NCBI RefSeq assembly: GCF_037153975.1
Contig: NZ_JBBAYJ010000006.1
Coordinates: forward strand, 1 to 64,000
Length of the DNA stretch: 64,000 nucleotides
DNA from: Aquipuribacter sp. SD81
GTDB lineage: Bacteria > Actinomycetota > Actinomycetes > Actinomycetales > JBBAYJ01
Reading direction: 5' to 3'
The position numbers were made by a program, and so were the translations under genes. Positions 1-64,000 of the stretch are shown piece after piece; the first letter of the stretch is position 1; each line of letters opens with the position of its first letter. The notes below the pieces were generated by a model, which ran no database searches, was not told where the DNA came from, and saw only the letters and a program-made list of their open reading frames with translations.

Positions 1-83
1 CCCCGGCCGCCGCGTCGGCGGGCGCCGCGCCGGGCTCCGGCGGCACGGACGGCGCCCCGAGCGGTCGCGGCGGCGGGACGAGC

Positions 84-2057
84 GTGCCCGCCCGGCCCGC
101 GACCCGCGTGCCGCTCGTCCTCGTCCTCGTCGGGGCCGTGGTGGCCGCGGGGGTGGTGGCCGTCCTGCTGTCCCCACGCGAGGCGACCCGCCTCGCGGAC
201 CCGGGCGCGCTCGTCCGGTGGGGCCTGCCGGCGGTGGAGGCGGTCCACGACCTCGCCCTCGCGCTCGCCGTCGGGGCGATGGTGCTCGTGTGCGCCGTGC
301 TGCCCGTCGAGTCCCCGGCGGCCGCGCGGGGTCGTCACGTCGCGACCGCCGGCGCCGCGGTGTGGGCGCTCGCGGCGCTCGGCGTCCTCGTCCTGACGTA
401 CGCGAGCGTGTCGGGTACCCCGCCCACCGCGCCGGAGTTCGGGGCCGAGCTCGGTGGCTTCCTCACCGGCTTCGAGGTGGGGCAGTCGCTGCTCGCGACG
501 GTCCTGCTCGCGGCCGCCGCCGCGACCGTCGCCGCGGGGGCGACCGGCCCGCGCAGCAGCGCGCTCGCGCTCGTGCTCGTCCTCGCGGGCGTCCTGCCCG
601 TCGCGCTGCTCGGGCACTCCGGCAGCGCCGAGGGGCACGAGACCGCGGTGACGGCGATGGGCCTGCACCTGCTCGGCACCGGTGTGTGGGTCGGCGGCCT
701 GCTCGCGCTCGTGGCCCTGCGGGGCCGGCTCGAGGGTGCCGCGCTGGCCTCCGCCGTCGGGCGCTGGTCGCCGCTCGCGCTCGCCTCCGTCGTCCTCGTG
801 TCGCTGTCGGGTCTCGCGAACGCGACGACCCGGCTCGCCGCCCCGGGGGACCTGCTCTCGCGCTACGGCGCGCTGCTGCTCGCGAAGACCGTCCTCGTCG
901 CCGTGCTCGTCGGCATCGGCTGGGCCCACCGCCGCGCCGTCCTCCCGCGCCTGGCCGACGGCGGGGCACGGTCGTTCTGGCGCCTGGTCGCCGTCGAGCT
1001 GCTCGTGATGGCGACGACGGTCGGGGTGGCCGTCGCGCTCGCCGGCACGTCGCCGCCCGTGTCCGACACGGAGGCCCCGGCGCGGTGGAGCCCCGCCGAG
1101 GTGCTCGTCGGCTACGCGACACCGCCGCCGCAGACCCCGCTCCGGCTGCTCACCGAGTGGCGGCCGGACCTGCTGTGGGTCCTCGTCGTCGCGCTGCTCG
1201 GCGCCGGCTACCTCCTGGGCGTTCGGCGCCTGCACCGCCGGGGCGACGCGTGGCCGGTGTGGCGCACGCTGCTGTGGCTCGCGGGCCTGGCGGTGGTGCT
1301 CCTCGTCACGAGCTCGGGGCTGTCGACGTACGGGCGGTGGCTGTTCAGCGCGCACATGCTCCAGCACATGACGATGAGCATGGTGGCGCCGCTGCTGCTC
1401 GTGCCCGCCGCGCCCGTCACGCTCGCGCTGCGGGCGCTGCGCCCCCGCGCCGACGGCTCGCGCGGCGCGCGGGAGTGGCTGCTGTGGGGGCTGCACGCGC
1501 CCGTCACGCGGTTCCTCACCCACCCCGTCGCGGCGGCCACGCTCTTCGCGGGCAGCCTCGTGGCGTTCTACTACTCGCCGCTGTTCGGCATCGCCCTGCG
1601 GACGCACTACGGGCACGAGGCGATGCACGTGCACTTCCTGCTCACGGGCTACCTGTTCGTGTGGTCGCTCGTCGGCACCGACCCCGGCGTGCGGCGCACG
1701 CCGTACCCGCTGCGGCTGCTCATCCTCTTCGCGACGATCGCCTTCCACGCTTTCTTCAGCATCTCCCTCATGGACGCGACCCAGGTGCTGCAGCCGGAGT
1801 ACTGGCAGACCGTCGCCGCCGACCGGGGCTGGGGCCGCGACCCGCTCGCCGACCAGCGCTACGGCGCCGCGCTCGCGTGGGGGGTCGGGGAGGTCCCGAC
1901 GATCCTCGTCGCCGTGCTCGTCGCGATCCGCTGGGTGGCCGACGACACCCGTGAGGCCCGTCGCCGCGACCGCAAGGCCGCCCGCGACGACGACGCGGAC
2001 CTGCGCGCGTACAACGAGATGCTCGCGCGGCTCGGCGAGGCCGACCGCCGCTCCTGA
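84..2057 (+). CDS. CopD-CtaG bifunctional copper transport / cytochrome c oxidase assembly protein
   Basis: Membrane protein of 657 residues joining a CopD-like copper-transport domain (about residues 50-330, with GHSGSAEGHE and HLLGTGVWVGGLL) to a CtaG domain for assembly of the caa3-type oxidase (about 360-630, with SAHMLQHM, HVHFLLTGY and FHAFFSISL). Its expected role is to bring copper across the membrane and deliver it to the oxidase. Almost all of it is hydrophobic, with His and Met placed for copper binding. The GTG at 84 is chosen because it lies just before the first membrane segment. The frame is open to the left edge, however, and bases 3-83 would encode an Ala/Gly/Ser-rich linker, so the real start or a fused upstream domain may lie outside the window. 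It ends facing lysG. Confidence 0.85.
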   Translation: MPARPATRVPLVLVLVGAVVAAGVVAVLLSPREATRLADPGALVRWGLPAVEAVHDLALALAVGAMVLVCAVLPVESPAAARGRHVATAGAAVWALAALGVLVLTYASVSGTPPTAPEFGAELGGFLTGFEVGQSLLATVLLAAAAATVAAGATGPRSSALALVLVLAGVLPVALLGHSGSAEGHETAVTAMGLHLLGTGVWVGGLLALVALRGRLEGAALASAVGRWSPLALASVVLVSLSGLANATTRLAAPGDLLSRYGALLLAKTVLVAVLVGIGWAHRRAVLPRLADGGARSFWRLVAVELLVMATTVGVAVALAGTSPPVSDTEAPARWSPAEVLVGYATPPPQTPLRLLTEWRPDLLWVLVVALLGAGYLLGVRRLHRRGDAWPVWRTLLWLAGLAVVLLVTSSGLSTYGRWLFSAHMLQHMTMSMVAPLLLVPAAPVTLALRALRPRADGSRGAREWLLWGLHAPVTRFLTHPVAAATLFAGSLVAFYYSPLFGIALRTHYGHEAMHVHFLLTGYLFVWSLVGTDPGVRRTPYPLRLLILFATIAFHAFFSISLMDATQVLQPEYWQTVAADRGWGRDPLADQRYGAALAWGVGEVPTILVAVLVAIRWVADDTREARRRDRKAARDDDADLRAYNEMLARLGEADRRS

Positions 2058-2100
2058 CGCGTCCGTGGTCCCCCGCGGCTCGCGGACCCGACCCCCTGGG

Positions 2101-2204
2101 TTGGCAGGCGCTTCGGCCCTTGGCAGGCGCAGCGGCTGCGATCCAGCCCGCGCAGCGCCTGGATCGCGACCACGCCGCCTGCCAAGCGCCACGTCGCCTG
2201 CCAA
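2101..2204. repeat. 104-bp symmetric interrupted palindrome built from 19-bp repeats
   Basis: TTGGCAGGCG occurs at 2101 and 2120 and its complement CGCCTGCCAA at 2176 and 2195, with a variant CGCCTGCCGA at 2214; copies on each side are exactly 19 bp apart. A central hairpin GCGATCCAG/CTGGATCGC (2138-2146 and 2159-2167) shares the same centre, so 2101 pairs with 2204 and 2120 with 2185. The structure lies between the convergent 3' ends of copD-ctaG and lysG. It may act as a bidirectional terminator or be a repeat element. Confidence 0.75.
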
Positions 2205-2265
2205 CCGCCACGCCGCCTGCCGACCGCTACGCCCGACGGGCGTTACACCTCCCCACCGGGGGCGG

Positions 2266-3222
2266 TCAGGCGCCTGCCGCCGGGAACAGCCGGTCGTCGG
2301 CCGCCGCGGCGAGGGCGTCGCCGACCCGCTCGAGCGCCGGCGAGCGCAGCCGCCACGACTGCCAGTGCAGCGCCACCTCGACCGTCCCGGTGTCCCCGGG
2401 CAGGGGCAGCGGGACCAGACCGTCCGGGGCGCCGAGCGGACGACCGTGCCGGACGTCGGGCACCATCCCCCAGCCGAGCCCCAGCCCCACGGCGGCGAGG
2501 TGCTCCCCGGTTGCGGGGACCAGGTGCGTCGGGGGCTCCGTCGTCGTGCCGGCGCGACGCAGGACCACGTGCTGCAGGTCGTCGTCGCAGTCGTAACGCA
2601 CCATCGGTGCCCGGGTCAGCACCACCGCCGCGTCCGTGAGGGCCGTCCGGCCCGCGTCCGCGAACCACTGCTCGACCCACGCGGCGCTCGCCATGGCGCG
2701 GTACCGCATCCGGCCGAGCGGTCTGGACCGGCAGCCGGGGGCAGGCTCCGCCCGCGAGGTGACGGCGCCCGTCACCGTGCCGTCGCGCAGCAGCAGGTGC
2801 GTGCGGTCCTGGTCGGCGCGGTACAGGTCGAGCAGGACGCCGTCGGGTGCGGTGCCCGCGAGCAGCGGCGCGAGCGCGGGCAGCACCCACGTCGCCAGCG
2901 AGTCGGCGTTGACGGCGACGGCGACCACCGGAGCGGAGCCGGCAGCCGTCCCGGCATCGCCCGCACCCAGCTCGGCGGCGGCCTCGTCCTGCAGGGCGAG
3001 GACCTGCCGGGCCAGGCGGAGGACCACCTCGCCGGACGGCGTCGGCCGCAGCGGGCGGCTGCGCACGAGCAGCACCTGCCCCACGGCGTTCTCCAGCGCC
3101 CGCAGGCGTTGGCTCATGGCCGACGGCGTGACGTGCAGTGCCTCGGCGGCCGCCTCGAGGCTCCCGGTCCCGACGGCTGCGGCGAAGGAGCGGAGGTGGG
3201 TGCCGTCCAGGTCGAGCGCCAT
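2266..3222 (-). CDS. lysG: LysR-family regulator of the ArgP/LysG type
   Basis: Transcription activator of 318 residues. The N-terminal winged helix-turn-helix is at about residues 5-65 (ETHLRSFAA-type start, then TPSAMSQRLRALE) and is followed by the effector-binding domain. The ATG at 3222 is preferred because the LysR helix-turn-helix begins directly after it. In Corynebacterium LysG senses basic amino acids and activates the exporter gene lysE; here a LysE gene lies divergently 82 bp away, which strongly supports the same job. A 15-bp palindrome sits between the two starts. Confidence is high for the family; the effector (Lys, Arg or His) is inferred. Confidence 0.9.
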   Translation of the reverse strand: MALDLDGTHLRSFAAAVGTGSLEAAAEALHVTPSAMSQRLRALENAVGQVLLVRSRPLRPTPSGEVVLRLARQVLALQDEAAAELGAGDAGTAAGSAPVVAVAVNADSLATWVLPALAPLLAGTAPDGVLLDLYRADQDRTHLLLRDGTVTGAVTSRAEPAPGCRSRPLGRMRYRAMASAAWVEQWFADAGRTALTDAAVVLTRAPMVRYDCDDDLQHVVLRRAGTTTEPPTHLVPATGEHLAAVGLGLGWGMVPDVRHGRPLGAPDGLVPLPLPGDTGTVEVALHWQSWRLRSPALERVGDALAAAADDRLFPAAGA

Positions 3223-3232
3223 GATCACATGA

Positions 3233-3247
3233 TGAAGCAACGCTTCA
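3233..3247. promoter_or_regulatory. Candidate LysG operator
   Basis: TGAAGC-AAC-GCTTCA is a perfect palindrome with a 3-nt centre. It lies 10 bp upstream of the lysG start and 57 bp upstream of lysE, the usual place for a LysR-type site that controls a divergent pair. Binding by LysG is inferred from position and symmetry. Confidence 0.5.
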
Positions 3248-3304
3248 CCACCTGCAGAAACATGAGCTGGTCTGTATCGGCGCCGTCGACCTACCGTCGG
3301 TGCC

Positions 3305-3904
3305 GTGACCGCCGTCCTCGCCGGCCTCGGGCTGGGCCTCTCCCTCATCGTCGCCATCGGCGCGCAGAACGCCTTCGTGCTGCGCCAGGGCCTGCGCGGG
3401 GAGCACGTCGCGGCGGTCGTCGCTGTCTGCGCGGTGTCGGACGCCGTGCTCATCACCGCGGGCGTCCTCGGGGCCGGAGCCCTCATCGAGGCGGTACCCG
3501 TCCTCGTCGAGGTGTTCCGCTGGGGCGGCGCGGCGTTCCTGCTCGCCTACGCGGTCCTCGCCGCGCGCCGGGCCCTGCACCCGGGCCGGCTCGAGGCGGC
3601 CGACGGCGCCCCACCCGCGGGCCTGCTGCCCGTCGTCGGCACGGCGGTCGCCCTCACGTGGCTCAACCCGCACGTGTACCTCGACACGGTGGTGCTGCTC
3701 GGCTCCGTGGCCCAGTCGTGGGGCGACGCGCGCGTCGCCTTCGCGGGCGGCGCGGTCCTCGGCAGCCTGCTGTGGTTCTCCGCGCTCGGGTTCGGGGCGC
3801 GGCTGCTGCGGCCCGTGTTCGCGCGCCCGGGGGCCTGGCGCGTGCTCGACGGGCTCGTCGCCGTCGTCATGGTGGTGCTCGCCGTCGGCCTCGTCGTCGG
3901 CTGA
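3305..3904 (+). CDS. lysE: LysE/ArgO-family amino acid exporter
   Basis: Membrane exporter of 199 residues with five to six hydrophobic segments. The hallmark of the LysE/ArgO family, AIGAQNAFVLRQGL, is at about residues 18-31, and the second conserved block, LTWLNPHVYLDTVVLLG, is at about 117-133. The family exports lysine and arginine to prevent toxic build-up, for instance during growth on peptides. The GTG at 3305 starts the protein right at the first membrane segment. Divergent from its likely activator lysG and probably monocistronic. The S9 peptidase that follows could supply peptide-derived amino acids, but this link is only suggestive. Confidence 0.92.
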   Translation: MTAVLAGLGLGLSLIVAIGAQNAFVLRQGLRGEHVAAVVAVCAVSDAVLITAGVLGAGALIEAVPVLVEVFRWGGAAFLLAYAVLAARRALHPGRLEAADGAPPAGLLPVVGTAVALTWLNPHVYLDTVVLLGSVAQSWGDARVAFAGGAVLGSLLWFSALGFGARLLRPVFARPGAWRVLDGLVAVVMVVLAVGLVVG

Positions 3905-3961
3905 GCGGTCGGCGGGGCGGGCGTCCGACGCCCCGCGGCCGTGTCCGGGGTGCGTGCGAGC

Positions 3962-6094
3962 ATGACCGCCGTGACGGACTCCACGACGGACATCACAGAC
4001 ACCTCGGGCGCCTCCGGGGAGCCGGGCGAGGGCACGAGCCCCTTCGCCGACCTCGACGCCTACCAGGCGCTGCCGCGGGTCGGCGGGCTCGCGCTCTCAC
4101 CGGACGGCACCCGCCTCGTCACCGCCCTGCAGACGCTCAACCCCGAGGCGAACCGCTTCGTCGGCGCGCTGTGGGAGGTCGACCCCACGGGCGAGCGCCC
4201 GGCCCGGCGCCTCACCCGCAGCGCGAAGGGCGAGCGGCTCGGCGGCTTCACCTCCGACGGGACGCTGCTGTTCACCTCGGCGCGGCCGGACCCGGACAGC
4301 AAGGGCGACGACGACGGTCCCGCGGCGCTGTGGGCCCTGCCGGCCGGCGGCGGCGAGGCCTCGGTCGTCGCGACCCGCCCCGGCGGCCTGGACGTCGCCG
4401 CGCTCGCCCGCGACTCCGGCGACGTCGTCGTGACGAGCGCGACGCTGCCCGGCGCCGACGACACCGCGGAGAGCGACGAGGAGCGCCGCAAGGCCCGCAA
4501 GGACGGCAAGGTCACCGCGATCCTCCACGAGGCGTACCCGGTCCGGTACTGGGACGGCGACCTCGGCCCGGACGCGCCGCGGCTGCTCGCCGGCCGGCTC
4601 GACGCCACCGGCACCGAGCCGGAGCTGGAGCTGCGCCAGGTGGTCGGTCACGTCGGCCACGGCCTGCGGCACGCGGTCGTCGACGTGACGGCGGACGGTC
4701 GGACCGCCGTCACCACGTGGGACACCATCGAGGGCCGGGCCGTCAGCCGGTTCTCCCTCGTGAGCGTCGACCTCGCCTCCGGGCGGCGACGCACGCTGCT
4801 GTCCGACGTCGACCACGAGTACGAGATGCCGACCATCAGCCCGGACGGCTCGACCGTCGCGCTGCAGGTCTACCGCCGCTCGACGCCGGACGACCCGGGC
4901 GACTACCGCCTCGCCGTCGCGCCGCTCGGGCGCCCCGGCGAGGACGGCGACGACGGTGACGGGACGGTCGAGGTCCGCGAGGTGGCCCCGGGCTGGGACC
5001 GGTGGTCGCACCGTCCCGTGTGGACGCCGGACGGGCAGGCGCTGCTCGTCACCGCCGACTCCGACGGCCGCGCGCCCGTGTTCCGCGTCGAGGTCGCCTC
5101 GGGCGAGGTCACCCAGCTGACCGGTGACGACGCCGCGTACTCCGACGTCGTCGTGTCGCGCGACGGCCGGCACGTGTACGCGCTGCGCGCCGCGGTCGAC
5201 GCCCCGCCCGCGCCGGTGCGGCTCGACCCGGTCACCCCCCACCAGACGCCCACCCTGCTGCGCGGGCCCGTGCCCGCCCCGGTCGTGCCGGGCCGGGTGG
5301 AGGAGGTGACGGCGACCGGCGAGGACGGCACGCCCGTCCGGGCGTGGCTGTGCCTGCCCGACACCGCCGACGCGGACCGTCCCGCGCCGCTGCTGCTGTG
5401 GATCCACGGCGGTCCGCTCGGGTCGTGGAACGCGTGGAGCTGGCGGTGGAACCCGTGGCTCGCGGTCGCGCGCGGGTACGCCGTGCTGCTGCCGGACCCC
5501 GCCCTGTCGACCGGGTACGGCCTGGAGTTCATCCGCCGCGGCTGGGGGCGGTGGGGCGACGCGCCCTACACCGACCTGCTCGCGGTCACCGACGCCGCGG
5601 AGGCGCACGAGGCCGTCGACGCGACCCGCACCGCGGCGATGGGCGGCAGCTTCGGCGGCTACATGGCGAACTGGGTGGGCGGGCACACCGACCGCTTCCG
5701 GGCGATCGTCACGCACGCGTCGCTGTACGCGCTCGACCAGTTCGCGGCCACGACGGACGCCGCGCACTACTGGGAGCGCGAGATGAGCCCCGAGATGACC
5801 GAGCACCACAGCCCGCACCGCCACGTCGAGCACTGGGTGACGCCGACGCTCGTCATCCACGGCGACAAGGACTACCGCGTGCCGATCGGCGAGGCGCTGC
5901 GGCTGTGGTGGGACCTCGCGAGCAAGGACACCGACGACCAGGGGAACCTGCCGCACAAGTTCCTCTACTTCCCCGACGAGAACCACTGGATCCTCACGCC
6001 CAACCACTCGACCGTCTGGTACCAGACCGTCTTCGCGTTCCTCGCCCACCACGTGCTGGGTGAGGAGTGGGTGACGCCGGAGCTCCTTCGCTGA
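3962..6094 (+). CDS. S9 family serine peptidase (acylaminoacyl/prolyl oligopeptidase type)
   Basis: Peptidase of 710 residues with no signal peptide, so probably cytoplasmic. Residues about 35-440 form the beta-propeller (repeated LSPDGTRL and ISPDGSTVAL blades) and about 450-700 the alpha/beta hydrolase domain. The catalytic triad is visible as Ser563 in GGSFGGYM, Asp637 in HGDKDYRVP and His675 in DENHWI. It would cut short peptides or remove blocked N-terminal residues. ATG at 3962 is chosen over the in-frame GTG at 3941, which adds only seven residues. The first 30 residues are Thr/Ser/Gly-rich and probably disordered. A strong hairpin follows the stop. Confidence 0.92.
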   Translation: MTAVTDSTTDITDTSGASGEPGEGTSPFADLDAYQALPRVGGLALSPDGTRLVTALQTLNPEANRFVGALWEVDPTGERPARRLTRSAKGERLGGFTSDGTLLFTSARPDPDSKGDDDGPAALWALPAGGGEASVVATRPGGLDVAALARDSGDVVVTSATLPGADDTAESDEERRKARKDGKVTAILHEAYPVRYWDGDLGPDAPRLLAGRLDATGTEPELELRQVVGHVGHGLRHAVVDVTADGRTAVTTWDTIEGRAVSRFSLVSVDLASGRRRTLLSDVDHEYEMPTISPDGSTVALQVYRRSTPDDPGDYRLAVAPLGRPGEDGDDGDGTVEVREVAPGWDRWSHRPVWTPDGQALLVTADSDGRAPVFRVEVASGEVTQLTGDDAAYSDVVVSRDGRHVYALRAAVDAPPAPVRLDPVTPHQTPTLLRGPVPAPVVPGRVEEVTATGEDGTPVRAWLCLPDTADADRPAPLLLWIHGGPLGSWNAWSWRWNPWLAVARGYAVLLPDPALSTGYGLEFIRRGWGRWGDAPYTDLLAVTDAAEAHEAVDATRTAAMGGSFGGYMANWVGGHTDRFRAIVTHASLYALDQFAATTDAAHYWEREMSPEMTEHHSPHRHVEHWVTPTLVIHGDKDYRVPIGEALRLWWDLASKDTDDQGNLPHKFLYFPDENHWILTPNHSTVWYQTVFAFLAHHVLGEEWVTPELLR

Positions 6095-6102
6095 TCGCCG
6101 CG

Positions 6103-6133
6103 GGGCGCCCGGCCGGCTCCCGGCCGGGCGCCC
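6103..6133 (+). terminator. Hairpin downstream of the S9 peptidase
   Basis: GGGCGCCCGGCCGG pairs perfectly with CCGGCCGGGCGCCC over 14 bp around a 3-nt loop, 9 bp after the peptidase stop. It has no U-tract, as is common for high-G+C terminators. Confidence 0.7.
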
Positions 6134-6181
6134 GGGCACGCCGCGGACGGCGGGCCCCCCGGGGCGTGGAAGCCTGAGCGT

Positions 6182-7246
6182 GTGACCGCGCAGCCGCAGG
6201 AACCGTCCTTCGAGCCCGTCGCCGACCGTCCCGTCCGCTGGGGCGTGATCGGCGCGGGGCGCATCGCCGAGGGGGTGATGACCGACCTGCGCGAGCAGTG
6301 CGCCGCCGACGGGGTGCTGCACGCCGTCGCCTCGCGCAGCGCCGACCGCGCGCGTGACTTCGCCGACCGCCACGGCGCCCCCGTGGCGTACGGGTCGTAC
6401 CTCGAGCTGCTCGAGGACCCGGACGTCGACGTCGTGTACGTCGCCACGCCGCACCGCCAGCACCACCAGGTCGCGCTCGCGGCGCTCGAGCGCGGCAAGC
6501 ACCTGCTCGTGGAGAAGGCGTTCACGTGCACGCTCGAGGGCTCCCGCGAGGTGGTCGACGCGGCGCGCGCCCGCGGGCGCTTCGTCATGGAGGCGATGTG
6601 GACCCGCTTCCAGCCGACCGTCGTGCGCATGCGCGAGCTGCTCGCCGAGGGTGCGGTCGGCGAGGTCCGCTCGGTGCGCGCCGACCTCGGGCTGCGGGTG
6701 CCGTTCGACGCCGGCGACCGGTTGTGGGACCCCGCGCAGGGCGGCGGGGCGCTGCTCGACCTCGGCGTGTACCCCGTGTCGTGGCTGCAGATGGTCCTCG
6801 GCGGCACGCCCGCGTCCGTCGAGGTCGCGGGGACGCGCGCCGACAACGGCGTGGACGCCGAGGCGACCGTGCTGTGGCGGACCGCCGGCGACGACGGCCG
6901 CCACGGCGTCGCGCAGTGCTCGCTGTTGTCGCCGCTGCCCGGTGTGGCCGCCGTGTTCGGCAGCGAGGGTTGGCTCGAGGTGCCGCCCCGGTTCCACCAC
7001 CCCGGTCGCCTCGTCGTGCACCGCCGCCGGGACGGCCGCTCGGTCGAGGAGTCGCAGGAGGTCACGGCGCCGGCGCGCGGCACCGGCTACGCCCACGAGC
7101 TGGACGAGGTCCACCGCTGCCTGCGCGCCGGTCTCACCGAGTCCGAGGTCATGCCGCTCGACGACACCCTCGCCGTCATGGGCGTGCTCGAGGAGGCGCT
7201 GCATGCGCTCGGCGTGCAGCACGACGAGGACCGCGACGTGCTGTGA
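6182..7246 (+). CDS. Gfo/Idh/MocA family NAD(P)-dependent oxidoreductase
   Basis: Protein of 354 residues. The Rossmann fold at the N-terminus shows GVIGAGRIAEGVM (about 21-33) and the family's conserved EKAF block (LLVEKAFTCTLEGS, where EKP is usual). The C-terminal part, about 130-320, carries GGGALLDLGVYPVSW, typical of the substrate domain of dimeric dihydrodiol or sugar dehydrogenases. It probably oxidises a sugar or cyclitol hydroxyl with NAD(P). The substrate cannot be read from the sequence and the neighbours give no clue. Start GTG at 6182. It ends 13 bp from the convergent DUF805 gene. Confidence 0.88.
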   Translation: MTAQPQEPSFEPVADRPVRWGVIGAGRIAEGVMTDLREQCAADGVLHAVASRSADRARDFADRHGAPVAYGSYLELLEDPDVDVVYVATPHRQHHQVALAALERGKHLLVEKAFTCTLEGSREVVDAARARGRFVMEAMWTRFQPTVVRMRELLAEGAVGEVRSVRADLGLRVPFDAGDRLWDPAQGGGALLDLGVYPVSWLQMVLGGTPASVEVAGTRADNGVDAEATVLWRTAGDDGRHGVAQCSLLSPLPGVAAVFGSEGWLEVPPRFHHPGRLVVHRRRDGRSVEESQEVTAPARGTGYAHELDEVHRCLRAGLTESEVMPLDDTLAVMGVLEEALHALGVQHDEDRDVL

Positions 7247-7259
7247 CGGTCAGCGGGCC

Positions 7260-7808
7260 CTAGGCCCTTCGACCGGACCCCGGCACGATCGTGCGGCCCG
7301 GCACGTAGCCGTGGTCGACGACGGGCGGGGCGTAGGACGCCTGCGGCTGCCACGCGGCTGGCGCGCCGCCCGGCACCGGCGGCGACCATGGCGCCGGTGC
7401 GGTCGGGTCGGGACCGTGCTCGTTGGGATGCGGCTGCGACGGCTGCACGAGCATGACGAGCAGGACGAGCCCGCCGACGAACGGCACGAAGCCGATGAAG
7501 TACCAGAAGCCGCTGCGGCCGGTGTCGTGCAGCCGGCGGACCGTCGCGGCGAGCGTCGGGATGGTCAGCGCGAGGCCGATGAGGACGGCCACCCCCATCA
7601 GGAGCAGCCCGACGGCCGCCGCGGAGCGCGTCGGCTCACCCGTCAGCGGGTCGGTGCCCGCAGCGAGCACGACGGTGCCGGCCAGGTACGGCGCGCCGTA
7701 CACCAGGACGAAGAACAGGTAGAAGAACCAGAACTCCGAGCGGCGCGCACGACCGGTGAAGGTCGCGTACCGGCGCAGCGCGGAGGAGACGGCCTGACCG
7801 AACGACAC
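7260..7808 (-). CDS. DUF805 membrane protein
   Basis: Membrane protein of 182 residues. After an amphipathic start (SSALRRYATFTGRARRSEFW, the DUF805 signature) come three to four transmembrane segments, then LAATVRRLHDTGRSGFW, the second family motif. The C-terminal 45 residues are Pro/Ala-rich and soluble. Function unknown. GTG at 7808 is chosen because AGGGGG lies 8 nt upstream and because it aligns with the start of the paralogue next to it. The two DUF805 genes are tandem and share about the same layout, which suggests duplication. Confidence 0.85.
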   Translation of the reverse strand: MSFGQAVSSALRRYATFTGRARRSEFWFFYLFFVLVYGAPYLAGTVVLAAGTDPLTGEPTRSAAAVGLLLMGVAVLIGLALTIPTLAATVRRLHDTGRSGFWYFIGFVPFVGGLVLLVMLVQPSQPHPNEHGPDPTAPAPWSPPVPGGAPAAWQPQASYAPPVVDHGYVPGRTIVPGSGRRA

Positions 7809-7966
7809 GGGGTACCCCCTGCTGTGGCGACCGGCGAGCCCGGTCGGACCGTGCTCATCCCAGCAGCCGGAGCGCCGGCTCGGAGGCGGTTCGTCGGCAC
7901 GTCCCCCGGACGCGTGAGCGGCGTGGGCGCCGGTGACGGGGCGTGCCGGACCCGGGGTACGCGAGG

Positions 7967-8467
7967 TCAGGCCGGGGGCCGGTGGAGCCAGGGCGGGTAC
8001 GGCTGCGGCGGAGAGCTCGGCCAGGGCGACGGCGAGGACAGGTAGGGCTGTGGCGCGTACGACCTGCCCTTCGGGTCCGGGCCGTACTGGTTCGCGCCGG
8101 GCGTCCCGTCGAGCGCGCACAGGTACACCACGTAGTAGTTCGCGTACGGCACGACGTTGAGGAGCAGCCACACGGGACTGCGGCCGAGGTCCTGCAGCCT
8201 GCGGGCCGCCAGGGCGTAGGACGGCACGAGCAGGGCGAGGGAGAGCGTCGTCGCCACGAGCACCCACCAGGCGGCCAGAACCGTGACCTCGGCGGCCCAC
8301 ACGACCACGGCTCCCGCGATCAGCGACCACCCGATCGTCCACGTGGGGACGGTGAGCGCGCTGTAGGACGCCACGAAGAGCCAGTAGTCCCGTCGTCGCG
8401 AGCGGCCGGAGAAGTCCCCGTAGCGACTCAGCGCCGATGAGAGGGCGTCCGGCCACTGCTGTCCCAC
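7967..8467 (-). CDS. DUF805 membrane protein, second copy
   Basis: Paralogue of the neighbouring downstream gene, 166 residues from the GTG at 8467, or 170 from a TTG at 8479; the GTG is favoured by alignment with the paralogue. It shows LSSALSRYGDFSGRSRRRDYW near the start and LAARRLQDLGRSPVWLLLNVV further in, with four hydrophobic segments. Both paralogues contain the short soluble motif NxxGPDP after the last membrane segment (NEHGPDP and NQYGPDP), which may be functional. Role unknown; 158 bp separate the two genes, so they need not share a transcript. Confidence 0.83.
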   Translation of the reverse strand: MGQQWPDALSSALSRYGDFSGRSRRRDYWLFVASYSALTVPTWTIGWSLIAGAVVVWAAEVTVLAAWWVLVATTLSLALLVPSYALAARRLQDLGRSPVWLLLNVVPYANYYVVYLCALDGTPGANQYGPDPKGRSYAPQPYLSSPSPWPSSPPQPYPPWLHRPPA

Positions 8468-8530
8468 GCGGTCATGCAAGCAGTTCCGCCCCTGCCCCGA
8501 GGCGGTAACCGGGGCCCTGCTCCGAATGCG

Positions 8531-8572
8531 CGAGGGCGGGCACGACCGGTCACCGGTGCGTGCCCGCCCTCG
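8531..8572 (-). terminator. Long hairpin downstream of the YceI gene
   Basis: CGAGGGCGGGCACG pairs perfectly with CGTGCCCGCCCTCG (14 bp). Inside the loop ACCGG and CCGGT can extend the stem by 5 bp. It lies 18 bp after the YceI stop on the minus strand, so it most likely ends that transcript. Confidence 0.72.
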
Positions 8573-8590
8573 GGGCGGCGGCCGGAGCCG

Positions 8591-9166
8591 TCAGGCGTTG
8601 CGGACGAGCGACACGTCGAAGTCGAGCTTGATCTTCTCGGAGACGAGGACGCCGCCGGTCTCGAGCGCGGCGTTCCACGTGAGGCCCCAGTCCTTGCGGT
8701 TGACGACGGCCTTGCCCTCGAAGCCGGCGCGGAGGTTGCCGAAGGGGTCCTTGGCCGAGCCGTCGAAGGTGAGCTCGATGCGGACGGGCTTGGTCACGTC
8801 CTTGATGGTGAGGTCGCCGACGAGGACGAAGGTGCCGTCGGCCACGTCCACGTCCTCCACGCCGGTGGAGCGGAAGGTCATGGTCGGGTAGGTCTCCGCG
8901 TCGAAGAAGTCGCCCGAGCGCAGGTGGGCGTCGCGGTCGGCGGAGCCGGTGCTCACCGACGCGATCTGCACCGTCACGGAGGCGGAGCTGTTCTGCGGGT
9001 TCGCGGCGTCGACGGTCACGGTGCCCTCGACGTCGGAGAAGTGGCCGCGCACGTTCGTCACCATCGCGTGGCGGGCGGTGAACCCGACGCGGGTGTGCGA
9101 GGCGTCGATCGTGTAGGTACCGGTGAGGTCGGCGATCGCCGGCGTGGTCTCGATGGTGTCGGTCAT
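8591..9166 (-). CDS. YceI family lipid-binding protein
   Basis: Protein of 191 residues spanning a complete YceI beta-barrel. Visible family features are GTYTIDASHTRVGFTARHAM near the start, DRDAHLRSGDFFDAETYP in the middle and VNRKDWGLTWN near the end. The family folds as a lipocalin-like barrel that binds polyisoprenoid or other lipids. There is no signal peptide, as in many actinobacterial members, so it is probably cytoplasmic. ATG at 9166. It follows the sugar-permease genes by 148 bp and looks like a separate unit closed by the hairpin at 8531. Confidence 0.93.
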   Translation of the reverse strand: MTDTIETTPAIADLTGTYTIDASHTRVGFTARHAMVTNVRGHFSDVEGTVTVDAANPQNSSASVTVQIASVSTGSADRDAHLRSGDFFDAETYPTMTFRSTGVEDVDVADGTFVLVGDLTIKDVTKPVRIELTFDGSAKDPFGNLRAGFEGKAVVNRKDWGLTWNAALETGGVLVSEKIKLDFDVSLVRNA

Positions 9167-9314
9167 GCTGTGCTCCCAGGGCGGTGGTGCATGTCAGGAC
9201 GTGAGGTTGAAGCGTAAAGCAACTCGTCCTATTCCCCGGGCCCCGCACGACCGTCACCCGGACGGCCACCCCGCCGGGCTCGCGCGCGTGGAGCCTGGGC
9301 ACCGCCGGTCGGGC

Positions 9315-10220
9315 TCAGCCCTTCTCCGCCCCCGCCGTCCCGCCGCGGACGAAGTAGCGCTGGAAGACGATGAAGACGACCGCCACGGGGATCGTCATGA
9401 GCAGCGCTGCCAGCATGGTCACCGGGTACTGCTGACCGGATCCCAGCTGCCCGCTCGTGAGGTTCGCGACGCCCTTCGTCAGGGTGTACAGGTCCGGGTC
9501 GCGGCTGGCGACGATGAAGTGCGGCAGCTCGTTCCACGACCCCTGGAAGGACAGGATCGTGACCGTGATGAGCGCCGGGCGCGCCATCGGCAGGACCACC
9601 GACCAGAAGATCCGGAAGGTGCTCGCGCCGTCGATGCGCGCGGCCTCCTCGACCGAGACCGGGATGGACTCGAAGAACTGCTTCATGATGAAGACGCCGG
9701 CGGCGTCGACGAGCAGCGGGACGACGAGCGCGGTGTAGGTGTCGTAGATCCCGAGCTGATTGAGCACGAGGAACTTCGGGATCAGCAGGATGACGCCGGG
9801 CACCGCGAGCACGGCGAGGACCGCGGTGAAGACGGCGTCGCGGCCCTTGAACCTGATGCGGGCGAGCGCGTAGCCGGCGAGGGAGTTGAAGAACACCCGC
9901 CCCGCCGTCACCAGGACCGCCACGACCGTGGAGTTGAGCGCCCACAGCGGGAAGTCGGCGCGTCGCAGCTCGGCGAAGGCCTCCGTCGTGAACGGCGACG
10001 GCACGAGCGCCAGCGGGTTGGCGACGGCGTCGGCGTCCGTCTTGAAGCCCGTGACGAGCTGGATGACGAACGGGTACAGGTAGATGAGCGAGAACAGGAT
10101 GAGGACGGCGTAGCCGAGCAGGAGGGCGACGCGGCTGCGCGCCGTCCGCCGTCCGGGGCGGGTGCCCCCCTCGACACGGCCCGTGGCCTCCTCCGCGTTG
10201 CGGCCGGCGACGACGCTCAT
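9315..10220 (-). CDS. Carbohydrate ABC transporter permease (CUT1, MalG-like)
   Basis: Membrane permease of 301 residues with six segments. The EAA loop that docks the ATPase reads EEAARIDGASTFRIFWSVVLPMARP at about residues 196-220. It forms the channel for sugar uptake together with the permease encoded just upstream. Its ATG overlaps the TGA of that gene (ATGA, 4 bp), so the two are translationally coupled. The N-terminal 35 residues are Arg/Gly-rich and cytoplasmic. No ATP-binding subunit is encoded in the cluster; actinobacterial CUT1 importers often share one MsiK-type ATPase encoded elsewhere, which is the likely case here. Confidence 0.93.
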   Translation of the reverse strand: MSVVAGRNAEEATGRVEGGTRPGRRTARSRVALLLGYAVLILFSLIYLYPFVIQLVTGFKTDADAVANPLALVPSPFTTEAFAELRRADFPLWALNSTVVAVLVTAGRVFFNSLAGYALARIRFKGRDAVFTAVLAVLAVPGVILLIPKFLVLNQLGIYDTYTALVVPLLVDAAGVFIMKQFFESIPVSVEEAARIDGASTFRIFWSVVLPMARPALITVTILSFQGSWNELPHFIVASRDPDLYTLTKGVANLTSGQLGSGQQYPVTMLAALLMTIPVAVVFIVFQRYFVRGGTAGAEKG

Positions 10221-11443
10221 GCGACTCCTCCTCCGGTCTGGCTGGTCGAGGTGTTGGCGTGCTGCAGGCCCCACGCCTGGCTCTCGTGGGGGCCCTTGCG
10301 CTGCTTGCGGCGACGCCGGTCCGCCCTGCGCTGGGCGATGGCGTCCTTGTCGCGGAACAGCCAGCGCTGCAGTGTCGTGAGGACGAAGATGATCGCGAAG
10401 AGCACGAACGACATGGCCGCCGCGATGCCCCACTGGAACGACTCGAAGGCGTAGAAGTACGACAGGTAGGCCGGGGTGAGCGTCGTCTTGGCCGGTGCCC
10501 CCTGCGACATCACGTAGATCTGGTCGAAGACCTGCCACGTGCCGATGAGGCCGAGAGTCAGCACGAGGAGCACGGTCGGTCGCAGGTGCGGCAGCGTGAC
10601 GGCGCGGAAGCGCTGCCAGCGGTTGGCCCCGTCGACCAGGGCCGCCTCCTCGACCTCGACCGGGACGTCCTGCAGCGCGGCGAGGAACATGAGGAGGAAC
10701 GTGCCCGTCGTGGTCCAGACGACGAGGATGATGATCACGCACAGGGCCACGCTGGGGCCGGCGAGCCACTCCCACAGCGAGAGGCCGAGCACCTGGGTAC
10801 CGGTGAGCGCCTCCGGGGGCGAGCCCGTCTCCCACAGCCCGAGCCCGTCGCCCAACAGGTGCAGCAGGCCGCGCGCGTCGGAGAACCACGTCGGCGCGTC
10901 GATGCCGAACCAGCCGAGCACGGTGTTGACCGCCCCGGTGCCGGTGAAGAGGAAGAGGAAGACGAGGCTGATCGCCACCGAGCTCGTCACCGAGGGGAAG
11001 TAGAAGGCGCTGCGGAAGAAGCCGCGCGCCTTCAGCAGCTGGTTGTTGAGGACCGTCGCGAGGAAGAGCGCGAGCACGGTCTGCGCCGGCACGACGAGCA
11101 GCACGTAGTAGATGTTGTTGCGGATGCTCGTCATGAAGTCGCTGCGCGTGAGCCCGGGCTCGGTGAACAGCTGCGCGTAGTTGTCGAGGCCCACGAAGCC
11201 GACCTGCGAGGAGAACGGGCTGCCGCGGCCCGTCCAGTCGCTCACCGAGACCCACAGCGCCATGACGATGGGCACGAAGAGGAAGAGGCCGAGCACGACG
11301 ACCGTGGGGGTCACGAACAGCCAGCCGGCCAGGCCCTGTCGGCCGTTGATGCCGCCCCTGCGGCGGTCGGGCGGGCGGGCGGGCCGGGACGGGTCCGCCG
11401 CCCGGCTGTCGTCGGCGGCTCGCTGCTGCACGCCGTGGGCCAT
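10217..11443 (-). CDS. Carbohydrate ABC transporter permease (CUT1, MalF-like)
   Basis: Membrane permease of 408 residues, longer than the usual 290-320. The EAA loop reads EEAALVDGANRWQRFRAVTLPHLRP. The extra length is a long loop in the middle (roughly residues 175-235, rich in Gly, Leu and Trp) and a basic C-terminal tail with RRADRRRRKQRK. The N-terminal 35 residues are Arg/Pro-rich. It pairs with the downstream permease and the binding protein encoded 69 bp upstream. The sugar is unknown; the divergent debranching-type glycosidase suggests alpha-linked oligosaccharides. Confidence 0.92.
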   Translation of the reverse strand: MAHGVQQRAADDSRAADPSRPARPPDRRRGGINGRQGLAGWLFVTPTVVVLGLFLFVPIVMALWVSVSDWTGRGSPFSSQVGFVGLDNYAQLFTEPGLTRSDFMTSIRNNIYYVLLVVPAQTVLALFLATVLNNQLLKARGFFRSAFYFPSVTSSVAISLVFLFLFTGTGAVNTVLGWFGIDAPTWFSDARGLLHLLGDGLGLWETGSPPEALTGTQVLGLSLWEWLAGPSVALCVIIILVVWTTTGTFLLMFLAALQDVPVEVEEAALVDGANRWQRFRAVTLPHLRPTVLLVLTLGLIGTWQVFDQIYVMSQGAPAKTTLTPAYLSYFYAFESFQWGIAAAMSFVLFAIIFVLTTLQRWLFRDKDAIAQRRADRRRRKQRKGPHESQAWGLQHANTSTSQTGGGVA

Positions 11444-11512
11444 GGCTCCTCCTCGAGGCCGGTGGTGCGGTGCGGGCCGGCCGGTCCCGGGCGGGACCGA
11501 CCGGCCGGTGGG

Positions 11513-12826
11513 TCACTGCTGGAGCGCGGCCTCGGCGTTGGTCTGGAACGACTCGAGGATCTGCTCCGGCGCGGTCGTCTCCAGCTGCGCGAGCTGGGAG
11601 TCGAGGTCGGCGAGCGCAGGCTGGAGGCCGGGCTGGTTGACCGGGCCCTGGCCGTACTCGCCACCGGCGATGAAAGGGGCGTCGTCGGGGAAGGCGGCGA
11701 CGTACTCCTCCTCCGCGGCCTGGCGGCTCGGCATGACGCCGAACGCCTCGGCGAAGGCGATCTGCTGCTCCGGCGACGTGAGGTGCTCGACGAGGCTGAC
11801 GGCGGCCGCCTGGTCCGGCGACTCCGCCGCGATGCCCCAGCACTGCGTGAACTGCAGGGTGCCCTTGCCGGCCGGGCCCTCGGGGAGCTCCACGACCGTG
11901 TACTCCACGTCGGGGTAGTCGTTGCTCATGGCCCCGCGGATCCAGTTGCCCTCCATGGTCATGGCGGCGCGCTCGGTCCCGAACGCCTCGCCGCCCCACC
12001 CGGAGTCGACCTCGGCCGGCAGCACCGCGACGCCGCTCTCGAGCAGGCCCTGCACGTACTGCAGCGCCTCGACGTTCGCCTCGCTCGTCGCCGTCACCTC
12101 GCCGGTCTCGGGGTCCAGCCACCAGCCGCCGTTCTGCACGAGGAACGCACCGGCGCGGTCGCGGCCCTGGCCGATGACGAGGCCGGCCTGGTCGTCGGTC
12201 GTGAGCTGCTCGGCCACCGCCTGCAGCTCCTCCCACGTGCTGGGGATGTCCTCGTCGGTGAGCCCGGCGGCCTCCCAAGCGGCCGTGTTGATCTGCAGGG
12301 CGAGCGTGGAGAAGTCCTTCGGGGCGCAGTACTGCGTGCCCTCGTAGGTGAACGCCTGGCGCAGCGAGGGGTAGAAGTCCTCGTTGTCGGCGAGCTGCTC
12401 GGCGTAGGGGTACAGGTTGCCGTTGGCGGCGTAGTCGCCGAAGGCGCCCGCGTCGACGTAGAAAAGGTCCGGCGGGTCGCCGGCGGCGAAGCCCTGCGAC
12501 AGCTCCTGCGTGATGTCCTGCGCGGGCAGCACCTCGACGGTGGCGCCGTTCTCGTCCGCCCACGCCTGGGCGGCCTCGGTGACGGCCTGGGTCTCGGCCT
12601 CGCCGCTGGAGGCGATGAGGACCTGCAGCTCGGCGCCCTCCACCTCGCCGGCGGCCTCGCCGGCGGGCGCGGAGGCACCACCGCCGGCGTCGTCGCCGCC
12701 CTCGGCGGCGGGGTCGTCCTCGAAGCCGCTGCCGCCGCACGCGGCGAGCGCGGTCACCCCGGCGACGGCGAGCGCGAGGTAGGCGACGCGGCGCGGTCGC
12801 GCCGCACGGGTCAGGGTGGGACTCAT
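11513..12826 (-). CDS. Sugar ABC transporter substrate-binding lipoprotein
   Basis: Extracytoplasmic binding protein of 437 residues. The signal peptide ends in a lipobox (LAAC, with Cys near residue 25) followed by an Asp/Gly/Ala-rich linker. The mature part has the family-1 solute-binding fold, with WADENGATVEVLPAQDITQ and TWEELQAVAEQL blocks. It should capture an oligosaccharide and pass it to the two permeases. ATG at 12826 is supported by GAAGGAG 11 nt upstream. It lies between the LacI regulator gene (101 bp upstream) and the permeases, all on the same strand. Confidence 0.93.
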   Translation of the reverse strand: MSPTLTRAARPRRVAYLALAVAGVTALAACGGSGFEDDPAAEGGDDAGGGASAPAGEAAGEVEGAELQVLIASSGEAETQAVTEAAQAWADENGATVEVLPAQDITQELSQGFAAGDPPDLFYVDAGAFGDYAANGNLYPYAEQLADNEDFYPSLRQAFTYEGTQYCAPKDFSTLALQINTAAWEAAGLTDEDIPSTWEELQAVAEQLTTDDQAGLVIGQGRDRAGAFLVQNGGWWLDPETGEVTATSEANVEALQYVQGLLESGVAVLPAEVDSGWGGEAFGTERAAMTMEGNWIRGAMSNDYPDVEYTVVELPEGPAGKGTLQFTQCWGIAAESPDQAAAVSLVEHLTSPEQQIAFAEAFGVMPSRQAAEEEYVAAFPDDAPFIAGGEYGQGPVNQPGLQPALADLDSQLAQLETTAPEQILESFQTNAEAALQQ

Positions 12827-12927
12827 GTCGGTGTCACTCCTTCGTGGTGGTCCGGTGTGGTGCGGGTTCGACGGCGCGGACGGCGTCCGGTCCGGTCCGG
12901 TCGCGTCTCGGTGACGGGAGGAGCCGC

Positions 12928-13974
12928 TCACCACCCCCCGGCGGGGCCGCCGCGGGGCACCGCGAGCGTCGGGGCGAGCAGGACCCCGCGCGGGGGCGGG
13001 TCCTCCCCGCGCAGCCGGGGCAGGAGGAGCTCCAGGCACGTGTGGGCGGCCTCGCGCACGGGCTGCGCGACGCTCGGCAGCCCCAGCGCCGCCGCGACGG
13101 GCGTGGCGTCGAAGCCGACGACGAGCAGGCGCCGCCCGGCGGCCTGGGCCGCGCGGTGCGCGCCGAGGGCCAGGGTGTCGCTCGCGCAGACGAGGGCGTC
13201 CAGCCCGGCGTCGCGGGCGAGCAGGGCGGTGGTGCAGCGCTCGGCGGCGTCCGTGTCGTTCTCGCAGGTCACCTCGACCGGTTCGCCGAGCGCGCGCTCC
13301 GCCACGGTCCGCGCCCACCCCTCGCGCCGGTCGCGCCCGGTCGCGGCGTCGTCGGGCCAGCCGAGGAAGCCGACGCGACGGGCACCGCGGGCGACGGCGT
13401 GCTCCGTGGCTGCCGCCGTGCCGAGCGCGCCGTCGACGTCGACCCAGTCGTGCGGCGGCTCGTCGACGCCCCACGGTCGCCCGAACGCGCAGAACGTCAC
13501 GCCCGAGGCGGCGAGGCCCGCCGGCCGGGAGTCGTGGACGTTGGTCGCGGTCAGCACGACGGCGTCCGCGGCGCCGCCGGCGATGACGTCGTCGACGAGC
13601 GCGAGCTCCGCCGCCTCGTCCGGCTGCTGCGCGTACAGCACGACGCGGTAGCCGTGGCGCTGCCCGGCCTCGGCGAGGCCGTGGAAGAACGCGTCGAGCA
13701 CGAGGCCCGAGATGCCGTCCTGCGGCTGGTCGGCGCGCACCGCGATCGCGTGCGCCCGCCTCGTCGCGAGCTGCCGGGCCGCCAGCGAGGGCCGGTAGCC
13801 GGTCTCGCGCACGGCGGCCATCACCTTGTCCCGCGTGGCGGGCGCGAGCCGGTCCGGCCGGTGCAGGGCGTTGGAGACGGTCTGGCGCGACACGCCCGCG
13901 AGGGCGGCGACGGTCTCCAGCGTGGGTCCCTGGGCGGCGCGGTCACCGCGGGCGCGGGGCACGTCCGTCGTCAT
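12928..13974 (-). CDS. LacI-family transcriptional repressor of the sugar module
   Basis: Repressor of 348 residues. The helix-turn-helix and hinge occupy about residues 18-72 (PTLETVAALAGVSRQTVSNA, then YRPSLAARQLATRRA) and a periplasmic-binding-protein-like sugar-sensing domain fills the rest (VVGFDATPVAAALGLPSVAQP near the end). It heads the importer gene cluster and is divergent from the glycosidase gene. Two perfect TTGAGCGCTCAA palindromes, the classic LacI-family half-site pattern with a central CG, lie 51-76 bp upstream of its start, so it probably represses both directions and itself. The inducing sugar is not evident. Confidence 0.94.
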   Translation of the reverse strand: MTTDVPRARGDRAAQGPTLETVAALAGVSRQTVSNALHRPDRLAPATRDKVMAAVRETGYRPSLAARQLATRRAHAIAVRADQPQDGISGLVLDAFFHGLAEAGQRHGYRVVLYAQQPDEAAELALVDDVIAGGAADAVVLTATNVHDSRPAGLAASGVTFCAFGRPWGVDEPPHDWVDVDGALGTAAATEHAVARGARRVGFLGWPDDAATGRDRREGWARTVAERALGEPVEVTCENDTDAAERCTTALLARDAGLDALVCASDTLALGAHRAAQAAGRRLLVVGFDATPVAAALGLPSVAQPVREAAHTCLELLLPRLRGEDPPPRGVLLAPTLAVPRGGPAGGW

Positions 13975-14024
13975 CCCGGCCTCCTCGCACGGACCTGGCG
14001 GCCCCTCGAGCGGACCGCTACGGT

Positions 14025-14050
14025 TTGAGCGCTCAACTTTGAGCGCTCAA
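14025..14050. promoter_or_regulatory. Two tandem LacI-type operators
   Basis: TTGAGCGCTCAA is perfectly palindromic and occurs at 14025-14036 and again at 14039-14050, 14 bp centre to centre. They sit in the 99-bp divergent gap beside an AT-rich stretch (ACATATATC). The spacing, not a full helical turn multiple of 10.5, may mean only one dimer binds at a time or that the two sites serve opposite promoters. Confidence 0.85.
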
Positions 14051-14073
14051 AACATATATCGACGATCGTCGCC

Positions 14074-16248
14074 GTGTCACCCGGCGGCTGCTGGGAGAGG
14101 GTGAGGAGCGTGGGCCAGGTGCACGCCGTCGACGGGGACGGCACGACGGGGGACAGGACGACGGCGACGTCGACGGGGTCGCCTGCGACCGGGACAGCGC
14201 TCCGCCAGCCGTGGCTGCACGACCTCGTCCTCGTGCTCGCGGCGCCGACCCAGGCGTGGTCCGGCGCCGACGGGCAGGTCCGCCGCGGCGGCGTGCAGGG
14301 TGTGCTGCACGCCGACCGCCGCATGCTCGCCCGCTGCGTCCTGACCGTCGGCGGCGAGGAGCCCGCACCCGTCGGGCACCACGGTGACGGCGGGGACGCG
14401 CACGTCTTCCTCGGCGTCGCCCGGGGTCTCGGCGACCCGGGCCCCGACCCCACCGTGCGGGTCGAGCGCCGGCGCGAGGTCGAGCCGGGGCTCCTCCGTG
14501 AGCAGGTCGCGCTCGTCTCGACCGCCACGAGCGCCGTCGAGTGCGACGTCGAGCTGCGGGTCGCGGTCGACCTCACCCCCCTCGACGACGTCAAGGCCGG
14601 TCGCAGCGGCACCGCGACGCCGCCCACCGAGGTCGGCCCGGAGCTCGTGTGGCGCGACGGCGCCGTGCGGGTCGGGCTGCGCGCGCACGGCGCGGAGGCG
14701 CGGGTCGAGCACGACGGGCCCGAGCCGGTCGTCGTGGTCCGCTGGCGCGTGCAGGTCGCGCCGGGCGGGACGGTGGCGCGCGAGCTCCTCGTCTCGCTCG
14801 CCGACGACCACGCGGTCGTCGTGAGCCCGGCGCGGCCGGCCACCTGGGCGGCCCCGGAGCTGCGCAGCGCGGACCGGCGGCTCGCGCCCGTCGTCGAGCA
14901 GGCCGTCGCCGACCTGCGGCTGCTGCGCCTGGCGACCGCGGACGCCCGCGACGAGGAGTTCCTCGCCGCGGGCGCGCCGTGGTTCCTCACGCTCTTCGGT
15001 CGTGACTCCCTGTGGGCGGCGCGCATGCTGCTGCCGCTCGGCACCGAGCTGGCCGCCTCGACCCTGCGGGTGCTCGCCCGCCGGCAGGGCCGCGGCGTCG
15101 ACCCCGACACGGCCGAGGAGCCCGGCAAGATCCTCCACGAGGTGCGCGGCCAGGCCTTCCACCTCGCGGCCGAGGCGCACGTCGTCGGCTCGGCCGACCG
15201 GTCCCTGCCGCCGGTCTACTACGGCACGATCGACGCGACCCCGCTGTGGGCGCTCACCCTCCACGACGCGCACCGCTGGGGTCTGGGCGACGACGAGGTC
15301 GCGCCGCTGCTGCCGGCGCTGGAGGGCGCGCTTACCTGGCTCGTGGAGCACGGCGACGCCGACGGCGACCACCTGCTGGAGTACGTCGACACGTCCGGGC
15401 ACGGCCTCTCGAACCAGGGGTGGAAGGACTCCGGGGACGCCGTCCGCCGGGTCGACGGCTCGCTCGCGCACCCGCCCGTCGCGCTGTGCGAGGTCCAGGG
15501 CTACGCCTACGCCGCCGCGCTGCGCGGCGCGGACCTGCTCGAGCGCTTCGGCCGTGGCGGCACCGACCGCTACCGCGAGTGGGCCGGACGGCTGCGCGCA
15601 GAGTTCGCGCGGCGGTTCTGGGTCGAGGACGCGGTCGGGCCGTTCCCCGCCATCGCCCTCGACGGCGACAAGCGGCCGGTCGTGTCGCTCACGAGCAACG
15701 TCGGCCACCTGCTCGGGACCGGCCTGCTCGACGCCGACGGCGTCGACGCCGTGGCGCGCCGCCTGGTCGCACCGGACATGCTGAGCGGCTTCGGCATCCG
15801 CACCATGTCGAGCGCGGCGGCCGGGTACAGCCCCACCGGGTACCACGTGGGGTCGGTGTGGCCGCACGACACCGCGATCTGCCTCGCGGGCCTCGCGGCG
15901 GAGGGCCGTGCGGAGGTGGCGCCGGTCGCCGAGGCGCTGCTCGCGTCGCTGCACGCCTTCGACGGCCGTCCGCCGGAGCTGTTCGCGGGCGACGCGCGCT
16001 CGGCCCACCCTGTGCCGGTCCCCTACCCCGCGGCGTGCCGGCCCCAGGCGTGGTCCGCGGCCGCGGCGGTGACGCTGCTGTCCTCGGTGCTCGGCCTGTC
16101 CGTCGACGTCCCCGCCGGGCACGTGTCGGCCTCGCCGGTCGCGCCGTGGCCGCTCGGCGCCACGGTCGTCGAGGGCCTGCGCGCGGGCGGCGACCCGCTC
16201 GCGGTGGCCGTCGACGACGCGGGCGCGGCGGAGGTCACCTGGCGCTGA
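14074..16248 (+). CDS. Glycogen-debranching-type glycosidase (amylo-alpha-1,6-glucosidase family)
   Basis: Protein of up to 724 residues. The N-terminal beta-rich domain of bacterial debranching enzymes covers about residues 40-290, and the (alpha/alpha)6 catalytic domain about 300-690, with PWFLTLFGRDSLWAARMLL, PPVYYGTIDATPLW, GLSNQGWKDSGDAV and VGSVWPHDTAICLAG. The last holds a likely acid/base region. No signal peptide, so it probably acts inside the cell on oligosaccharides brought in by the adjacent importer. The start is not settled: GTG at 14074 is used, but GTG at 14119 has AGGAG 10 nt upstream and the first 40 residues are not conserved-looking. Controlled by the LacI operators at 14025-14050. 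Confidence 0.88.
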   Translation: MSPGGCWERVRSVGQVHAVDGDGTTGDRTTATSTGSPATGTALRQPWLHDLVLVLAAPTQAWSGADGQVRRGGVQGVLHADRRMLARCVLTVGGEEPAPVGHHGDGGDAHVFLGVARGLGDPGPDPTVRVERRREVEPGLLREQVALVSTATSAVECDVELRVAVDLTPLDDVKAGRSGTATPPTEVGPELVWRDGAVRVGLRAHGAEARVEHDGPEPVVVVRWRVQVAPGGTVARELLVSLADDHAVVVSPARPATWAAPELRSADRRLAPVVEQAVADLRLLRLATADARDEEFLAAGAPWFLTLFGRDSLWAARMLLPLGTELAASTLRVLARRQGRGVDPDTAEEPGKILHEVRGQAFHLAAEAHVVGSADRSLPPVYYGTIDATPLWALTLHDAHRWGLGDDEVAPLLPALEGALTWLVEHGDADGDHLLEYVDTSGHGLSNQGWKDSGDAVRRVDGSLAHPPVALCEVQGYAYAAALRGADLLERFGRGGTDRYREWAGRLRAEFARRFWVEDAVGPFPAIALDGDKRPVVSLTSNVGHLLGTGLLDADGVDAVARRLVAPDMLSGFGIRTMSSAAAGYSPTGYHVGSVWPHDTAICLAGLAAEGRAEVAPVAEALLASLHAFDGRPPELFAGDARSAHPVPVPYPAACRPQAWSAAAAVTLLSSVLGLSVDVPAGHVSASPVAPWPLGATVVEGLRAGGDPLAVAVDDAGAAEVTWR

Positions 16249-16269
16249 GCCCTGGGCGAGCTGCCGCCG

Positions 16270-16340
16270 CCACGACGACATCGCCGATGCCCGTGACGCG
16301 TCCTGCGTGGCCGCCCGCGCGGTCGGTGGTGTCGCCGTGG
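16270..16340. repeat. 71-bp palindromic element, copy 1
   Basis: Begins CCACGACGACATC and ends GGTGTCGCCGTGG; the ends pair with a few mismatches, and flanking CGCCG/CGGCG extends the stem to 18 bp (16 matched). Lies 22 bp after the debranching gene and 79 bp before the AbiEi-like gene. Same exact length and same end sequences as the three other copies in the window. Confidence 0.8.
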
Positions 16341-16419
16341 CGGCGCGCGGGCTGTGGACAGCTGGGCCGCCTGTGGACGAGGCCCGTCACGGCGCCGCGC
16401 CGCCCGCGACAGTGGGCCG

Positions 16420-17331
16420 GTGCCGCTGTCCCCGACCCAGGTGCTCGCCGCCGCAGGAGGCGTGGCGCCGTACCGGCGCGTCGTCCGGCTGACGGGGCGC
16501 CACGCCCTGCGCCGGGCGGTCGCCTCGGGCGCGGTAGTGCGCCTCGGTCGTAACCGGTACGGCTTGCCCGGCCTGGACGAGCAGCTGGCCGCCGCCCACG
16601 GCGCGCGGGGGTGCCTGTCGCACCTGAGCGCGGCGGTCCACCACGGCTGGGGCGTGCTCCACCAGCCGGACCGGCTGCACCTCACGCTGCCTCGCGGGCA
16701 CAAGCACGGCGATCTGCCAGGCACGCGGTGGTTCGCGACGACGCTGGACGAGGCGGAGCTCGCGGCGGGCGTGACCTCGCCGCTGCGCACCGTGCTCGAC
16801 TGCGCACGGACCCTGCCGCTGCCTGCGGCCCTTGCGGTGGCGGACTCGGCGCTGCGTGCCGGCCACGTGCGGCGCGAGGAGCTGTGCGCCCTCGCCGACG
16901 TGACGCGGACGACGGGTGCCGTCGCCGCTCGACGTGTCGTCCGGCTCGCGGACGGTCGGGCCGCGAACCCGTTCGAGTCGGCGCTGCGGGCCGTCGTCCT
17001 CGGCACCGGCCTGCGCGGCTTCATCCCGCAGCTCGTCGTGACGGGGCCCGGGCTGCTCGCCGTCGTCGACCTCGGCGACCCAGACCGTCGGGTCGCCCTC
17101 GAGGCGGACGGCTACGGCGTCCACGGCACCCGACGGGCCTTCGCCCGCGACCTGGCGCGTCACGACGAGCTGCAGGCGGCGGGCTGGCTGACGCGTCGGT
17201 TCGCCTTCGAGCACGTGCTCCGTCGGCCGGCCTGGGTCGCGGAGCAGGTGCTGGGCGCGGTGGCCCAACGCGTCGTGCCCGCACCACGACGACACCGCCG
17301 ACGCGTCGGCGGAGTGCGGGACGCCGCGTGA
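16420..17331 (+). CDS. AbiEi-like winged-helix / DUF559 (Vsr-like) nuclease-fold protein
   Basis: Protein of 303 residues. The N-terminus (LSPTQVLAAAGG to RNRYGLPG, about 1-55) resembles the winged helix of AbiEi-type antitoxins. The middle has the common LSHLSAAVHHGWGVL block. The C-terminus (about 185-285) resembles DUF559 and very-short-patch-repair endonucleases, with candidate PD-(D/E)xK residues in NPFESALR, VVDLGD and ALEADG, then RRAFARDLARHDEL. Many actinobacteria carry such single genes; no cognate toxin gene adjoins, and the role is unknown. GTG at 16420 is preferred to an upstream ATG at 16354 because the conserved domain starts right there. A 71-bp palindromic element lies on each side; the downstream one overlaps its last codons. 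Confidence 0.8.
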   Translation: MPLSPTQVLAAAGGVAPYRRVVRLTGRHALRRAVASGAVVRLGRNRYGLPGLDEQLAAAHGARGCLSHLSAAVHHGWGVLHQPDRLHLTLPRGHKHGDLPGTRWFATTLDEAELAAGVTSPLRTVLDCARTLPLPAALAVADSALRAGHVRREELCALADVTRTTGAVAARRVVRLADGRAANPFESALRAVVLGTGLRGFIPQLVVTGPGLLAVVDLGDPDRRVALEADGYGVHGTRRAFARDLARHDELQAAGWLTRRFAFEHVLRRPAWVAEQVLGAVAQRVVPAPRRHRRRVGGVRDAA

Positions 17332-17354
17332 GGGGTGTCGCGGTGTCGTTGTGG
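17284..17354. repeat. 71-bp palindromic element, copy 2
   Basis: Ends CCACGACGACACCGC and GCGGTGTCGTTGTGG pair over 15 bp with a single G-T wobble. The element overlaps the last 48 bases of the AbiEi-like/DUF559 gene and supplies its C-terminal codons and stop. It is followed closely by the operator of the ABC exporter. Confidence 0.8.
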
Positions 17355-17371
17355 CGGCGGCGTAAGAAAGT

Positions 17372-17390
17372 TATTGCAGTAACTGCAATA
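17372..17390. promoter_or_regulatory. Palindromic operator upstream of the ABC exporter
   Basis: TATTGCAGTAACTGCAATA is a perfect palindrome of two 9-bp arms around one base, 19 bp before the ATP-binding gene. Its A+T content stands out from its surroundings. The TetR-family gene at the end of the same operon is the obvious candidate to bind it, making the operon self-repressed. Confidence 0.7.
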
Positions 17391-17409
17391 GCGCCCTACA
17401 GTTACCCGC

Positions 17410-18126
17410 ATGACAACTCCTGCCTCTCCACCCGTGCGGCCCCTAATCCGCCTGGAGCACGTGTCCAAGTGGTACGGGAGCGGCAGCAGCCGCTTCCAGG
17501 CCCTCGACGACGTCAGCCTCGACGTCCGCACCGGCGAGTCCCTCGCCGTCGTCGGCAAGTCCGGTTCCGGCAAGTCGACGCTCATGCACGTCCTCGCCCT
17601 GCTCGACCGGCCCGACGAGGGCCGGCTGCTGGTCGACGGCCAGGACGCCACGGACCTGCGCCCGACACAGGTCGGTCGGCTGCGCAACGAGCGCTTCGGC
17701 TTCGTCTTCCAGCAGTTCTTCCTCGTGCCGAGCGCGACGGTGCTCGACAACGTCGTGCTGCCGCTCACCATCGCCGGAGTGCCGACGGCGGAGCGCCGCC
17801 GCCGCGGCACGGCGGTGCTCGAGCAGCTGCAGCTCGCCGACAAGGCCGGCAACAGGGCGACCGCGCTGTCGGGCGGGCAGAAGCAGCGCGTCGTCATCGC
17901 GCGCGCGCTCGTCACCGAGCCGGACGTGCTCTTCGCCGACGAGCCGACCGGCAACCTCGACAGCACGACCGGGGCCCTCGTGGCCGACGAGCTGTTCGCC
18001 CTCAACCGCGAGCGCGGCATCACCCTCGTCGTCGTCACGCACGACGAGGAGCTCGCGGCGCGCTGCGACCGCCGGGTCCTCGTCCGGGACGGCCGCCTGC
18101 ACGCGCACGAGGAGGTGGCGGCGTGA
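17410..18126 (+). CDS. MacB/LolD-type ABC transporter ATP-binding protein
   Basis: ATPase of 238 residues. Walker A is GKSGSGKST (about residues 49-57), the signature is ALSGGQKQRV, Walker B is VLFADEPTGNLDS and the switch His is in VVTHDEE. The DEPTGNLDS form is characteristic of the MacB/LolD/FtsE group, which works with permeases of the FtsX type rather than importers. It is coupled to such a permease by a 4-bp GTGA overlap. Together they probably export a drug, peptide or lipoprotein-like substrate or sense an envelope signal. ATG at 17410, 19 bp after a strong palindromic operator. Confidence 0.94.
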   Translation: MTTPASPPVRPLIRLEHVSKWYGSGSSRFQALDDVSLDVRTGESLAVVGKSGSGKSTLMHVLALLDRPDEGRLLVDGQDATDLRPTQVGRLRNERFGFVFQQFFLVPSATVLDNVVLPLTIAGVPTAERRRRGTAVLEQLQLADKAGNRATALSGGQKQRVVIARALVTEPDVLFADEPTGNLDSTTGALVADELFALNRERGITLVVVTHDEELAARCDRRVLVRDGRLHAHEEVAA

Positions 18127-19424
18127 GGACCACCGACCTCGTCCGCTCGGCCGTCGCCAACACGTTCCGCAGCCGGCTGCGCACCACGCTCACGGTGCTC
18201 GCGCTGTTCGTGGGCGCCTTCACCCTCACCCTCACGACCGCGCTGGGCGCGGGCGTCACCGACTACGTGACCCGGCAGGTGGACTCCCTCGGCGCCGACG
18301 ACGTCCTCGTCGTGACCGCGGCGGCGCAGGACACGTCCGACGGCCCGGCCGCCTACGACCCCGACACGTCCACTCCCACGGGCGGGCAGGCGGCCTCGCC
18401 GTTGCCGGGCGCCGGGGCCGGCGGCTCGCTCACCGAGGCGGCGCTCGACGAGCTCGCCCAGGTCGACGGACTGTCGGACATCGAGCCCGTCCGGTCCACC
18501 GCCGTCGACTACGTGCGGCCCGTGGACGGCGGCGACGACCAGCGCTACCAGCTGAGCATCGCCCCGACGGCGTCCATCGCCCGCGCCGACCTGGCCGCGG
18601 GCGCTCAGCTCGACACCGACGGCGACGCCCGCCAGGTGCTGCTGCCCGAGGAGTACGTCGAGCCGCTCGGCTTCGCCGACGCGGAGGACGCGGTGGGCGA
18701 GACGGTCGTGCTCGCCGTCACCGACGTGCTCGGCGAGCAGCACGAGGTGGAGGCCGAGCTCGTGGGCGTCACGAACCCGAGCCTGCTCGGCGGGGGCGGC
18801 GGCGCGAGCACGGCGCTCGTCGACGAGCTCGCAGGGCTGCAGGCGGCCGGGGTCGACCAGCGACCGCTGTACGCGGTGGCGACGGCCCGCTTCGACGCCT
18901 CGCTCGACGACGACGCCGTCCAGGCCATCAAGGACGACGTCGCGGAGCTCGACATGAGCGCGCAGACGGTGTCCGACCAGCTCGGCCTCGTCACGACCGT
19001 CATCGCGGGCATCACCGGGGTGCTCAACGCCTTCGCGGTCGTCGCGCTCGTCGCTGCTGCGTTCGGCATCGTCAACACGCTGCTCATGAGCGTGCAGGAG
19101 CGGACGCGCGAGATCGGCCTCATGAAGGCGCTCGGCATGAGCAACGGCCGTGTCTTCGGTCTGTTCAGCCTCGAGGCGGCGTTCCTCGGCCTGCTCGGCA
19201 GCGTGCTCGGCGTGGTCGTCGCCGTGGGCGTCGGCACCGGCCTCAGCTCGGCCCTCGCGGCGGGTCCGCTCGCGTCCCTCGGCGGTCTCGACGTGCTGCT
19301 GTTCCGGCCGGAGTCGCTGCTCGGGGTGGTCGCACTGATCGTCGGGATCGCGTTCGTCGCCGGTACGCTCCCGGCTCGACGCGCGGCCCGGCAGCAGCCG
19401 ATCGACGCGCTGCGGTACGAGTGA
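18123..19424 (+). CDS. MacB/FtsX-type ABC transporter permease
   Basis: Permease of 433 residues with the MacB layout: one N-terminal membrane segment (about 20-42, LTVLALFVGAFTLTLTTALG), a large extracytoplasmic domain (about 45-290) rich in Asp and Ala, and three C-terminal segments. The coupling region LLMSVQERTREIGLMKALGM is the FtsX-domain signature. The extracellular domain contains a Pro/Gly/Thr linker around residues 78-100 that looks disordered. GTG at 18123 overlaps the ATPase stop. The TetR gene starts 25 bp after it ends. Confidence 0.93.
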   Translation: MRTTDLVRSAVANTFRSRLRTTLTVLALFVGAFTLTLTTALGAGVTDYVTRQVDSLGADDVLVVTAAAQDTSDGPAAYDPDTSTPTGGQAASPLPGAGAGGSLTEAALDELAQVDGLSDIEPVRSTAVDYVRPVDGGDDQRYQLSIAPTASIARADLAAGAQLDTDGDARQVLLPEEYVEPLGFADAEDAVGETVVLAVTDVLGEQHEVEAELVGVTNPSLLGGGGGASTALVDELAGLQAAGVDQRPLYAVATARFDASLDDDAVQAIKDDVAELDMSAQTVSDQLGLVTTVIAGITGVLNAFAVVALVAAAFGIVNTLLMSVQERTREIGLMKALGMSNGRVFGLFSLEAAFLGLLGSVLGVVVAVGVGTGLSSALAAGPLASLGGLDVLLFRPESLLGVVALIVGIAFVAGTLPARRAARQQPIDALRYE

Positions 19425-19449
19425 GGGCACGACTGAGGCCGACAGGACG

Positions 19450-20118
19450 GTGACGGCTCGGATGGTGAGCCAGGCGGACCCCGAGGGTGGCGTCCCGCCC
19501 GCCGTGCAGGCCCCGCGGAACGCGCGCGGGCTGGCGACGGCGCGGCGGATCCACCGCTCGGCGGTCCGCCTGGCCGCCGAGGGCGGGCTGGACGCGCTGA
19601 CGGTCGACGCCGTCTGCGCCGACGCCGGCATCAGCCAGCGGACGTTCTTCCACCACTACCCGACGAAGGACGACGCCCTCCTCGGCCTCGAGCTGCCCTC
19701 GATCGCGCGGGAACGGGCGCACCGCTACCTCAGCGACCCGACCGTCCCGGTCCTCGCGGGAGCCGTCGCCCTCATCGACCTGCCGGCGGGGGCGGGGGAG
19801 GACCCCGCGACGCACGCCGCCCAGCTGCGGCTGCTCGCGGGGTCCCCGCAGCTGCAGGCGCGCCAGGCCGCCCGCTTCCTGCCGATCCTCGGCGAGCTGC
19901 GTGGGCTGGTCCGGCTCCGGCTGGAGGCGCTCGCCCGGGCGGACGGGCGGACGGTCGACGCCGCGGAGCTCGACGCCCAGGCCGACGTCGTGACCGCGCT
20001 CGGGGCCGCGCTCGTCAACACCGCCGCGCGTCGCGTGGTCGACTCCCCCGACGCGGGCCTGCCGGACCTCGCGTCCGTCGTCGACCCGCTGCGGCCGGTC
20101 TGGGACCGCCTCGTCTGA
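19450..20118 (+). CDS. TetR-family repressor of the ABC exporter operon
   Basis: Regulator of 222 residues from GTG 19450 (218 from ATG 19462). The TetR helix-turn-helix is at about residues 45-75 (DALTVDAVCADAGISQRTFFHHYPTKDDALL); the rest is the ligand-binding domain. It is the third gene of the unit behind the ABC ATPase and permease, with a 25-bp gap. The 19-bp palindrome at 17372-17390 ahead of the operon is its probable site. Ligand unknown, likely the exporter's substrate. Confidence 0.9.
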   Translation: MTARMVSQADPEGGVPPAVQAPRNARGLATARRIHRSAVRLAAEGGLDALTVDAVCADAGISQRTFFHHYPTKDDALLGLELPSIARERAHRYLSDPTVPVLAGAVALIDLPAGAGEDPATHAAQLRLLAGSPQLQARQAARFLPILGELRGLVRLRLEALARADGRTVDAAELDAQADVVTALGAALVNTAARRVVDSPDAGLPDLASVVDPLRPVWDRLV

Positions 20119-20142
20119 TGGTCGCGGCCGGCCGCACGGCGG

Positions 20143-20213
20143 CCACGTCGACACAACGAACGCCCGCGCGTGGCCTCAGCGGGGCCTCGAGGGCCTTCGT
20201 CGTGTCGGCGTGG
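20143..20213. repeat. 71-bp palindromic element, copy 3
   Basis: Ends CCACGTCGACACAACGAA and TTCGTCGTGTCGGCGTGG pair over 18 bp with two mismatches, then 4 more bp after one mismatch. It lies in the 147-bp gap between the convergent TetR and sigma-factor genes, where it could also stop transcription. Confidence 0.8.
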
Positions 20214-20265
20214 TCAGGCACCGCGGCGGGGTGGGCGGGACGGGGGCCGGGCGGGCTGGGGCGCG

Positions 20266-21426
20266 TCAGGGGCCGACGGCGTTGAGCCGGGCCGCCTGCC
20301 GCAGGAGGTGGTCGCGCTCGGCCGCGCTCGTCGCGGCCCGTGCCGCCTCGGCGTAGAGCCGCGCCGCGTCGAGCAGGTCGCCGGCCCGCTCGTGGAGGTA
20401 GGCCTCGGCGGCGGTCCGTCGCGGTACGCCGTCCGGCACCTGCGCCAGCGCGGCCAGCCCCGCCCGCGCGCCGTCGGCGTGCCCGAGCGCCACCGCGCGG
20501 TTGAGCCGCACGACCGGGCTGTCGGTGAGGCCGAGGAGCTCGTCGTACCACTCGACGACCTGCACCCAGTCCGTCTCCTCGGTGCTGGGGGCGTCGGCGT
20601 GCAGCGCCGCGACCGCCGCCTGCGCCTGGAACTCCCCGAGCCGGTCACGGGCGAGCGCGGCCTGCAGCACGGCGACGCCCTCCGCGACGAGCGCGGTGTC
20701 CCACCTCGAGCGGTCCTGCTCCGCGAGGGGCACGAGCCGGCCGTCGACCACCCGCGTGTCTCGGCGCGCGTGGTGCAGGAGCATGAGCGCAAGCAGCCCG
20801 TGCGCCTCCGGGTGGTCGACGAGCGCGGCCAGCTGCCGCGTGAGCCGGATGGCCTCCATCGCGAGGTCGACGTCGCCGGAGTACCCCTCGTTGAACACGA
20901 GGTAGAGCACGCGCAGCACGGTCGCGACGTCGCCGGCCCGGTCGAAGCGGGCGCCGGCGACGGTCCGCTTCGCGCGGCTGATGCGCTGCGCCATGGTCGC
21001 CTCCGGCACGAGGTACGCCTCGGCGACCTGCCGGGTCGTGAGGCCGCCGACCGCGCGCAGCGTCAGTGCGACCGCCGAGGCCGGCGTGAGCGACGGGTGC
21101 GCGCACAGCAGGTACAGCGCGAGGGTGTCGTCGGCCTCGCGCACGGGACCGGGAGCCGGCTCGACCTCGACCGTCTCCTCCCGCCGACGACGGGACGACT
21201 CGGAGCGGACCGCGTCGAGGTGCCGCCGCCACGCGACCGTCGCGAGCCACGCGCGCGGGTCGCGCGGCGGGTCGGTGCGCCACACGCGCAGCGCCTCGAC
21301 GAGCGCGTCCTGGACGGCGTCCTCGGCCGCCCCGAAGTCGACCCCGCGACGGCCGAGGAGCCCGATCACCTGCGGGACGAGCGCGCGGAGCGCCGCCTCG
21401 TCGACCGCCGGGCCCGAGGCCGTCAC
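20266..21426 (-). CDS. ECF42-type RNA polymerase sigma factor with C-terminal TPR-like extension
   Basis: Sigma factor of 386 residues. Region 2 is at about 20-85 (GAAEDAVQDALVEALRVW, PRAWLATVAWRRHLDAVR), region 4 about 115-170 (TTRQVAEAYLVPEATMAQRISRAKRTV), and the remaining 200 residues form the long helical extension (FNEGYSGD, LHHARRDTR, RLNRAVALGHADG, YLHERAGDLLDAARLY) that marks the ECF42 group. This group has no anti-sigma factor and is encoded beside DGPF (YciI-like) proteins, as here. GTG at 21426 lies 17 bp after the stop of the DGPF gene, so the pair forms one operon. Confidence 0.93.
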   Translation of the reverse strand: MTASGPAVDEAALRALVPQVIGLLGRRGVDFGAAEDAVQDALVEALRVWRTDPPRDPRAWLATVAWRRHLDAVRSESSRRRREETVEVEPAPGPVREADDTLALYLLCAHPSLTPASAVALTLRAVGGLTTRQVAEAYLVPEATMAQRISRAKRTVAGARFDRAGDVATVLRVLYLVFNEGYSGDVDLAMEAIRLTRQLAALVDHPEAHGLLALMLLHHARRDTRVVDGRLVPLAEQDRSRWDTALVAEGVAVLQAALARDRLGEFQAQAAVAALHADAPSTEETDWVQVVEWYDELLGLTDSPVVRLNRAVALGHADGARAGLAALAQVPDGVPRRTAAEAYLHERAGDLLDAARLYAEAARAATSAAERDHLLRQAARLNAVGP

Positions 21427-21443
21427 GACCGGCTCACCCGGCC

Positions 21444-21851
21444 TCACTCGGTGACGGTCGGCGGCGCGGTGAGGAACGGCCGGACCTCCAGCCACTCGTG
21501 GATCGGTCGGCCACCCGCGCCGGGCGCGGCCGACAGCTCCCCGGCCAGCTCGACGGCCCGCTGCTCGCTGTCGACGTCGACGACCATCCAGCCGGCGACG
21601 AGGTCCTTGGTCTCCGCGAACGGCCCGTCGGTGACGGGCGGGCGGCCCTCGCCGTCGTAGCGCACCCACATGCCCTCCGGTGCGAGCGCCTGACCGTCGA
21701 CGTACTCGCCGGACTCCTGCAGCCGGGTCGCGAAGTCGTCCATGTACCGGACGTGGGCCTCGATCTCCTCCGGCGTCCACCGGTCCATGGGGACGTCGTT
21801 CACCCCCGCCGGCGCGCCGCGGTAGTGCTTGAGGAACAGGTACTTCGCCAT
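21444..21851 (-). CDS. YciI/DGPF-domain protein paired with ECF42
   Basis: Small protein of 135 residues. It carries the name-giving motif DGPFAETKD at about residues 75-83 and the family ending PIHEWLEVRPF. The fold is a ferredoxin-like dimer; the catalytic or signalling role of DGPF proteins is not settled, but they are the standard targets of ECF42 sigma factors. ATG at 21851. A sequence fitting the recalled ECF42 promoter lies 50-76 bp upstream, which points to positive autoregulation of the operon. Confidence 0.92.
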   Translation of the reverse strand: MAKYLFLKHYRGAPAGVNDVPMDRWTPEEIEAHVRYMDDFATRLQESGEYVDGQALAPEGMWVRYDGEGRPPVTDGPFAETKDLVAGWMVVDVDSEQRAVELAGELSAAPGAGGRPIHEWLEVRPFLTAPPTVTE

Positions 21852-21900
21852 GGTGGTCCCCTTCGTCCGGAGCGGCCCCGTCGGCCGCCCTCACCCCTGG

Positions 21901-21927
21901 GTCGGAGCGGGCGTCGCGTTCTCGACA
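21901..21927 (-). promoter_or_regulatory. Candidate ECF42-dependent promoter
   Basis: Read on the minus strand: TGTCGA (21927-21922), a 17-nt spacer, then CGAC (21904-21901). As I recall, published ECF42 promoters have TGTCGA at -35 and CGA(C/T) at -10. It lies directly ahead of the DGPF-ECF42 operon with a predicted leader of about 40 nt. Confidence 0.6.
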
Positions 21928-21952
21928 TCGTGGCCGCAGGCCCGCGCGCCCA

Positions 21953-22023
21953 CCACGACGACACCACGGCGGGCCCAGGACGGCATCGCGGGCGCTCTGG
22001 TGCCGGAGGTGGTGTCGTCGTGG
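21953..22023. repeat. 71-bp palindromic element, copy 4
   Basis: Ends CCACGACGACACCAC and GTGGTGTCGTCGTGG form a perfect 15-bp inverted repeat around a 41-nt loop. It lies between the convergent-side start of the ECF42 operon and the stop of the unknown gene at 22052, 26 bp upstream of the ECF42-type promoter. The most perfect of the four copies. Confidence 0.85.
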
Positions 22024-22051
22024 CGGCGGGGGCACGCCTCGACGAGGCCGG

Positions 22052-22717
22052 TCAGTGGTCCTCGCAGCAGCGCTCCGGGCGCTCCTTCTCGAACGGCACC
22101 ATGACGCCGCCGACGGCGGGCTGCACGTGCAGCACGACCCGCCCGGCCTCCACCCGCGGCCGCACGAAGCCGCGCGTGTCGACGAGCGTCGCGGGGGTCG
22201 ACGGCGCCCCGCCCACCACGACGACGTCGTCGACCCACGACCGCGCGAGCACGTCGGCGACGGTGAGCGTGCCGCGCAGCACGTCGGAGCCCGGGTAGCG
22301 CACGAGGCGCCCCGAGGCGCCCGTCACCGACGCGGCCACCGCCACCCACGCACCCGCGACCGCCCCCGGCGCGTCACCCCGGACGAGCCCGTCCCCCAGC
22401 CCCGTCCCCGTCACGACCACCGCGCCCGACGCGACGCCGGTGCGACGCACCTCGGCGTCGACCACGGCCCCCAGCCCCTCGAGCACCGCCGGCGGGGGCA
22501 GCCCGAGCCCGTCCGGCACCACGGCGCTGACCGCGGAGTGCGGCTCGCCGCCCGAGACCGCCGCCGGGACACCGTGCGTCGCGACGAGCAGGGCCTCGAG
22601 CGGCCCCCTGCCGCCCGGGGCCCCGACCGCGAGCCCGCCGACCACCTCGCACACCAGGTGCGCGAGGTGGTCGGCGTCCTCGTCGTACCGGGACCAGGCG
22701 TCGACCCCGACGATCAC
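22052..22717 (-). CDS. Unrecognised 221-residue protein downstream of the PHP hydrolase
   Basis: I do not recognise the family. The protein is Val/Ala/Gly-rich and looks like a soluble alpha/beta protein with repeated short hydrophobic strands (VIVGVDAWSRYDEDADHL at the start, VVVVGGAPSTPATLVDT later). It ends in PFEKERPERCCEDH, an acidic tail with adjacent cysteines that could bind metal. No signal peptide or membrane segment. GTG at 22717 lies 7 bp after the stop of the Tat-exported PHP metallohydrolase, so the two are almost surely co-transcribed and may act on the same compound or in metal supply for it. Confidence 0.75.
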   Translation of the reverse strand: MIVGVDAWSRYDEDADHLAHLVCEVVGGLAVGAPGGRGPLEALLVATHGVPAAVSGGEPHSAVSAVVPDGLGLPPPAVLEGLGAVVDAEVRRTGVASGAVVVTGTGLGDGLVRGDAPGAVAGAWVAVAASVTGASGRLVRYPGSDVLRGTLTVADVLARSWVDDVVVVGGAPSTPATLVDTRGFVRPRVEAGRVVLHVQPAVGGVMVPFEKERPERCCEDH

Positions 22718-22724
22718 GACCGGG

Positions 22725-24461
22725 TCAGCGGGCCGGGAGGACCCAGATCGGGTTCGTGTAGAACCACAGGTCCTCCCACGGGTCGGCGTCGCCGACCACG
22801 TCGAGCCTGGGGCCCGCCGGGTCGACGGCCGCACCGAGGAAGCCCGGCTGGCCGAAGTTGCCGTCCGTGCCGCGGACCCGGAGGTAGAAGGGCTCCTCCG
22901 GCAGGGGCAGCGGCTCGACCAGCTCGACGACCCCGGTCCGGCCCGAGGTGTCCCACTGGCGCACGACGCGCGTGTCGGGCGCGACGAAGGTGTCGCGGTC
23001 CGCCACCGCCCCGGTGACCGTGCCGCGGATGAGGTCGACCCGGTTGAGCTGCGGTGTGAACTGCGCCCAGTTCGGCAGGTCCTGCAGCTGGACCCGTACG
23101 ACCACCTCGAGGCGCACCCGCGAGTTGACCGTCGCCACGGAACCCAGGGGGTACTCCGGGCCACCGCCGCCACGACGGCGGACGACCACCTCGACGCCCC
23201 TGACGAGGCGGCCGTGGTCCACCCACACGCGTCCGGCGCGCAGGCCCGCCATGACGTCGAGGTAGTCACCGCCGGTGGTGCCGACGACCGTCCGCGAGTA
23301 CTGCCCCGGCCAGTAGTCGCCGGCCGTCAGGTCGATGTCGCCGAGGTACACGGGGTCGTCGTAGCGGCCGTTGGCGTTGAAGTCCGAGCCCGGGCCCCGC
23401 TGCGCGGTCGCGGCGAAGTTGAAGTGGCTGTCGGAGTTCGCGCTGATCCACCAGGGCTTGCCCTCGGCGAGCAGGGAGTCCCAGAGCCCGCCGACGGTCG
23501 CCGTCATCCAGTCGAAGCCGCCCCACGTGCGGTACGACTCCGGCGGGTACGGCAGGAAGCGGTCGGCCCGGGTGCCGGCGTTCGTGTAGAAGCCGCGGCC
23601 GGACGCCGCGCCGTAGGGGAGCCCGGCCGCCTGGTGGCCGGGGGCGCCCTCCATGCCGACGGCGATGCGGGGGTCTGCGTCGCGCCAGTTGCGGATCTCG
23701 TGAGGGCTGTCGATGCCCTGTCGCGCGGGGTGGTTGGCGAGGAACAGCGCGTCGTCGATGCGGCGGGAGTCGACCTGCGCGCCCAGGTACTGCACCCCCG
23801 CGACCGCGAGGGCCTCCGTCGCGGCGGTGGACCCGCGGACGCTGCCGTCGTACTCGGTCTCGAACTCCTTGAGGACCGCGACCTCGTTGTCGCCGGGGGC
23901 GACGAAGACCGTGCCGTGCTCCGCGGAGGGGATGTTCCACTCCAGGCCCTGGAACACGAGGAGGTCGGTCTCGGCGCGGGCCCGGCGGATGTCGGGGTTG
24001 ACGACGTCGACGCCGATGCGGGCGTGGGTCGCACCCCCGTGGTCGGTGATGACGATCCAGTCCAGCCCGTACGCCTTCGCGTGCTGCGCCTGGTCCGCGA
24101 CGGTGTAGATGGCGTCCGCGCTGTAATGCGTGTGGATGTGGTGGTCTCCGGCGAGCCAGCCCGTGACGCGGGCCGGCGGGGTCGGGCGCCCCGGCGCGGT
24201 GGCGGCGGCCGCGGGCACCGCGCCGCTCGCGCCACCCACCCCGACCGCCGCGGCCGAGCCGACGACGCCCGCGGCGCGCAGCAGGTTGCGGCGGGACAGC
24301 TGGGTGGGGCTGAGCTCGGCGTCGGGCACCGAGGTGTCGACGGCGGCCGCGGTCGTCTCGTCGACCTCGTGCGGGTGGCCGTGCGGGTGGCCGTGCGGGT
24401 GGCCGTGCGGGTGCGGGTGACCGGGCGCGTCGTCGTGGTCGTGCGGGTGGTGGTGGCCCAC
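22725..24461 (-). CDS. Tat-exported CehA/McbA-type PHP metallohydrolase with His-rich leader
   Basis: Protein of 578 residues. It opens with a His-rich stretch (14 His between residues 3 and 31, mostly HPHG repeats), followed by a Tat signal (SRRNLLRAAG at 56-65 and a hydrophobic Ala/Gly/Val run). The mature part is a PHP phosphoesterase-type hydrolase: GDHHIHTHYS and ITDHGGATHA hold the first metal ligands, and SDSHFNF and LANHPARQG hold later ones. CehA and McbA hydrolyse the carbamate carbaryl; natural substrates are unclear. GTG at 24461 is chosen because GGAGGA lies 6 nt upstream. The His-rich part lies ahead of the signal peptide, so it would be removed on export. Confidence 0.88.
   Translation of the reverse strand: MGHHHPHDHDDAPGHPHPHGHPHGHPHGHPHEVDETTAAAVDTSVPDAELSPTQLSRRNLLRAAGVVGSAAAVGVGGASGAVPAAAATAPGRPTPPARVTGWLAGDHHIHTHYSADAIYTVADQAQHAKAYGLDWIVITDHGGATHARIGVDVVNPDIRRARAETDLLVFQGLEWNIPSAEHGTVFVAPGDNEVAVLKEFETEYDGSVRGSTAATEALAVAGVQYLGAQVDSRRIDDALFLANHPARQGIDSPHEIRNWRDADPRIAVGMEGAPGHQAAGLPYGAASGRGFYTNAGTRADRFLPYPPESYRTWGGFDWMTATVGGLWDSLLAEGKPWWISANSDSHFNFAATAQRGPGSDFNANGRYDDPVYLGDIDLTAGDYWPGQYSRTVVGTTGGDYLDVMAGLRAGRVWVDHGRLVRGVEVVVRRRGGGGPEYPLGSVATVNSRVRLEVVVRVQLQDLPNWAQFTPQLNRVDLIRGTVTGAVADRDTFVAPDTRVVRQWDTSGRTGVVELVEPLPLPEEPFYLRVRGTDGNFGQPGFLGAAVDPAGPRLDVVGDADPWEDLWFYTNPIWVLPAR
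24369..24413. repeat. 12-bp tandem repeat encoding HPHG units
   Basis: GTGCGGGTGGCC is repeated three times from 24369 with a fourth partial copy. On the minus strand this encodes the His-Pro-His-Gly repeats of the metallohydrolase leader. Such an exact repeat can change copy number by slippage. Confidence 0.85.
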
Positions 24462-24615
24462 GGGGTCCTCCGGACGGGTGACGGGCTGTGCGGGTCTGAG
24501 ATGACGGCGCCACCTCACATGCCGACGTCGACATCCACGCATGCAGCCGGTGGCCGACCGGTGACGGCGCGGTGAACGTTCGGTGCCGGCCGCCCCGGCA
24601 CGCGACGATGGGCAC

Positions 24616-25023
24616 GTGGCGCTCGTCCTCAACGTCCTGTGGTTCTTCTTCGCCGGTCTCGCGACGGCGTTCTCCTACGTCCTCGCGGGCGTCCTCGCCT
24701 GCCTGCTCGTCGTCACCATCCCGTTCGGCGTCGCCTGCTTCCGGCTCGCGGGCTACGCGCTGTGGCCGTTCGGGCGGACCGTCGTCGAGCGGCCGACGGC
24801 CGGCGTGGTGACGGCGCTCGGCAACGTGCTGTGGTTCGTGCTCATCGGCTGGTGGCTCGCCCTGTCGCAGGTCGTCTACGCGGTCGGGCTCATGCTCACG
24901 ATCATCGGCATCCCGTTCGGCATCGCGACGCTCAGGCTCGCGCTGCTGTCGTTCAACCCGCTCGGCAAGGAGGTCGTGAGCAGCGCCGAGGCGCGCGGGC
25001 GCTACGTCCCGGTCGTGCGCTGA
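24616..25023 (+). CDS. YccF-domain inner membrane protein
   Basis: Membrane protein of 135 residues made of two repeated YccF units. Each unit has two hydrophobic segments ending in a conserved turn: VVTIPFGVACFRLAGYALWPFGRTV in the first and IIGIPFGIATLRLALLSFNPLGKEV in the second. The family's function is unknown. GTG at 24616 starts at the first membrane segment (VALVLNVLWFFFAGL); no clear ribosome binding site is seen. Divergent from the metallohydrolase gene across a 154-bp gap in which I see no clear regulatory site, and convergent with the DUF7144 gene 7 bp further on. Confidence 0.9.
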   Translation: MALVLNVLWFFFAGLATAFSYVLAGVLACLLVVTIPFGVACFRLAGYALWPFGRTVVERPTAGVVTALGNVLWFVLIGWWLALSQVVYAVGLMLTIIGIPFGIATLRLALLSFNPLGKEVVSSAEARGRYVPVVR

Positions 25024-25030
25024 GCCGCGG

Positions 25031-25441
25031 TCACGCGGCTGCTCGTGACGGGTCCTGGACCGCCACCAGCAGCGCCCACAGCACGACCACCCCGAGCGCG
25101 ATGCCGAGCAGGGACAGCACCGGGTAGAACGGCATGAACAGCACGTGCGCGAGCAGCCCGAAGAGCACCAGGTAGACCGCGGCGTACCGGGCCCACGTCG
25201 CCTGCACGGCCACCCCGGCGCCCGTCAGCACCTGGGCCACGCCGGTGACGGCGTGCAGCCACCCCCACGAGGTGACGTCGAGCAGGACCACCGACACGGG
25301 TCCGGCGACGGCCACGTCGCCCGCCGCGACCGCCGACAGACCCGTCATGACGTGGACCACGCCCTGGACGAGGAGCAGGGCCGCGGCGAAGGTGAGCCAG
25401 CCGCGGACGACCCGGTCCGGCGCGGCGTCCGACACGCTCAC
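25031..25441 (-). CDS. DUF7144-type small membrane protein
   Basis: Membrane protein of 136 residues with four hydrophobic segments. Characteristic blocks are RGWLTFAAALLLVQGVVHVM near the start, WGWLHAVTGVAQVLTG in the middle and FMPFYPVLSLLGIALGVVVLWAL at the end, as in a widespread actinobacterial membrane family of unknown function. GTG at 25441 is chosen because AGGAGGAGG lies 7-8 nt upstream. Apparently monocistronic. Confidence 0.82.
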   Translation of the reverse strand: MSVSDAAPDRVVRGWLTFAAALLLVQGVVHVMTGLSAVAAGDVAVAGPVSVVLLDVTSWGWLHAVTGVAQVLTGAGVAVQATWARYAAVYLVLFGLLAHVLFMPFYPVLSLLGIALGVVVLWALLVAVQDPSRAAA

Positions 25442-25535
25442 GGCACCCCTCCTCCTGCGGTGACCCCCCGACGGGTCGCGACGGTAGGCCTGGGCGCAGC
25501 CCCGGCGCCTCACCCGTGACGGGTGGGCGTCGCCG

Positions 25536-25880
25536 CTACTGCAGGCGCCACCGGCCGGCCACGCGGACCATGCGCCTCACCTGGTCGACCGCCTGCACGG
25601 GCACGGGGCCGTACACGTGGGGGAACGCCTGCCCGAGGCCGTCGAGGTCCTCCTCACGGACCTCCGACACCAGTCGCGACGGGTCGATGCGCAGCAGCAG
25701 CAGGTCGTCCTCCCGGTCGTCGTAGACGGCGGCGGCGACCGCGTCGACCTGGTGGGCGAACGAGCAGTGGACGACGCCGACCTCGGCGAGGGCCGCGCCC
25801 CGCGTCGAGCCCTCGTACGCACCGGCCTCGAGAGCCTCGTCCCACAGGGCCGGTTCGGTGAGGTGGTAGATCGGCCGCAC
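25536..25880 (-). CDS. DUF952 family protein
   Basis: Soluble protein of 114 residues matching the DUF952 family over its whole length: IYHLTEPALWDEALEAGAY at the start, VHCSFAHQVDAVA in the middle, PHVYGPVPVQAVDQV near the end. The fold is related to glutathione-S-transferase-like or ADP-ribosyl proteins in some descriptions, but no function is established. GTG at 25880 has a strong GGGAGGGTGAGG region just upstream. Divergent from the thioredoxin-NHL gene, with 61 bp between the starts. Confidence 0.88.
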   Translation of the reverse strand: MRPIYHLTEPALWDEALEAGAYEGSTRGAALAEVGVVHCSFAHQVDAVAAAVYDDREDDLLLLRIDPSRLVSEVREEDLDGLGQAFPHVYGPVPVQAVDQVRRMVRVAGRWRLQ

Positions 25881-25941
25881 GACCTCACCCTCCCAGCCGC
25901 CCGGGGGAAGCGGCGACCCCCGGACCGGGTTGACTCCGGCC

Positions 25942-28002
25942 GTGAGCAACGTCCCGGGCGCCGCCCAGCCGTCCGCCCAGCCGTCCGCCCAGCCGTCCGC
26001 CCAGCCGTCCGCCCAGCCGTCCGCGCCCGCCCGGCGGGTGCGCGTCCGTGCGCCCCGGCTCACGGGGCGCGGCTGGCTCAACACCGGAGGGCGCGACCTG
26101 GCGCTGGAGGACCTGCGCGGCAAGGTCGTGCTGCTGGACTTCTGGACCTTCTGCTGCGTCAACTGCCTCCACGTCCTCGACGAGCTGCGGCCGCTGGAGG
26201 AGGAGCTCGCCGACGTCCTCGTCGTCGTCGGCGTGCACTCACCGAAGTTCGCCCACGAGGCCGACCCGGAGGCGCTCGCCGCCGCCGTCGAGCGCTACGA
26301 CGTGCACCACGCGGTCCTCGACGACCCCGACCTCGGTACCTGGCAGGCGTACGCGGCCCGGGCGTGGCCCACCCTCGTCGTCGTCGACCCGAAGGGGTAC
26401 GTCGTCGCGCAGCTGTCCGGGGAGGGGCACGCCCACGGCCTGCGCACCCTGGTCGGCGAGCTCGTCGCCGAGCACGAGGCCACGGGCACGCTGCACCGCG
26501 GCAGCGGGCCGTACGTGCCCGCGCCGCGCGAGGACACCACCCTCCGCTTCCCGGGCAAGGTGCTGCCGCTGCCCGCCCGTGACGGCGGCGCGCCGACCCT
26601 CCTCGTGTCCGACACCGCCCGGCACCGTCTCGTCGAGCTCGACGCCGACGGGCAGACGGTCGTGCGCACCGTGGGCGACGGCCGCCGCGGCCTGCGCGAC
26701 GGCGGACCCGGCGATGCCCGCTTCGCCGAGCCGCAGGGCGTCGCGCTGCTCCCGGCCGACGTCGCCGCCCGGGTCGGGTACGACGTCGTCGTCGCCGACA
26801 CCGTCAACCACGCCCTGCGCGGCGTGCGGCTCGCCGACGGCCACGTGACGACCGTCGCCGGGACGGGCGAGCAGCTCCGGCAGCGTGCCGGCGGCGGCGC
26901 GGCGCTCGCGCAGCCGCTCAGCACCCCGTGGGACGTCGCGTGGTTCGACGACCAGGTCGTCGTCGCCATGGCGGGCCTGCACCAGCTCTGGGCGTTCGAC
27001 CCGGCGCCCGACCCGGCGGACGGGACGGTCCGCGTGCTCGCGGGCACGTCGGCGGAGGGCATCCGCGACGGGGCCGCCGAGCAGGCGTGGTTCGCGCAGA
27101 CGTCGGGGCTCGCCGTGTCCGCCGACGGGCGCCGGCTGTGGCTCGCCGACTCGGAGACCAGCGCCCTGCGCCACCTCGAGCGCGCCGACTCGACGGACCG
27201 GGCCGCCCCCGCCCCCGACCGGTCCGTCCCGGCCGTCAGCGACACGCGTCTGGCGAACGCGGCGAGCGCCGCACGGCCCGGCTACGTCGTGACCACGGTC
27301 GTCGGCAGCGGCCTCTTCGACTTCGGTCACGTCGACGGGCAGGGCGGCGCCGACGGGCCCGCACGGCTGCAGCACCCGCTTGGTGTCGGCGTGCTCGCCG
27401 ACGGCAGCGTCGCCGTCGCCGACACCTACAACGGCGCCGTCCGCCGCTACGAGCCCGCCACCGGCGAGGCGACGACGCTCGCGACGGGCCTCGCCGAGCC
27501 CTCCGACGTGCGCCTCGACCCGGCCGACCCCGGCCTCCTGCTCGTCGTCGCGAGCGCCTCGCACGAGGTCGTCCGCGTCCGCCTGCCCGAGCGGGCGGCG
27601 CGGGTCGACACCGGCGAGCAGCGCACGCAGCGGCCGCAGACGCTCCTGGCCCCGGGGCAGGTGCGGCTGCGGGTCGCCTTCACGCCGCCCACCGGGCAGA
27701 AGCTCGACGACCGCTGGGGCGACCCCACCCGGCTGACGGTGTCCGCGACCCCACCCTCCCTGCTCGTCGCGGGCGCCGGCGCGGCGGAGGGCCTCGGACG
27801 CGACCTCGTGCTCGCCGGCGGGCCCGGTGCGACCGGCGTGCTGCACGTGAGCGTCCAGGCGGCCGCCTGCGACGGCGACCCCGTGACGGGCGAGGTGCCC
27901 GAGCACGCCGCGTGCCACCTGTACCAGCAGGACTGGGGGATCCCCGTCGTGCTCGACGAGACCGGGACGAACCGGTGCGACCTGGACCTGCGGGGGGTCT
28001 GA
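25942..28002 (+). CDS. Thioredoxin-like / NHL-repeat protein (NHLRC2-like)
   Basis: Protein of 686 residues. After a short repeat leader, residues about 35-180 form a thioredoxin-like domain (LRGKVVLLDFWTFCCVNCLHVLDEL) with a CCVNC redox site. Residues about 200-560 form an NHL beta-propeller (repeated DTVNHALRGVRLADG, DTYNGAVRRYEPATGE), and a C-terminal domain of about 130 residues follows. The architecture equals that of NHLRC2; the bacterial role is unknown but should be redox-linked. No signal peptide, so probably cytoplasmic. GTG at 25942 is preferred to TTG at 25930. The leader has five AQPS repeats. Confidence 0.9.
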   Translation: MSNVPGAAQPSAQPSAQPSAQPSAQPSAPARRVRVRAPRLTGRGWLNTGGRDLALEDLRGKVVLLDFWTFCCVNCLHVLDELRPLEEELADVLVVVGVHSPKFAHEADPEALAAAVERYDVHHAVLDDPDLGTWQAYAARAWPTLVVVDPKGYVVAQLSGEGHAHGLRTLVGELVAEHEATGTLHRGSGPYVPAPREDTTLRFPGKVLPLPARDGGAPTLLVSDTARHRLVELDADGQTVVRTVGDGRRGLRDGGPGDARFAEPQGVALLPADVAARVGYDVVVADTVNHALRGVRLADGHVTTVAGTGEQLRQRAGGGAALAQPLSTPWDVAWFDDQVVVAMAGLHQLWAFDPAPDPADGTVRVLAGTSAEGIRDGAAEQAWFAQTSGLAVSADGRRLWLADSETSALRHLERADSTDRAAPAPDRSVPAVSDTRLANAASAARPGYVVTTVVGSGLFDFGHVDGQGGADGPARLQHPLGVGVLADGSVAVADTYNGAVRRYEPATGEATTLATGLAEPSDVRLDPADPGLLLVVASASHEVVRVRLPERAARVDTGEQRTQRPQTLLAPGQVRLRVAFTPPTGQKLDDRWGDPTRLTVSATPPSLLVAGAGAAEGLGRDLVLAGGPGATGVLHVSVQAAACDGDPVTGEVPEHAACHLYQQDWGIPVVLDETGTNRCDLDLRGV
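25963..26022. repeat. 12-bp tandem repeat encoding AQPS units
   Basis: GCCCAGCCGTCC is repeated five times without change over 60 bp inside the start of the thioredoxin-NHL gene, encoding five Ala-Gln-Pro-Ser units. The lack of silent changes suggests recent expansion. Confidence 0.9.
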
Positions 28003-28050
28003 ACGGGTGAGCGGCGTTTCGCGCCGGACGCCGCCGGGTATCGGAGGGGC

Positions 28051-28302
28051 ATGTCCATCGGTAGCGGCATCGTCCTCATCCTGCTCGGGGCGGTCCTGGC
28101 CTTCGCCGTCGAGGCCGACCAGTTCGGTGCCCTCAACATCAACGTCGTTGGCTGGATCCTCATGGCCGGTGGTGCCGTCGGCCTCGTCATCGGTCTCATG
28201 CTGATGACCCGGCGGACCGGACCCCGGCGCACCCGTCGTACCGAGGTCGTCGAGAACAACGGCAACGAGACGGTGCGGCGCACCGACAACGTCATCGACT
28301 GA
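28051..28302 (+). CDS. DUF6458 small membrane protein
   Basis: Protein of 83 residues with two membrane segments (GSGIVLILLGAVLAFAVEA and VGWILMAGGAVGLVIGLMLM) and a basic then polar tail (TRRTGPRRTRRTEVVENNG). This matches the actinobacterial DUF6458 family, whose role is unknown. ATG at 28051. Flanked by 48-bp gaps on both sides and probably its own unit. Confidence 0.9.
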   Translation: MSIGSGIVLILLGAVLAFAVEADQFGALNINVVGWILMAGGAVGLVIGLMLMTRRTGPRRTRRTEVVENNGNETVRRTDNVID

Positions 28303-28350
28303 CCCGGCCTCGGCGCGGCGGTCCCGCCGCGCACCGGCCACGCTGGGGGC

Positions 28351-28980
28351 GTGGAGCTGAGCGAGGCGGTCCGTCGACGGCGGATGGTGCGGACGTACGA
28401 CCCGGACCGTCCGGTCCCCGACGACGTCCTCGTCCGGCTCGTGCGGCTCGCGGTGCGGGCGCCGTCGGCCGGTCACAGCCAGGGCCTCGACCTGCTGGTG
28501 CTGCGGGGCGAGCCCCTCGCGCGCTTCTGGGAGGCGACGACCGGGCGGCCGGAGGGCGGGCACGTCCCGGACCGCTGGCTGCGCGGCATGCGCAGCGCCC
28601 CGGTGTGCGTGCTCGTGCTGTCGGACCCGCAGCGCTACCTCGACCGCTACGCCGAGCCCGACAAGGGTCGGACGGACCGGGACCCGGCCGCGTGGCCCGT
28701 GCCGTACTGGGACGTCGACGCAGGGATGGCGGCGATGCTCCTGCTGCTCGGGGCCGTCGACGAGGGGCTCGGCGCGTGCTTCTTCGGCGTCCCGCCCGAC
28801 CGCCACGAGGCCGTCCGAGCGGTGTTCGACGTGCCGGGGGACCGCCGTCTCGTCGGTGTGGTGAGCCTCGGGGCGCCCGCGCCCGACCGCCGCTCCCCGT
28901 CGCTGCGTCGTGGCCGCAGGCCCGTGGCGGAGGTCGTGCACGACGGGCGCTTCGGGGTCGCGCCGGGGTGGCTCGCGTGA
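28351..28980 (+). CDS. Nitroreductase-family FMN oxidoreductase
   Basis: Protein of 209 residues with the nitroreductase fold. The first FMN-binding block is AVRRRRMVRTYDPDRPVPDDVL, followed by RLAVRAPSAGHSQGLDLLVL, and the late block is LGACFFGVPPDRHEAVRAVFDVPGD. It should reduce nitro or other conjugated compounds with NAD(P)H. GTG at 28351. The next gene, a prolyl iminopeptidase, overlaps its stop by 4 bp (GTGA), so the two are translated together, though no shared pathway is evident. Confidence 0.9.
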   Translation: MELSEAVRRRRMVRTYDPDRPVPDDVLVRLVRLAVRAPSAGHSQGLDLLVLRGEPLARFWEATTGRPEGGHVPDRWLRGMRSAPVCVLVLSDPQRYLDRYAEPDKGRTDRDPAAWPVPYWDVDAGMAAMLLLLGAVDEGLGACFFGVPPDRHEAVRAVFDVPGDRRLVGVVSLGAPAPDRRSPSLRRGRRPVAEVVHDGRFGVAPGWLA

Positions 28981-29927
28981 CCCGTCGCACGGGCTCGGGC
29001 CTGCTCGACGTCGGGGACGGGCACCGGCTGTGGTGGGAGACCGTCGGTCCGGCCGACGGGTCCCCGGTCGTGTGGCTGCACGGCGGCCCCGGCAGCGGGA
29101 CGGGTCCGGGCGCCCGGCGGCTGCTCGACCCGTCGCGGCACCTCGGCGTGCTCCTCGACCAGCGCGGGTCCGGCCGCAGCCTCGCGCCACGCGACCCCGC
29201 GGCCCCCGACGACCCGGTCCTCACCGACCTGTCGGCGAACACCACCGACCACCTCGTCGCCGACCTCGAGCGGCTGCGGGAGCACGTGGGTGTCGACCGG
29301 TGGGTCGTCGCCGGCGGGTCGTGGGGCTCCACGCTCGGCCTCGTCTACGCCCAGCGTCACCCCGAGCGCGTGCGGGCGCTCGTGCTCGGTCCCGTCACCG
29401 ACGGCTCGTGGGACGACATCGCGTGGATCACCCGGGACGTGGGCCGCGTCTGGCCCCGCGAGTGGGAGGCGCTGGCCGCGCTCGTGCCGGACGCTGACCT
29501 CGGCGACCCGCTCGCCGTTCCCGCCGCCTACGCGCGCCTGCTCGCCGACCCCGACCCCGCCGTCCGCGCCGAGGCGGCCCGGGCGTGGTGCGCGTGGGAG
29601 GACACCCACGTGAGCCTGGCCCCGGGGTGGGCACCGTCCGCGCGGTACGCCGACCCGGCGTTCCGGCTGCGCTTCGCGCGCCTCGTCACGCACTACTGGG
29701 GCCACGGCTGCTTCCTGCGCGACCGCGAGGTGCTCGACGGCATGCCGGCCCTCCGCGGGGTCCCCGGGTTGCTGGTCCACGGCCGGCTCGACGTGTCCGG
29801 GCCGCTGTCGACCGCGTGGCGGCTGCACCGCGCGTGGCCGGGCAGCGAGCTCGTGGTGCTCGACGACACCGGTCACGGGGGGCCGTCGATGCGCGAGGCG
29901 GTGCGGCAGGCGCTGCGCCGCACGTGA
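28977..29927 (+). CDS. pip: Prolyl iminopeptidase (S33 family)
   Basis: Alpha/beta hydrolase of 316 residues, the usual length for proline iminopeptidases. The oxyanion motif is HGGPGSGTG, then LDQRGSGRS; the nucleophile is Ser115 in GGSWGST; the acid is Asp272 in HGRLDVSGP; the base is His300 in DTGHGG. It removes N-terminal proline from peptides in the cytoplasm. The second conserved block WxxWE appears as [13 protein letters not shown] at 28977 overlaps the nitroreductase stop. A short hairpin follows the gene. Confidence 0.92.
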
Positions 29928-29950
29928 GCCGTCCGGAGGTCGCGGACGGC
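29928..29950 (+). terminator. Short hairpin after prolyl iminopeptidase
   Basis: GCCGTCCG pairs with CGGACGGC (8 bp, 7-nt loop) directly after the TGA. Weak by length, but well placed. Confidence 0.45.
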
Positions 29951-30037
29951 AGGGACGCCGCCGAAACCCGGAAGTGACGCATCCCTCACAACTGCCGAGC
30001 GGACATCCGGACCGGGTCCTGCTCCGCAGGTACCGGT

Positions 30038-31603
30038 GTGACCACCTCGAGCAGCCGCCCCCGCCGCGGGGCGCACCCCCGCGTCCGCGGGGCCGTCGCC
30101 GGCCTCGGGGCCGCGGCGCTGCTGCTCGGGACCGCGCACCTGGTCGCCGCGGTCGTCGGCCGCGGGTCGGACCCCTTCCTCGCCGTCGGCGACGCCGTCG
30201 TACGGCTCTCCCCGCCCGCGCTCACGAGCGCGGCCATCGAGACCTTCGGCAGCTACGACAAGGTCGTGCTGCTCGCCGGCGTCGCCGTGGTCCTCGTCGC
30301 GGTCGCCGCCGCGTCCGGGGCCGTGGCGGTCTCCCGCCTCGCCGTGGGGGCCGCCGTCCCCGTCCTCCTCGTGCTGGCGGCGCTCGTCGCCGTCCTGTCG
30401 GCCCCCGGCGCCGGCCCGCTCGACGTGCTCCCGACCGTCGCCGGGACCCTCGTGGCCGTCCCGGTGTTCGTCCTCCTGGTCCGCGCCGCGCGGGCCGCCC
30501 GCGCGCCGTCGGACGACGCCGACGTGCCCGCCCCCGCGGTCTCGCGCCGCCGCTTCGTCGGGCTGGCCGGTGCGGTCGCCGCGGTCGCGGCCGGGCTGGC
30601 CGGCGCGGGGACCGCGGTCGCCTCCGCCGTGCGCGATGCCGTCGCGTCGCGGGAGGGACTGAGGCTGCCCGCCGCCGCCGAGCCCGTCGGCGAGGTGCCC
30701 GCCGGGGCGCGGCTCGTCGACACCGTCCCCTTCCGTACGCCCGTCGACGAGCTGTACCGCGTCGACACCGCCCTCACCGTGCCGCAGGTGCGGGCCGAGG
30801 ACTGGCGGCTCCGCGTGCACGGGCTGGTCGACCGCCCGCTCGAGCTGGACTGGGACAGCCTCACCCGCACCTACGAGGTCGTCGAGCGCGAGATCACCCT
30901 CGTGTGCGTCTCGAACCCGGTGGGCGGGGAGCTCGCCGGCAACGTCGTGTGGACCGGGGTCCGCCTCGCCGACGTGCTCGCGGACGCGGGCGTCGACCCG
31001 ACGGCCGACATGCTGCTGTCCACCTCGGTGGACGGCTGGAGCGCGTCGACCCCGCTGGAGGCCCTGCTCGGCGACGAGGACGCGCTGCTCGCCTTCGGCA
31101 TCGACCGGCGGCCGCTGCCGTTCGAGCACGGTTTCCCCGTCCGCATGGTCGTGCCGGGCCTGTACGGCTACGTCTCGGCGACCAAGTGGGTCGTGGACCT
31201 CGAGGTGACGCGCTTCGCCGACGACGAGGCCTACTGGACGCCGCGCGGCTACGCCGCGGAGGCGCCGGTGAAGACCGCCTCCCGCATCGACGTGCCGGCG
31301 TCCTTCGCGCAGCTCGAGGCGGGCCCCGTGGTCGTCGCCGGCACGGCGTGGCACCCGGCGCTCGGCATCGACCGGGTCGAGGTCCGCGTCGACGGCGGCG
31401 AGTGGGCCGAGGCCGAGCTCGGCGACGTGCCGAGCGTCCTGACGTGGCGGCAGTGGCGCTGGGAGTGGGACGCCTCGCCCGGCCAGCACCGCCTCGAGGT
31501 CCGCGCGACCGACGCCGCGGGCGACACCCAGACCGACGAGCGTGCCGAGGTCGCCCCCGACGGGGCGACGGGCTGGCACTCCGTCGCGGTGACGGTCACC
31601 TGA
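30038..31603 (+). CDS. Membrane-anchored molybdopterin-dependent oxidoreductase (sulfite-oxidase family)
   Basis: Protein of 521 residues. About 150 residues with four hydrophobic segments come first, then [18 protein letters not shown], a Tat-like motif and fifth hydrophobic stretch. The oxidoreductase domain (about 225-420) has the molybdenum-ligand Cys290 in [13 protein letters not shown] and the conserved [22 protein letters not shown]; the dimerisation domain follows. It probably acts outside the membrane on an unknown substrate. GTG at 30038. In many actinobacteria this gene lies beside a fasciclin lipoprotein and the SigK/RskA pair; the fasciclin gene follows here, but SigK and RskA are not in the window. 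Confidence 0.92.
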
Positions 31604-31686
31604 CCGTCGCCGCCGAGACCCGGTGCCGGACCACGGCGCCGCCGCACGACCCGGAGAGACCGGGCACCCGACCGAAGGAGACACCC

Positions 31687-32427
31687 ATGAAGCGCCACCT
31701 CAGCCTCGCCCCCGTCGCCATCACCGCCGCCCTGGTCCTCGCCGCCTGCGGTGGCGGCGCCGAGGACACGACCGACGCGGCGACCGACGCCGCGGCCGGC
31801 GCGGTCGACACCGCCACGGCCGAGGCCATGGACGAGACGACCGACATGGCCAGCGAGGAGCCCATGGACGACATGGCCTCCGAGGAGCCGATGGACGACA
31901 TGTCGAGCACCGACGACATGGCCATGGCCGGCCCGGTGGGTCCCGGCTGCGAGATGTTCGCGACCGAGATCGCCCCGGACGGCGAGGGCTCCGTCGAGGG
32001 CATGAGCGACGACCCCGTGGCCGTCGCCGCCTCCAACAACCCGATCCTCACCCAGCTGACGGCCGCCGTCTCCGGTGAGCTGAACCCGGACGTCGACCTC
32101 GTCGACACGCTCAACGGCGACGAGTTCACCGTGTTCGCGCCGGTCGACGACGCGTTCGCGGCCCTCGACGCCGCGACGGTCGAGACGCTGCAGACCGATG
32201 CCGACCTGCTGACGAGCATCCTCACGTACCACGTCGTCCCCGGGCAGATCAGCCCCGACGAGCTCGCCGGCACGACCCAGACCACGGTCCAGGGCGGCGA
32301 GGTCGAGGTGACCGGCGAGGCCGACATGCTCATGGTGAACGACGCCTCGGTCATCTGCGGCGGGGTCACCACCGCGAACGCCACCGTCTACCTGATCGAC
32401 GGTGTCCTCATGCCGGCCACCTCCTGA
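31687..32427 (+). CDS. Fasciclin-domain lipoprotein with Met/Asp-rich linker
   Basis: Secreted lipoprotein of 246 residues, related to mycobacterial MPT70/MPT83. The lipobox is LAAC with Cys21. Residues about 25-85 form a linker rich in Asp, Glu, Ala and Met, including MASEEPMDD twice and eight Met between 48 and 81, a spacing that recalls copper-binding Met motifs. The fasciclin domain (about 105-245) has [23 protein letters not shown] and [12 protein letters not shown] at 31687 has AAGGAG 7 nt upstream. It lies 83 bp after the molybdopterin gene and ends at a strong terminator. Confidence 0.93.
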
Positions 32428-32446
32428 CGGGGTAGGTGCGCCCACG

Positions 32447-32482
32447 CGCAGCGGGGCGGTGGACCACCACCGCCCCGCTGCG
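32447..32482 (+). terminator. Strong hairpin after the fasciclin gene
   Basis: CGCAGCGGGGCGGTGG pairs perfectly with CCACCGCCCCGCTGCG (16 bp) around an ACCA loop, 20 bp after the stop. Confidence 0.8.
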
Positions 32483-32534
32483 TCGTCCCGTCCGTCAGGA
32501 GCGGTGTCCGACCCCGCCGCTAGCGTCCGTCACC

Positions 32535-33176
32535 GTGAGCGGGCCGAGCGACCTCGACGCCGTGCGCGACTCCTACGACCGGGTCGCGGACGCCTACGTC
32601 GACCTCGGCCTGGGGCGGCTCGACGACGAGCCGTGGCTGCGGGCGGCGCTCGCGGCCTTCGCCGAGCAGGTGAGCGGCCTCGGGCCGGTCCTCGACGCCG
32701 GCTGCGGACCCGGTCACGTCGCGGCCCACCTCGCGGGCCTCGGCCTCGACGTGCGGGCCGTCGACCTCTCGCCCCGCATGGTCGAGCACGCGCGTCGGCT
32801 GCACCCGGATCTCGACGTGCGGGTCGCCTCCGTCACGGAGCTCGACCTGGCGGAGGCGTCGCTCGGTGGTGTGCTCGGCTGGTGGTCGTGGTTCAACCTG
32901 CCCCGCGACGTGCTGCCGACGGTCCTGTCCGGCATGGCGCGGGCGCTCGTGCCCGGCGGCCGGCTGCTGCTCGGCACGCACGTGGGCACGGAGGACCTGC
33001 GGCGCACCGAGGCGTACGGCGGGGTGCCGGTCCGCTGGACCACCCACCGCTGGCTCCCCGAGCAGCTGGGCCGCCTGCTGGCCGCCACAGGGCTCGAGGT
33101 GGACGTGGAGCTCCGCTTCCCGGCCCGCGGGACGCAGCCACCGCAGGTCCTCCTGGCGGCCGGCAGGCCGTCGTGA
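32535..33176 (+). CDS. Class I SAM-dependent methyltransferase
   Basis: Protein of 213 residues with a Rossmann methyltransferase fold. Motif I is VLDAGCGPGHVAAHL (about residues 55-69), the acidic loop after strand 2 is VRAVDLSPRMVEHAR, and the post-motif region is LLGTHVGTEDL. The N-terminus VRDSYDRVADAYVDLG is typical of small-molecule methyltransferases of the Methyltransf_11/25 type. Substrate unknown. GTG at 32535. Convergent with the DUF1810 gene, 15 bp apart. Confidence 0.9.
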   Translation: MSGPSDLDAVRDSYDRVADAYVDLGLGRLDDEPWLRAALAAFAEQVSGLGPVLDAGCGPGHVAAHLAGLGLDVRAVDLSPRMVEHARRLHPDLDVRVASVTELDLAEASLGGVLGWWSWFNLPRDVLPTVLSGMARALVPGGRLLLGTHVGTEDLRRTEAYGGVPVRWTTHRWLPEQLGRLLAATGLEVDVELRFPARGTQPPQVLLAAGRPS

Positions 33177-33191
33177 GCGGGCCGTCGGGGC

Positions 33192-33614
33192 TCAGCGGAG
33201 CAGGTCGAGCGTCCGCTCGTCCTCCTCGCCGCCGTACAGCCGGTCGAGCACGCGCCGGAACACCGGCTCGTCCGGTGCCGCATGGGCGAACAGGGTCATC
33301 GACGAGCGCAGCTTGAGCGCGTCGACGTCGCCGAGCAACGACACCGGGTCCGGCGTCGGACCGTCCGCGACGGCGCCCGCCGCCTCCCGCAGCCGCGGCC
33401 CCAGCACGGGGTGCGCGAGGTACTCCCGCGCCTCGACGAGGCCCGCGACGGCGTAGTGCTGCGCCGTGCTGCTGCGCCCGAGCCCGGCGACCTGCGGGAA
33501 GACGAACCACATCCAGTGGCTGCGCTTGCGGCCCGCGCGCAGCTCCGCGAGCGCCTGCTCGTACGTGCCGCCCGTGTCCTGCGCGTCGACGAAGCGCCCG
33601 AGGTCGTCTGCCAC
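33192..33614 (-). CDS. DUF1810 family protein
   Basis: Soluble protein of 140 residues covering the full DUF1810 family: RFVDAQDTGGTYEQALAELR, then GRKRSHWMWFVFPQVAGLG, and LTLFAHA-type block SSMTLFAHAAPDEPVFRRVLD near the end. Function unknown; the conserved Trp/Arg/His cluster (KRSHWMW) suggests ligand binding. GTG at 33614. Divergent from the four-helix-bundle gene across 84 bp. Confidence 0.9.
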   Translation of the reverse strand: MADDLGRFVDAQDTGGTYEQALAELRAGRKRSHWMWFVFPQVAGLGRSSTAQHYAVAGLVEAREYLAHPVLGPRLREAAGAVADGPTPDPVSLLGDVDALKLRSSMTLFAHAAPDEPVFRRVLDRLYGGEEDERTLDLLR

Positions 33615-33698
33615 GCCCCGACCCTCGCGCACCGCCGGCCGCGCGGCACCCCGGTGTGCGGCGTTTCGCCCCGTGCGCCTCGGGGGAACCGTCGCAGC

Positions 33699-34142
33699 AT
33701 GTCCGATGACAAGAAGGCCGCCAAGGACCTCGTCTCCATCCTCAAGGACGGCGAGCGGGGCTACAGCGAGGCCGCGCAGAAGCTCACCGACAGCGACCGC
33801 CCCGAGTGGGCGGCCACCATGACGCGCTACTCGCAGCAGCGCGCGCAGTTCGCCCAGGAGATCGTCGACATGGGCCACGCCTACGGCGACGACGTGGACG
33901 AGAGCGGCTCCGTCGCCGCCGCCGCGCACCGCGGCTGGCTCGCGCTCAAGGACGCCGTGACCGGCGACAGCCCCACGGGCGTGCTCGACGCCGCCCTGCA
34001 GGGCGAGGACCACAGCGTCGACGCCTACGACGACGCGCTCAAGCAGGACCTGAGCGACGGCTTCCGGCAGGTCGTGTCGCGCCAGCACGGCGAGGTCGTC
34101 GCGGCGCGTGACGAGGTCCGCTCGCTGCGCTCCGCGAGCTGA
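33699..34142 (+). CDS. DUF2383/PA2169-type four-helix-bundle protein
   Basis: Soluble, highly helical protein of 147 residues with ferritin-like heptads: KDLVSILKDGERGYSEAAQKL, then YSQQRAQFAQEIVDM, AHRGWLALKDAVTG and EDHSVDAYDDAL. This pattern fits the PA2169/DUF2383 family, whose Glu/His positions resemble a di-metal site, though no activity is established. ATG at 33699. Ends at a bidirectional terminator facing the acyl-CoA dehydrogenase gene. Confidence 0.82.
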   Translation: MSDDKKAAKDLVSILKDGERGYSEAAQKLTDSDRPEWAATMTRYSQQRAQFAQEIVDMGHAYGDDVDESGSVAAAAHRGWLALKDAVTGDSPTGVLDAALQGEDHSVDAYDDALKQDLSDGFRQVVSRQHGEVVAARDEVRSLRSAS

Positions 34143-34176
34143 GCCGCCGCGGCCGACCAGGCCGCTTGCGCACGCA

Positions 34177-34214
34177 CGACGACGGGACCGGGCAGCTGCT
34201 CGGTCCCGTCGTCG
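34177..34214. terminator. Bidirectional terminator between convergent genes
   Basis: CGACGACGGGACCG pairs perfectly with CGGTCCCGTCGTCG (14 bp) around a 10-nt loop. It lies between the four-helix-bundle gene and the acyl-CoA dehydrogenase gene, which converge, so it can serve both. Confidence 0.75.
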
Positions 34215-34232
34215 CGTCGGTGCTTCGAGGCG

Positions 34233-36092
34233 TCAGAAGGCGCTCTCGGGCACGTCCATGAGGTCGTTGTCCGTCGTCTCGGCGATGCGCCGCTCGGCGG
34301 TCAGCCGCGGCAGGACGGTGCGCGCGAAGAAGCGCGCCGCCGCCACCTTGCCGGTGTAGAAGTCCCGGTCGGCGGCGCTCACGCCGTCGGAGGCGAGGGC
34401 GGCGAGCGCCACCTCGGCCTGGCGCACCAGCAGCCAGCCGACGACGAGGTCGCCGGCGGCCAGCAGGAGGCGCGTCGTGTTCTGCCCGACCTTGTACAGG
34501 TCCCTCGGGTCGGCCTCCGCGCCGGTGCGCGGGTCCGCGGACATCGCGAAGCCCGTCATGGCCCCGACGATGCCCTGGACGTCGTCGAGGGCCTGGGCGA
34601 GCAGCTCGCGCTCGGCCGCGAGGGCGCCCGTGCCGTCGTCGCCCTTGACCGTCTCCTGGATCTGCGAGGCGACGTGCGACAGCGCCCGACCCTTGTCACG
34701 CACGATCTTGCGGAAGAAGAAGTCGAGGCCCTGGATGGCCGTCGTGCCCTCGTACAGGGTGTCGATCTTCGCGTCGCGCACGTACTGCTCGACGGGGTAG
34801 TCGGCGAGGAAGCCCGACCCACCGAACGTCTGCAGGCTCTCGGTGCCGAGCAGCACCCACGAGCGCTCCGACCCGCAGCCCTTGACGAGCGGCAGGAGCA
34901 GGTCGTTGACGCGCTCGGCGAGCTCGTCGCGCTCGCCGCGGCGCTCGGCGGCGTCGACCGCGTCCTGGAACGTCGCGGTGTAGGCGATGAGGGCGCGCAG
35001 GCCCTCCGCGTACGCCTTCTGCGTCATGAGGGAGCGGCGCACGTCCGGGTGGTGCGTGATGGTGACGCGCGGGGCGGTCTTGTCCGCGGAGCGGAGCAGG
35101 TCCGCGCCCTGCACCCGCTGCTTGGCGTAGTCCAGGGCGTTGAGGTAGCCCGTGGACAGGGTGGCGATGGCCTTGGTGCCGACCATCATCCGGGCGTACT
35201 CGATGATCTTGAACATCTGCGCGATGCCGTCGTGGACGTCGCCGAGCAGGGTGCCGACCGCCGGGATGCCGTCGACCTCGCCGAAGCGCACCTCGCACGT
35301 GGTCGAGACCTTGAGGCCCATCTTGTGCTCGACGTCGGTGACGAAGGCGCCGTTGCGCTCGCCGGGCTCTCCCGTCTCCGGGTCGACGTGGAACTTGGGG
35401 ACGACGAACAGCGACAGGCCCTTGGTGCCGGGGCCGGCGCCCTCCGGGCGGGCCAGCACCAGGTGGACGACGTTGTCGCTGAGGTCGTGCTCGGCGGAGG
35501 TGATGAAGCGCTTGACGCCCGTCACGTGCCACGTGCCGTCCGGCTGCTGCACGGCCCTCGCCCGACCGGCGCCCACGTCGGAGCCGGCGTCCGGCTCGGT
35601 GAGCACCATGGTCGCCCCCCACTGCCGCTCGACCATGTGCCCGGCGAGGCGCTTCTGGTCGTCGTTGCCGAGGCGGTACATGGTGTTGGCGAAGGCGAAG
35701 CCGGAGGAGTACATGTGCACGGCCGGGTTGGACCCGAGCACGAGCTCGGCGACGGCCCAGCGCAGCGAGGGCGGGACGACGGTCCCGCCCAGCTCGGCGG
35801 GCACGTCCATGCGCCACCACTCGGCGTCGAGGTAGGCCCGGTAGCTCGCGGCGAACGACTCCGGCAGGCGCACCGAGTGGGTCGTCGCGTCGAAGACCGG
35901 CGGGTGGGCGTCGGAGTCGAGCAGGGACTCGGCGAGCTCGTGCTCGGCGAGGCGGGTGACCTCGGCGAGCACCTCGTGCGCCGTCTCGCGGTCGACGTCG
36001 GCGTACGCGCCGGTGCCGAGCACCTCGCCCCGTCCGAAGACCTCGAAGAGGTTGAACTCGAGGTCGCGCAGGTTCGCCCGGTAGTGGCCCAT
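34233..36092 (-). CDS. Acyl-CoA dehydrogenase (FadE5-like, long form)
   Basis: Flavoenzyme of 619 residues, the long form found in actinobacteria rather than the usual 380-400. Conserved blocks are [21 protein letters not shown] (FAD/substrate site), [15 protein letters not shown], and the C-terminal [37 protein letters not shown], where Glu in YEGT is the expected catalytic base. It oxidises acyl-CoA to enoyl-CoA in fatty acid breakdown. ATG at 36092 has GGAGGA 5 nt upstream. Two related palindromes lie 50-90 bp ahead and probably bind a TetR-type fatty-acid regulator. Confidence 0.93.
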
Positions 36093-36143
36093 GAGGTCCT
36101 CCGTCGCTGGGGGACGCCCACGTCCCCGTCGTCGTGCCCGGCG

Positions 36144-36184
36144 GTTACCAGCCGGTAACAAGCAGGATGCTACTGGCGGGTAAC
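36144..36184. promoter_or_regulatory. Paired TetR-type operators ahead of the acyl-CoA dehydrogenase gene
   Basis: GTTACC-AGCC-GGTAAC (36144-36159) is a palindrome with a 4-nt centre. A related sequence, TACTGGCGGGTAAC, lies at 36171-36184, 25 bp further. Both fit TACYnGCnGGTA. Sites of this form are common in front of actinobacterial fatty-acid genes under TetR regulators; the regulator is not in the window. Confidence 0.6.
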
Positions 36185-36332
36185 TTTGGCAAGGCTCGGG
36201 TTGGGTACGGGAGTCGCGGGTTGCGCCGCGAGGGTGACGGAGCCGCACCGGGGCCGGCTGCCGGGCCGTCCGGCCCGACGGGACCCGGCCGCTGCCCTTC
36301 CCAGCGACCGGTAGGGAGGGCACCCTGACCGG

Positions 36333-37421
36333 GTGAGCACTCCCCTCGAGCCGGGCGGCGCCGCCGAGGTGACCGGACTGCTCGAGGCGCCGCTGCCCGA
36401 GACGCTGCCGGGACCCGAGGGGCCGGTGCCGCACGCCGCCGACGTCGACGTCCTCGTGGTCGGCGCGGGCCCGGTCGGGTTGTACGCCGCGTACTACGCG
36501 GGGTTCCGCGGCCTGTCGGTCGCGGTCGTGGACTCCCTCCCGGAGCCGGGCGGCCAGGTGACGGCGATGTACCCGGAGAAGCTCATCTACGACGTCGCCG
36601 GCTTCCCGGCGGTGCGCGGTCGCGACCTGGTCGCCGGGCTCGTCGAGCAGGCCGCCCGTCACCGGCCCGCGTACCTCCTCGGCTGCCAGGCCAGGGACCT
36701 GGTCGACGACCCCGAGGACGGGGTCCTCGTCTCGCTCGTCGACGGCCGGACGGTCCGGGCCCGGGCGGTGCTCGTGACCGCGGGGATGGGGGAGTTCACG
36801 CCCAAGCCGCTGCCCGCCGCGGAGGGGTTCGACGGGGAGGGGGTCGTGCACTTCGTGCCGCAGCCCGAGCGGCTCGCCGGCCAGGACGTCGTCGTGGTCG
36901 GGGGCGGGGACTCGGCCTTCGACTGGGCGCTCATGCTCGCGCCGCTGGCCTCCTCCGTCACGCTCGTGCACCGTCGGGAGCAGTTCCGGGCGCACGCAGG
37001 GACCGTCGCCGCGGTGCAGACCCTCGGCGTGCCGCTGCTCGGGGGGTGGGAGGTGAGCGCGCTGCGCGCGGACGTCGAGGGCCTCCTCACCTCGGTGGAG
37101 GTCACGGGCTGCCGCCCGGCGACGAGTGGTCAGGTGCGCGAGATCCCGGCCACGACGGTCGTCGCCGCCCTCGGCTTCCACGCCGACCTCGGCCCGCTGC
37201 TGCACTGGGGTCTCGACCTCGACCACCGTGCCGTCGTCGTGGACTCGTGCATGCGCTCGTCACGTGCGCGCGTCTACGCCGCGGGTGACGTCTGCACCTA
37301 CCCCGGCAAGGTCAAGCTCATCGCGACGGGCTTCGGCGAGGCGGCGACGGCCGTGAACAACCTCGCGGTCGACCTCGACCCGGCGGCGCACGTCTTCCCC
37401 GGGCACTCGAGCGCGGTGTAG
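36333..37421 (+). CDS. Ferredoxin-NADP reductase, thioredoxin-reductase-like type
   Basis: Flavoprotein of 362 residues. FAD is bound at [26 protein letters not shown] at [19 protein letters not shown], and the closing FAD motif is [24 protein letters not shown]. It looks like thioredoxin reductase but lacks the CxxC redox pair, which defines the type-2 ferredoxin-NADP reductases (YumC-like). The [11 protein letters not shown] ending agrees. It would pass electrons between NADPH and ferredoxin or flavodoxin. GTG at 36333 has GGGAGGG 10-12 nt upstream. A 35-residue N-terminal leader is unusual and not conserved-looking. Confidence 0.9.
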
Positions 37422-37426
37422 CGGAG

Positions 37427-37444
37427 CCGACCTGCGCGGGTCGG
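37427..37444 (+). terminator. Short hairpin after ferredoxin-NADP reductase
   Basis: CCGACC pairs with GGTCGG (6 bp, 6-nt loop) 5 bp after the stop. Weak. Confidence 0.35.
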
Positions 37445-37472
37445 GGCCGTCCGTGCGGTGCGGAAGGGCCGT

Positions 37473-37478
37473 TATGCT
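37473..37478 (+). promoter_or_regulatory. Candidate -10 box of the tRNA-Gly gene
   Basis: TATGCT lies 27 bp upstream of the tRNA 5' end in otherwise G+C-rich DNA, inside GTTATGCTGT. No good -35 box is seen at the right distance. Confidence 0.4.
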
Positions 37479-37505
37479 GTCCCCTGCGCCCCGTCGAGGG
37501 GTGCT

Positions 37506-37576
37506 GCGGATGTAGTTCAATGGTAGAACTTCGGCTTCCCAAGCCGACAGTGCGGGTTCGATTCCCGTCATCCGCT
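37506..37576 (+). tRNA. tRNA-Gly (anticodon CCC)
   Basis: A full cloverleaf of 71 nt: acceptor stem GCGGATG/CATCCGC (7 bp), D stem GTTC/GAAC, anticodon stem TCGGC/GCCGA with loop TTCCCAA (anticodon CCC, reads GGG), and T arm CGGGTTCGATTCCCG. The CCA end is not encoded. It reads the GGG glycine codon. A DUF421 gene follows 25 bp downstream. No integrase or second attachment site is seen nearby. Confidence 0.96.
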
Positions 37577-37601
37577 CCGCCGGACTGGGTACGACGAGGA
37601 C

Positions 37602-38132
37602 ATGTCTCTCGCTTTCTTCCCCGGCTGGGAGCAGCTTCTCGGCACCGCGGTCCGCACGCTGCTCGTGTACGCCGTCGTCCTCGCGCTGGTCCGGGTAGCC
37701 GGTCGCCGCACCCTCGCGCAGTTGTCGGCGTTCGACGTCGTCGTCACGGTGGCGGCGGGAACGGTCGTCGGTTCGACTGCGCTGCCCTCCACGGTGACGG
37801 TGGCCGACGGCGTGACCGTCGTGGCCGTGCTGTTCGTGCTGCAGGTGGTCATCGGTGCCCTGCGGCAGCGCTTCCCCGTCGTCGCGCGGGTCGTCGACTT
37901 CGAGCCGCGTCGACTCGTGCGCGACGGGGTGATGGACGTGCGGCGCGCGCCCACGACCGCCCAGTTCACACAGGACGACCTCGCCGCCAAGCTCCGTGAG
38001 CAGGGCGTCACGCGGCTCGAGGACGTGCGGGTGGCCGTGCTCGAGCCGACCGGCAAGGTGTCGGTGCTCCGGGTCGGCGACGTCGGCGGGGGCGACGTCG
38101 GCCTGTTCGGGCGAGTGCCCGAGCGCAAGTAG
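37602..38132 (+). CDS. DUF421 (YetF-type) membrane protein
   Basis: Protein of 176 residues. Three membrane segments fill the first 90 residues (LLVYAVVLALVRVAGRRTLAQLSAFDVVVTVAAG), including the family motif GRRTLAQLSAFD. A soluble YetF-like domain follows (PRRLVRDGVMDVRRAPTTAQFTQDDL, where the family has the conserved x-M-x4-R pattern, and EDVRVAVLEPTGKVSVLR). In Bacillus spores YetF-related proteins affect envelope traits; the role here is unknown. ATG at 37602, 25 bp after the tRNA, so it may be read from the same promoter. Confidence 0.9.
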   Translation: MSLAFFPGWEQLLGTAVRTLLVYAVVLALVRVAGRRTLAQLSAFDVVVTVAAGTVVGSTALPSTVTVADGVTVVAVLFVLQVVIGALRQRFPVVARVVDFEPRRLVRDGVMDVRRAPTTAQFTQDDLAAKLREQGVTRLEDVRVAVLEPTGKVSVLRVGDVGGGDVGLFGRVPERK

Positions 38133-38141
38133 CTCTTGTGT

Positions 38142-38157
38142 TCGAACATATGTTCGA
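38142..38157 (+). promoter_or_regulatory. LexA-binding SOS box
   Basis: TCGAACATATGTTCGA is a perfect match to the actinobacterial/Bacillus-type SOS box TCGAAC-N4-GTTCGA and is fully palindromic. It ends 13 bp before the ATG of the HNH gene, where bound LexA would block transcription until DNA damage. Confidence 0.92.
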
Positions 38158-38170
38158 GTAGTGTGTCTGC

Positions 38171-39565
38171 ATGGCGGCGTTGGTGGTAGAGGTCCCTCGC
38201 TGGGACCCGCTGCCCGCGCGCCTGGCCGCCGCCGGTGCCGCGTTGGACGGGCTGGTGGAGCAGGTCGAGGCCGAGAGCCGTGCCGCTTCGGGTGCCGGTG
38301 GTCTTCCTGGGTTGGCGGCGCGGGTGCGTGAGGTGGACCGGTTGATCACGCGCTGGCAGGCGGTGCGCCTGGCGTTGGTGCGGGCCGCGGACACCGCCGA
38401 CGTCGCGGGGTCCTCGGGTGCGTCGGGGACGTCGGCGTGGCTGGCGGGCCGCTCGAAGACGAGCGGCGCGGCGGCGGCGGCGGACGTGGCGCTGGCCGGT
38501 GACCTGGCGGTGTCGTTGCCGGTGACGCGGGAGGCGATGAGCGCCGGGGACGTACCGCGGGAGTCCGCGGCGGTAATCGCGCGGGCGATGCGGGACCTGC
38601 CCGCTGGCTTGTCCGCGGCACGCCGGGCGGCGGTGGAACGCCGGCTGGTCGCCCGGGCGCGGGAGGTGTCCCCGGCCGAGCTGCGGCGCCTGGCGGCGCG
38701 GGCGGTCGAGGCGGCGCGGCTGTCGGCGCGAGACGTCGCCGCGCACGAGGACACCGTCCAGCGCTCGGAGGAGGAACGCGCGCGGGCGAGGGCGCGGTTG
38801 TCGTGGCGGGACAACACCGACGGCACCACCGATGTGTGGGCGACCCTGCCCAGTGCCTCCGCGGCGGTGCTGGTGAAGGCGGTGCAGCAGATGACCGCAC
38901 CCCGCCGCTCGCGGCGCACGGATACAGGTGAGCCCGGCACGAAGCAGCCCGGCGGGCCCGGCGCGGGTGAGCCAGGCAGAGGTGAGCCGTCTACGGCGAC
39001 TGGGCGGCAGCAGGCGCAGATGGCGGCGCCGACGGCGCAGAAGCGGGCGAACCAGCGGGGCCTGGCGTTGGCGGACCTGCTGGAGCACCTGCCGACCGAC
39101 CGGCTGCACGGCAAGGTCGCCGCCACCGTCGTGGTCACGATGAGCCTCGCCCAGCTGCACGAGGCGACCGGGAACCTCGGCACCGCCCGCCTGGACACCG
39201 GACACGCGGTCTCGGCCGGGCAGGCCCGGCGCCTGGCGTGCGGGGCCGGTGTCGTACCCGCCGTCCTCGGGGGTGCCTCGCTGCCGCTGGACCTCGGCCG
39301 GGCCGGCCGGTTCTTCACCGAGGCCCACCGCACCGCCCTGGCCACCGTGTACGACACGTGCGCCGCCCGAGACTGCGACCGGCCCTACGCGTGGACCGAG
39401 CTGCACCACGAGGACCCCTGGTCCACCGGCGGCACCACCGACCTCGCCAAGGCCGTCCCGTTGTGCGGGCACCACCACCGACGCGTCCACGACCCCACCT
39501 ACCAGCACTCCGTCACCACCGACCGCACCGGACGCAAACAGGTCACCTACACCCGGCGGACGTAG
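38171..39565 (+). CDS. DUF222 / HNH endonuclease protein (13E12-repeat family)
   Basis: Protein of 464 residues. The long helical DUF222 region covers about 20-330 (VREVDRLITRWQAVRLALV, RLAARAVEAARL), broken by a Gly/Pro-rich linker around 255-285 (TGEPGTKQPGGPGAGEPGRG). The C-terminal HNH nuclease shows CAARDCDRPYAWTELHHEDP, then TDLAKAVPLCGHHHRRVHD, with the zinc Cys and catalytic His in place. The family is multicopy in actinobacteria, and several mycobacterial members are DNA-damage induced. A perfect LexA box ends 13 bp before the ATG at 38171, which puts this copy under SOS control. Convergent with the antiporter gene; the 125-bp gap between them shows nothing clear. Confidence 0.93.
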   Translation: MAALVVEVPRWDPLPARLAAAGAALDGLVEQVEAESRAASGAGGLPGLAARVREVDRLITRWQAVRLALVRAADTADVAGSSGASGTSAWLAGRSKTSGAAAAADVALAGDLAVSLPVTREAMSAGDVPRESAAVIARAMRDLPAGLSAARRAAVERRLVARAREVSPAELRRLAARAVEAARLSARDVAAHEDTVQRSEEERARARARLSWRDNTDGTTDVWATLPSASAAVLVKAVQQMTAPRRSRRTDTGEPGTKQPGGPGAGEPGRGEPSTATGRQQAQMAAPTAQKRANQRGLALADLLEHLPTDRLHGKVAATVVVTMSLAQLHEATGNLGTARLDTGHAVSAGQARRLACGAGVVPAVLGGASLPLDLGRAGRFFTEAHRTALATVYDTCAARDCDRPYAWTELHHEDPWSTGGTTDLAKAVPLCGHHHRRVHDPTYQHSVTTDRTGRKQVTYTRRT

Positions 39566-39690
39566 ACCGACCGACGCGACGGCCGGTGGAGCGGACGGGG
39601 AACGCAGGGGCGGCGACGCGCAGGGAGCGATAACGCGCGGGCGCCGGAGCACCGGCGGTGGGGTGGTGGACGGTACGGCGACGAGCGGCG

Positions 39691-40893
39691 TCAGTTTGTG
39701 GCGCGGGCGAGCAGGCGGCGGCCGGGGAGGGTCGTGACACCGTGCACCACCGTGCTCGCGACGACCACGAGCATCACCGCGGCGACGACCTCGGCGGACA
39801 CGTCGGCCTCCCGGTGCTCGAGGACCGCGTAGAACAACGCCGAGACCCCGACGGGTCCGAACCAGCCGGCGAACGCCGCCTGCGGCCACCCCAGCCCCAG
39901 CGGACGAGCGAGCAGCAGGACGATCGGCAGCCGGCGCAGCACGAGCGCGCCGAGCACGAGCAGGACGGCGCCGGCCCCGAAGTCGGCCCACTGCTGCCAC
40001 GGCAGCTCGGCGCCGAGCACGAGGAAGAGCGGGAGGACGGCCACCTTGTTGACCGCCTCGTCCACCTCGACGTCCTGCGTCCGGTCGGGTCCGGTCGCGG
40101 CGGCGTTGAAGGCGAGCCCGGCGACGAACGACGCCAGCACGCCGTCGAGGCGCAGGACGCCCGAGGCGCCGAGCACGCCGAGCGCGAGCAGAGCCGTCAC
40201 CACCAGCCGGGGGCCGTGGGAGCTCACGCGGTGGTCCTCGGCCCGACGCAGCGCAAGGCCCGTCGCGGCCCCCGCGAGCACGCCGAGCACCACCGCCCCG
40301 CCGACCTCACGGAGCGCGTCCAGCGCCGCCTGCGCGCCGCTCGTGGCGCCCGCCACCGCGAGCGCGACGAGCACCACCGGCAGCGCGAGGCCGTCGTTCG
40401 CCCCCGACTCCGCGCTCACGATCTGCCGGGTGCGGGCGGGCACGTCGCGCTCCGCGGGCGCGCCGGTCACGACGCTGGAGGCGAGCACCGGGTCCGTGGG
40501 GGAGCAGGCGGCACCCACGAGCGCCGCTGCGGCCAGCGGCATGCCGAGCGTGGCCCACGCGAGGACGCCCGTCACCACCGCCATGACCGGCATGACGACG
40601 AGCAGGAGCAGCAGGACGGGGCGCGCGACCGACCGGAAGGCGTGCACCGGGTAGCGCAGCGCGACGCCCATGACCGACAGGGCCAGCAGGATCCGGAGCG
40701 GGTGCTCCAGCGCCTCGGGGTCCTCCGCGAGCGAGGGGACGTCGAGCACGCCCGCACCCCACGGGCCGAGCGCGACCCCGGCGAGGAGCGCGACGAGCGG
40801 CAGCGACAGGGGTGCGCGGTCGAAGGGGCGCGCGACGGCGACGTAGCCGACCGCGAGGACGGCGGAGGCCAGGAGAAGCAGGTCGACGAGCAC
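39691..40893 (-). CDS. CPA1-type cation:proton antiporter (first)
   Basis: Membrane protein of 400 residues with about 12 segments. It shows the CPA1 core motifs ACSPTDPVLASSVV and SAESGANDGLALPVVLVAL, where the Asp pair carries Na+/K+ and H+, and the late FAGWFGPVGVSALFYAVL. It would exchange cytoplasmic Na+ or K+ for protons. No C-terminal regulatory domain. GTG at 40893 lies 3 bp after the stop of the SDR gene, forming a two-gene unit. A second CPA1 antiporter follows the lactate-monooxygenase-like gene on the other strand. Confidence 0.92.
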   Translation of the reverse strand: MLVDLLLLASAVLAVGYVAVARPFDRAPLSLPLVALLAGVALGPWGAGVLDVPSLAEDPEALEHPLRILLALSVMGVALRYPVHAFRSVARPVLLLLLVVMPVMAVVTGVLAWATLGMPLAAAALVGAACSPTDPVLASSVVTGAPAERDVPARTRQIVSAESGANDGLALPVVLVALAVAGATSGAQAALDALREVGGAVVLGVLAGAATGLALRRAEDHRVSSHGPRLVVTALLALGVLGASGVLRLDGVLASFVAGLAFNAAATGPDRTQDVEVDEAVNKVAVLPLFLVLGAELPWQQWADFGAGAVLLVLGALVLRRLPIVLLLARPLGLGWPQAAFAGWFGPVGVSALFYAVLEHREADVSAEVVAAVMLVVVASTVVHGVTTLPGRRLLARATN

Positions 40894-40896
40894 GGC

Positions 40897-41652
40897 TCAG
40901 GGCATCACGTCGCCGCTGTTGGGGTGCAGCGTCTGCCCGACGTACACGTCGCCGTCGGGCGAGGCCGCGAGCAGCAGCACGCTCGGGGTGATCTCCTCGA
41001 CCCGGGCGAAGCGCCCGAGCGGCAGCTCGGCGGTCTTCTGCTGCTTCCAGTCGTCGTCGAGGTCGTCGGTCATGTCCGTCTCGACCGGCCCCGGCGCGAC
41101 CGCGTTCACGAGGACGCCCTCCTGCGCGACCTCGCGCGCGACCGAGCGGGTGAAGCCGATGACGCCGGCCTTCGCCGCGCTGTAGTGCGCCATGCCCGGT
41201 GCGCCCTTCACCGCGAGCTGCGACGTGAGGTTGATGACGCGCCCCCACCCCTGCTCGACCATGCCGGGCAGGGCCTCGTGGGTGCACAGGTAGACGCTGC
41301 GGAGGTCGCTGGCGACCATGGCGTCCCACTGCTCCAGCTCGAGGTCGACCAGCGGCGACTCGTTCAGCGTGCCGGCGTTGTTCACCAGCACGTCCAGCCC
41401 GCCGAGCCGTTCCTGTGCGGTCCGCACCGCCTGGGCCGCCTGCTCGGCGTCGGACACGTCGCCGACGGCGGCGACCGCGGTCGCGCCGGCCTCCTCGCAC
41501 CGGCGGAGCACGTCCTCCAGCGCGTCGGAGCGCGAGCGGCCGTTGACCGCCACGGCCGCGCCCTCCCTCGCGAACGCCACGGCGACGTCCGCGCCGATGC
41601 CGCGGCTGCCGCCCGTGACGAGCACCCGTCGTCCCTCGAACCTCTGCGTCAT
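40897..41652 (-). CDS. SDR-family oxidoreductase (FabG-like)
   Basis: Short-chain dehydrogenase of 251 residues. The NAD(P) motif is VTGGSRGIGADVA (TGxxxGIG), then LVNNAGTLNESP (NNAG), and the active site has Ser in INLTSQLA and Tyr-x3-Lys in HYSAAKAG. This is the classical FabG/3-oxoacyl reductase layout, although sequence alone cannot separate fatty-acid from other alcohol substrates. ATG at 41652. Divergent from the flavin-dependent hydroxy-acid enzyme across 66 bp; a palindrome GGACCGGTCC lies in that gap (41691-41700). Confidence 0.9.
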   Translation of the reverse strand: MTQRFEGRRVLVTGGSRGIGADVAVAFAREGAAVAVNGRSRSDALEDVLRRCEEAGATAVAAVGDVSDAEQAAQAVRTAQERLGGLDVLVNNAGTLNESPLVDLELEQWDAMVASDLRSVYLCTHEALPGMVEQGWGRVINLTSQLAVKGAPGMAHYSAAKAGVIGFTRSVAREVAQEGVLVNAVAPGPVETDMTDDLDDDWKQQKTAELPLGRFARVEEITPSVLLLAASPDGDVYVGQTLHPNSGDVMP

Positions 41653-41718
41653 GCCGGTGCCGTACCCACCTGGCGCCCAGGGGATGCCCCGGACCGGTCC
41701 CCGGGGTAGGCAGTGGTC

Positions 41719-43092
41719 ATGACCTCCGCGACGGGACCCGGGTCCGCGCCACCCCGCGACACGCTCGGGCGGGCCGTCCAGTCGCACGTCTACCGCGCCG
41801 GCGCCCTGGGGCGACGGCCGCGGGTACCGGTCGCGCCGGACCGGCTGCAGCGTGCGGCGCGCCGGGCCATGAGCCGCCGGGCGTGGGCGTACGTGGCCGG
41901 CTCGGCGGGCACGGAGGCGACGGCGGCGGCGAACCGGGCCGCCCTCGACCGCCACCGTCTGGTGCCGCGGGTGCTCCGCGACGTCGCCGTGCGCGACCTC
42001 GGCACCGAGGTGCTGGGCCGTCGGCGTGCGACCCCGCTGCTGCTCGCGCCCATGGGCGCCATGGGTCTGGTCCGGCGGGACGCGGATCTCGCGGTGGCCC
42101 GTGCGGCCGGGGCGGCCCGCGTGCCCCTCGTCGTGTCGACGCAGGCGTCGACCCCGATGGAGGACACGGCGCGCGCGCTCGGCGGTGGAGAGTGGTGGTT
42201 CCAGCTCTACTGGAGCCGCGACGACGACCTCGTGACCAGCCTGGTCCGGCGTGCGGAGGCGGCCGGCGCCTCCGCCCTCGTCGTCACCCTCGACACGCAT
42301 GTGCTCGGCTGGCGGCCGCGGGACCTGGACCTCGGCCACCTGCCGTTCGCGCGCGGTGAGGGCATCGCGCAGTACACGTCCGACCCCGTGTTCCTCGAGC
42401 TCGTGCACCGCCGGGCGCGGACCGCACCGAGCGGCCCGCGGCCCCGGCCGACGCCGGCGGCCCTCGCGACGCTCGCCTCGCTCACCGCGCGCTTCCCCGG
42501 CGGGTCGTTCGCCGAGCGCCTCCGCTCGCCGCTGCCGCGCGCGGCGGTCGAGACCTTCCTCGACGTGTTCTCGCGCAGCGACCTCACGTGGCAGCACCTC
42601 GCACGGCTGCGGGAGCGGACGCGGCTGCCGATCCTGCTCAAGGGCGTGCAGCACGCCGACGACGCGTCCCGCGCGCTCGACGCCGGGGTGGACGGCGTCG
42701 TCGTGTCGAACCACGGGGGGCGCCAGGTCGACGGCGCGGTCGGTGCGCTCGACGCGCTGCCCGCCGTCGTCGCCCGCGTCGGCGGCCGCGTGCCCGTCCT
42801 CTTCGACAGCGGCGTGCGGACCGGCGCCGACGTCGCGAAGGCGCTCGCCCTCGGCGCCGACCTCGTGGGTCTCGGGCGGCCCTGGGCCTACGGGCTGGCC
42901 GTCGGTGGTGCCGCGGGGGTCGGTGAGGTGGTGCGCAACGTGCTCGCGGAGCTCGACCTCACCCTCGCGCTGCTCGGCGCGCGCGACGTCGCGGACCTGC
43001 GTCAGCCCGGCGTCCTCGGCGGGAGCACGGCGTCGTCGGTGCCCGGCGCCGACGACGTGGTGGGCACCGCCGACGGGGGGGCACCCGCGTGA
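41719..43092 (+). CDS. FMN-dependent alpha-hydroxy-acid oxidising enzyme (lactate 2-monooxygenase-like)
   Basis: TIM-barrel flavoenzyme of 457 residues. The FMN site reads LLLAPMGAMGLV; the substrate region is ASTPMEDTA and FQLYWSRDDD; the catalytic His/Arg lie in VVSNHGGRQVDGA; the phosphate site is VLFDSGVRTGADVAKALALGAD. A long insertion around residues 210-275, including TAPSGPRPRPTPAALATL, matches the lid of lactate 2-monooxygenase more than glycolate oxidase. It would oxidise lactate or a related hydroxy acid. ATG at 41719 is used although GTG-GTC precede it. It overlaps the antiporter start by 4 bp (GTGA). Confidence 0.9.
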   Translation: MTSATGPGSAPPRDTLGRAVQSHVYRAGALGRRPRVPVAPDRLQRAARRAMSRRAWAYVAGSAGTEATAAANRAALDRHRLVPRVLRDVAVRDLGTEVLGRRRATPLLLAPMGAMGLVRRDADLAVARAAGAARVPLVVSTQASTPMEDTARALGGGEWWFQLYWSRDDDLVTSLVRRAEAAGASALVVTLDTHVLGWRPRDLDLGHLPFARGEGIAQYTSDPVFLELVHRRARTAPSGPRPRPTPAALATLASLTARFPGGSFAERLRSPLPRAAVETFLDVFSRSDLTWQHLARLRERTRLPILLKGVQHADDASRALDAGVDGVVVSNHGGRQVDGAVGALDALPAVVARVGGRVPVLFDSGVRTGADVAKALALGADLVGLGRPWAYGLAVGGAAGVGEVVRNVLAELDLTLALLGARDVADLRQPGVLGGSTASSVPGADDVVGTADGGAPA

Positions 43093-44291
43093 CCGCACTG
43101 CTGCTCGTGTTCGCGGCCTGCCTGCTCGTGGCGGTCCTCGTCTCCTCGCTCGCCGGCCGGACGGTGCTGTCGACCGCGGTCCTGTTCCTCGTCGCCGGTT
43201 TCGTCGTCGGTGACGGCGTGACGGGGCTGGTGCCGCTCGACCCCGACGACGAGGTCGTCGCCGGGCTCGCGGAGCTGGCGCTGTTCTCCGTGCTCTTCAC
43301 CGACGGGATGCGGGTGGGGTGGCGCGACCTGCGCTCGGCGTGGCGGCTGCCCGGCCGCGCGCTCGCGCTCGGCCTGCCGCTCACCCTCGCCGTCACCGCG
43401 CTGCTCGCGCACCTCCTCCTCGGGCTCGGCTGGGTGGAGTCGCTGCTGCTCGGCGCCGTGCTCGCCCCCACCGACCCGGTCTTCGCCGCGGCGCTCGTCG
43501 GCGACGAGAAGGTGCCACCGCGGCTGCGGCACCTGCTCAACGTCGAGTCCGGCGTCAACGACGGTCTCGCCCTGCCCTTCGTCGTCGTCTTCCTCGCCGT
43601 CGCGTCGCAGTCGGAGGACCTCCACCCCGGCGCGCTCGCGGGCGAGGTGGCGCTCGGCATCCTCATCGGCGTCGTGGTCCCCCTCGTCGCCATCCGGCTG
43701 GAGTCCAGCCGCTTCTTCGCCTCCTCCGCCGCGTACGCACCGCTCAACGCCGTCGCGATCGGGCTGCTCGTGCTCGCCCTCGGCATGGCCACGCACGCCA
43801 ACCTCTTCCTCGCCGCCTTCGCCGCGGGCGTCACCGTGGCGACCGTCGGACCGGCGCAGCGGGAGGCGTTCCACCCGGTCGGGGAGGTGGTGACCGAGGT
43901 GCTCAAGCTCGCGGCGCTGCTCGTGTTCGGCGCCCTCATCTCGCCGCAGTTCCTCGGCGAGGTGTCGGGCCTCGGCTACCTCTTCGCCGTCCTCGCCATC
44001 GTCGTGGCGCGCCCGGTCGCCATCGCGCTGTCGTTCGTCGGCGCGGACCTGCCGTGGCGGGAGCAGGCCGCGGCGGCGTGGTTCGGGCCGAAGGGCTTCG
44101 CCTCGGTCGTGTACGGGCTGCTCGTCCTCAACTCCGGCATCGCGGAGGCCGACCAGCTCTTCCACCTCGTCGCCATCACGGTCGCGCTGTCGATCCTCGC
44201 CCACTCCTCGACGGACGTGCTCGTGGCGCGGTCCTTCACGCGCTGGCCGCAGCAGGCACCGGTGCCCGAGGAGGGACGCACCGGTCCGTGA
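43089..44291 (+). CDS. CPA1-type cation:proton antiporter (second)
   Basis: Membrane protein of 400 residues with about 12 segments, the same length as the first antiporter but clearly divergent. Core motifs are GAVLAPTDPVFAAALV and NVESGVNDGLALPFVVVFL, and the late block is AAWFGPKGFASVVYGLLVLN. It is translationally coupled to the lactate-monooxygenase-like gene by GTGA, as the first antiporter is to the SDR gene by a 3-bp gap. It may balance protons or cations when organic acids are used; that is inference from position. Confidence 0.92.
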   Translation: MTALLLVFAACLLVAVLVSSLAGRTVLSTAVLFLVAGFVVGDGVTGLVPLDPDDEVVAGLAELALFSVLFTDGMRVGWRDLRSAWRLPGRALALGLPLTLAVTALLAHLLLGLGWVESLLLGAVLAPTDPVFAAALVGDEKVPPRLRHLLNVESGVNDGLALPFVVVFLAVASQSEDLHPGALAGEVALGILIGVVVPLVAIRLESSRFFASSAAYAPLNAVAIGLLVLALGMATHANLFLAAFAAGVTVATVGPAQREAFHPVGEVVTEVLKLAALLVFGALISPQFLGEVSGLGYLFAVLAIVVARPVAIALSFVGADLPWREQAAAAWFGPKGFASVVYGLLVLNSGIAEADQLFHLVAITVALSILAHSSTDVLVARSFTRWPQQAPVPEEGRTGP

Positions 44292-44334
44292 TGTCCGGTT
44301 TGTCGACCCCGGCGAACCGGGTACCCGAGTGCGC

Positions 44335-45486
44335 ATGAGAGCAGTCGTCTACCGAGGCCCCAGGTCCGTCGCCGTGGAGGACGTCCCCGACGCCCGCGTG
44401 CAGGACCCGACGGACGCCGTCATCCGCATCACCACGACCAACATCTGCGGCTCCGACCTCCACATGTACGAGGGTCGGACCACCGTCGAGGAGGGCAAGG
44501 TCCTCGGCCACGAGAACATGGGCGTCGTCGAGGAGGTCGGACCCGCCGTCTCCCGGATCGAGGTCGGAGACCGCGTCTCCGTGCCCTTCAACATCGCGTG
44601 CGGCTCGTGCCGCAACTGCCTGCACGGCTGGACGTCGTTCTGCCTGCGCACGAACCCGATCGACGGCATGGACGGCGCGGCCTACGGCTACGCGAACATG
44701 GGCCCGTACGACGGTGGGCAGGCGGAGTACCTGCGGGTCCCCTTCGCCGACGTCAACCTCCTCGAGCTGCCCGAGGGCGGCGAGCACGAGGACGACTTCA
44801 CCATGCTGAGCGACATCTTCCCGACGGGCTGGCACGGCACCGAGCTCGCCGGCGTCAGCCCGGGTGAGGACGTCGTCGTCTTCGGCGGCGGCCCGGTCGG
44901 CCTCATGGCCGCCCACAGCGCGCTCATCAAGGGCGCGGCTCGCGTCTTCGTCGTCGACAAGGAGGCGGACCGGCTGCGTCTCGCCGAGGAGATCGGCGGC
45001 ATCCCCGTCGACTACTCGGCCGGCGACCCCGTCGAGCAGCTCACCGAGCTGACGCAGGGCCGCGGCTGCGACCGTGGTGTCGAGGCGGTCGGGTACCAGG
45101 CCCACGACGCCTCCGGCGACGAGAACCCGTCGCTCGTGCTCGACCAGCTCGTGCAGGCCGTCCGCTCCACCGGCGGCATCGGCGTGGTCGGCGTCTACGT
45201 GCCGGAGGACCCCGGGGCCGCGACCGAGGGCGCCAAGGAGGGCCGGATCGGCTGGGACTACGGGACGTTCTTCACGAAGGGCCAGTCGATGGGCACCGGC
45301 CAGGCGCCGGTCATGCGCTACAACCGCCAGCTGCGCGACCTCATCGTCGCGGGCCGGGCGCGGCCGTCGTTCATCGTGAGCCACCACCTCGGCCTCGACG
45401 AGGCGGTGGAGGGCTACGAGCGCTTCGACAACCGGGAGTCCGGCTGGACCAAGGTCCTGCTCAACCCGCACGGCGCGGTCGCCTGA
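44335..45486 (+). CDS. Zinc-dependent dehydrogenase of the glutathione-independent formaldehyde dehydrogenase type
   Basis: Medium-chain dehydrogenase of 383 residues. The catalytic zinc site is in ICGSDLHMYEGRT and GHENMGVVEEVG; the structural zinc site is CGSCRNCLHGWTSFC with four Cys; the NAD motif is VVVFGGGPVGLMAAHSAL. The insert NPIDGMDGAAYGYANMGPYDGGQAEY is characteristic of the FdhA/formaldehyde dismutase subgroup, which keeps NAD tightly bound. It should oxidise formaldehyde or a small alcohol or aldehyde. ATG at 44335 is preferred to GTG at 44329, which adds two residues. Ends at a strong bidirectional terminator. Confidence 0.92.
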   Translation: MRAVVYRGPRSVAVEDVPDARVQDPTDAVIRITTTNICGSDLHMYEGRTTVEEGKVLGHENMGVVEEVGPAVSRIEVGDRVSVPFNIACGSCRNCLHGWTSFCLRTNPIDGMDGAAYGYANMGPYDGGQAEYLRVPFADVNLLELPEGGEHEDDFTMLSDIFPTGWHGTELAGVSPGEDVVVFGGGPVGLMAAHSALIKGAARVFVVDKEADRLRLAEEIGGIPVDYSAGDPVEQLTELTQGRGCDRGVEAVGYQAHDASGDENPSLVLDQLVQAVRSTGGIGVVGVYVPEDPGAATEGAKEGRIGWDYGTFFTKGQSMGTGQAPVMRYNRQLRDLIVAGRARPSFIVSHHLGLDEAVEGYERFDNRESGWTKVLLNPHGAVA

Positions 45487-45510
45487 CCGCAGGCGTCGCC
45501 GACCGGGTCC

Positions 45511-45546
45511 GGCCGCCCGCGGGCGCGTGTGCGCCCGCGGGCGGCC
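45511..45546. terminator. Bidirectional 16-bp hairpin terminator
   Basis: GGCCGCCCGCGGGCGC pairs perfectly with GCGCCCGCGGGCGGCC around a GTGT loop. It lies 24 bp after the zinc dehydrogenase stop and 8 bp after the stop of the small gene on the other strand. Confidence 0.82.
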
Positions 45547-45553
45547 CGGTGCG

Positions 45554-45658
45554 TCAGGGCCGCTCGCGGACGGTGTCCGCCGCCTCCTCCTCGGGACGGG
45601 GCGGGACCGTCTCGTCGGTCTCCAGCACCTCGAGCTCGTGGTCGGGCTGCTCGCTCAT
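45554..45658 (-). CDS. Small acidic protein, 34 residues
   Basis: A short gene supported by a near-ideal ribosome binding site: AGGAGGAG lies 3-4 nt before the ATG at 45658. The product starts MSEQPDHELEVLETDETVPP and is Glu/Pro-rich and strongly acidic, without Cys, Trp or membrane segment, so it is probably disordered. I do not recognise a family. It sits alone between two strong hairpins (45511 and 45737), one closing it and one closing the carboxypeptidase gene upstream. Confidence 0.65.
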   Translation of the reverse strand: MSEQPDHELEVLETDETVPPRPEEEAADTVRERP

Positions 45659-45736
45659 GTCTCCTCCTGCTGCTCGCCTGCGGGTCGTGTCTACGCGCGG
45701 CCATCGTCGCGGGTGAGCGGCGCGCCCGCGCGAGCG

Positions 45737-45770
45737 GGCAGCGGCCCCGCGAGTCCGCGGGGCCGCTGCC
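45737..45770 (-). terminator. Hairpin after the M14 carboxypeptidase gene
   Basis: GGCAGCGGCCCCGCG pairs perfectly with CGCGGGGCCGCTGCC (15 bp) around an AGTC loop, 10 bp past the carboxypeptidase stop on the minus strand. Confidence 0.8.
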
Positions 45771-45779
45771 GTCCGTGCC

Positions 45780-48700
45780 TCAGGGCCGCCCGACGAGTCC
45801 GTCCAGGGCCCGCCGCAGGAGCTCGGCGCGGTCCTCGGCGCTCGCGACCTGCTCCAGACCGACGCCCAGCAGCAGGGTCGAGTCGGTCGCCGTGCCGCCG
45901 AAGACCTGCACGAGGCCCTCGACCCCGACCTGCCAGTCTGAGGCGTTGCCCGGGCTGCCGGGCGGCGGGCCGGTGACGGTCCACGCCGACGTCGCGCCCT
46001 CGAACCCGTCCGCGTCGACCACCTGGCCGTCGACGACCACGCGGGTGTCGTCGACGAAGGCGCCGACCTCCCCGAACGCCGGGTCGGTGACGTAGGAGAC
46101 GGACACCTCGACCGTCGAGCCGGCGTAGGCCGAGAGGTCGAACGCCGCCTCGGTCCAGCCGTCGCTGGCGCCGGTGAAGGAGTTCCACTCCCCGCTCGTG
46201 CCGGTCGCGGTGCACCCGGCCGGGTCGACCGTCAGGTACCGGGCGAGGAACGGGTGCGACTCGAGGAAGAAGCCGGCCTCGCACTCCGCCGGCACGTCGG
46301 TGTTCGTGCCGCCGTTCAGGTCCGGCAGGGTCGTCCAGTCGTCCCCGCCCGCCGTCCGGGCCTCGACGACGACGTGGTCGTAGCCCGGCTCCACGGCGTA
46401 CTGCAGCTGCAGCTGCAGCTGCGCCGTGCTGCCGGCCGGGACCGCGACGGTGCGCGTGAGGCGCGTCCACGTGTCGTCGCCGTGCAGGGCGCCCGCGTAG
46501 CGCTCGCCCTCGACCGGCGCGAACGGCCGGCTGCCGTCGGCCGAGGAGTACTCGACCGCCCCGCGCGAGTCCGCGAACTGCGGGAAGTCCTCCGGCGGCA
46601 GCACGTCGCTGGTCGGGACGAAGACACCGGCCTCGTCGAGCGGGTTGTCCCCCTCGACGACCGGCCCGCCCAGCGCGGCCGAGAAGCCCTCGATCGGGTC
46701 CGCGACGCCCGCGATTCCCTGGGGCCCCGTGGTGTCGGAGCGCGTGTACGCGCCGAGCCAGTACTGGCGGAAGTCGTCGGCGAGGATGAGGCAGTCGTCG
46801 AAGAAGCCCGCGGTGCTGCCCGTGGGGCGGGGCGAGACGACGCACTCCTCGTCGGGGGCGCCGTTGAGGCCGTAGTACAGGCCGCCGACGGCGGTGCTGA
46901 TGCCGGACAGGCCCTGGTACTGGACCGTCTCACCGGCGTGCACGAGGGCGCCGCCCTCGTTGAGGTAGTCCCGCACGGCGAGCGTGAGGTACTGCTGGCG
47001 CTCGGCGACCGAGGCGTCGGGCAGCGGCCCGAACGGCGACTCCGTCAGCAGGTCCTCCGGGTCCTGCGTGATCCGGTTGTCGCCGAGGTACCAGACGACG
47101 GCGTCGTAGTGCGACAGCACGCCGAGGTCGTGCGGCACGCCCTGGGCGTCGACGTCCCACGTGTCCGCGCTGTAGCCCGCGTCCTCGACCGCCTGGACGT
47201 GGGCGTCGAGGTACTTCGGTGCCGTCACCGAGTCGGGGTAGTCGGGGTTGACGCCCGTGTAGTCCTCGTTGGCGATGACGAGGACGTCGTCGCCGCTGTC
47301 GGACTCGACGGTGTACGTGAAGCGGTCGCTGGCCACGGGCCCGGTCCCGGGCTTGACGCCCGTGAACCACACCTCGACCGCGCTGCCCTCGCCGGCGCCG
47401 CTGACCGCCCCGCGGTACTCCGCGTAGTAGTCGTCGTTCTCGTCGCCGTAGCGCTCGCCGCCCGTCCACTCCGCGGCGCGCGCGGTCCGCACCGGGCCGC
47501 CGTCGACCCGGTAGCGCAGCAGCAGGTTGCGAAGGGCGCGCTTGGCGGTGACGGCGACGGTCTGCGGGTCGCCGTAGGAGACGTCGAACGTGTCGACGAC
47601 GAAGTCGGCGGCGGTCCGGCCCGTCACCGTCACCGGGTCGTCGGGGTCGGCCGCCGAGCGCGCGACCGACAGAGCGAACGGGATGTTCTTCTCGAACTCC
47701 GCCTGCACGAGGCCCTCGTCGTCGGGGAACTCGAACCCGCTGCCGCACTCCGCCGGGTCCCACTCGTCGTCGGGGTCGACCGCCGACGCGGCCTCGCACG
47801 TCGACATCTCGGGGGTGAACCCGAGCGTGCCGTACAGCTCCTGCAGGTGCGTGTCGGTGTCGCCGTTGGTCGTGTACAGCTCCGCGGAGATGTCGGGGTC
47901 GTAGCCCGGCACCGCGGGCTCGGCGTCGTCGCCGGCGAGCGCCTCGTAGATGACGTCGTCGGGCGACGGTGTCGCGACCTGCCAGCCGATGCCGTAGAGC
48001 AGCAGCTCGGCCGCCGAGTGGTAGTTGACGAAGAACTCGGGGTCGAGGTCGGCGATGAAGGCGTCGAGGGCCTGGGTCTCCGGCTCGGAGCCCGGGGCTG
48101 GGCCGCGGTAGGTCTCGCTCGAGGGGTTCGGCGAGGAGCCCTCGTTGTCGTAGCCCCACTTGTACGGGTAGTTGCGGTTGAGGTCGACGCCGTCGCCCGG
48201 GGTGATGGTGCCGTCACCGTTGTTGTCGCGGAGGTTCTTGCGCCACAGCCGCTGGCCGGGCTCGAAGGTGAAGTCGTACCCGTCGGGGTTCGCGACGGGC
48301 ACGAACCACAGCTCGCGGCTGCTGACGAGCTCGGTGATCTCGCGGTCGCGGCCGTAGGAGTCGAGCACGTGGTGCAGCAGCCGGGTCGTCATCTCCGGGG
48401 TGATCCACTCCCGCGCGTGCTGCGCGGACAGGTAGACGACGGCGGGGCGCTGGCCGTCGGGCACCTGCCGGGCGTTGCGGGTCACCTTCACCGCGACGAT
48501 GTCCTGGCCCTGCACGCTCTGGCCGATGGTGACGGCCTTCGCGATGCGCGGGTGCTCGCGGGCGGCCTGCTCGACCTCCTCCTTGAGGCCGCCGGGGCCG
48601 GAGTACTTCTGCCACACCTCGTAGCCGCTCTCCTGGAGCGCGGTGGCGCGCAGGGCGACGGACTCGCCGTCCTCGACCTCCTTGAGCTCGAGGTCCAGGC

Positions 48701-48989
48701 CCTTGCGCTGCAGGCGCTCGGCCTCCTTGCCGCTGAGGATGACCTCGACCCTGGCGCGCGCGTCCTTGCCCCGCTGGCGGGCCAGGGCCGCGACGTCGAG
48801 CTCGTGCCGGTCGACCCCGAGACCGACGATGTCCTCGACCTGGTCGAGGGTGACATCACCGGTCCAGACGTCGTACCGCTCGTCCGGTCCCGGGACGTCG
48901 TCCGGCGGCGACGCCGCCGCGGTGGAGGCGCCGAGCAGACCGGCGACGAGGGCGGTGGCGGCGAGCAGGGCGGGCGCGGTACGACGCAT
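45780..48989 (-). CDS. Secreted M14 zinc carboxypeptidase, large multidomain form
   Basis: Secreted protein of 1069 residues with a Sec signal (residues 1-27, cut near STAAASP). A propeptide-like region (about 30-115) precedes the M14 domain (about 120-430): zinc ligands His191 and Glu194 in QHAREWITPE, His324 in NYHSAAELLL, and the likely catalytic Glu394 or Glu399 in FTPEMSTCEAAS. NNGDGTITPGDGVDLNRN (about 255-272) resembles a calcium-binding EF-like loop inside the domain. After it come about 600 residues with beta-sandwich domains (WNSFTGASDGWTEAAFDLSAY, as in immune-inhibitor-A-type tails). It should trim proteins outside the cell. Ends at a 15-bp hairpin. Confidence 0.9.
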   Translation of the reverse strand: MRRTAPALLAATALVAGLLGASTAAASPPDDVPGPDERYDVWTGDVTLDQVEDIVGLGVDRHELDVAALARQRGKDARARVEVILSGKEAERLQRKGLDLELKEVEDGESVALRATALQESGYEVWQKYSGPGGLKEEVEQAAREHPRIAKAVTIGQSVQGQDIVAVKVTRNARQVPDGQRPAVVYLSAQHAREWITPEMTTRLLHHVLDSYGRDREITELVSSRELWFVPVANPDGYDFTFEPGQRLWRKNLRDNNGDGTITPGDGVDLNRNYPYKWGYDNEGSSPNPSSETYRGPAPGSEPETQALDAFIADLDPEFFVNYHSAAELLLYGIGWQVATPSPDDVIYEALAGDDAEPAVPGYDPDISAELYTTNGDTDTHLQELYGTLGFTPEMSTCEAASAVDPDDEWDPAECGSGFEFPDDEGLVQAEFEKNIPFALSVARSAADPDDPVTVTGRTAADFVVDTFDVSYGDPQTVAVTAKRALRNLLLRYRVDGGPVRTARAAEWTGGERYGDENDDYYAEYRGAVSGAGEGSAVEVWFTGVKPGTGPVASDRFTYTVESDSGDDVLVIANEDYTGVNPDYPDSVTAPKYLDAHVQAVEDAGYSADTWDVDAQGVPHDLGVLSHYDAVVWYLGDNRITQDPEDLLTESPFGPLPDASVAERQQYLTLAVRDYLNEGGALVHAGETVQYQGLSGISTAVGGLYYGLNGAPDEECVVSPRPTGSTAGFFDDCLILADDFRQYWLGAYTRSDTTGPQGIAGVADPIEGFSAALGGPVVEGDNPLDEAGVFVPTSDVLPPEDFPQFADSRGAVEYSSADGSRPFAPVEGERYAGALHGDDTWTRLTRTVAVPAGSTAQLQLQLQYAVEPGYDHVVVEARTAGGDDWTTLPDLNGGTNTDVPAECEAGFFLESHPFLARYLTVDPAGCTATGTSGEWNSFTGASDGWTEAAFDLSAYAGSTVEVSVSYVTDPAFGEVGAFVDDTRVVVDGQVVDADGFEGATSAWTVTGPPPGSPGNASDWQVGVEGLVQVFGGTATDSTLLLGVGLEQVASAEDRAELLRRALDGLVGRP

Positions 48990-49024
48990 GGGTGTCCCCC
49001 AGGTGGCCGGTGACGGTGGCGGGC

Positions 49025-49053
49025 ACTCTGCGCCGGGGCGGTCGCGCTGTCAA
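49025..49053 (-). promoter_or_regulatory. Candidate promoter of the M14 carboxypeptidase gene
   Basis: On the minus strand a consensus -35 TTGACA (49053-49048) is followed after 17 nt by CAGAGT (49030-49025), a weak -10. It leaves a leader of about 30 nt before the ATG at 48989. Confidence 0.5.
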
Positions 49054-49109
49054 CGGTGCTCGTCGCGCCGCGTCGTTGCGTCCACCGGCCCTCACCGGTC
49101 GTGACGGCC

Positions 49110-52100
49110 TCAGGCGTCCCGCTCGCGCCTCGCGCCCCGGCCGCCCGCCGCCACCATGCCGGCCCCGCCGAGCACGAGCAGCAGCGCGAGCAGCAGGCCG
49201 ACGGTGACCGACGCGCCCGTCCTGGCGAGCGCGCCGTGCTGCCCGCCGGCTGGGTGCGTGGTCGGCGTGGGGTGCGTGGTCGGCGTGGGGTGCGCGGTCT
49301 GCGTGGGGTGGGGGGCCGGCGCGGGGTCCGTCGTGGGGCTCGCGGTCGTGGGCGTGGGGCCGGGCACCGCGGGGGGCAGGGGCAGGCTCGCCGTCACGGG
49401 CGCGGCGGAGGTGACGTCGGCCGTGGCCGGCGCCGACGTCGCACCGGTCGCGGGGTCGGTGGCCGTGCAGGAGTAGGACCCGTACGGCAGCTCGGCGAGA
49501 GCGAAACGGCCCTGCCCGTCCGACACCGTGGTCATGACGACGTCGTCGTCGGTGCCGAGCCGGTCGTCGAGGCCCGCCCAGCGGCACGTGACGGGGGCGT
49601 CGCGCACCGCGGTCGTCGTGCCGTCGACCACGACGGTGCCCTGCACCGCGCCGGTGCCGGTGCCGGCGAAGTCGGCGACCGCGGAGCGGCCGGTCGTGGT
49701 CGTGACGGCGACGGACCAGTCGAGGCGGCCGTCGCTGTCGGAGGTGTAGGCGAAGCCCGCGAGGTCGACGCTCGCCGTCACCACCCACGACCCCGAGGGC
49801 AGGCCCGCGAAGCGGTAGGAGCCGTCGGCGGCGGTGCGGGTGGTCACGGGTGTCGCGGCGCGCCGCACGGGGCCGGCCGCGGCGAGCTGCTCGGCGCGGG
49901 CGAGCGTGACGGTGACGCCGGGCAGGGGCCACTCGCCGGTGTCGAAGCGGCCGTCCTCGTCGCGGTCGAACCACACGAGGCCGTGCACGTCGGCCGTGCC
50001 GGTCGTCGGGCTCGGGGTCGGGGCCGGGGTCGTCGTCGGGGTCGTGGTCGGGGTGGTGGTGGTCGGCGTGGGGCTGGGGGTCGTGGTCGGCGTGGTCGGC
50101 GTGGTGGCGGTCGGCGTCGGGTCGGGTGTCGGGGTGACGCTGGGCTCGACGGACGGCTGGGTGGTCGGCTCGGTGCTCGGCTCGACCGAGGGCCCGGTGC
50201 TCGGCGCGACGGACGGCTCGGGGCTGGGCTCGCTGGTCGGTCCATCGCTCGGATCGGCGGACGGCTCGGCGGACGGCTCGACCGACGGTTCGACGCTCGG
50301 CGCGACCGAGGGCTCCGTGCTCGGCTCCGTGCTCGGCTCCGCGCTCGGCTCGACCGAGGGCTCGACCGACGGCTCGACCGAGGGCTCGACCGACGGTTCG
50401 ACGGACGGTTCGACGGACGGCTCGACCGACGGCTCGACACTGGGCTCCGGCGTCGGCTCGGGGGTCGGCTCGGGGGTCGGCTCCGGCTCGGGCTCGCCCG
50501 GCACGTACGAGACCGCGGCCTCGACCCCCCGGCCGGTGACGGTGTCCGTCACCCGGTAGCGCAGCGAGTCCGGGCCGGTCCAGCCGTCGGGCGCCGAGTA
50601 GCGAAACCAGCCGCGGCCGTCCTCGTCGAGGTCGCCCTCGACGGGCGGGACCGCGAGGCGCACGGCGCACCGGTCGCACTGCTCGGCGGTGAGCACCCGC
50701 GTCTCGACCGTGCCGCCGGGTGCCACGGGGACCGTGCGGTCGGCCGGGGCGACGAGCAGCCGCACCGTCGAGGTGACCGCGACGCCGTGGCCGTCACCGG
50801 CCGTGTAGGAGAAGGTGACGACGCCCGCGCTGCCCGCGGCGGGGGTCCACGACACGGTGGCGCCGTCGGTGCCGGCCGTGCCCGACGTCGCGGGGCCGAC
50901 CGTCGTCACCGTGCACCCGGGGCACGTGTCGTTCGCGAGCACGTCGAGGCCGGACAGGGACTCGCCGTGGTCCAGCGCGGCGGAGTCGGGCCTCGCGTCG
51001 CTCACCTCCACCCGCAGCACGGCGCTCGCGCGCCGCGACGTCGCCGGGTCCGTCACGGCGTACCCGACGGTGACCGTGCCGGTGACGCCGGCGTCGGGCG
51101 CGACCCGGACCAGCCCGTCGACCACGGAGACGGTGGCGGCGCCGTCGACCGACTCGACGACCGGCACGCAGCCGGTGCAGGCGTCGTTCGCGAGGACGTC
51201 GACGTCGACCGGCACCCCGACGCCGGTGGCCGCCGCGTCGTCAGCGGTCGTCGGCGCGACGAGCACCCGCACCGTGGCCTCCACGGTGGCGCCGGTCGCG
51301 GGGTCGAGCACCGAGTAGCGCAGCTCGTCCCGTCCGCTCACGCCCGGGCCCGGCAGGTACACGACGCGACCGGCGACGTCGACGGACCCCGTGCCGCGGG
51401 CGGGGTCGGTCGCGAGCGAGACCTCGCAGCCGGGGCACTCGTCGTTGTCGAGGACGGGGACGGTGACTGGCGCGCCGGCCGTCGTCTCGGCCTCGTCGTC
51501 GGCCACGGCGGGCGGCGCGCTGACGTGGACCGTCACGGTCCCGGCCGCGGTGCCGCCGCCGGAGTCGGCGACGTCGTACGTGAACGACGTCGTGCCGGTG
51601 TCGACGGGGGAGAAGGTGACGATGTCGCCGCTGCGGCTCACCGAGCCCGAGCCGGGCGGGCCCACGGCGGTGACGCGGCAGCCCGCGCACACGTCGTCGG
51701 CGGCCGGCAGCAGCTGCACGTCGGTACCGAGCGTCGTGCGGACCACGTCGTCGACCGCCACCGGCAGCACGCGGACCACGAGCACCGCCGACGTGGTCGC
51801 CGCGCCTGACCCCAGCGTGTAGGTCGCACGGGCGGTCCCGGAGAAGCCCGCCGGCGGCACGAGGCGGACCACCCGGCGGCCCGAGCCGTCGGTGACGACA
51901 TCGGCGCTGCCGGCGCTCGGCCGGTCCACCGACACGAGCGCGCAGGCGGTGCACGGGTCGTTGCTGCGGACGTCGACGGTCACCGGCTCGCCGGCGCGCG
52001 TCGTCACCGTGTCGTCCACGGCGCCGTCGACCCGGACGGTGAGGGTCGCGGTGTCGCTCGCGGTGCCGGACACCGAGCTCGTCACCCGGTAGGTCGCCGT

Positions 52101-54698
52101 CACGGTGCCGATGTCGGAGCCCGGCACGTAGCGGAAGGTGCCGTCCGCGGCGAGCGTGAGCGTGCCGCTCGCGGGCGGCGTGACGAGTGTGCGGGTGCAC
52201 GTCGCGGGGCAGTCGTCGTTGGCCGACACGTCGCCCTCCACGCTGCCGCCGAGCAGGACGCGGGCGGAGTCGTCGACCGCGTCGGGCCCCACCACGACGC
52301 TCACCGTGCCGGTCACGCGGAGCCCGGAGACGGGGTCGAGCGTCGTGTACGTCCACGAGTCGGCGCCGGCGAAGCCGTCGGCGGGCTCGTACGTCATGCG
52401 GCCGGTGGTCGCGTCGACCGCGAGCGAGCCGTGCGCCGGGGCCGTCGTCCCCGACCAGCGGCAGCCCGGGCAGCCGAGCCCGGCCGGGAGCGGCACCTGG
52501 ACGGCGCTCGCGTACGTGGTCGTGACGGTCGTCGCCGGCGGCCCGACCAGGACGGTGACGGGCGTGAGGCTGCTGCCGCTGGAGCCGGTCGTGCCGTAGG
52601 AGAAGGTGTCGAGGCCCCACAGCCCGCTCGCCGGCGTGTAGTCGATCAGGCTGCCGTTGACAGCGGCGGTGCCACGGGCCGGGGCGGGGTTGATCGAGTT
52701 GGGCTTGCAGCCGCCGGTGCAGCCGGGGTCGTTGGCCAGCACCCCGATGCCGACCCGCGTCTGGAACGGCGTCGTCGCGTAGTCCGGTGCGAGGTCCTTG
52801 AGCTCGACGGTCACCGTCGCGGTCGAGGACCCGCCCGCGGGCGCCGTCGCCCGGTACACGAAGGTCATGGTGCCCGTCGTGTTGCTCGGCGGGGTCCAGG
52901 TGAAGGTGCCCGAGGACTGCAGGGTGAGGCTGCCGCTGGGGGAGCCGTTCATCACGGGCCCGCTCACGAGCGACACGGTGCACGAGGTGCACGCGTCGTT
53001 GGCGAGCACGCTGGTGGTGGCGGTGAGGACCGTGTTCTTGCCCGTGCTGTACCGGTCGTCGAAGGCCTGGGGCGCGACGGTCACCGTGACGGTGCCGGTC
53101 GACGTGCCCACACCGTCGGTCACCTGGTAGGTGAACGTCGCGGTGCCGGACGCGCCCGGCGCCGGGGTGTAGACGACGTCGCCGTCGCCGGTCAGCACCG
53201 CCGTGCCGGTGCCGGGGGTGCCGACCGCCGTCACGCGCAGCGGCAGGCCCGACGGGCTGGAGTCGTTGGCGAGCACGGGGACGCCGACCGCGGTCCCGGC
53301 GGTCGTCGTGGCGGTGTCCGCGGCGGCGAGGGGTCCCGCGGTGCCCCGGACGGTGACGGTCGCGGTCGCCGGCTCCGACGCGGTGACGTCGGCGCTCGCG
53401 TCGAGCACCTGGCGGCCGTAGTGGGCGACCGCGCTGTTCGTGTGGCTGCCCGCGGTCGCGGGCAGCACCAGGTCGTACTCGAGGACGCGCGCGCCGAGGC
53501 CCGGAACGGTGAACGGGCCGGGGACGGTGAGCACCCGGCCGGCGACGGCCGGCTCCGCGGCCTCGCGGCCGTCCACGCGCAGCGACCCCGCCACGTAGGT
53601 CGCCCCGGTCGGGAGGGTGTCCCGGACGTAGTCGACGCTCGTGGGGGACGCGCCGGAGCTGCTCACCACCACGCGGTACGACGCGGTGCCGCCGCCGCTC
53701 GGCAGCATGGCGTCGGCCGGGGACGTGACGGCCTTCGCGACGGTCGTGGTGGCCACGGGCGACACCGCGGGCAGGGAGTACAGCGACGCGCCGCCGGCGT
53801 CCGTGTGCTTCACCTGCGTGCCGCTCGCGATGTACTGGATCGGCTTGACCTCGGCGCGCGTCGGCGTCGGGCCGATGGCACGGAACGTGTAGCGCGTCGT
53901 GTACTCCCGGGCCGGGCCGGAGGCGCCGGTGAGGTACAGCCGGTCGGTGAACGTGCGGGCCGACTGCACGCCGTCGGGGGAGATGGTGATCTCCGTGCGC
54001 TCGAGCCGCCACGCGGACACGGGGAACTCCCGCAGCGCGTTCGGCGTCGACTGCAGCACGCCCGGGTCGTTCGCGGGGCCGGCGCCCAGGGTCCCGGTGT
54101 TGCCCCGGACCTCGACGCTCACGGTCTCGCCGATCGTGGCGGTGCCGCCGGCGCCGCCGTCCCTCACCGACGTCACCTTGTTGGCGAGCGCCTTGATGGT
54201 GTCGACGACGTCGAGGAACGTGAAGGTGCGGGAGCACACGACCTCGCCGACCCCGGGCGGGCCGTCGAGGACCGTCACCGAGTGGGTCTGCGGCGTGGTC
54301 GTGGCCTGCGAGGCGGCGAGCATGAGGTACTGCGTCGTCGCGGAGCCGCCCGCGAGGTCGGGCAGCGCGACGGCGTCGGGCTGGTCCGGCGCGAGCGTCA
54401 CGACGCCGCCGGAGAAGTCGCCGAGCTGCAGCCACAGGCCGTGCCGCGCGGTCGGGCCCGCCTGCACGCGGTAGCCGGCGTAGGACGACCACAGGCCGAC
54501 CGCGGTGTCGACGTACAGGTGAGGGTTGTGCAGCGCCACCACCGACGGCGTGCCGGCCTCGCCGCAGCGGGCGCCGGTGGTGGCCGCCGTCGCGGACGGT
54601 GACCCCGCGGAGACCGTCACCAGCAGCCCGACGAGCAGGAGCAGGACGGACGTGGCGGACAGGCGCGCCGGGCGGCGACGCAGCGTGAGGACGGACAT
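49110..54698 (-). CDS. LARTG-anchored giant surface protein with tandem Cys-pair Ig-like domains
   Basis: Wall-anchored protein of 1862 residues. Signal peptide (1-39); N-terminal region (40-320) of unknown fold; DUF11-like domain (about 330-455); then about eleven Ig/cadherin-like domains of about 86 residues starting near 474, 563, 655, 740, 825, 911, 998, 1083, 1169, 1256 and 1338. Most begin with a (L/S)(A/D)ND-type turn followed by a Cys pair (CTSC, CTGGC, CPGC, CPATC, CTAC, CAGC, CPGC, CTGC, CPGC, CDRC). A Pro/Ser/Glu then Pro/Thr stalk (about 1400-1565), an SdrD B-like domain ([19 protein letters not shown]) and a second carboxypeptidase-regulatory-like domain follow. The end is a sortase signal: LARTG, hydrophobic segment, RRERDA. 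GAGGAG lies 7 nt before the ATG. Confidence 0.9.
49996..50502. repeat. Low-complexity stalk-coding repeats in the surface protein
   Basis: Short repeats encode first PEPT, then many (S/T)(V/A/T)EP units, and finally Thr/Pro runs. On the plus strand this appears as reiterated CTCGACCGACGG-like 12-mers between about 50270 and 50450. It forms the extended, flexible wall-spanning stalk and is prone to length change. There are no unique spacers, so it is not a CRISPR array. Confidence 0.85.
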
Positions 54699-54814
54699 GG
54701 CACTCCTCGACCGGGACGGACGAGGGGGTATCGGCGCCAGGAGGTAGGACCTTCGGGTTCACCCGTCCGGGCCACCCGTCCGGACCACCCGCCCGGCGGT
54801 GTGCCCGCGCCGGC

Positions 54815-55663
54815 TCAGACCTCCGCGACGTCGAACAGCCGGCTCGGGCGGACCAGCTCGTCCTGCGCGGCGACGAGGAGGATCTCCCGCGAGCCCGCCT
54901 CCTCGGTCCGCGCGAGCAGCCCCCACACCGAGGCCGCCGTCGCGGCGAGCGCCTCGGCGGCCGAGCCCGTCACCGACCAGTGCCGCAGGAACAGCGCGGC
55001 CGTGGCGTCGCCGGCGCCGTTCACGCTGAGGCCGAGCCGCGGGGTGCGGACGCGCCAGTGCCGCCCTCCCTCGGAGGCGAGCAGGTCGACGGCGTCGGCC
55101 GGGGTGTCCGCGACGTCGAGCGACGTGGTGAGCACGACACGCGGCCCGCGTGACTGCAGGTCCGAGACGGCGTCCTCGACCTCCTCCAGCGTGCCGGTCG
55201 TCCGGCCGGTGAGGAGGTCGAGCTCGAAGTGGTTGGGCGTCGCGAGGTCGGCCACGGGCAGGGCGACGTCGCGGAGCAGCTCCTCGATGCCCGGTCGCAC
55301 GAAGACCCCGCGACCCACGTCGCCGATGACCGGGTCGCAGCAGTAGACGGCGTCGGGGTTGGCCCGCTTCACCTGCGCGACCGCCCCGACCACGGCGTGA
55401 CCGACGTCTGCGGAGCCGAGGTAGCCGGACAGCACCGCGTCGCACGTGCCGAGCACGCCGCGCTCCGCGATCCCGTCGACGACCTCGTCGATCGACGCGC
55501 CGTCGAACACCCGGCCCCGCCAGCTGCCGTAGCCGGTGTGGTTGGAGAACTGCACGGTGTGCACGGGCCACACCTCGGTGCCGAGGCGTTGCAGCGCGAA
55601 GGTGGCCGAGGAGTTCCCGACGTGCCCGAACGCGACGTGGGACTGGATCGAGAGGACGTTCAC
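54815..55663 (-). CDS. pdxY: Pyridoxal kinase
   Basis: Kinase of 282 residues of the ribokinase-like PdxK/PdxY group. The start MNVLSIQSHVAFGHVGNSSA, the FSNHTGYGSWRG substrate block, CCDPVIGDVGRGVFV and NHFELDLLTG are all PdxY-like, and the catalytic anion hole and Asp are in SVNGAGDATAALFL. It phosphorylates pyridoxal to PLP in the vitamin B6 salvage pathway. GTG at 55663 overlaps the stop of the MFS transporter gene (GTGA), so the two are made together. This suggests that the transporter brings in B6 vitamers. Confidence 0.93.
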   Translation of the reverse strand: MNVLSIQSHVAFGHVGNSSATFALQRLGTEVWPVHTVQFSNHTGYGSWRGRVFDGASIDEVVDGIAERGVLGTCDAVLSGYLGSADVGHAVVGAVAQVKRANPDAVYCCDPVIGDVGRGVFVRPGIEELLRDVALPVADLATPNHFELDLLTGRTTGTLEEVEDAVSDLQSRGPRVVLTTSLDVADTPADAVDLLASEGGRHWRVRTPRLGLSVNGAGDATAALFLRHWSVTGSAAEALAATAASVWGLLARTEEAGSREILLVAAQDELVRPSRLFDVAEV

Positions 55664-56868
55664 GCGGGCAGGCTACGGGCGCGGGGGCGCTCGCCGGGCT
55701 CCGGCGCGGGCCGGGACGCGAGGCGCGGGGCGAGCACGGCGAAGGCGACGCCCACCGCGGCGACGAGCACGACGAGGCCGTGCGGGCGCCACAGGTCGGT
55801 GGCCGCACCGCCGAGGACGGGCCCGACCGTCGCCCCGGTCTCGTAGGCCACGAGGAACGCGCCGTTGGCCGCGGCGAGCACGGCCGGCGGCACCTGCTCG
55901 CCGAGCATGGTGAGCCCCACGGCGTAGAAGCCCATGACGACCCCGCCCAGCACGAAGGCGACCGCGAAGGCGGCCGGCCCGGCGGCCGCGACGACCGGGG
56001 CGAGCGCGGTGCTCACGACGGCGAGGGCCGCGCCCAGCCCCACCAGGACCTGCGTGCGGTCGACGTGGTCGGCGAGCCAGCCGACGAGCGGCTGCAGCAG
56101 GATGCCGCCCACCAGCAGGACGGTGAGCAGGCGCAGCGACGCCGTCGACCCGGCCCCGGCGTCCAGGGCGTACGCCGGCAGGAGCGAGATCCAGCCGAAC
56201 TCCGCGACGCCCCCGACGACGGCCGCGGCGAGCGCGAGCGGCGCGAGGGCCGCGACGGTCCGCGGGGAGAACCGGCCGGAGGACCCGACGGCGGGCGCCA
56301 GGCGGCGCGCGGCGACGAGCGGGACGCACAGCACGACGGTGGCGCCGGCACCGACCAGGTAGCCGGCCCAGCCGTCGGTGCCGGTCCGCTCGAGCACGAG
56401 CGGGCCGGCCGCCCAGCCGGAGAACAGCAGCATCGCGTAGACCGCCAGCACCCGGCCGCGGACCCGGTCGGGCACCACGGTGTTGATCCACGTCTCGCCC
56501 ACGAGCCACGGCAGCGTGAGCCCGGCGCCGGACAGCAGGCGCAGCAGCAGCCACCAGCCGACGCCCTCGAGGACGGGCATGAGGAGGAACGTCGCGCCGA
56601 CCAGGGCGGCGCCGGCGACCATGGCCGGGACCGCGCCGACCCGCGCGACCAGGCGCGGCGCGAACGGCACGAGCAGCACGACCGCGAGGGCGGGCACGGC
56701 GCCCGCGAGCCCCACGAGCCAGCCGGCCGCACCCCACTCTGCGAACCGGACCGTCGTGACGGTGTAGCCGATGCCGTACGACAGCCCGAGCCCGGCCGTC
56801 GAGGCGAGGACGGCGGCCAGCCCGAGGACGCGGTCACGGGACGACCCGGCGTAACGTTCGTTATGCAT
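55660..56868 (-). CDS. MFS transporter coupled to pyridoxal kinase
   Basis: Twelve-segment membrane protein of 402 residues. The inter-domain MFS features are seen as RVRGRVLAVYAMLLFSGWAAG and the second-half loop GWLADHVDRTQVLVGLG. The WLVGETWINTVVPDRVRGR block in segment 4-5 is typical of the YcaD/UMF-like MFS group. The coupling to pdxY by 4 bp makes a pyridoxal, pyridoxine or pyridoxamine transporter a fair guess. ATG at 56868 lies inside a 16-bp palindrome, so its repressor would cover the start itself. Divergent from a TetR gene. Confidence 0.85.
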   Translation of the reverse strand: MHNERYAGSSRDRVLGLAAVLASTAGLGLSYGIGYTVTTVRFAEWGAAGWLVGLAGAVPALAVVLLVPFAPRLVARVGAVPAMVAGAALVGATFLLMPVLEGVGWWLLLRLLSGAGLTLPWLVGETWINTVVPDRVRGRVLAVYAMLLFSGWAAGPLVLERTGTDGWAGYLVGAGATVVLCVPLVAARRLAPAVGSSGRFSPRTVAALAPLALAAAVVGGVAEFGWISLLPAYALDAGAGSTASLRLLTVLLVGGILLQPLVGWLADHVDRTQVLVGLGAALAVVSTALAPVVAAAGPAAFAVAFVLGGVVMGFYAVGLTMLGEQVPPAVLAAANGAFLVAYETGATVGPVLGGAATDLWRPHGLVVLVAAVGVAFAVLAPRLASRPAPEPGERPRARSLPA

Positions 56869-56880
56869 AACGACTGTTAC
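56851..56880. promoter_or_regulatory. 30-bp hyphenated palindrome between MFS and TetR genes
   Basis: The core TCGTTATGCATAACGA (56858-56873) is a perfect 16-bp palindrome; GTAAC at 56851 and GTTAC at 56876 add a symmetric outer pair on the same centre. It covers the ATG of the MFS gene and ends 10 bp before the TetR ATG. Almost certainly the TetR operator. Confidence 0.85.
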
Positions 56881-56890
56881 GGTAGGGCGG

Positions 56891-57481
56891 ATGGCAGGGA
56901 CGGTCAACTCCGCGGACCGCCGCCGCGCGATCGTCGCGGCGGTCTACCGGGTGCTCGAGCGGGACGGGCTCGAGGGCGCGACCATGCGCCGCATCGCCGC
57001 GGAGGCCGGCTGCACGACCGGGTCGGTGACCCACCACTTCGCCGACCGGCGCGAGCTGCTCGACGCGACGGTCGGTGCGGCGGTGGAGGAGTCGATGGCC
57101 CGGCTCGTCGCCACGACCCGCCGCGAGGGCCTGCGCGCGGGTCTCGCGGAGATGCTGCCGCTCGACGGCCACCGGCGGCAGGAGCTGGCCGTCTGGCTCG
57201 TCGGCGTGCAGGCCGCCGCGCGCGACCCGGAGCTCGCGGCCCGCCTGTCGCTGCGCTACGCCGCCGCGCAGGACGTGCTCGTCGCCGAGCTCCACGCCCG
57301 CCTGAGCGACCGGGCGGACGCCGGGGCCCAGGACGCCGAGGCGCTCGACCTGCTCGCCGACGAGGTCCTGAGCGCGGTCGACGGCGTGGCCGTCTACGCC
57401 GTCTCGGACCCCGCGCGCTACCCGCCCGAGCGCCAGCTCGCGCTCGTGGACCGCGTGCTGCGGCGCACGGGTCTCGCCTGA
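56891..57481 (+). CDS. TetR-family repressor of the MFS-pdxY operon
   Basis: Regulator of 196 residues. The helix-turn-helix covers about residues 30-60 (GATMRRIAAEAGCTTGSVTHHFADRRELL), and a helical ligand domain follows, with a C-terminal half like the BetI/TetR_C6 group. ATG at 56891. It is divergent from the MFS-pdxY pair and separated by a long palindrome that overlaps the transporter start. The ligand is unknown; a B6 vitamer or an antibiotic are both possible. Confidence 0.92.
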   Translation: MAGTVNSADRRRAIVAAVYRVLERDGLEGATMRRIAAEAGCTTGSVTHHFADRRELLDATVGAAVEESMARLVATTRREGLRAGLAEMLPLDGHRRQELAVWLVGVQAAARDPELAARLSLRYAAAQDVLVAELHARLSDRADAGAQDAEALDLLADEVLSAVDGVAVYAVSDPARYPPERQLALVDRVLRRTGLA

Positions 57482-57532
57482 CCCGCGCCCCCGGGCGCCC
57501 GGGCTGTCGGTGGCGCCTGCCACGGTGAGTGC

Positions 57533-57925
57533 GTGGGAACCGGGGACCTGTCCGCGCGGCTCGCGGCCAACGCCCAGCAGGAGCAGCGGCTGCTCGCCCA
57601 GCTCGACCGCGTCGTCACGGCGTCGCAGCACTCGAACGCCGACGACGAGCACGACCCCGAGGGCGCCACCATCGCCTTCGAGCGGCAGCAGGTGGTCGCG
57701 CTGCTCGAGCAGGTGCGGGCCACCGGTGCCGCGCTGCGGGCGGCGATGCAGGCGGAGGCGCGTGGCGAGCGCGGCACGTGCGAGGAGTGCGGCGGGGTCA
57801 TCGACCCCGAGCGGCTCGAGGCGCGCCCGCAGGCCCGCACGTGCATCGCCTGCGCCCGGGCGGCGTCGTCGTCGTCAGGCCTCAGCCGACGTCGCCGAAC
57901 AGGCGGGGCAGCAGCAGGAGCATGA
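57533..57925 (+). CDS. TraR/DksA-type C4 zinc-finger protein
   Basis: Protein of 130 residues. A helical hairpin (about 5-78, RLLAQLDRVVTASQHSNADDEHDPEGATIAFERQQV) carries the Asp-rich tip that enters the RNA polymerase secondary channel in DksA, and the C4 zinc finger follows (CEECGGVI and CIACAR, about 82-105). It may modulate transcription initiation. GTG at 57533. The last 44 bp overlap the 3' end of the convergent CPBP protease gene; the final Arg/Gly/Ala tail encoded there looks unconserved. Confidence 0.88.
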   Translation: MGTGDLSARLAANAQQEQRLLAQLDRVVTASQHSNADDEHDPEGATIAFERQQVVALLEQVRATGAALRAAMQAEARGERGTCEECGGVIDPERLEARPQARTCIACARAASSSSGLSRRRRTGGAAAGA

Positions 57926-58613
57926 CGCTGGACCACGTCACGTGCGTGAGGACGGGGCCGAGGATGCCGCCGCTCGCGCGGCGCTGCAGGCCGAGCACGG
58001 CGCCCAGCACGACCGCCGCGAGGACGAGGACCGGGTTGAGCGTCGCCACGGTGGCGAGCGCGTAGACCGCGGTCGAGATGAGCACGGGCCGGCGCCGACC
58101 GATGGCCGCGAACAGCCCGCCCCGGAAGAACACCTCCTCCGCGACGCCGTTGACGAGGGCCACCGTCCACACGAGCGGCACGACACCGGCGAAGAAGTGG
58201 GCGAGGACGTCGTCGACGAAGCCCGCGGCCAGCGGGACCTGCCGCACGACGAGCGCGCCCGCGACGAACACGAGCCCCACGGCCAGCCCGAGCAGCACCG
58301 GGGTCACGACGGGTCGGCGCAGCGTGCCCCGGAACGGGATGTGGCCGAGGTGCAGCGGGCCGGACAGGATGCCGCCGACGACCCACACCGCCGCCGTGGC
58401 CAGCGTGAGGGGGTAGAACGCCGGGTCACCGGGCCGGACCGCGAGGGAGACCCCGAGCAGCACCGCGCCGACGACGAGGACGACGGCGACGACGACCCGG
58501 CGGCGCCGGAACTCCGCGTCCGGCTGCGTGTGGTCGCGCTCGACCTTGTCGATGAGCGCCGGGGCGAGGGGGGCGAGGACCCGCCGCCACAGCGGCACCG
58601 GCGCCGTGGTCAC
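57882..58613 (-). CDS. CPBP-family intramembrane glutamic protease
   Basis: Membrane protein of 243 residues with seven to eight hydrophobic segments. The active-site motif is NGVAEEVFFRGGLFAAI (EExxxR), and the later His motif is LTHVTWSSV (HxxxN/T type). The family (Abi/CaaX protease-like) cuts membrane substrates; in Gram-positives it is tied to bacteriocin immunity or envelope signalling. The first 40 residues are cytoplasmic and charged. GTG at 58613 overlaps the stop of the NAD(P)-binding protein gene by 4 bp. Confidence 0.9.
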   Translation of the reverse strand: MTTAPVPLWRRVLAPLAPALIDKVERDHTQPDAEFRRRRVVVAVVLVVGAVLLGVSLAVRPGDPAFYPLTLATAAVWVVGGILSGPLHLGHIPFRGTLRRPVVTPVLLGLAVGLVFVAGALVVRQVPLAAGFVDDVLAHFFAGVVPLVWTVALVNGVAEEVFFRGGLFAAIGRRRPVLISTAVYALATVATLNPVLVLAAVVLGAVLGLQRRASGGILGPVLTHVTWSSVMLLLLPRLFGDVG

Positions 58614-59617
58614 CGGGTCGTGGCCGGGCGCCGTCCGCCCGCGCGCCCGTCGCCGGGTGTGTCCTCGTCCCGCCCGGCCTGCTCGTCGGCCTGCTCCTCG
58701 GCGCGCCGCTCGGCGAGCGCGAGCTCGACGGACTCGCGGTAGCCGAGCGTGCGGCCCGGCAGCAGGCGCTCGATCGAGTGGTCGGTGACGACGACCTCGT
58801 TCGTCATGGAGTCGACGAGGTTGCGGGCGGTCGAGAGGTCGACGTCGGTGACGAAGGCCAGCCAGTACGACGACAGCCGCGGGGTGAGGAGGGGGACGCG
58901 CACCCGCGGGAGCCGCTTCCCCTCGACCTGCGCCGCCTGCCGGAGCATGTCGACGTAGCGCAGCACGTCGGGCCCGCCGACCTCGAACGTGCGCCCGCGG
59001 GCCTCGGGCAGGTCGAGCACGCCCACGAGGTAGCGGACGACGTCGGGCAGGGCGACCGGCTGCGTGCGGGTGTCGACCCAGCGCGGGGTGATCATGAGGG
59101 GCAGGTGCTCGACGAGCTGGCGCGTGATCTCCCACGAGATGCCGCCGTGGCCCACGACGACCGCGGCGCGCAGCACGGTGACCGGCACGGGCCCCTCGGC
59201 GAGGATGCGCTCGACCTCGCGCCGGGAGCGCAGGTGCGCCGACAGGTTCTCGTCCTCCCGGCCGAGCCCCCCGAGGTAGACGACCTGCCGCAGCCCCGCC
59301 TCGCCCGCCGCGCCCGCGAAGTTGCGGGCCGCCTCCGCGTCCTTCTCCTCGAAGTCGTCGGAGTCGAGGGAGTGCACGAGGTAGTACGCCGCGTCGGCGC
59401 CGTCGAGCGCCGAGCGCAGGCTGTCGGGGTCGGCGACGTCCCCGGCGACCGGGGTGCCCGCGCCGTCGTAGTCGTCGGGGTGCCGGGTCATGGCGCGCAC
59501 GTCGTGGCCGGCCTCGACGAGCGCGGTGCACAGCCGCGAGCCGACGAAGCCGGACGCACCCGCGACCAGGACGGTGAGCGGTCGGCCGCTGCTCTCCTCG
59601 CTCATGCCCTCCAGCAT
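58610..59617 (-). CDS. NAD(P)-binding atypical SDR (NmrA/epimerase-like)
   Basis: Protein of 335 residues. The Rossmann motif is VLVAGASGFVGSRLCTAL, then VAGDVADPDSLRSALDGADAAYYLVHS, and VYLGGLGREDENLSAHLRSR in place of the classical Tyr-x3-Lys, as in atypical SDRs of the NmrA/YbjT type. The C-terminus (about 300-335) is Glu/Arg/Gly-rich and disordered. ATG at 59617 is chosen because GGAG lies 7 nt upstream; ATG at 59605 is the alternative (331 residues). Role unknown, possibly redox sensing or a ubiquinone/quinone-related step. Coupled to the CPBP protease gene. Confidence 0.85.
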   Translation of the reverse strand: MLEGMSEESSGRPLTVLVAGASGFVGSRLCTALVEAGHDVRAMTRHPDDYDGAGTPVAGDVADPDSLRSALDGADAAYYLVHSLDSDDFEEKDAEAARNFAGAAGEAGLRQVVYLGGLGREDENLSAHLRSRREVERILAEGPVPVTVLRAAVVVGHGGISWEITRQLVEHLPLMITPRWVDTRTQPVALPDVVRYLVGVLDLPEARGRTFEVGGPDVLRYVDMLRQAAQVEGKRLPRVRVPLLTPRLSSYWLAFVTDVDLSTARNLVDSMTNEVVVTDHSIERLLPGRTLGYRESVELALAERRAEEQADEQAGRDEDTPGDGRAGGRRPATTR

Positions 59618-59639
59618 GGGGCTGCTCCGTCCGGGCGGC

Positions 59640-59669
59640 ACCCGGGACCTCGGTCCCGGGTCCGGACCC
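59640..59669. repeat. Two overlapping palindromes in the divergent gap
   Basis: ACCCGGGACC-TC-GGTCCCGGGT (59640-59661) and GGGTCCGGACCC (59658-59669) share four bases, so they form alternative hairpins or adjacent protein sites between the SDR gene and the small gene at 59732. Confidence 0.6.
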
Positions 59670-59731
59670 CGGCGACGGTCGACCCTGACGAGGAGGGCGT
59701 CGCGTCCGCGCGCCGAGGAGGGAGCACGTCC

Positions 59732-60016
59732 GTGCCCGTCACCGGAACGCGCCGCACCCCGGCCACCCGCCCCTCCGTCCGCCCCGTCCCGACCGGGACC
59801 CCGGTGACGGCGGACGCTCCGCTGCCCACCGTCACCGAGCGCGTGCGCCGCGGCGGGCCTGCCCCGGCCGGCGGCGGGACTGCCCCGACCCGTCGCGCCC
59901 TGGCGGGGCCGCGCGACGGCGTGGCCCTCGGCGCTGTCGTCGCCGGCCTCCTCGTGCTCCTCGCCGACGCCGTGCCCGGCCCCCTCGCGGGGACGCTCCC
60001 CCTCCTGCTGCCCTGA
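59732..60016 (+). CDS. Small single-membrane-segment protein
   Basis: Protein of 94 residues with a Thr/Pro/Arg-rich N-terminal 70 residues and one C-terminal hydrophobic segment (GVALGAVVAGLLVLLADAV, then PGPLAGTLPLLLP). Likely tail-anchored, with the polar part in the cytoplasm. GTG at 59732 is supported by GGAGGGAG 7 nt upstream. I do not recognise a family. Convergent with the FGGY kinase gene, 9 bp apart. Confidence 0.65.
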   Translation: MPVTGTRRTPATRPSVRPVPTGTPVTADAPLPTVTERVRRGGPAPAGGGTAPTRRALAGPRDGVALGAVVAGLLVLLADAVPGPLAGTLPLLLP

Positions 60017-60025
60017 GGCCGGCGC

Positions 60026-61654
60026 CTACAGCGCCTCGACCGCGGCGGCCTGCACCGCGAGGCCGGCGCGGTAGCGCGCGAGGTACGTGCGGTACCCCTC
60101 GACGTCGGCGTCGTCCGGTGCGACGACCACCGGCTCCTGACCGGCGAAGACGCGCTCGCCCAGGTGGGCCGCGAGGTCGCGGTCCCCGCCGTCGACGAGC
60201 ATGCCCGCGAGCACGGCCATGCCCCACGCGCCGCCCTCGGCCGCGCTGTCGCCCACCGCGACCGGCGTGCCGAGCGCGGCGGCGAGCAGCCGCTGCGCGA
60301 CGCCCTCGGTGCGGAACAGGCCACCGTGCGCCACGAGCACGTCGAGCGCGACGCCCTCGGCCGCGAGCGTCTCCATGCCGATGCCGAGCGTCGCGAACAC
60401 CCCGAGGACCTGCGCGCGGGCGAAGTTCGCCAGCGTCAGCCGGCTGTCGGGGGTCCGCACCACGAGCGGGCGGCCCCCCGCCGAGCCCAGCACGGGCTCG
60501 CCCGCGAGCTGGTTGTACGCGAGGACGCCGCCGGCGTCCGGCTCGCCGTCGAGCGCGGCCCGCAGCAGCGCGGCGAACACCGCGTCGGCCCCGCCGTCGT
60601 GGCCGAGGGCGCCGGCGAGCTCGCCGAGCAGGCCGGCCCACGCGCCGAGCTCGCTCGCGCCGTTGTTGCAGTGGACCATCGCGACGAGGTCGCCCGCGGG
60701 CGTCGTCACGAGGTCGATCTCCGGGTGCACGCGCTCCAGCGGCCGCTCGAGCACCACCATGGCGAAGATGCTCGTGCCGACGCTCACGTTGCCGGTGCGC
60801 GGCGCGACGGCGTTCGTCGCCACCATGCCGGTGCCGGCGTCGCCCTCCGGCGGGGCGACGGGCGCACCGGCGACGAGCCCGCCCGTGGGGTCGAGCAGCC
60901 GCGCGCCGGCCTCGGTGAGCCGGCCCGCCTCGCGGCCCGCGGGCAGGACGTCCGGCAGCAGGTCGGCGAAGGGACGGCCGACGCCGCGCGCGGCCAGCAG
61001 CGCGTCGTAGCGCGTGAGCCGGTCGGCGTCGTACGTGCCCGTGACGGGGTCGACGGGGAACATGCCGGACGCGTCGCCGATCCCGAGCACGTGCCGCCCC
61101 GTGAGGCGCCGGTGCACGTACCCGGCGAGCGTCGTCAGGTGGTCGACGTCGCCCACGTGCGGCTCGGCGTCGAGCACCGCCTGGTAGTGGTGGGCGACCG
61201 ACCAGCGCAGCGGGACGTTGTACCCGAGCTCGCGGGTGAGCTCCTCGGCCGCGGCGCCGGTGCTCGTGTTCCGCCACGTGCGGAACGGCACGAGCAGGTG
61301 GCCCTCGGCGTCGAAGGCGAGGTAGCCGTGCATCATGGCCGACACCCCGAGCGCCCCGAGCGCCGTCGGCCGTACCCCGTGGCGGTCCTCGCAGTCGCGC
61401 AGCAGGTCCGCGACGCACTCCTGCAGGCCGCTCTCGACCGACTCCAGCGAGTAGGTCCACGTGCGGTCGACGTAGGCGTTCTCCCACGCGGAGCGGCCGA
61501 CGGCGAGGACCGCCCCGTCGGGGTCGGCGAGCACGGCCTTGATCGTCGTCGAGCCGAGCTCGATGCCGAGCGCCGCCCGGCCGTCGCGCAGCACGCCGAC
61601 GGCGTCCGTCGCCCCCCGGTCGTCCTGGCTCGCGCGAGCCCCGCCGCCGCTCAT
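60026..61654 (-). CDS. FGGY-family carbohydrate kinase, probable ribulokinase-type of the arabinose pathway
   Basis: Sugar kinase of 542 residues. The phosphate-1 loop is LGIELGSTTIKAVLADPDG; the distinctive block SAMMHGYLAFDAEGHLLVPF and RTWRNTSTGAAAEELTRELG belongs to a subgroup often found in arabinose operons of Firmicutes and Bacteroidetes; the adenosine motif is LVAHGGLFRTEGVAQRLLAAALG. It probably phosphorylates L-ribulose or a related ketose. ATG at 61654 has GAGGAGGAC upstream. Divergent from a GH43 arabinan/xylan enzyme and controlled by a LacI-type operator at 61709, which supports an arabinose role. Confidence 0.87.
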   Translation of the reverse strand: MSGGGARASQDDRGATDAVGVLRDGRAALGIELGSTTIKAVLADPDGAVLAVGRSAWENAYVDRTWTYSLESVESGLQECVADLLRDCEDRHGVRPTALGALGVSAMMHGYLAFDAEGHLLVPFRTWRNTSTGAAAEELTRELGYNVPLRWSVAHHYQAVLDAEPHVGDVDHLTTLAGYVHRRLTGRHVLGIGDASGMFPVDPVTGTYDADRLTRYDALLAARGVGRPFADLLPDVLPAGREAGRLTEAGARLLDPTGGLVAGAPVAPPEGDAGTGMVATNAVAPRTGNVSVGTSIFAMVVLERPLERVHPEIDLVTTPAGDLVAMVHCNNGASELGAWAGLLGELAGALGHDGGADAVFAALLRAALDGEPDAGGVLAYNQLAGEPVLGSAGGRPLVVRTPDSRLTLANFARAQVLGVFATLGIGMETLAAEGVALDVLVAHGGLFRTEGVAQRLLAAALGTPVAVGDSAAEGGAWGMAVLAGMLVDGGDRDLAAHLGERVFAGQEPVVVAPDDADVEGYRTYLARYRAGLAVQAAAVEAL

Positions 61655-61708
61655 CCGGTGTCCTCCTCGACCTCGGGCTGGGAGGCGACCACTGCGGGCC
61701 GCCGCGGT

Positions 61709-61722
61709 TGTGAACGATAACA
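61709..61722. promoter_or_regulatory. LacI-type operator ahead of the FGGY kinase gene
   Basis: TGTGAACGATAACA fits the palindromic pattern TGTTAnCGnTAACA with one mismatch. It lies 55 bp upstream of the kinase start. A second site of the same type lies at 61867 on the GH43 side. Confidence 0.6.
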
Positions 61723-61852
61723 GGCGGGTGCGGCCCGCCCGCGGGCCACGGGCCCGCGCCCCTCGGGTGCGCGCGCAGGGCGAGGGGCGGCGACCAGGGC
61801 CCAGGGACTGCTCCGCCCCGCACACCCGTCTTGTCCCGGTGCCCGTCACCTC

Positions 61853-61882
61853 TTGACACCCCCCGCTGTTCCCGCTAACAAT
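61853..61882 (+). promoter_or_regulatory. Promoter of the GH43 gene with overlapping LacI-type operator
   Basis: A consensus -35 TTGACA (61853-61858) is followed after 18 nt by AACAAT (61877-61882) as -10. TGTTCCCGCTAACA (61867-61880) fits TGTTAnCGnTAACA with one mismatch and covers the spacer and -10, where a repressor would block polymerase. Confidence 0.65.
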
Positions 61883-62137
61883 CATTTGGGGTACAGCCGA
61901 ACGAATGGGATGGACCGTCGGGCGGCCGCCCCGGCAGGACCGCGAGGACGACGCCAGGTCGAGGAGGACCGGCTCACACCCGGGTGCAGCGAGCGCCCGG
62001 ACCGCACCGGGGCGCGACGTGTCCCAGGCGTGAGCGTGCGACACGGCCGGCGCCGTACCCGCTCGCCCTGCCGTGCGCGGAACGAGCCGCAGCGCGGACG
62101 CGACGGGACAGGACTCGACGACGAGGGGACGACGCAG
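61883..62137 (+). other. Long leader of the GH43 gene within the 483-bp divergent gap
   Basis: The 483-bp gap 61655-62137 holds the two operators and the promoter described here; the remaining 255 bp ahead of the GH43 ATG show no gene with a plausible start site and no riboswitch I recognise. If transcription starts near 61890, the mRNA leader is about 245 nt, unusually long for this window. Confidence 0.5.
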
Positions 62138-64000
62138 ATGACGGTACGGAGCAGGACGGGGCGGCTCGCGGCCGCGCTCACGACGACCGTGGCGGTGCTG
62201 GCGGCGTCGGCCGTCGGCGCGGCACCCGCGGGCGCGGACGCGGCGCCGGCGTGGGACCCCGACAGCGGGTACACGTCGACGGACGCGGGCGACGGGACCT
62301 ACACGGTGCCGCTGCTGCGCTCCGACGTCCCCGACGTGTCGGTCGAGCGGCTGCCGGCGGCCGAGAGCGGCGAGGGCCGCGACGTCTACTACATGATCTC
62401 GACGACCATGCACCTGAGCCCGGGTGCGCCGATCATGAAGTCGTACGACCTCGTCAACTGGGAGATCGTCAACTACGTCTTCGACCGGCTCGGCCCGGGC
62501 GACGCGTTCTCGCTGCGCAACGGGCAGAACTCCTACGGCCAGGGCCAGTGGGCCTCGTCCCTGCGGTACCACGAGGGCACCTGGTACGTGGCGTTCAACA
62601 CCAACAACCTCGGCGGCTCCTACATCTACCGGACCGACGACATCGAGGACGGCACGTGGGAGCGCACCCCGCTCGGTCGTGCCTTCCACGACCCGTCGCT
62701 GTTCTTCGACGTCGACGGGACGCCGTACGTGTTCTACGGCTCCGGGTCGACGAGCGCCGTGCGTCTGGACGAGGACCTCACGACGGTCCTCGAGGAGTAC
62801 CCGCAGATCATCCGCCCGGCCGACTACCCCGGCAGCGACTTCCTCGGCGGGCTCTTCGAGGGCGCGCAGGTGCAGTACATCGACGGCCACTACTACGTCG
62901 TCATCATCACGTGGCCGCCCGGCCAGGGGCGGCAGGTGGTCCTCTTCCGCTCCGAGGAGCTGCTGGGTCGCTACGCCACGGCCGACGGCAGCAACCCCTA
63001 CGAGGCGCGCGGGGTGCTGGACTCCGACGGCTTCGCCCAGGGCAGCCTCGTGCCGGTGGCCGCCGAGGACGGCGGGACCGACTGGTGGGGCATGTTCTTC
63101 CGTGACAGCTTCCCGGTCGGCCGCATCCCGGCGCTCATCCCGGCCACCTGGTCCGACGGCTGGCCGACCTTCGGCGACGACGGCGTGGTCCGGGTCGGCG
63201 ACTCCTTCGACACACCGATCACGCTCGAGCCCGACGAGGTGCGCCGCGAGCGGCTGCACAGCCTCGTCGTGTCCGACGACTTCGCCAACGACGCGCCCCA
63301 CCGCCCGTGGATGGACGAGCAGTGGGAGGTGCCGGAGCCCCCCGAGCTCGACGAGTCGCTGCTCGGCGTCGAGCTCGTGAGCAACGGCGGGTTCGAGGAC
63401 GGCACCACGGGCTGGGTCGTCAACGGGACCGGCGAGCTCACGACGACGACCGAGGCGGCCTCCGGCGAGGCGGCCGCGCTCGTCACCGGGCGCACGACCA
63501 CCGGGGCCGGCCCGCTGCAGGACCTGTCCGGCAGGGTGCAGCACGACGTCACGTACCGCGTCTCCGCGCGCGTCCGCTACGACGACCCGGCGAGCCCCAG
63601 CACCAAGCAGTTCCTCGTCACCGCCCACTACGGCGGCGGCTCCTACACCAACCTCGCGTCGGCCACCGTGCCGCGCGGGCAGTGGGGGACCGTCCGCGGC
63701 ACCTTCACCGTCCCGGCCTCGCAGCCGCTCGACACCGTGCGGCTGTTCGTCGAGACGCCATGGACGGCGGACCCCGGCGCCGACCCGGCCCTGCACCTCA
63801 TGGACCTGCGGGTCGACGACGTCTCGCTCGTCGGTGAGGCCACGGCCACGGACCTGCCGCACCCCGACGAGCTGGCCCCCAACGGCTCCCGCCTGGACGC
63901 CCGCTGGCAGTGGAACCACGCGCCGGACAACCGGTACTGGTCGCTCACCGAGCGCGAGGGCTGGCTGCGGCTGACCAACGGCCGCGTCGTCACCGGCGAC
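62138..64000 (+). CDS. Secreted glycoside hydrolase family 43 enzyme with inserted carbohydrate-binding module (partial)
   Basis: Secreted enzyme; 621 residues are seen and the frame runs off the right edge. The signal peptide (1-34) ends near PAGADAA. The five-bladed GH43 propeller (about 50-370) has the base Asp63 or Asp66 in RSDVPDVSVE, the pKa-modulating Asp185 in FHDPSLFFD and the acid Glu241 in LFEGAQVQY. A CenC/CBM4_9-like module (about 407-570, VSNGGFEDGTTGWVV) is inserted before the beta-sandwich typical of GH43 C-termini (RWQWNHAPDNRYWSLTER, about 585-602). It should cut arabinose- or xylose-containing polymers outside the cell. ATG at 62138 with GAGGGG upstream. Confidence 0.9.
   Translation, partial: MTVRSRTGRLAAALTTTVAVLAASAVGAAPAGADAAPAWDPDSGYTSTDAGDGTYTVPLLRSDVPDVSVERLPAAESGEGRDVYYMISTTMHLSPGAPIMKSYDLVNWEIVNYVFDRLGPGDAFSLRNGQNSYGQGQWASSLRYHEGTWYVAFNTNNLGGSYIYRTDDIEDGTWERTPLGRAFHDPSLFFDVDGTPYVFYGSGSTSAVRLDEDLTTVLEEYPQIIRPADYPGSDFLGGLFEGAQVQYIDGHYYVVIITWPPGQGRQVVLFRSEELLGRYATADGSNPYEARGVLDSDGFAQGSLVPVAAEDGGTDWWGMFFRDSFPVGRIPALIPATWSDGWPTFGDDGVVRVGDSFDTPITLEPDEVRRERLHSLVVSDDFANDAPHRPWMDEQWEVPEPPELDESLLGVELVSNGGFEDGTTGWVVNGTGELTTTTEAASGEAAALVTGRTTTGAGPLQDLSGRVQHDVTYRVSARVRYDDPASPSTKQFLVTAHYGGGSYTNLASATVPRGQWGTVRGTFTVPASQPLDTVRLFVETPWTADPGADPALHLMDLRVDDVSLVGEATATDLPHPDELAPNGSRLDARWQWNHAPDNRYWSLTEREGWLRLTNGRVVTGD

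Follow-up and report, generated by a model that had tools for sequence, protein, structure and literature searches.

A nuclease gene bracketed by copies of a dispersed 71-bp palindrome, and similarly bracketed relatives across Actinobacteria

What is a solitary nuclease gene doing between two copies of a palindrome? The question arises from a 64,000-nucleotide stretch of Aquipuribacter sp. SD81 (NZ_JBBAYJ010000006.1, positions 1 to 64,000; hereafter the window), in which a gene at 16420-17331 lies between two copies of a 71-bp element. The first-pass annotation of this DNA likened the arrangement to that of RAYT genes and REP palindromes, in which a single-strand nuclease moves the palindromes, and suggested that the encoded protein acts on the element. 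We asked what the element and the protein are, whether the pairing extends beyond this locus, and which explanation best accounts for it. The part of the window that concerns us contains the following features.

16270-16340, no strand assigned: element copy a, 71 bp, CCACGACGACAT...GTGTCGCCGTGG, upstream of the nuclease gene; its ortholog in the sister species G001 is at C4:106111
16420-17331, plus strand: gene for an AbiEi-like winged helix joined to a DUF559/MTES_1575 (Vsr/EDxHD-type) nuclease, 303 aa, GTG start
17284-17354, no strand assigned: element copy b, 71 bp, overlapping the stop of the nuclease gene
17434-20118, plus strand: ABC ATPase, FtsX permease and TetR genes, between copies b and c
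20143-20213, no strand assigned: element copy c, 71 bp, between the convergent TetR and sigma-factor genes; found by covariance-model search
20266-21851, minus strand: ECF-type sigma factor and YCII genes, between copies c and d
21953-22023, no strand assigned: element copy d, 71 bp; its arms match perfectly over 15 bp, and the nearest stop, that of the minus-strand gene 22052-22717, is 28 bp away

A two-armed element and a Vsr-like nuclease

Both copies that the annotation had placed around the nuclease gene are present at those sites. Copy a lies 21 bp past the stop of a glycogen-debranching-like gene (14110-16248) and 79 bp ahead of the GTG at 16420. Copy b overlaps the end of the nuclease gene (stop at 17331) by 48 bp, and its ortholog in G001 (C4:107106) is equally placed relative to the stop. 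Each runs from CCAC to GTGG, and the outer arms reported at 16263 and 17342-17361 are complementary, as claimed. Between 16249 and 22051, the four elements bound and separate gene modules in a cassette-like layout; in G002, another species in the genus, the orthologous locus lacks this stretch. For the sigma factor in the interval between copies c and d, G001 has only 43-47% paralogs, and no paralog was found in G002 at the threshold used. Elsewhere, the window contains a further long inverted repeat at 2099-2206 (48-nt arms, 79% complementary, 12 nt apart) and, at 50094-50513, degenerate repeats of 12-bp period with 24 copies in register.

To count copies, we used a covariance model made from the clear window copies and then rebuilt on 17 copies. 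The window's genome (G000) contains 12 copies: four in the window, two each on C16, C9 and C4, and one each on C36 and C23. G001 contains seven, while neither the model nor a fixed-spacing search found any in G002. An exact-spacing pattern search, allowing at most three mismatches in 24 positions, returned 12 places in G000 (one of them a false match in coding sequence) and seven in G001; the reversed pattern, run as a control, had no match in G000. About 195 other genomes of the 198 searched gave zero or one, rarely two, three-mismatch matches of the coding type with the same spacing. By this fixed-spacing pattern, real copies are confined to G000 and G001 among the 198 genomes.

The length of the element is nearly constant, at 71 bp in all 17 copies aligned from G000 and G001 and 72 bp in one further copy. 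What is conserved over this fixed span is a pair of inverted 12-bp arms, CCACGACGACAY and RTGTCGNYGTGG, while the 47-bp center is not, so that the annotation's 71-bp element holds as two arms at a set distance and not as a conserved whole. Past about position 13, pairing of the center across the symmetry axis is no better than chance. In four pairs of orthologous copies from G000 and G001, the arms are identical at 21-23 of 24 positions and the centers at 18-35 of 47. The element nevertheless has a direction despite its palindromy, since positions 5-6 of the left arm (GA) are nearly fixed while their right-arm partners, positions 66-67, vary as NY (position 67 is always C or T, opposite a G in 16 of the 17 copies).

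All 17 aligned copies lie between genes or at gene edges, most of them directly after a stop codon and two in gaps between divergent genes. Two copies, b (by 48 bp) and its ortholog in G001, overlap a predicted gene end, and another overlaps a predicted start by 15 bp; genes were called with a simple codon-usage caller, on which these distances depend. Rfam had no match at the element. A reading of the element as a terminator and nothing else was rejected, given its near-constant length and centers that pair no better than chance.

The winged helix and Vsr-like nuclease fold ascribed to the protein are supported by profile matches. Its N-terminal winged-helix region matched the PADLOC AbiEi model (3e-6), and the protein matched PF18741 (MTES_1575; 6.4e-6) and PF04480 (DUF559; 7e-4) in Pfam, both below the curated cut-offs. 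A search of the PDB with the single protein gave no match. A profile of 33 family members matched 3hrl (6.7e-13), the mobile-intron endonuclease 3r3p (2e-5), which we take to be I-Bth0305I, and the Vsr structures 1cw0, 1vsr and 1odg (0.02-0.04). Across these 33 divergent members, E186, D217 and E228 are invariant and D230 and D244 (both 90% or more), R247, G255 and W256 nearly so. H235 has a frequency of 71%; the conserved acidic and histidine residues of an EDxHD/Vsr-like active site are in place. Pfam and NCBIfam scans, in which the matches were of DUF559/MTES_1575/AbiEi type, revealed no Y1/HUH (Y1_Tnp) domain. Because the nuclease half of the AlphaFold model is unreliable (pLDDT mostly 30-46 from about residue 201), we did not use it for a fold search. 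No viral relatives were confirmed. The neighbors of the gene encode the debranching-like enzyme and the ABC ATPase, with no AbiEii (DUF1814) nucleotidyltransferase toxin gene beside it.

Empty sites, bracketed relatives and dispersed palindromes

Comparison between species uncovered empty sites of the kind that the annotation had suggested looking for. In G000, the interval between CheX and MoeA consists of an OsmC-like gene (L084:1971-2554) between two 71-bp elements; in G001, the whole unit is missing between the same neighbors, which are adjacent with 36 bp between their stops (L157). PPS and Uma2 are likewise adjacent without an element in G001, and an element is present in G000. Behind its debranching-enzyme gene, G002 has other genes and, beyond them, orthologs of the window genes at 22052 and 22725; the nuclease gene is absent there, as is any element. 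Orthologs of the ABC-FtsX-TetR genes lie on another contig in G001, without elements. Thus, elements, and genes between elements, come and go, through gain or loss. As the genus is represented by three genomes, the joint absence of gene and element from G002 is a single data point.

We examined 60 DUF559/AbiEi-type genes, taken from small-ORF matches of PF18741 in a phylum-wide search and picked without regard to repeats. For each gene, the upstream and downstream flanks (±300 bp) were compared, and genes scoring 18.5 or more were called bracketed. The enrichment that the annotation had proposed as its check was strongly positive: repeats bracketed 36 of the 60 family genes, several of which share a genome (G206) or a genus (g74) and are not fully independent, compared to 1 of 227 other genes of the same loci (Fisher 1.5e-28). 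Scores were bimodal, falling at 18.5 and above or at 13.5 and below. The 24 family genes with no bracketing within ±300 bp include L218, which was assigned to the wrong open frame. For genes initially called at less than 240 aa, the starts were re-extended, with 25 of 60 bracketed in the earlier count and 36 in the later; controls were not re-extended, which favors the family somewhat, but 25/60 versus 1/227 was already decisive. In a first sample of relatives, which includes the window gene as well as close orthologs and paralogs of it, 23 of 32 scored 18 or more, and the top seven flank scores among 237 genes of the earlier loci all belonged to DUF559-family genes. The PF18741-type domain occurred in 143 of 398 genomes in one Pfam search, large multidomain proteins included.

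The downstream copy starts at most 70 bp from the stop in 34 of the 36 bracketed genes (median 0.5 bp). Repeat sequences vary between loci. A crude self-complement test rates 15 of the 36 bracketing repeats as significantly palindromic; longer direct or tandem repeats occur as well (L215, L213, L216 and the C4 paralog, L019).

The annotation would have given up its reading if other copies of the gene family in the genome lacked the element and had no enrichment of it nearby. The 71-bp element is indeed missing at three paralogs in G000, of which C15 and C4 at least have different bracketing repeats of their own; no element common to all paralogs was found. Since these paralogs carry their own repeats, as RAYT genes have repeat-specific REPs, that refuting condition needs rewording. 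The C15 paralog is flanked by 76-bp elements with arms GGCCACAGCGCAGGA and TCCTGCGCTGTGGCC, which it has in common with its G001 ortholog; the G002 ortholog has different arms. Around the C4 paralog (L019:4196-4790 and 5838-5963) are repeats of GGTCGGGRCGTCCGGAT with a 52-bp period, about 11 on the stop side and three on the start side, which are not single palindromes. Likeness between palindromes was seen only where the proteins are near-orthologous (about 71-91% identity) and was gone at about 50-63%, even within a genus. Probably, repeat and protein diverge together quickly, with each paralog working on its own palindrome.

Other families of palindromes are also dispersed. We queried 13 genomes with 18 concatenated palindromes, one from each of 17 gene loci and a 71-bp element as control. 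At least nine of the gene-locus palindromes recur in their own genome, at numbers of sites, both gene flanks included, that range from at least three to at least 17: at least 17 in G004, at least 13 in G022, at least 12 and at least 10 in G028 (two genes, two palindromes), at least seven and at least five in G010, at least five in both G009 and G025, and at least three in G027. Among the matches listed, the only ones across genomes were of the L068 type in G028, which is of the same genus as G010. The copies in G004 (72 bp in 13 of 15 aligned) and G022 (66 bp in 10 of 10) have sharp ends and unrelated flanks. Most of them lie between genes, often behind a 3′ end; of eight G022 copies, one falls inside a predicted gene. 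Inspection of the flanks of these two families by eye revealed no target-site duplications.

How the palindromes may be spread

From the bracketing and its phylum-wide enrichment, the dispersal, the near-fixed length, the sharp ends (in two genomes), the conserved arms, the presence and absence between species and the conserved active site, we infer a dedicated partnership, REP/RAYT-like though not RAYT-homologous: the nuclease would bind and cut its own palindrome and spread it in this way. We consider this reading reasonably probable. Binding probably involves a protein dimer, with one N-terminal AbiEi-type winged helix on each arm of the palindrome; arms and spacing would therefore be conserved and the center free to vary. 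The EDxHD enzyme I-Bth0305I dimerizes on a target of nearly 60 bp (PMC3943268), a precedent that fits two arms at a fixed span. The C-terminal Vsr/EDxHD-type nuclease would nick or cut at the element. As a hydrolytic nuclease alone cannot join DNA ends, movement of the element would need host repair. Repair or replication of the break may occasionally copy the element, sometimes together with the DNA between two elements. New sites would be intergenic, mostly behind stop codons, and the gene would remain flanked by two copies.

On a wider scale, the chances seem to us evenly balanced that these elements form a separate class of miniature mobile DNA across Actinobacteria. Its members would be palindromes of about 60-130 bp with two half-sites each, read by a dedicated nuclease with an AbiEi winged helix and a Vsr/EDxHD domain. 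With no classical transposase involved, they would be copied to other places in the genome, at times carrying genes as cargo between two copies.

Alternatively, the palindromes could exist beforehand and be spread by another agent, with a free-standing homing nuclease gene that cuts a solo palindrome, is copied in by recombination and ends up flanked by two copies. Homing of this kind would account for the two whole flanking copies and the element-OsmC-element units, and the nuclease domain is related to that of the homing endonuclease I-Bth0305I, with its dimer on nearly 60 bp (PMC3943268). However, the palindromes then need another agent for their spread, every paralog comes with a palindrome of its own, and no element of the G000 family was found in G002, where this gene copy is absent. 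We regard this route as unlikely.

A regulatory role fares less well in our judgment and is quite improbable. Here, an AbiEi-like autorepressor would use the upstream palindrome as its operator, with the dispersed palindromes forming a regulon or serving as terminators. Second copies at the gene's own stop are needless for autoregulation, and the dispersed copies lie mostly behind stop codons of unrelated genes rather than at promoters, even though arms and spacing are conserved in the manner of operator half-sites and the N terminus matches AbiEi (PADLOC). The promoters of AbiEi and Rv2827c do contain 23-bp inverted repeats to which these proteins bind (PMC7319586), but copies of the element are present or absent between sister species, and the nuclease residues are conserved.

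Generic repeats around any accessory gene (terminator hairpins or insertion hot spots), with no tie to this family, would suit the variable region at the window locus and the elements that sit mostly at 3′ ends, some as long GC-rich hairpins, but are very improbable, as the control genes of the same loci (1/227) already largely refute them and terminators would not show near-fixed length, sharp ends or paralog-specific families. We leave a small share of the probability to explanations other than these four.

If the nuclease-palindrome partnership is real, unrelated enzymes have given rise to a REP/RAYT lifestyle on at least two occasions. No function is assigned to the DUF559/MTES_1575 genes, although they are common in Actinobacteria; a tie to their own dispersed palindromes would give them a concrete, testable role and make the family a candidate for the enzyme that partners palindromic repeats of actinobacterial genomes that lack an explanation. 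With the paralog-specific palindromes, matched pairs of protein and site would be at hand for studying the recognition of long DNA sites. In openly available literature text, with subscription journals mostly outside the search, we found no link of DUF559 to palindromic or inverted repeats in this sense. We rate the partnership as new because the defining feature of RAYTs is absent and no such link was found.

Comparison with known systems

Integron cassettes and their attC sites resemble the window locus in layout only, with imperfect inverted-repeat sites that have conserved ends and a variable center and lie behind modules (a-DUF559-b-ABC/FtsX/TetR-c-sigma/YCII-d). To our knowledge, the element arms do not resemble attC. 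The AbiEi antitoxin of the type IV toxin-antitoxin system AbiE shares the N-terminal winged helix and binds inverted repeats near its own gene; in the window protein, a nuclease domain takes the place of the antitoxin C terminus, and no AbiEii-type toxin gene adjoins. The EDxHD homing endonuclease I-Bth0305I and Vsr have related nuclease domains (3r3p, 2e-5; Vsr, 0.02-0.04). Unlike these enzymes, the window gene lies between two whole copies of a dispersed repeat, with no intron or intein seen, and encodes an N-terminal AbiEi-type winged helix.

The closest parallels in arrangement are REP/REPIN-RAYT systems, REPtrons and TIRtrons, which also have one nuclease gene between two palindromes, repeat-specific genes and short, dispersed intergenic repeats. 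In REPtrons, the nuclease gene is flanked by two palindromes or inverted repeats, and the dispersed REPs are intergenic, with a preference for sites behind 3′ ends and for gaps between tandem or convergent genes (PMC3733652). RAYT genes are single-copy and vertically inherited (PMC8049555). The window family has the same two features, a copy of a palindromic repeat on either side of the gene and dispersal of that repeat between genes of the same genome (12 copies). The elements differ from REPs in their near-fixed length of 66-72 bp and in having two arms with a variable center, in the three families measured, and neither of the REP foot tetranucleotides, GTAG or CGTC, was found at the ends of the 17 aligned 71-bp copies. 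Thus, the annotation's RAYT/REP comparison stands for the arrangement, and far beyond the window (36/60 versus 1/227; empty sites), but not for the enzyme: RAYT is a Y1 HUH tyrosine transposase, whereas the window gene encodes a Vsr-like nuclease of the DUF559/MTES_1575 type, joined to an AbiEi winged helix, in which no Y1/HUH domain was found. Defined by anatomy alone, the system could count as a variant of the REPtron kind.
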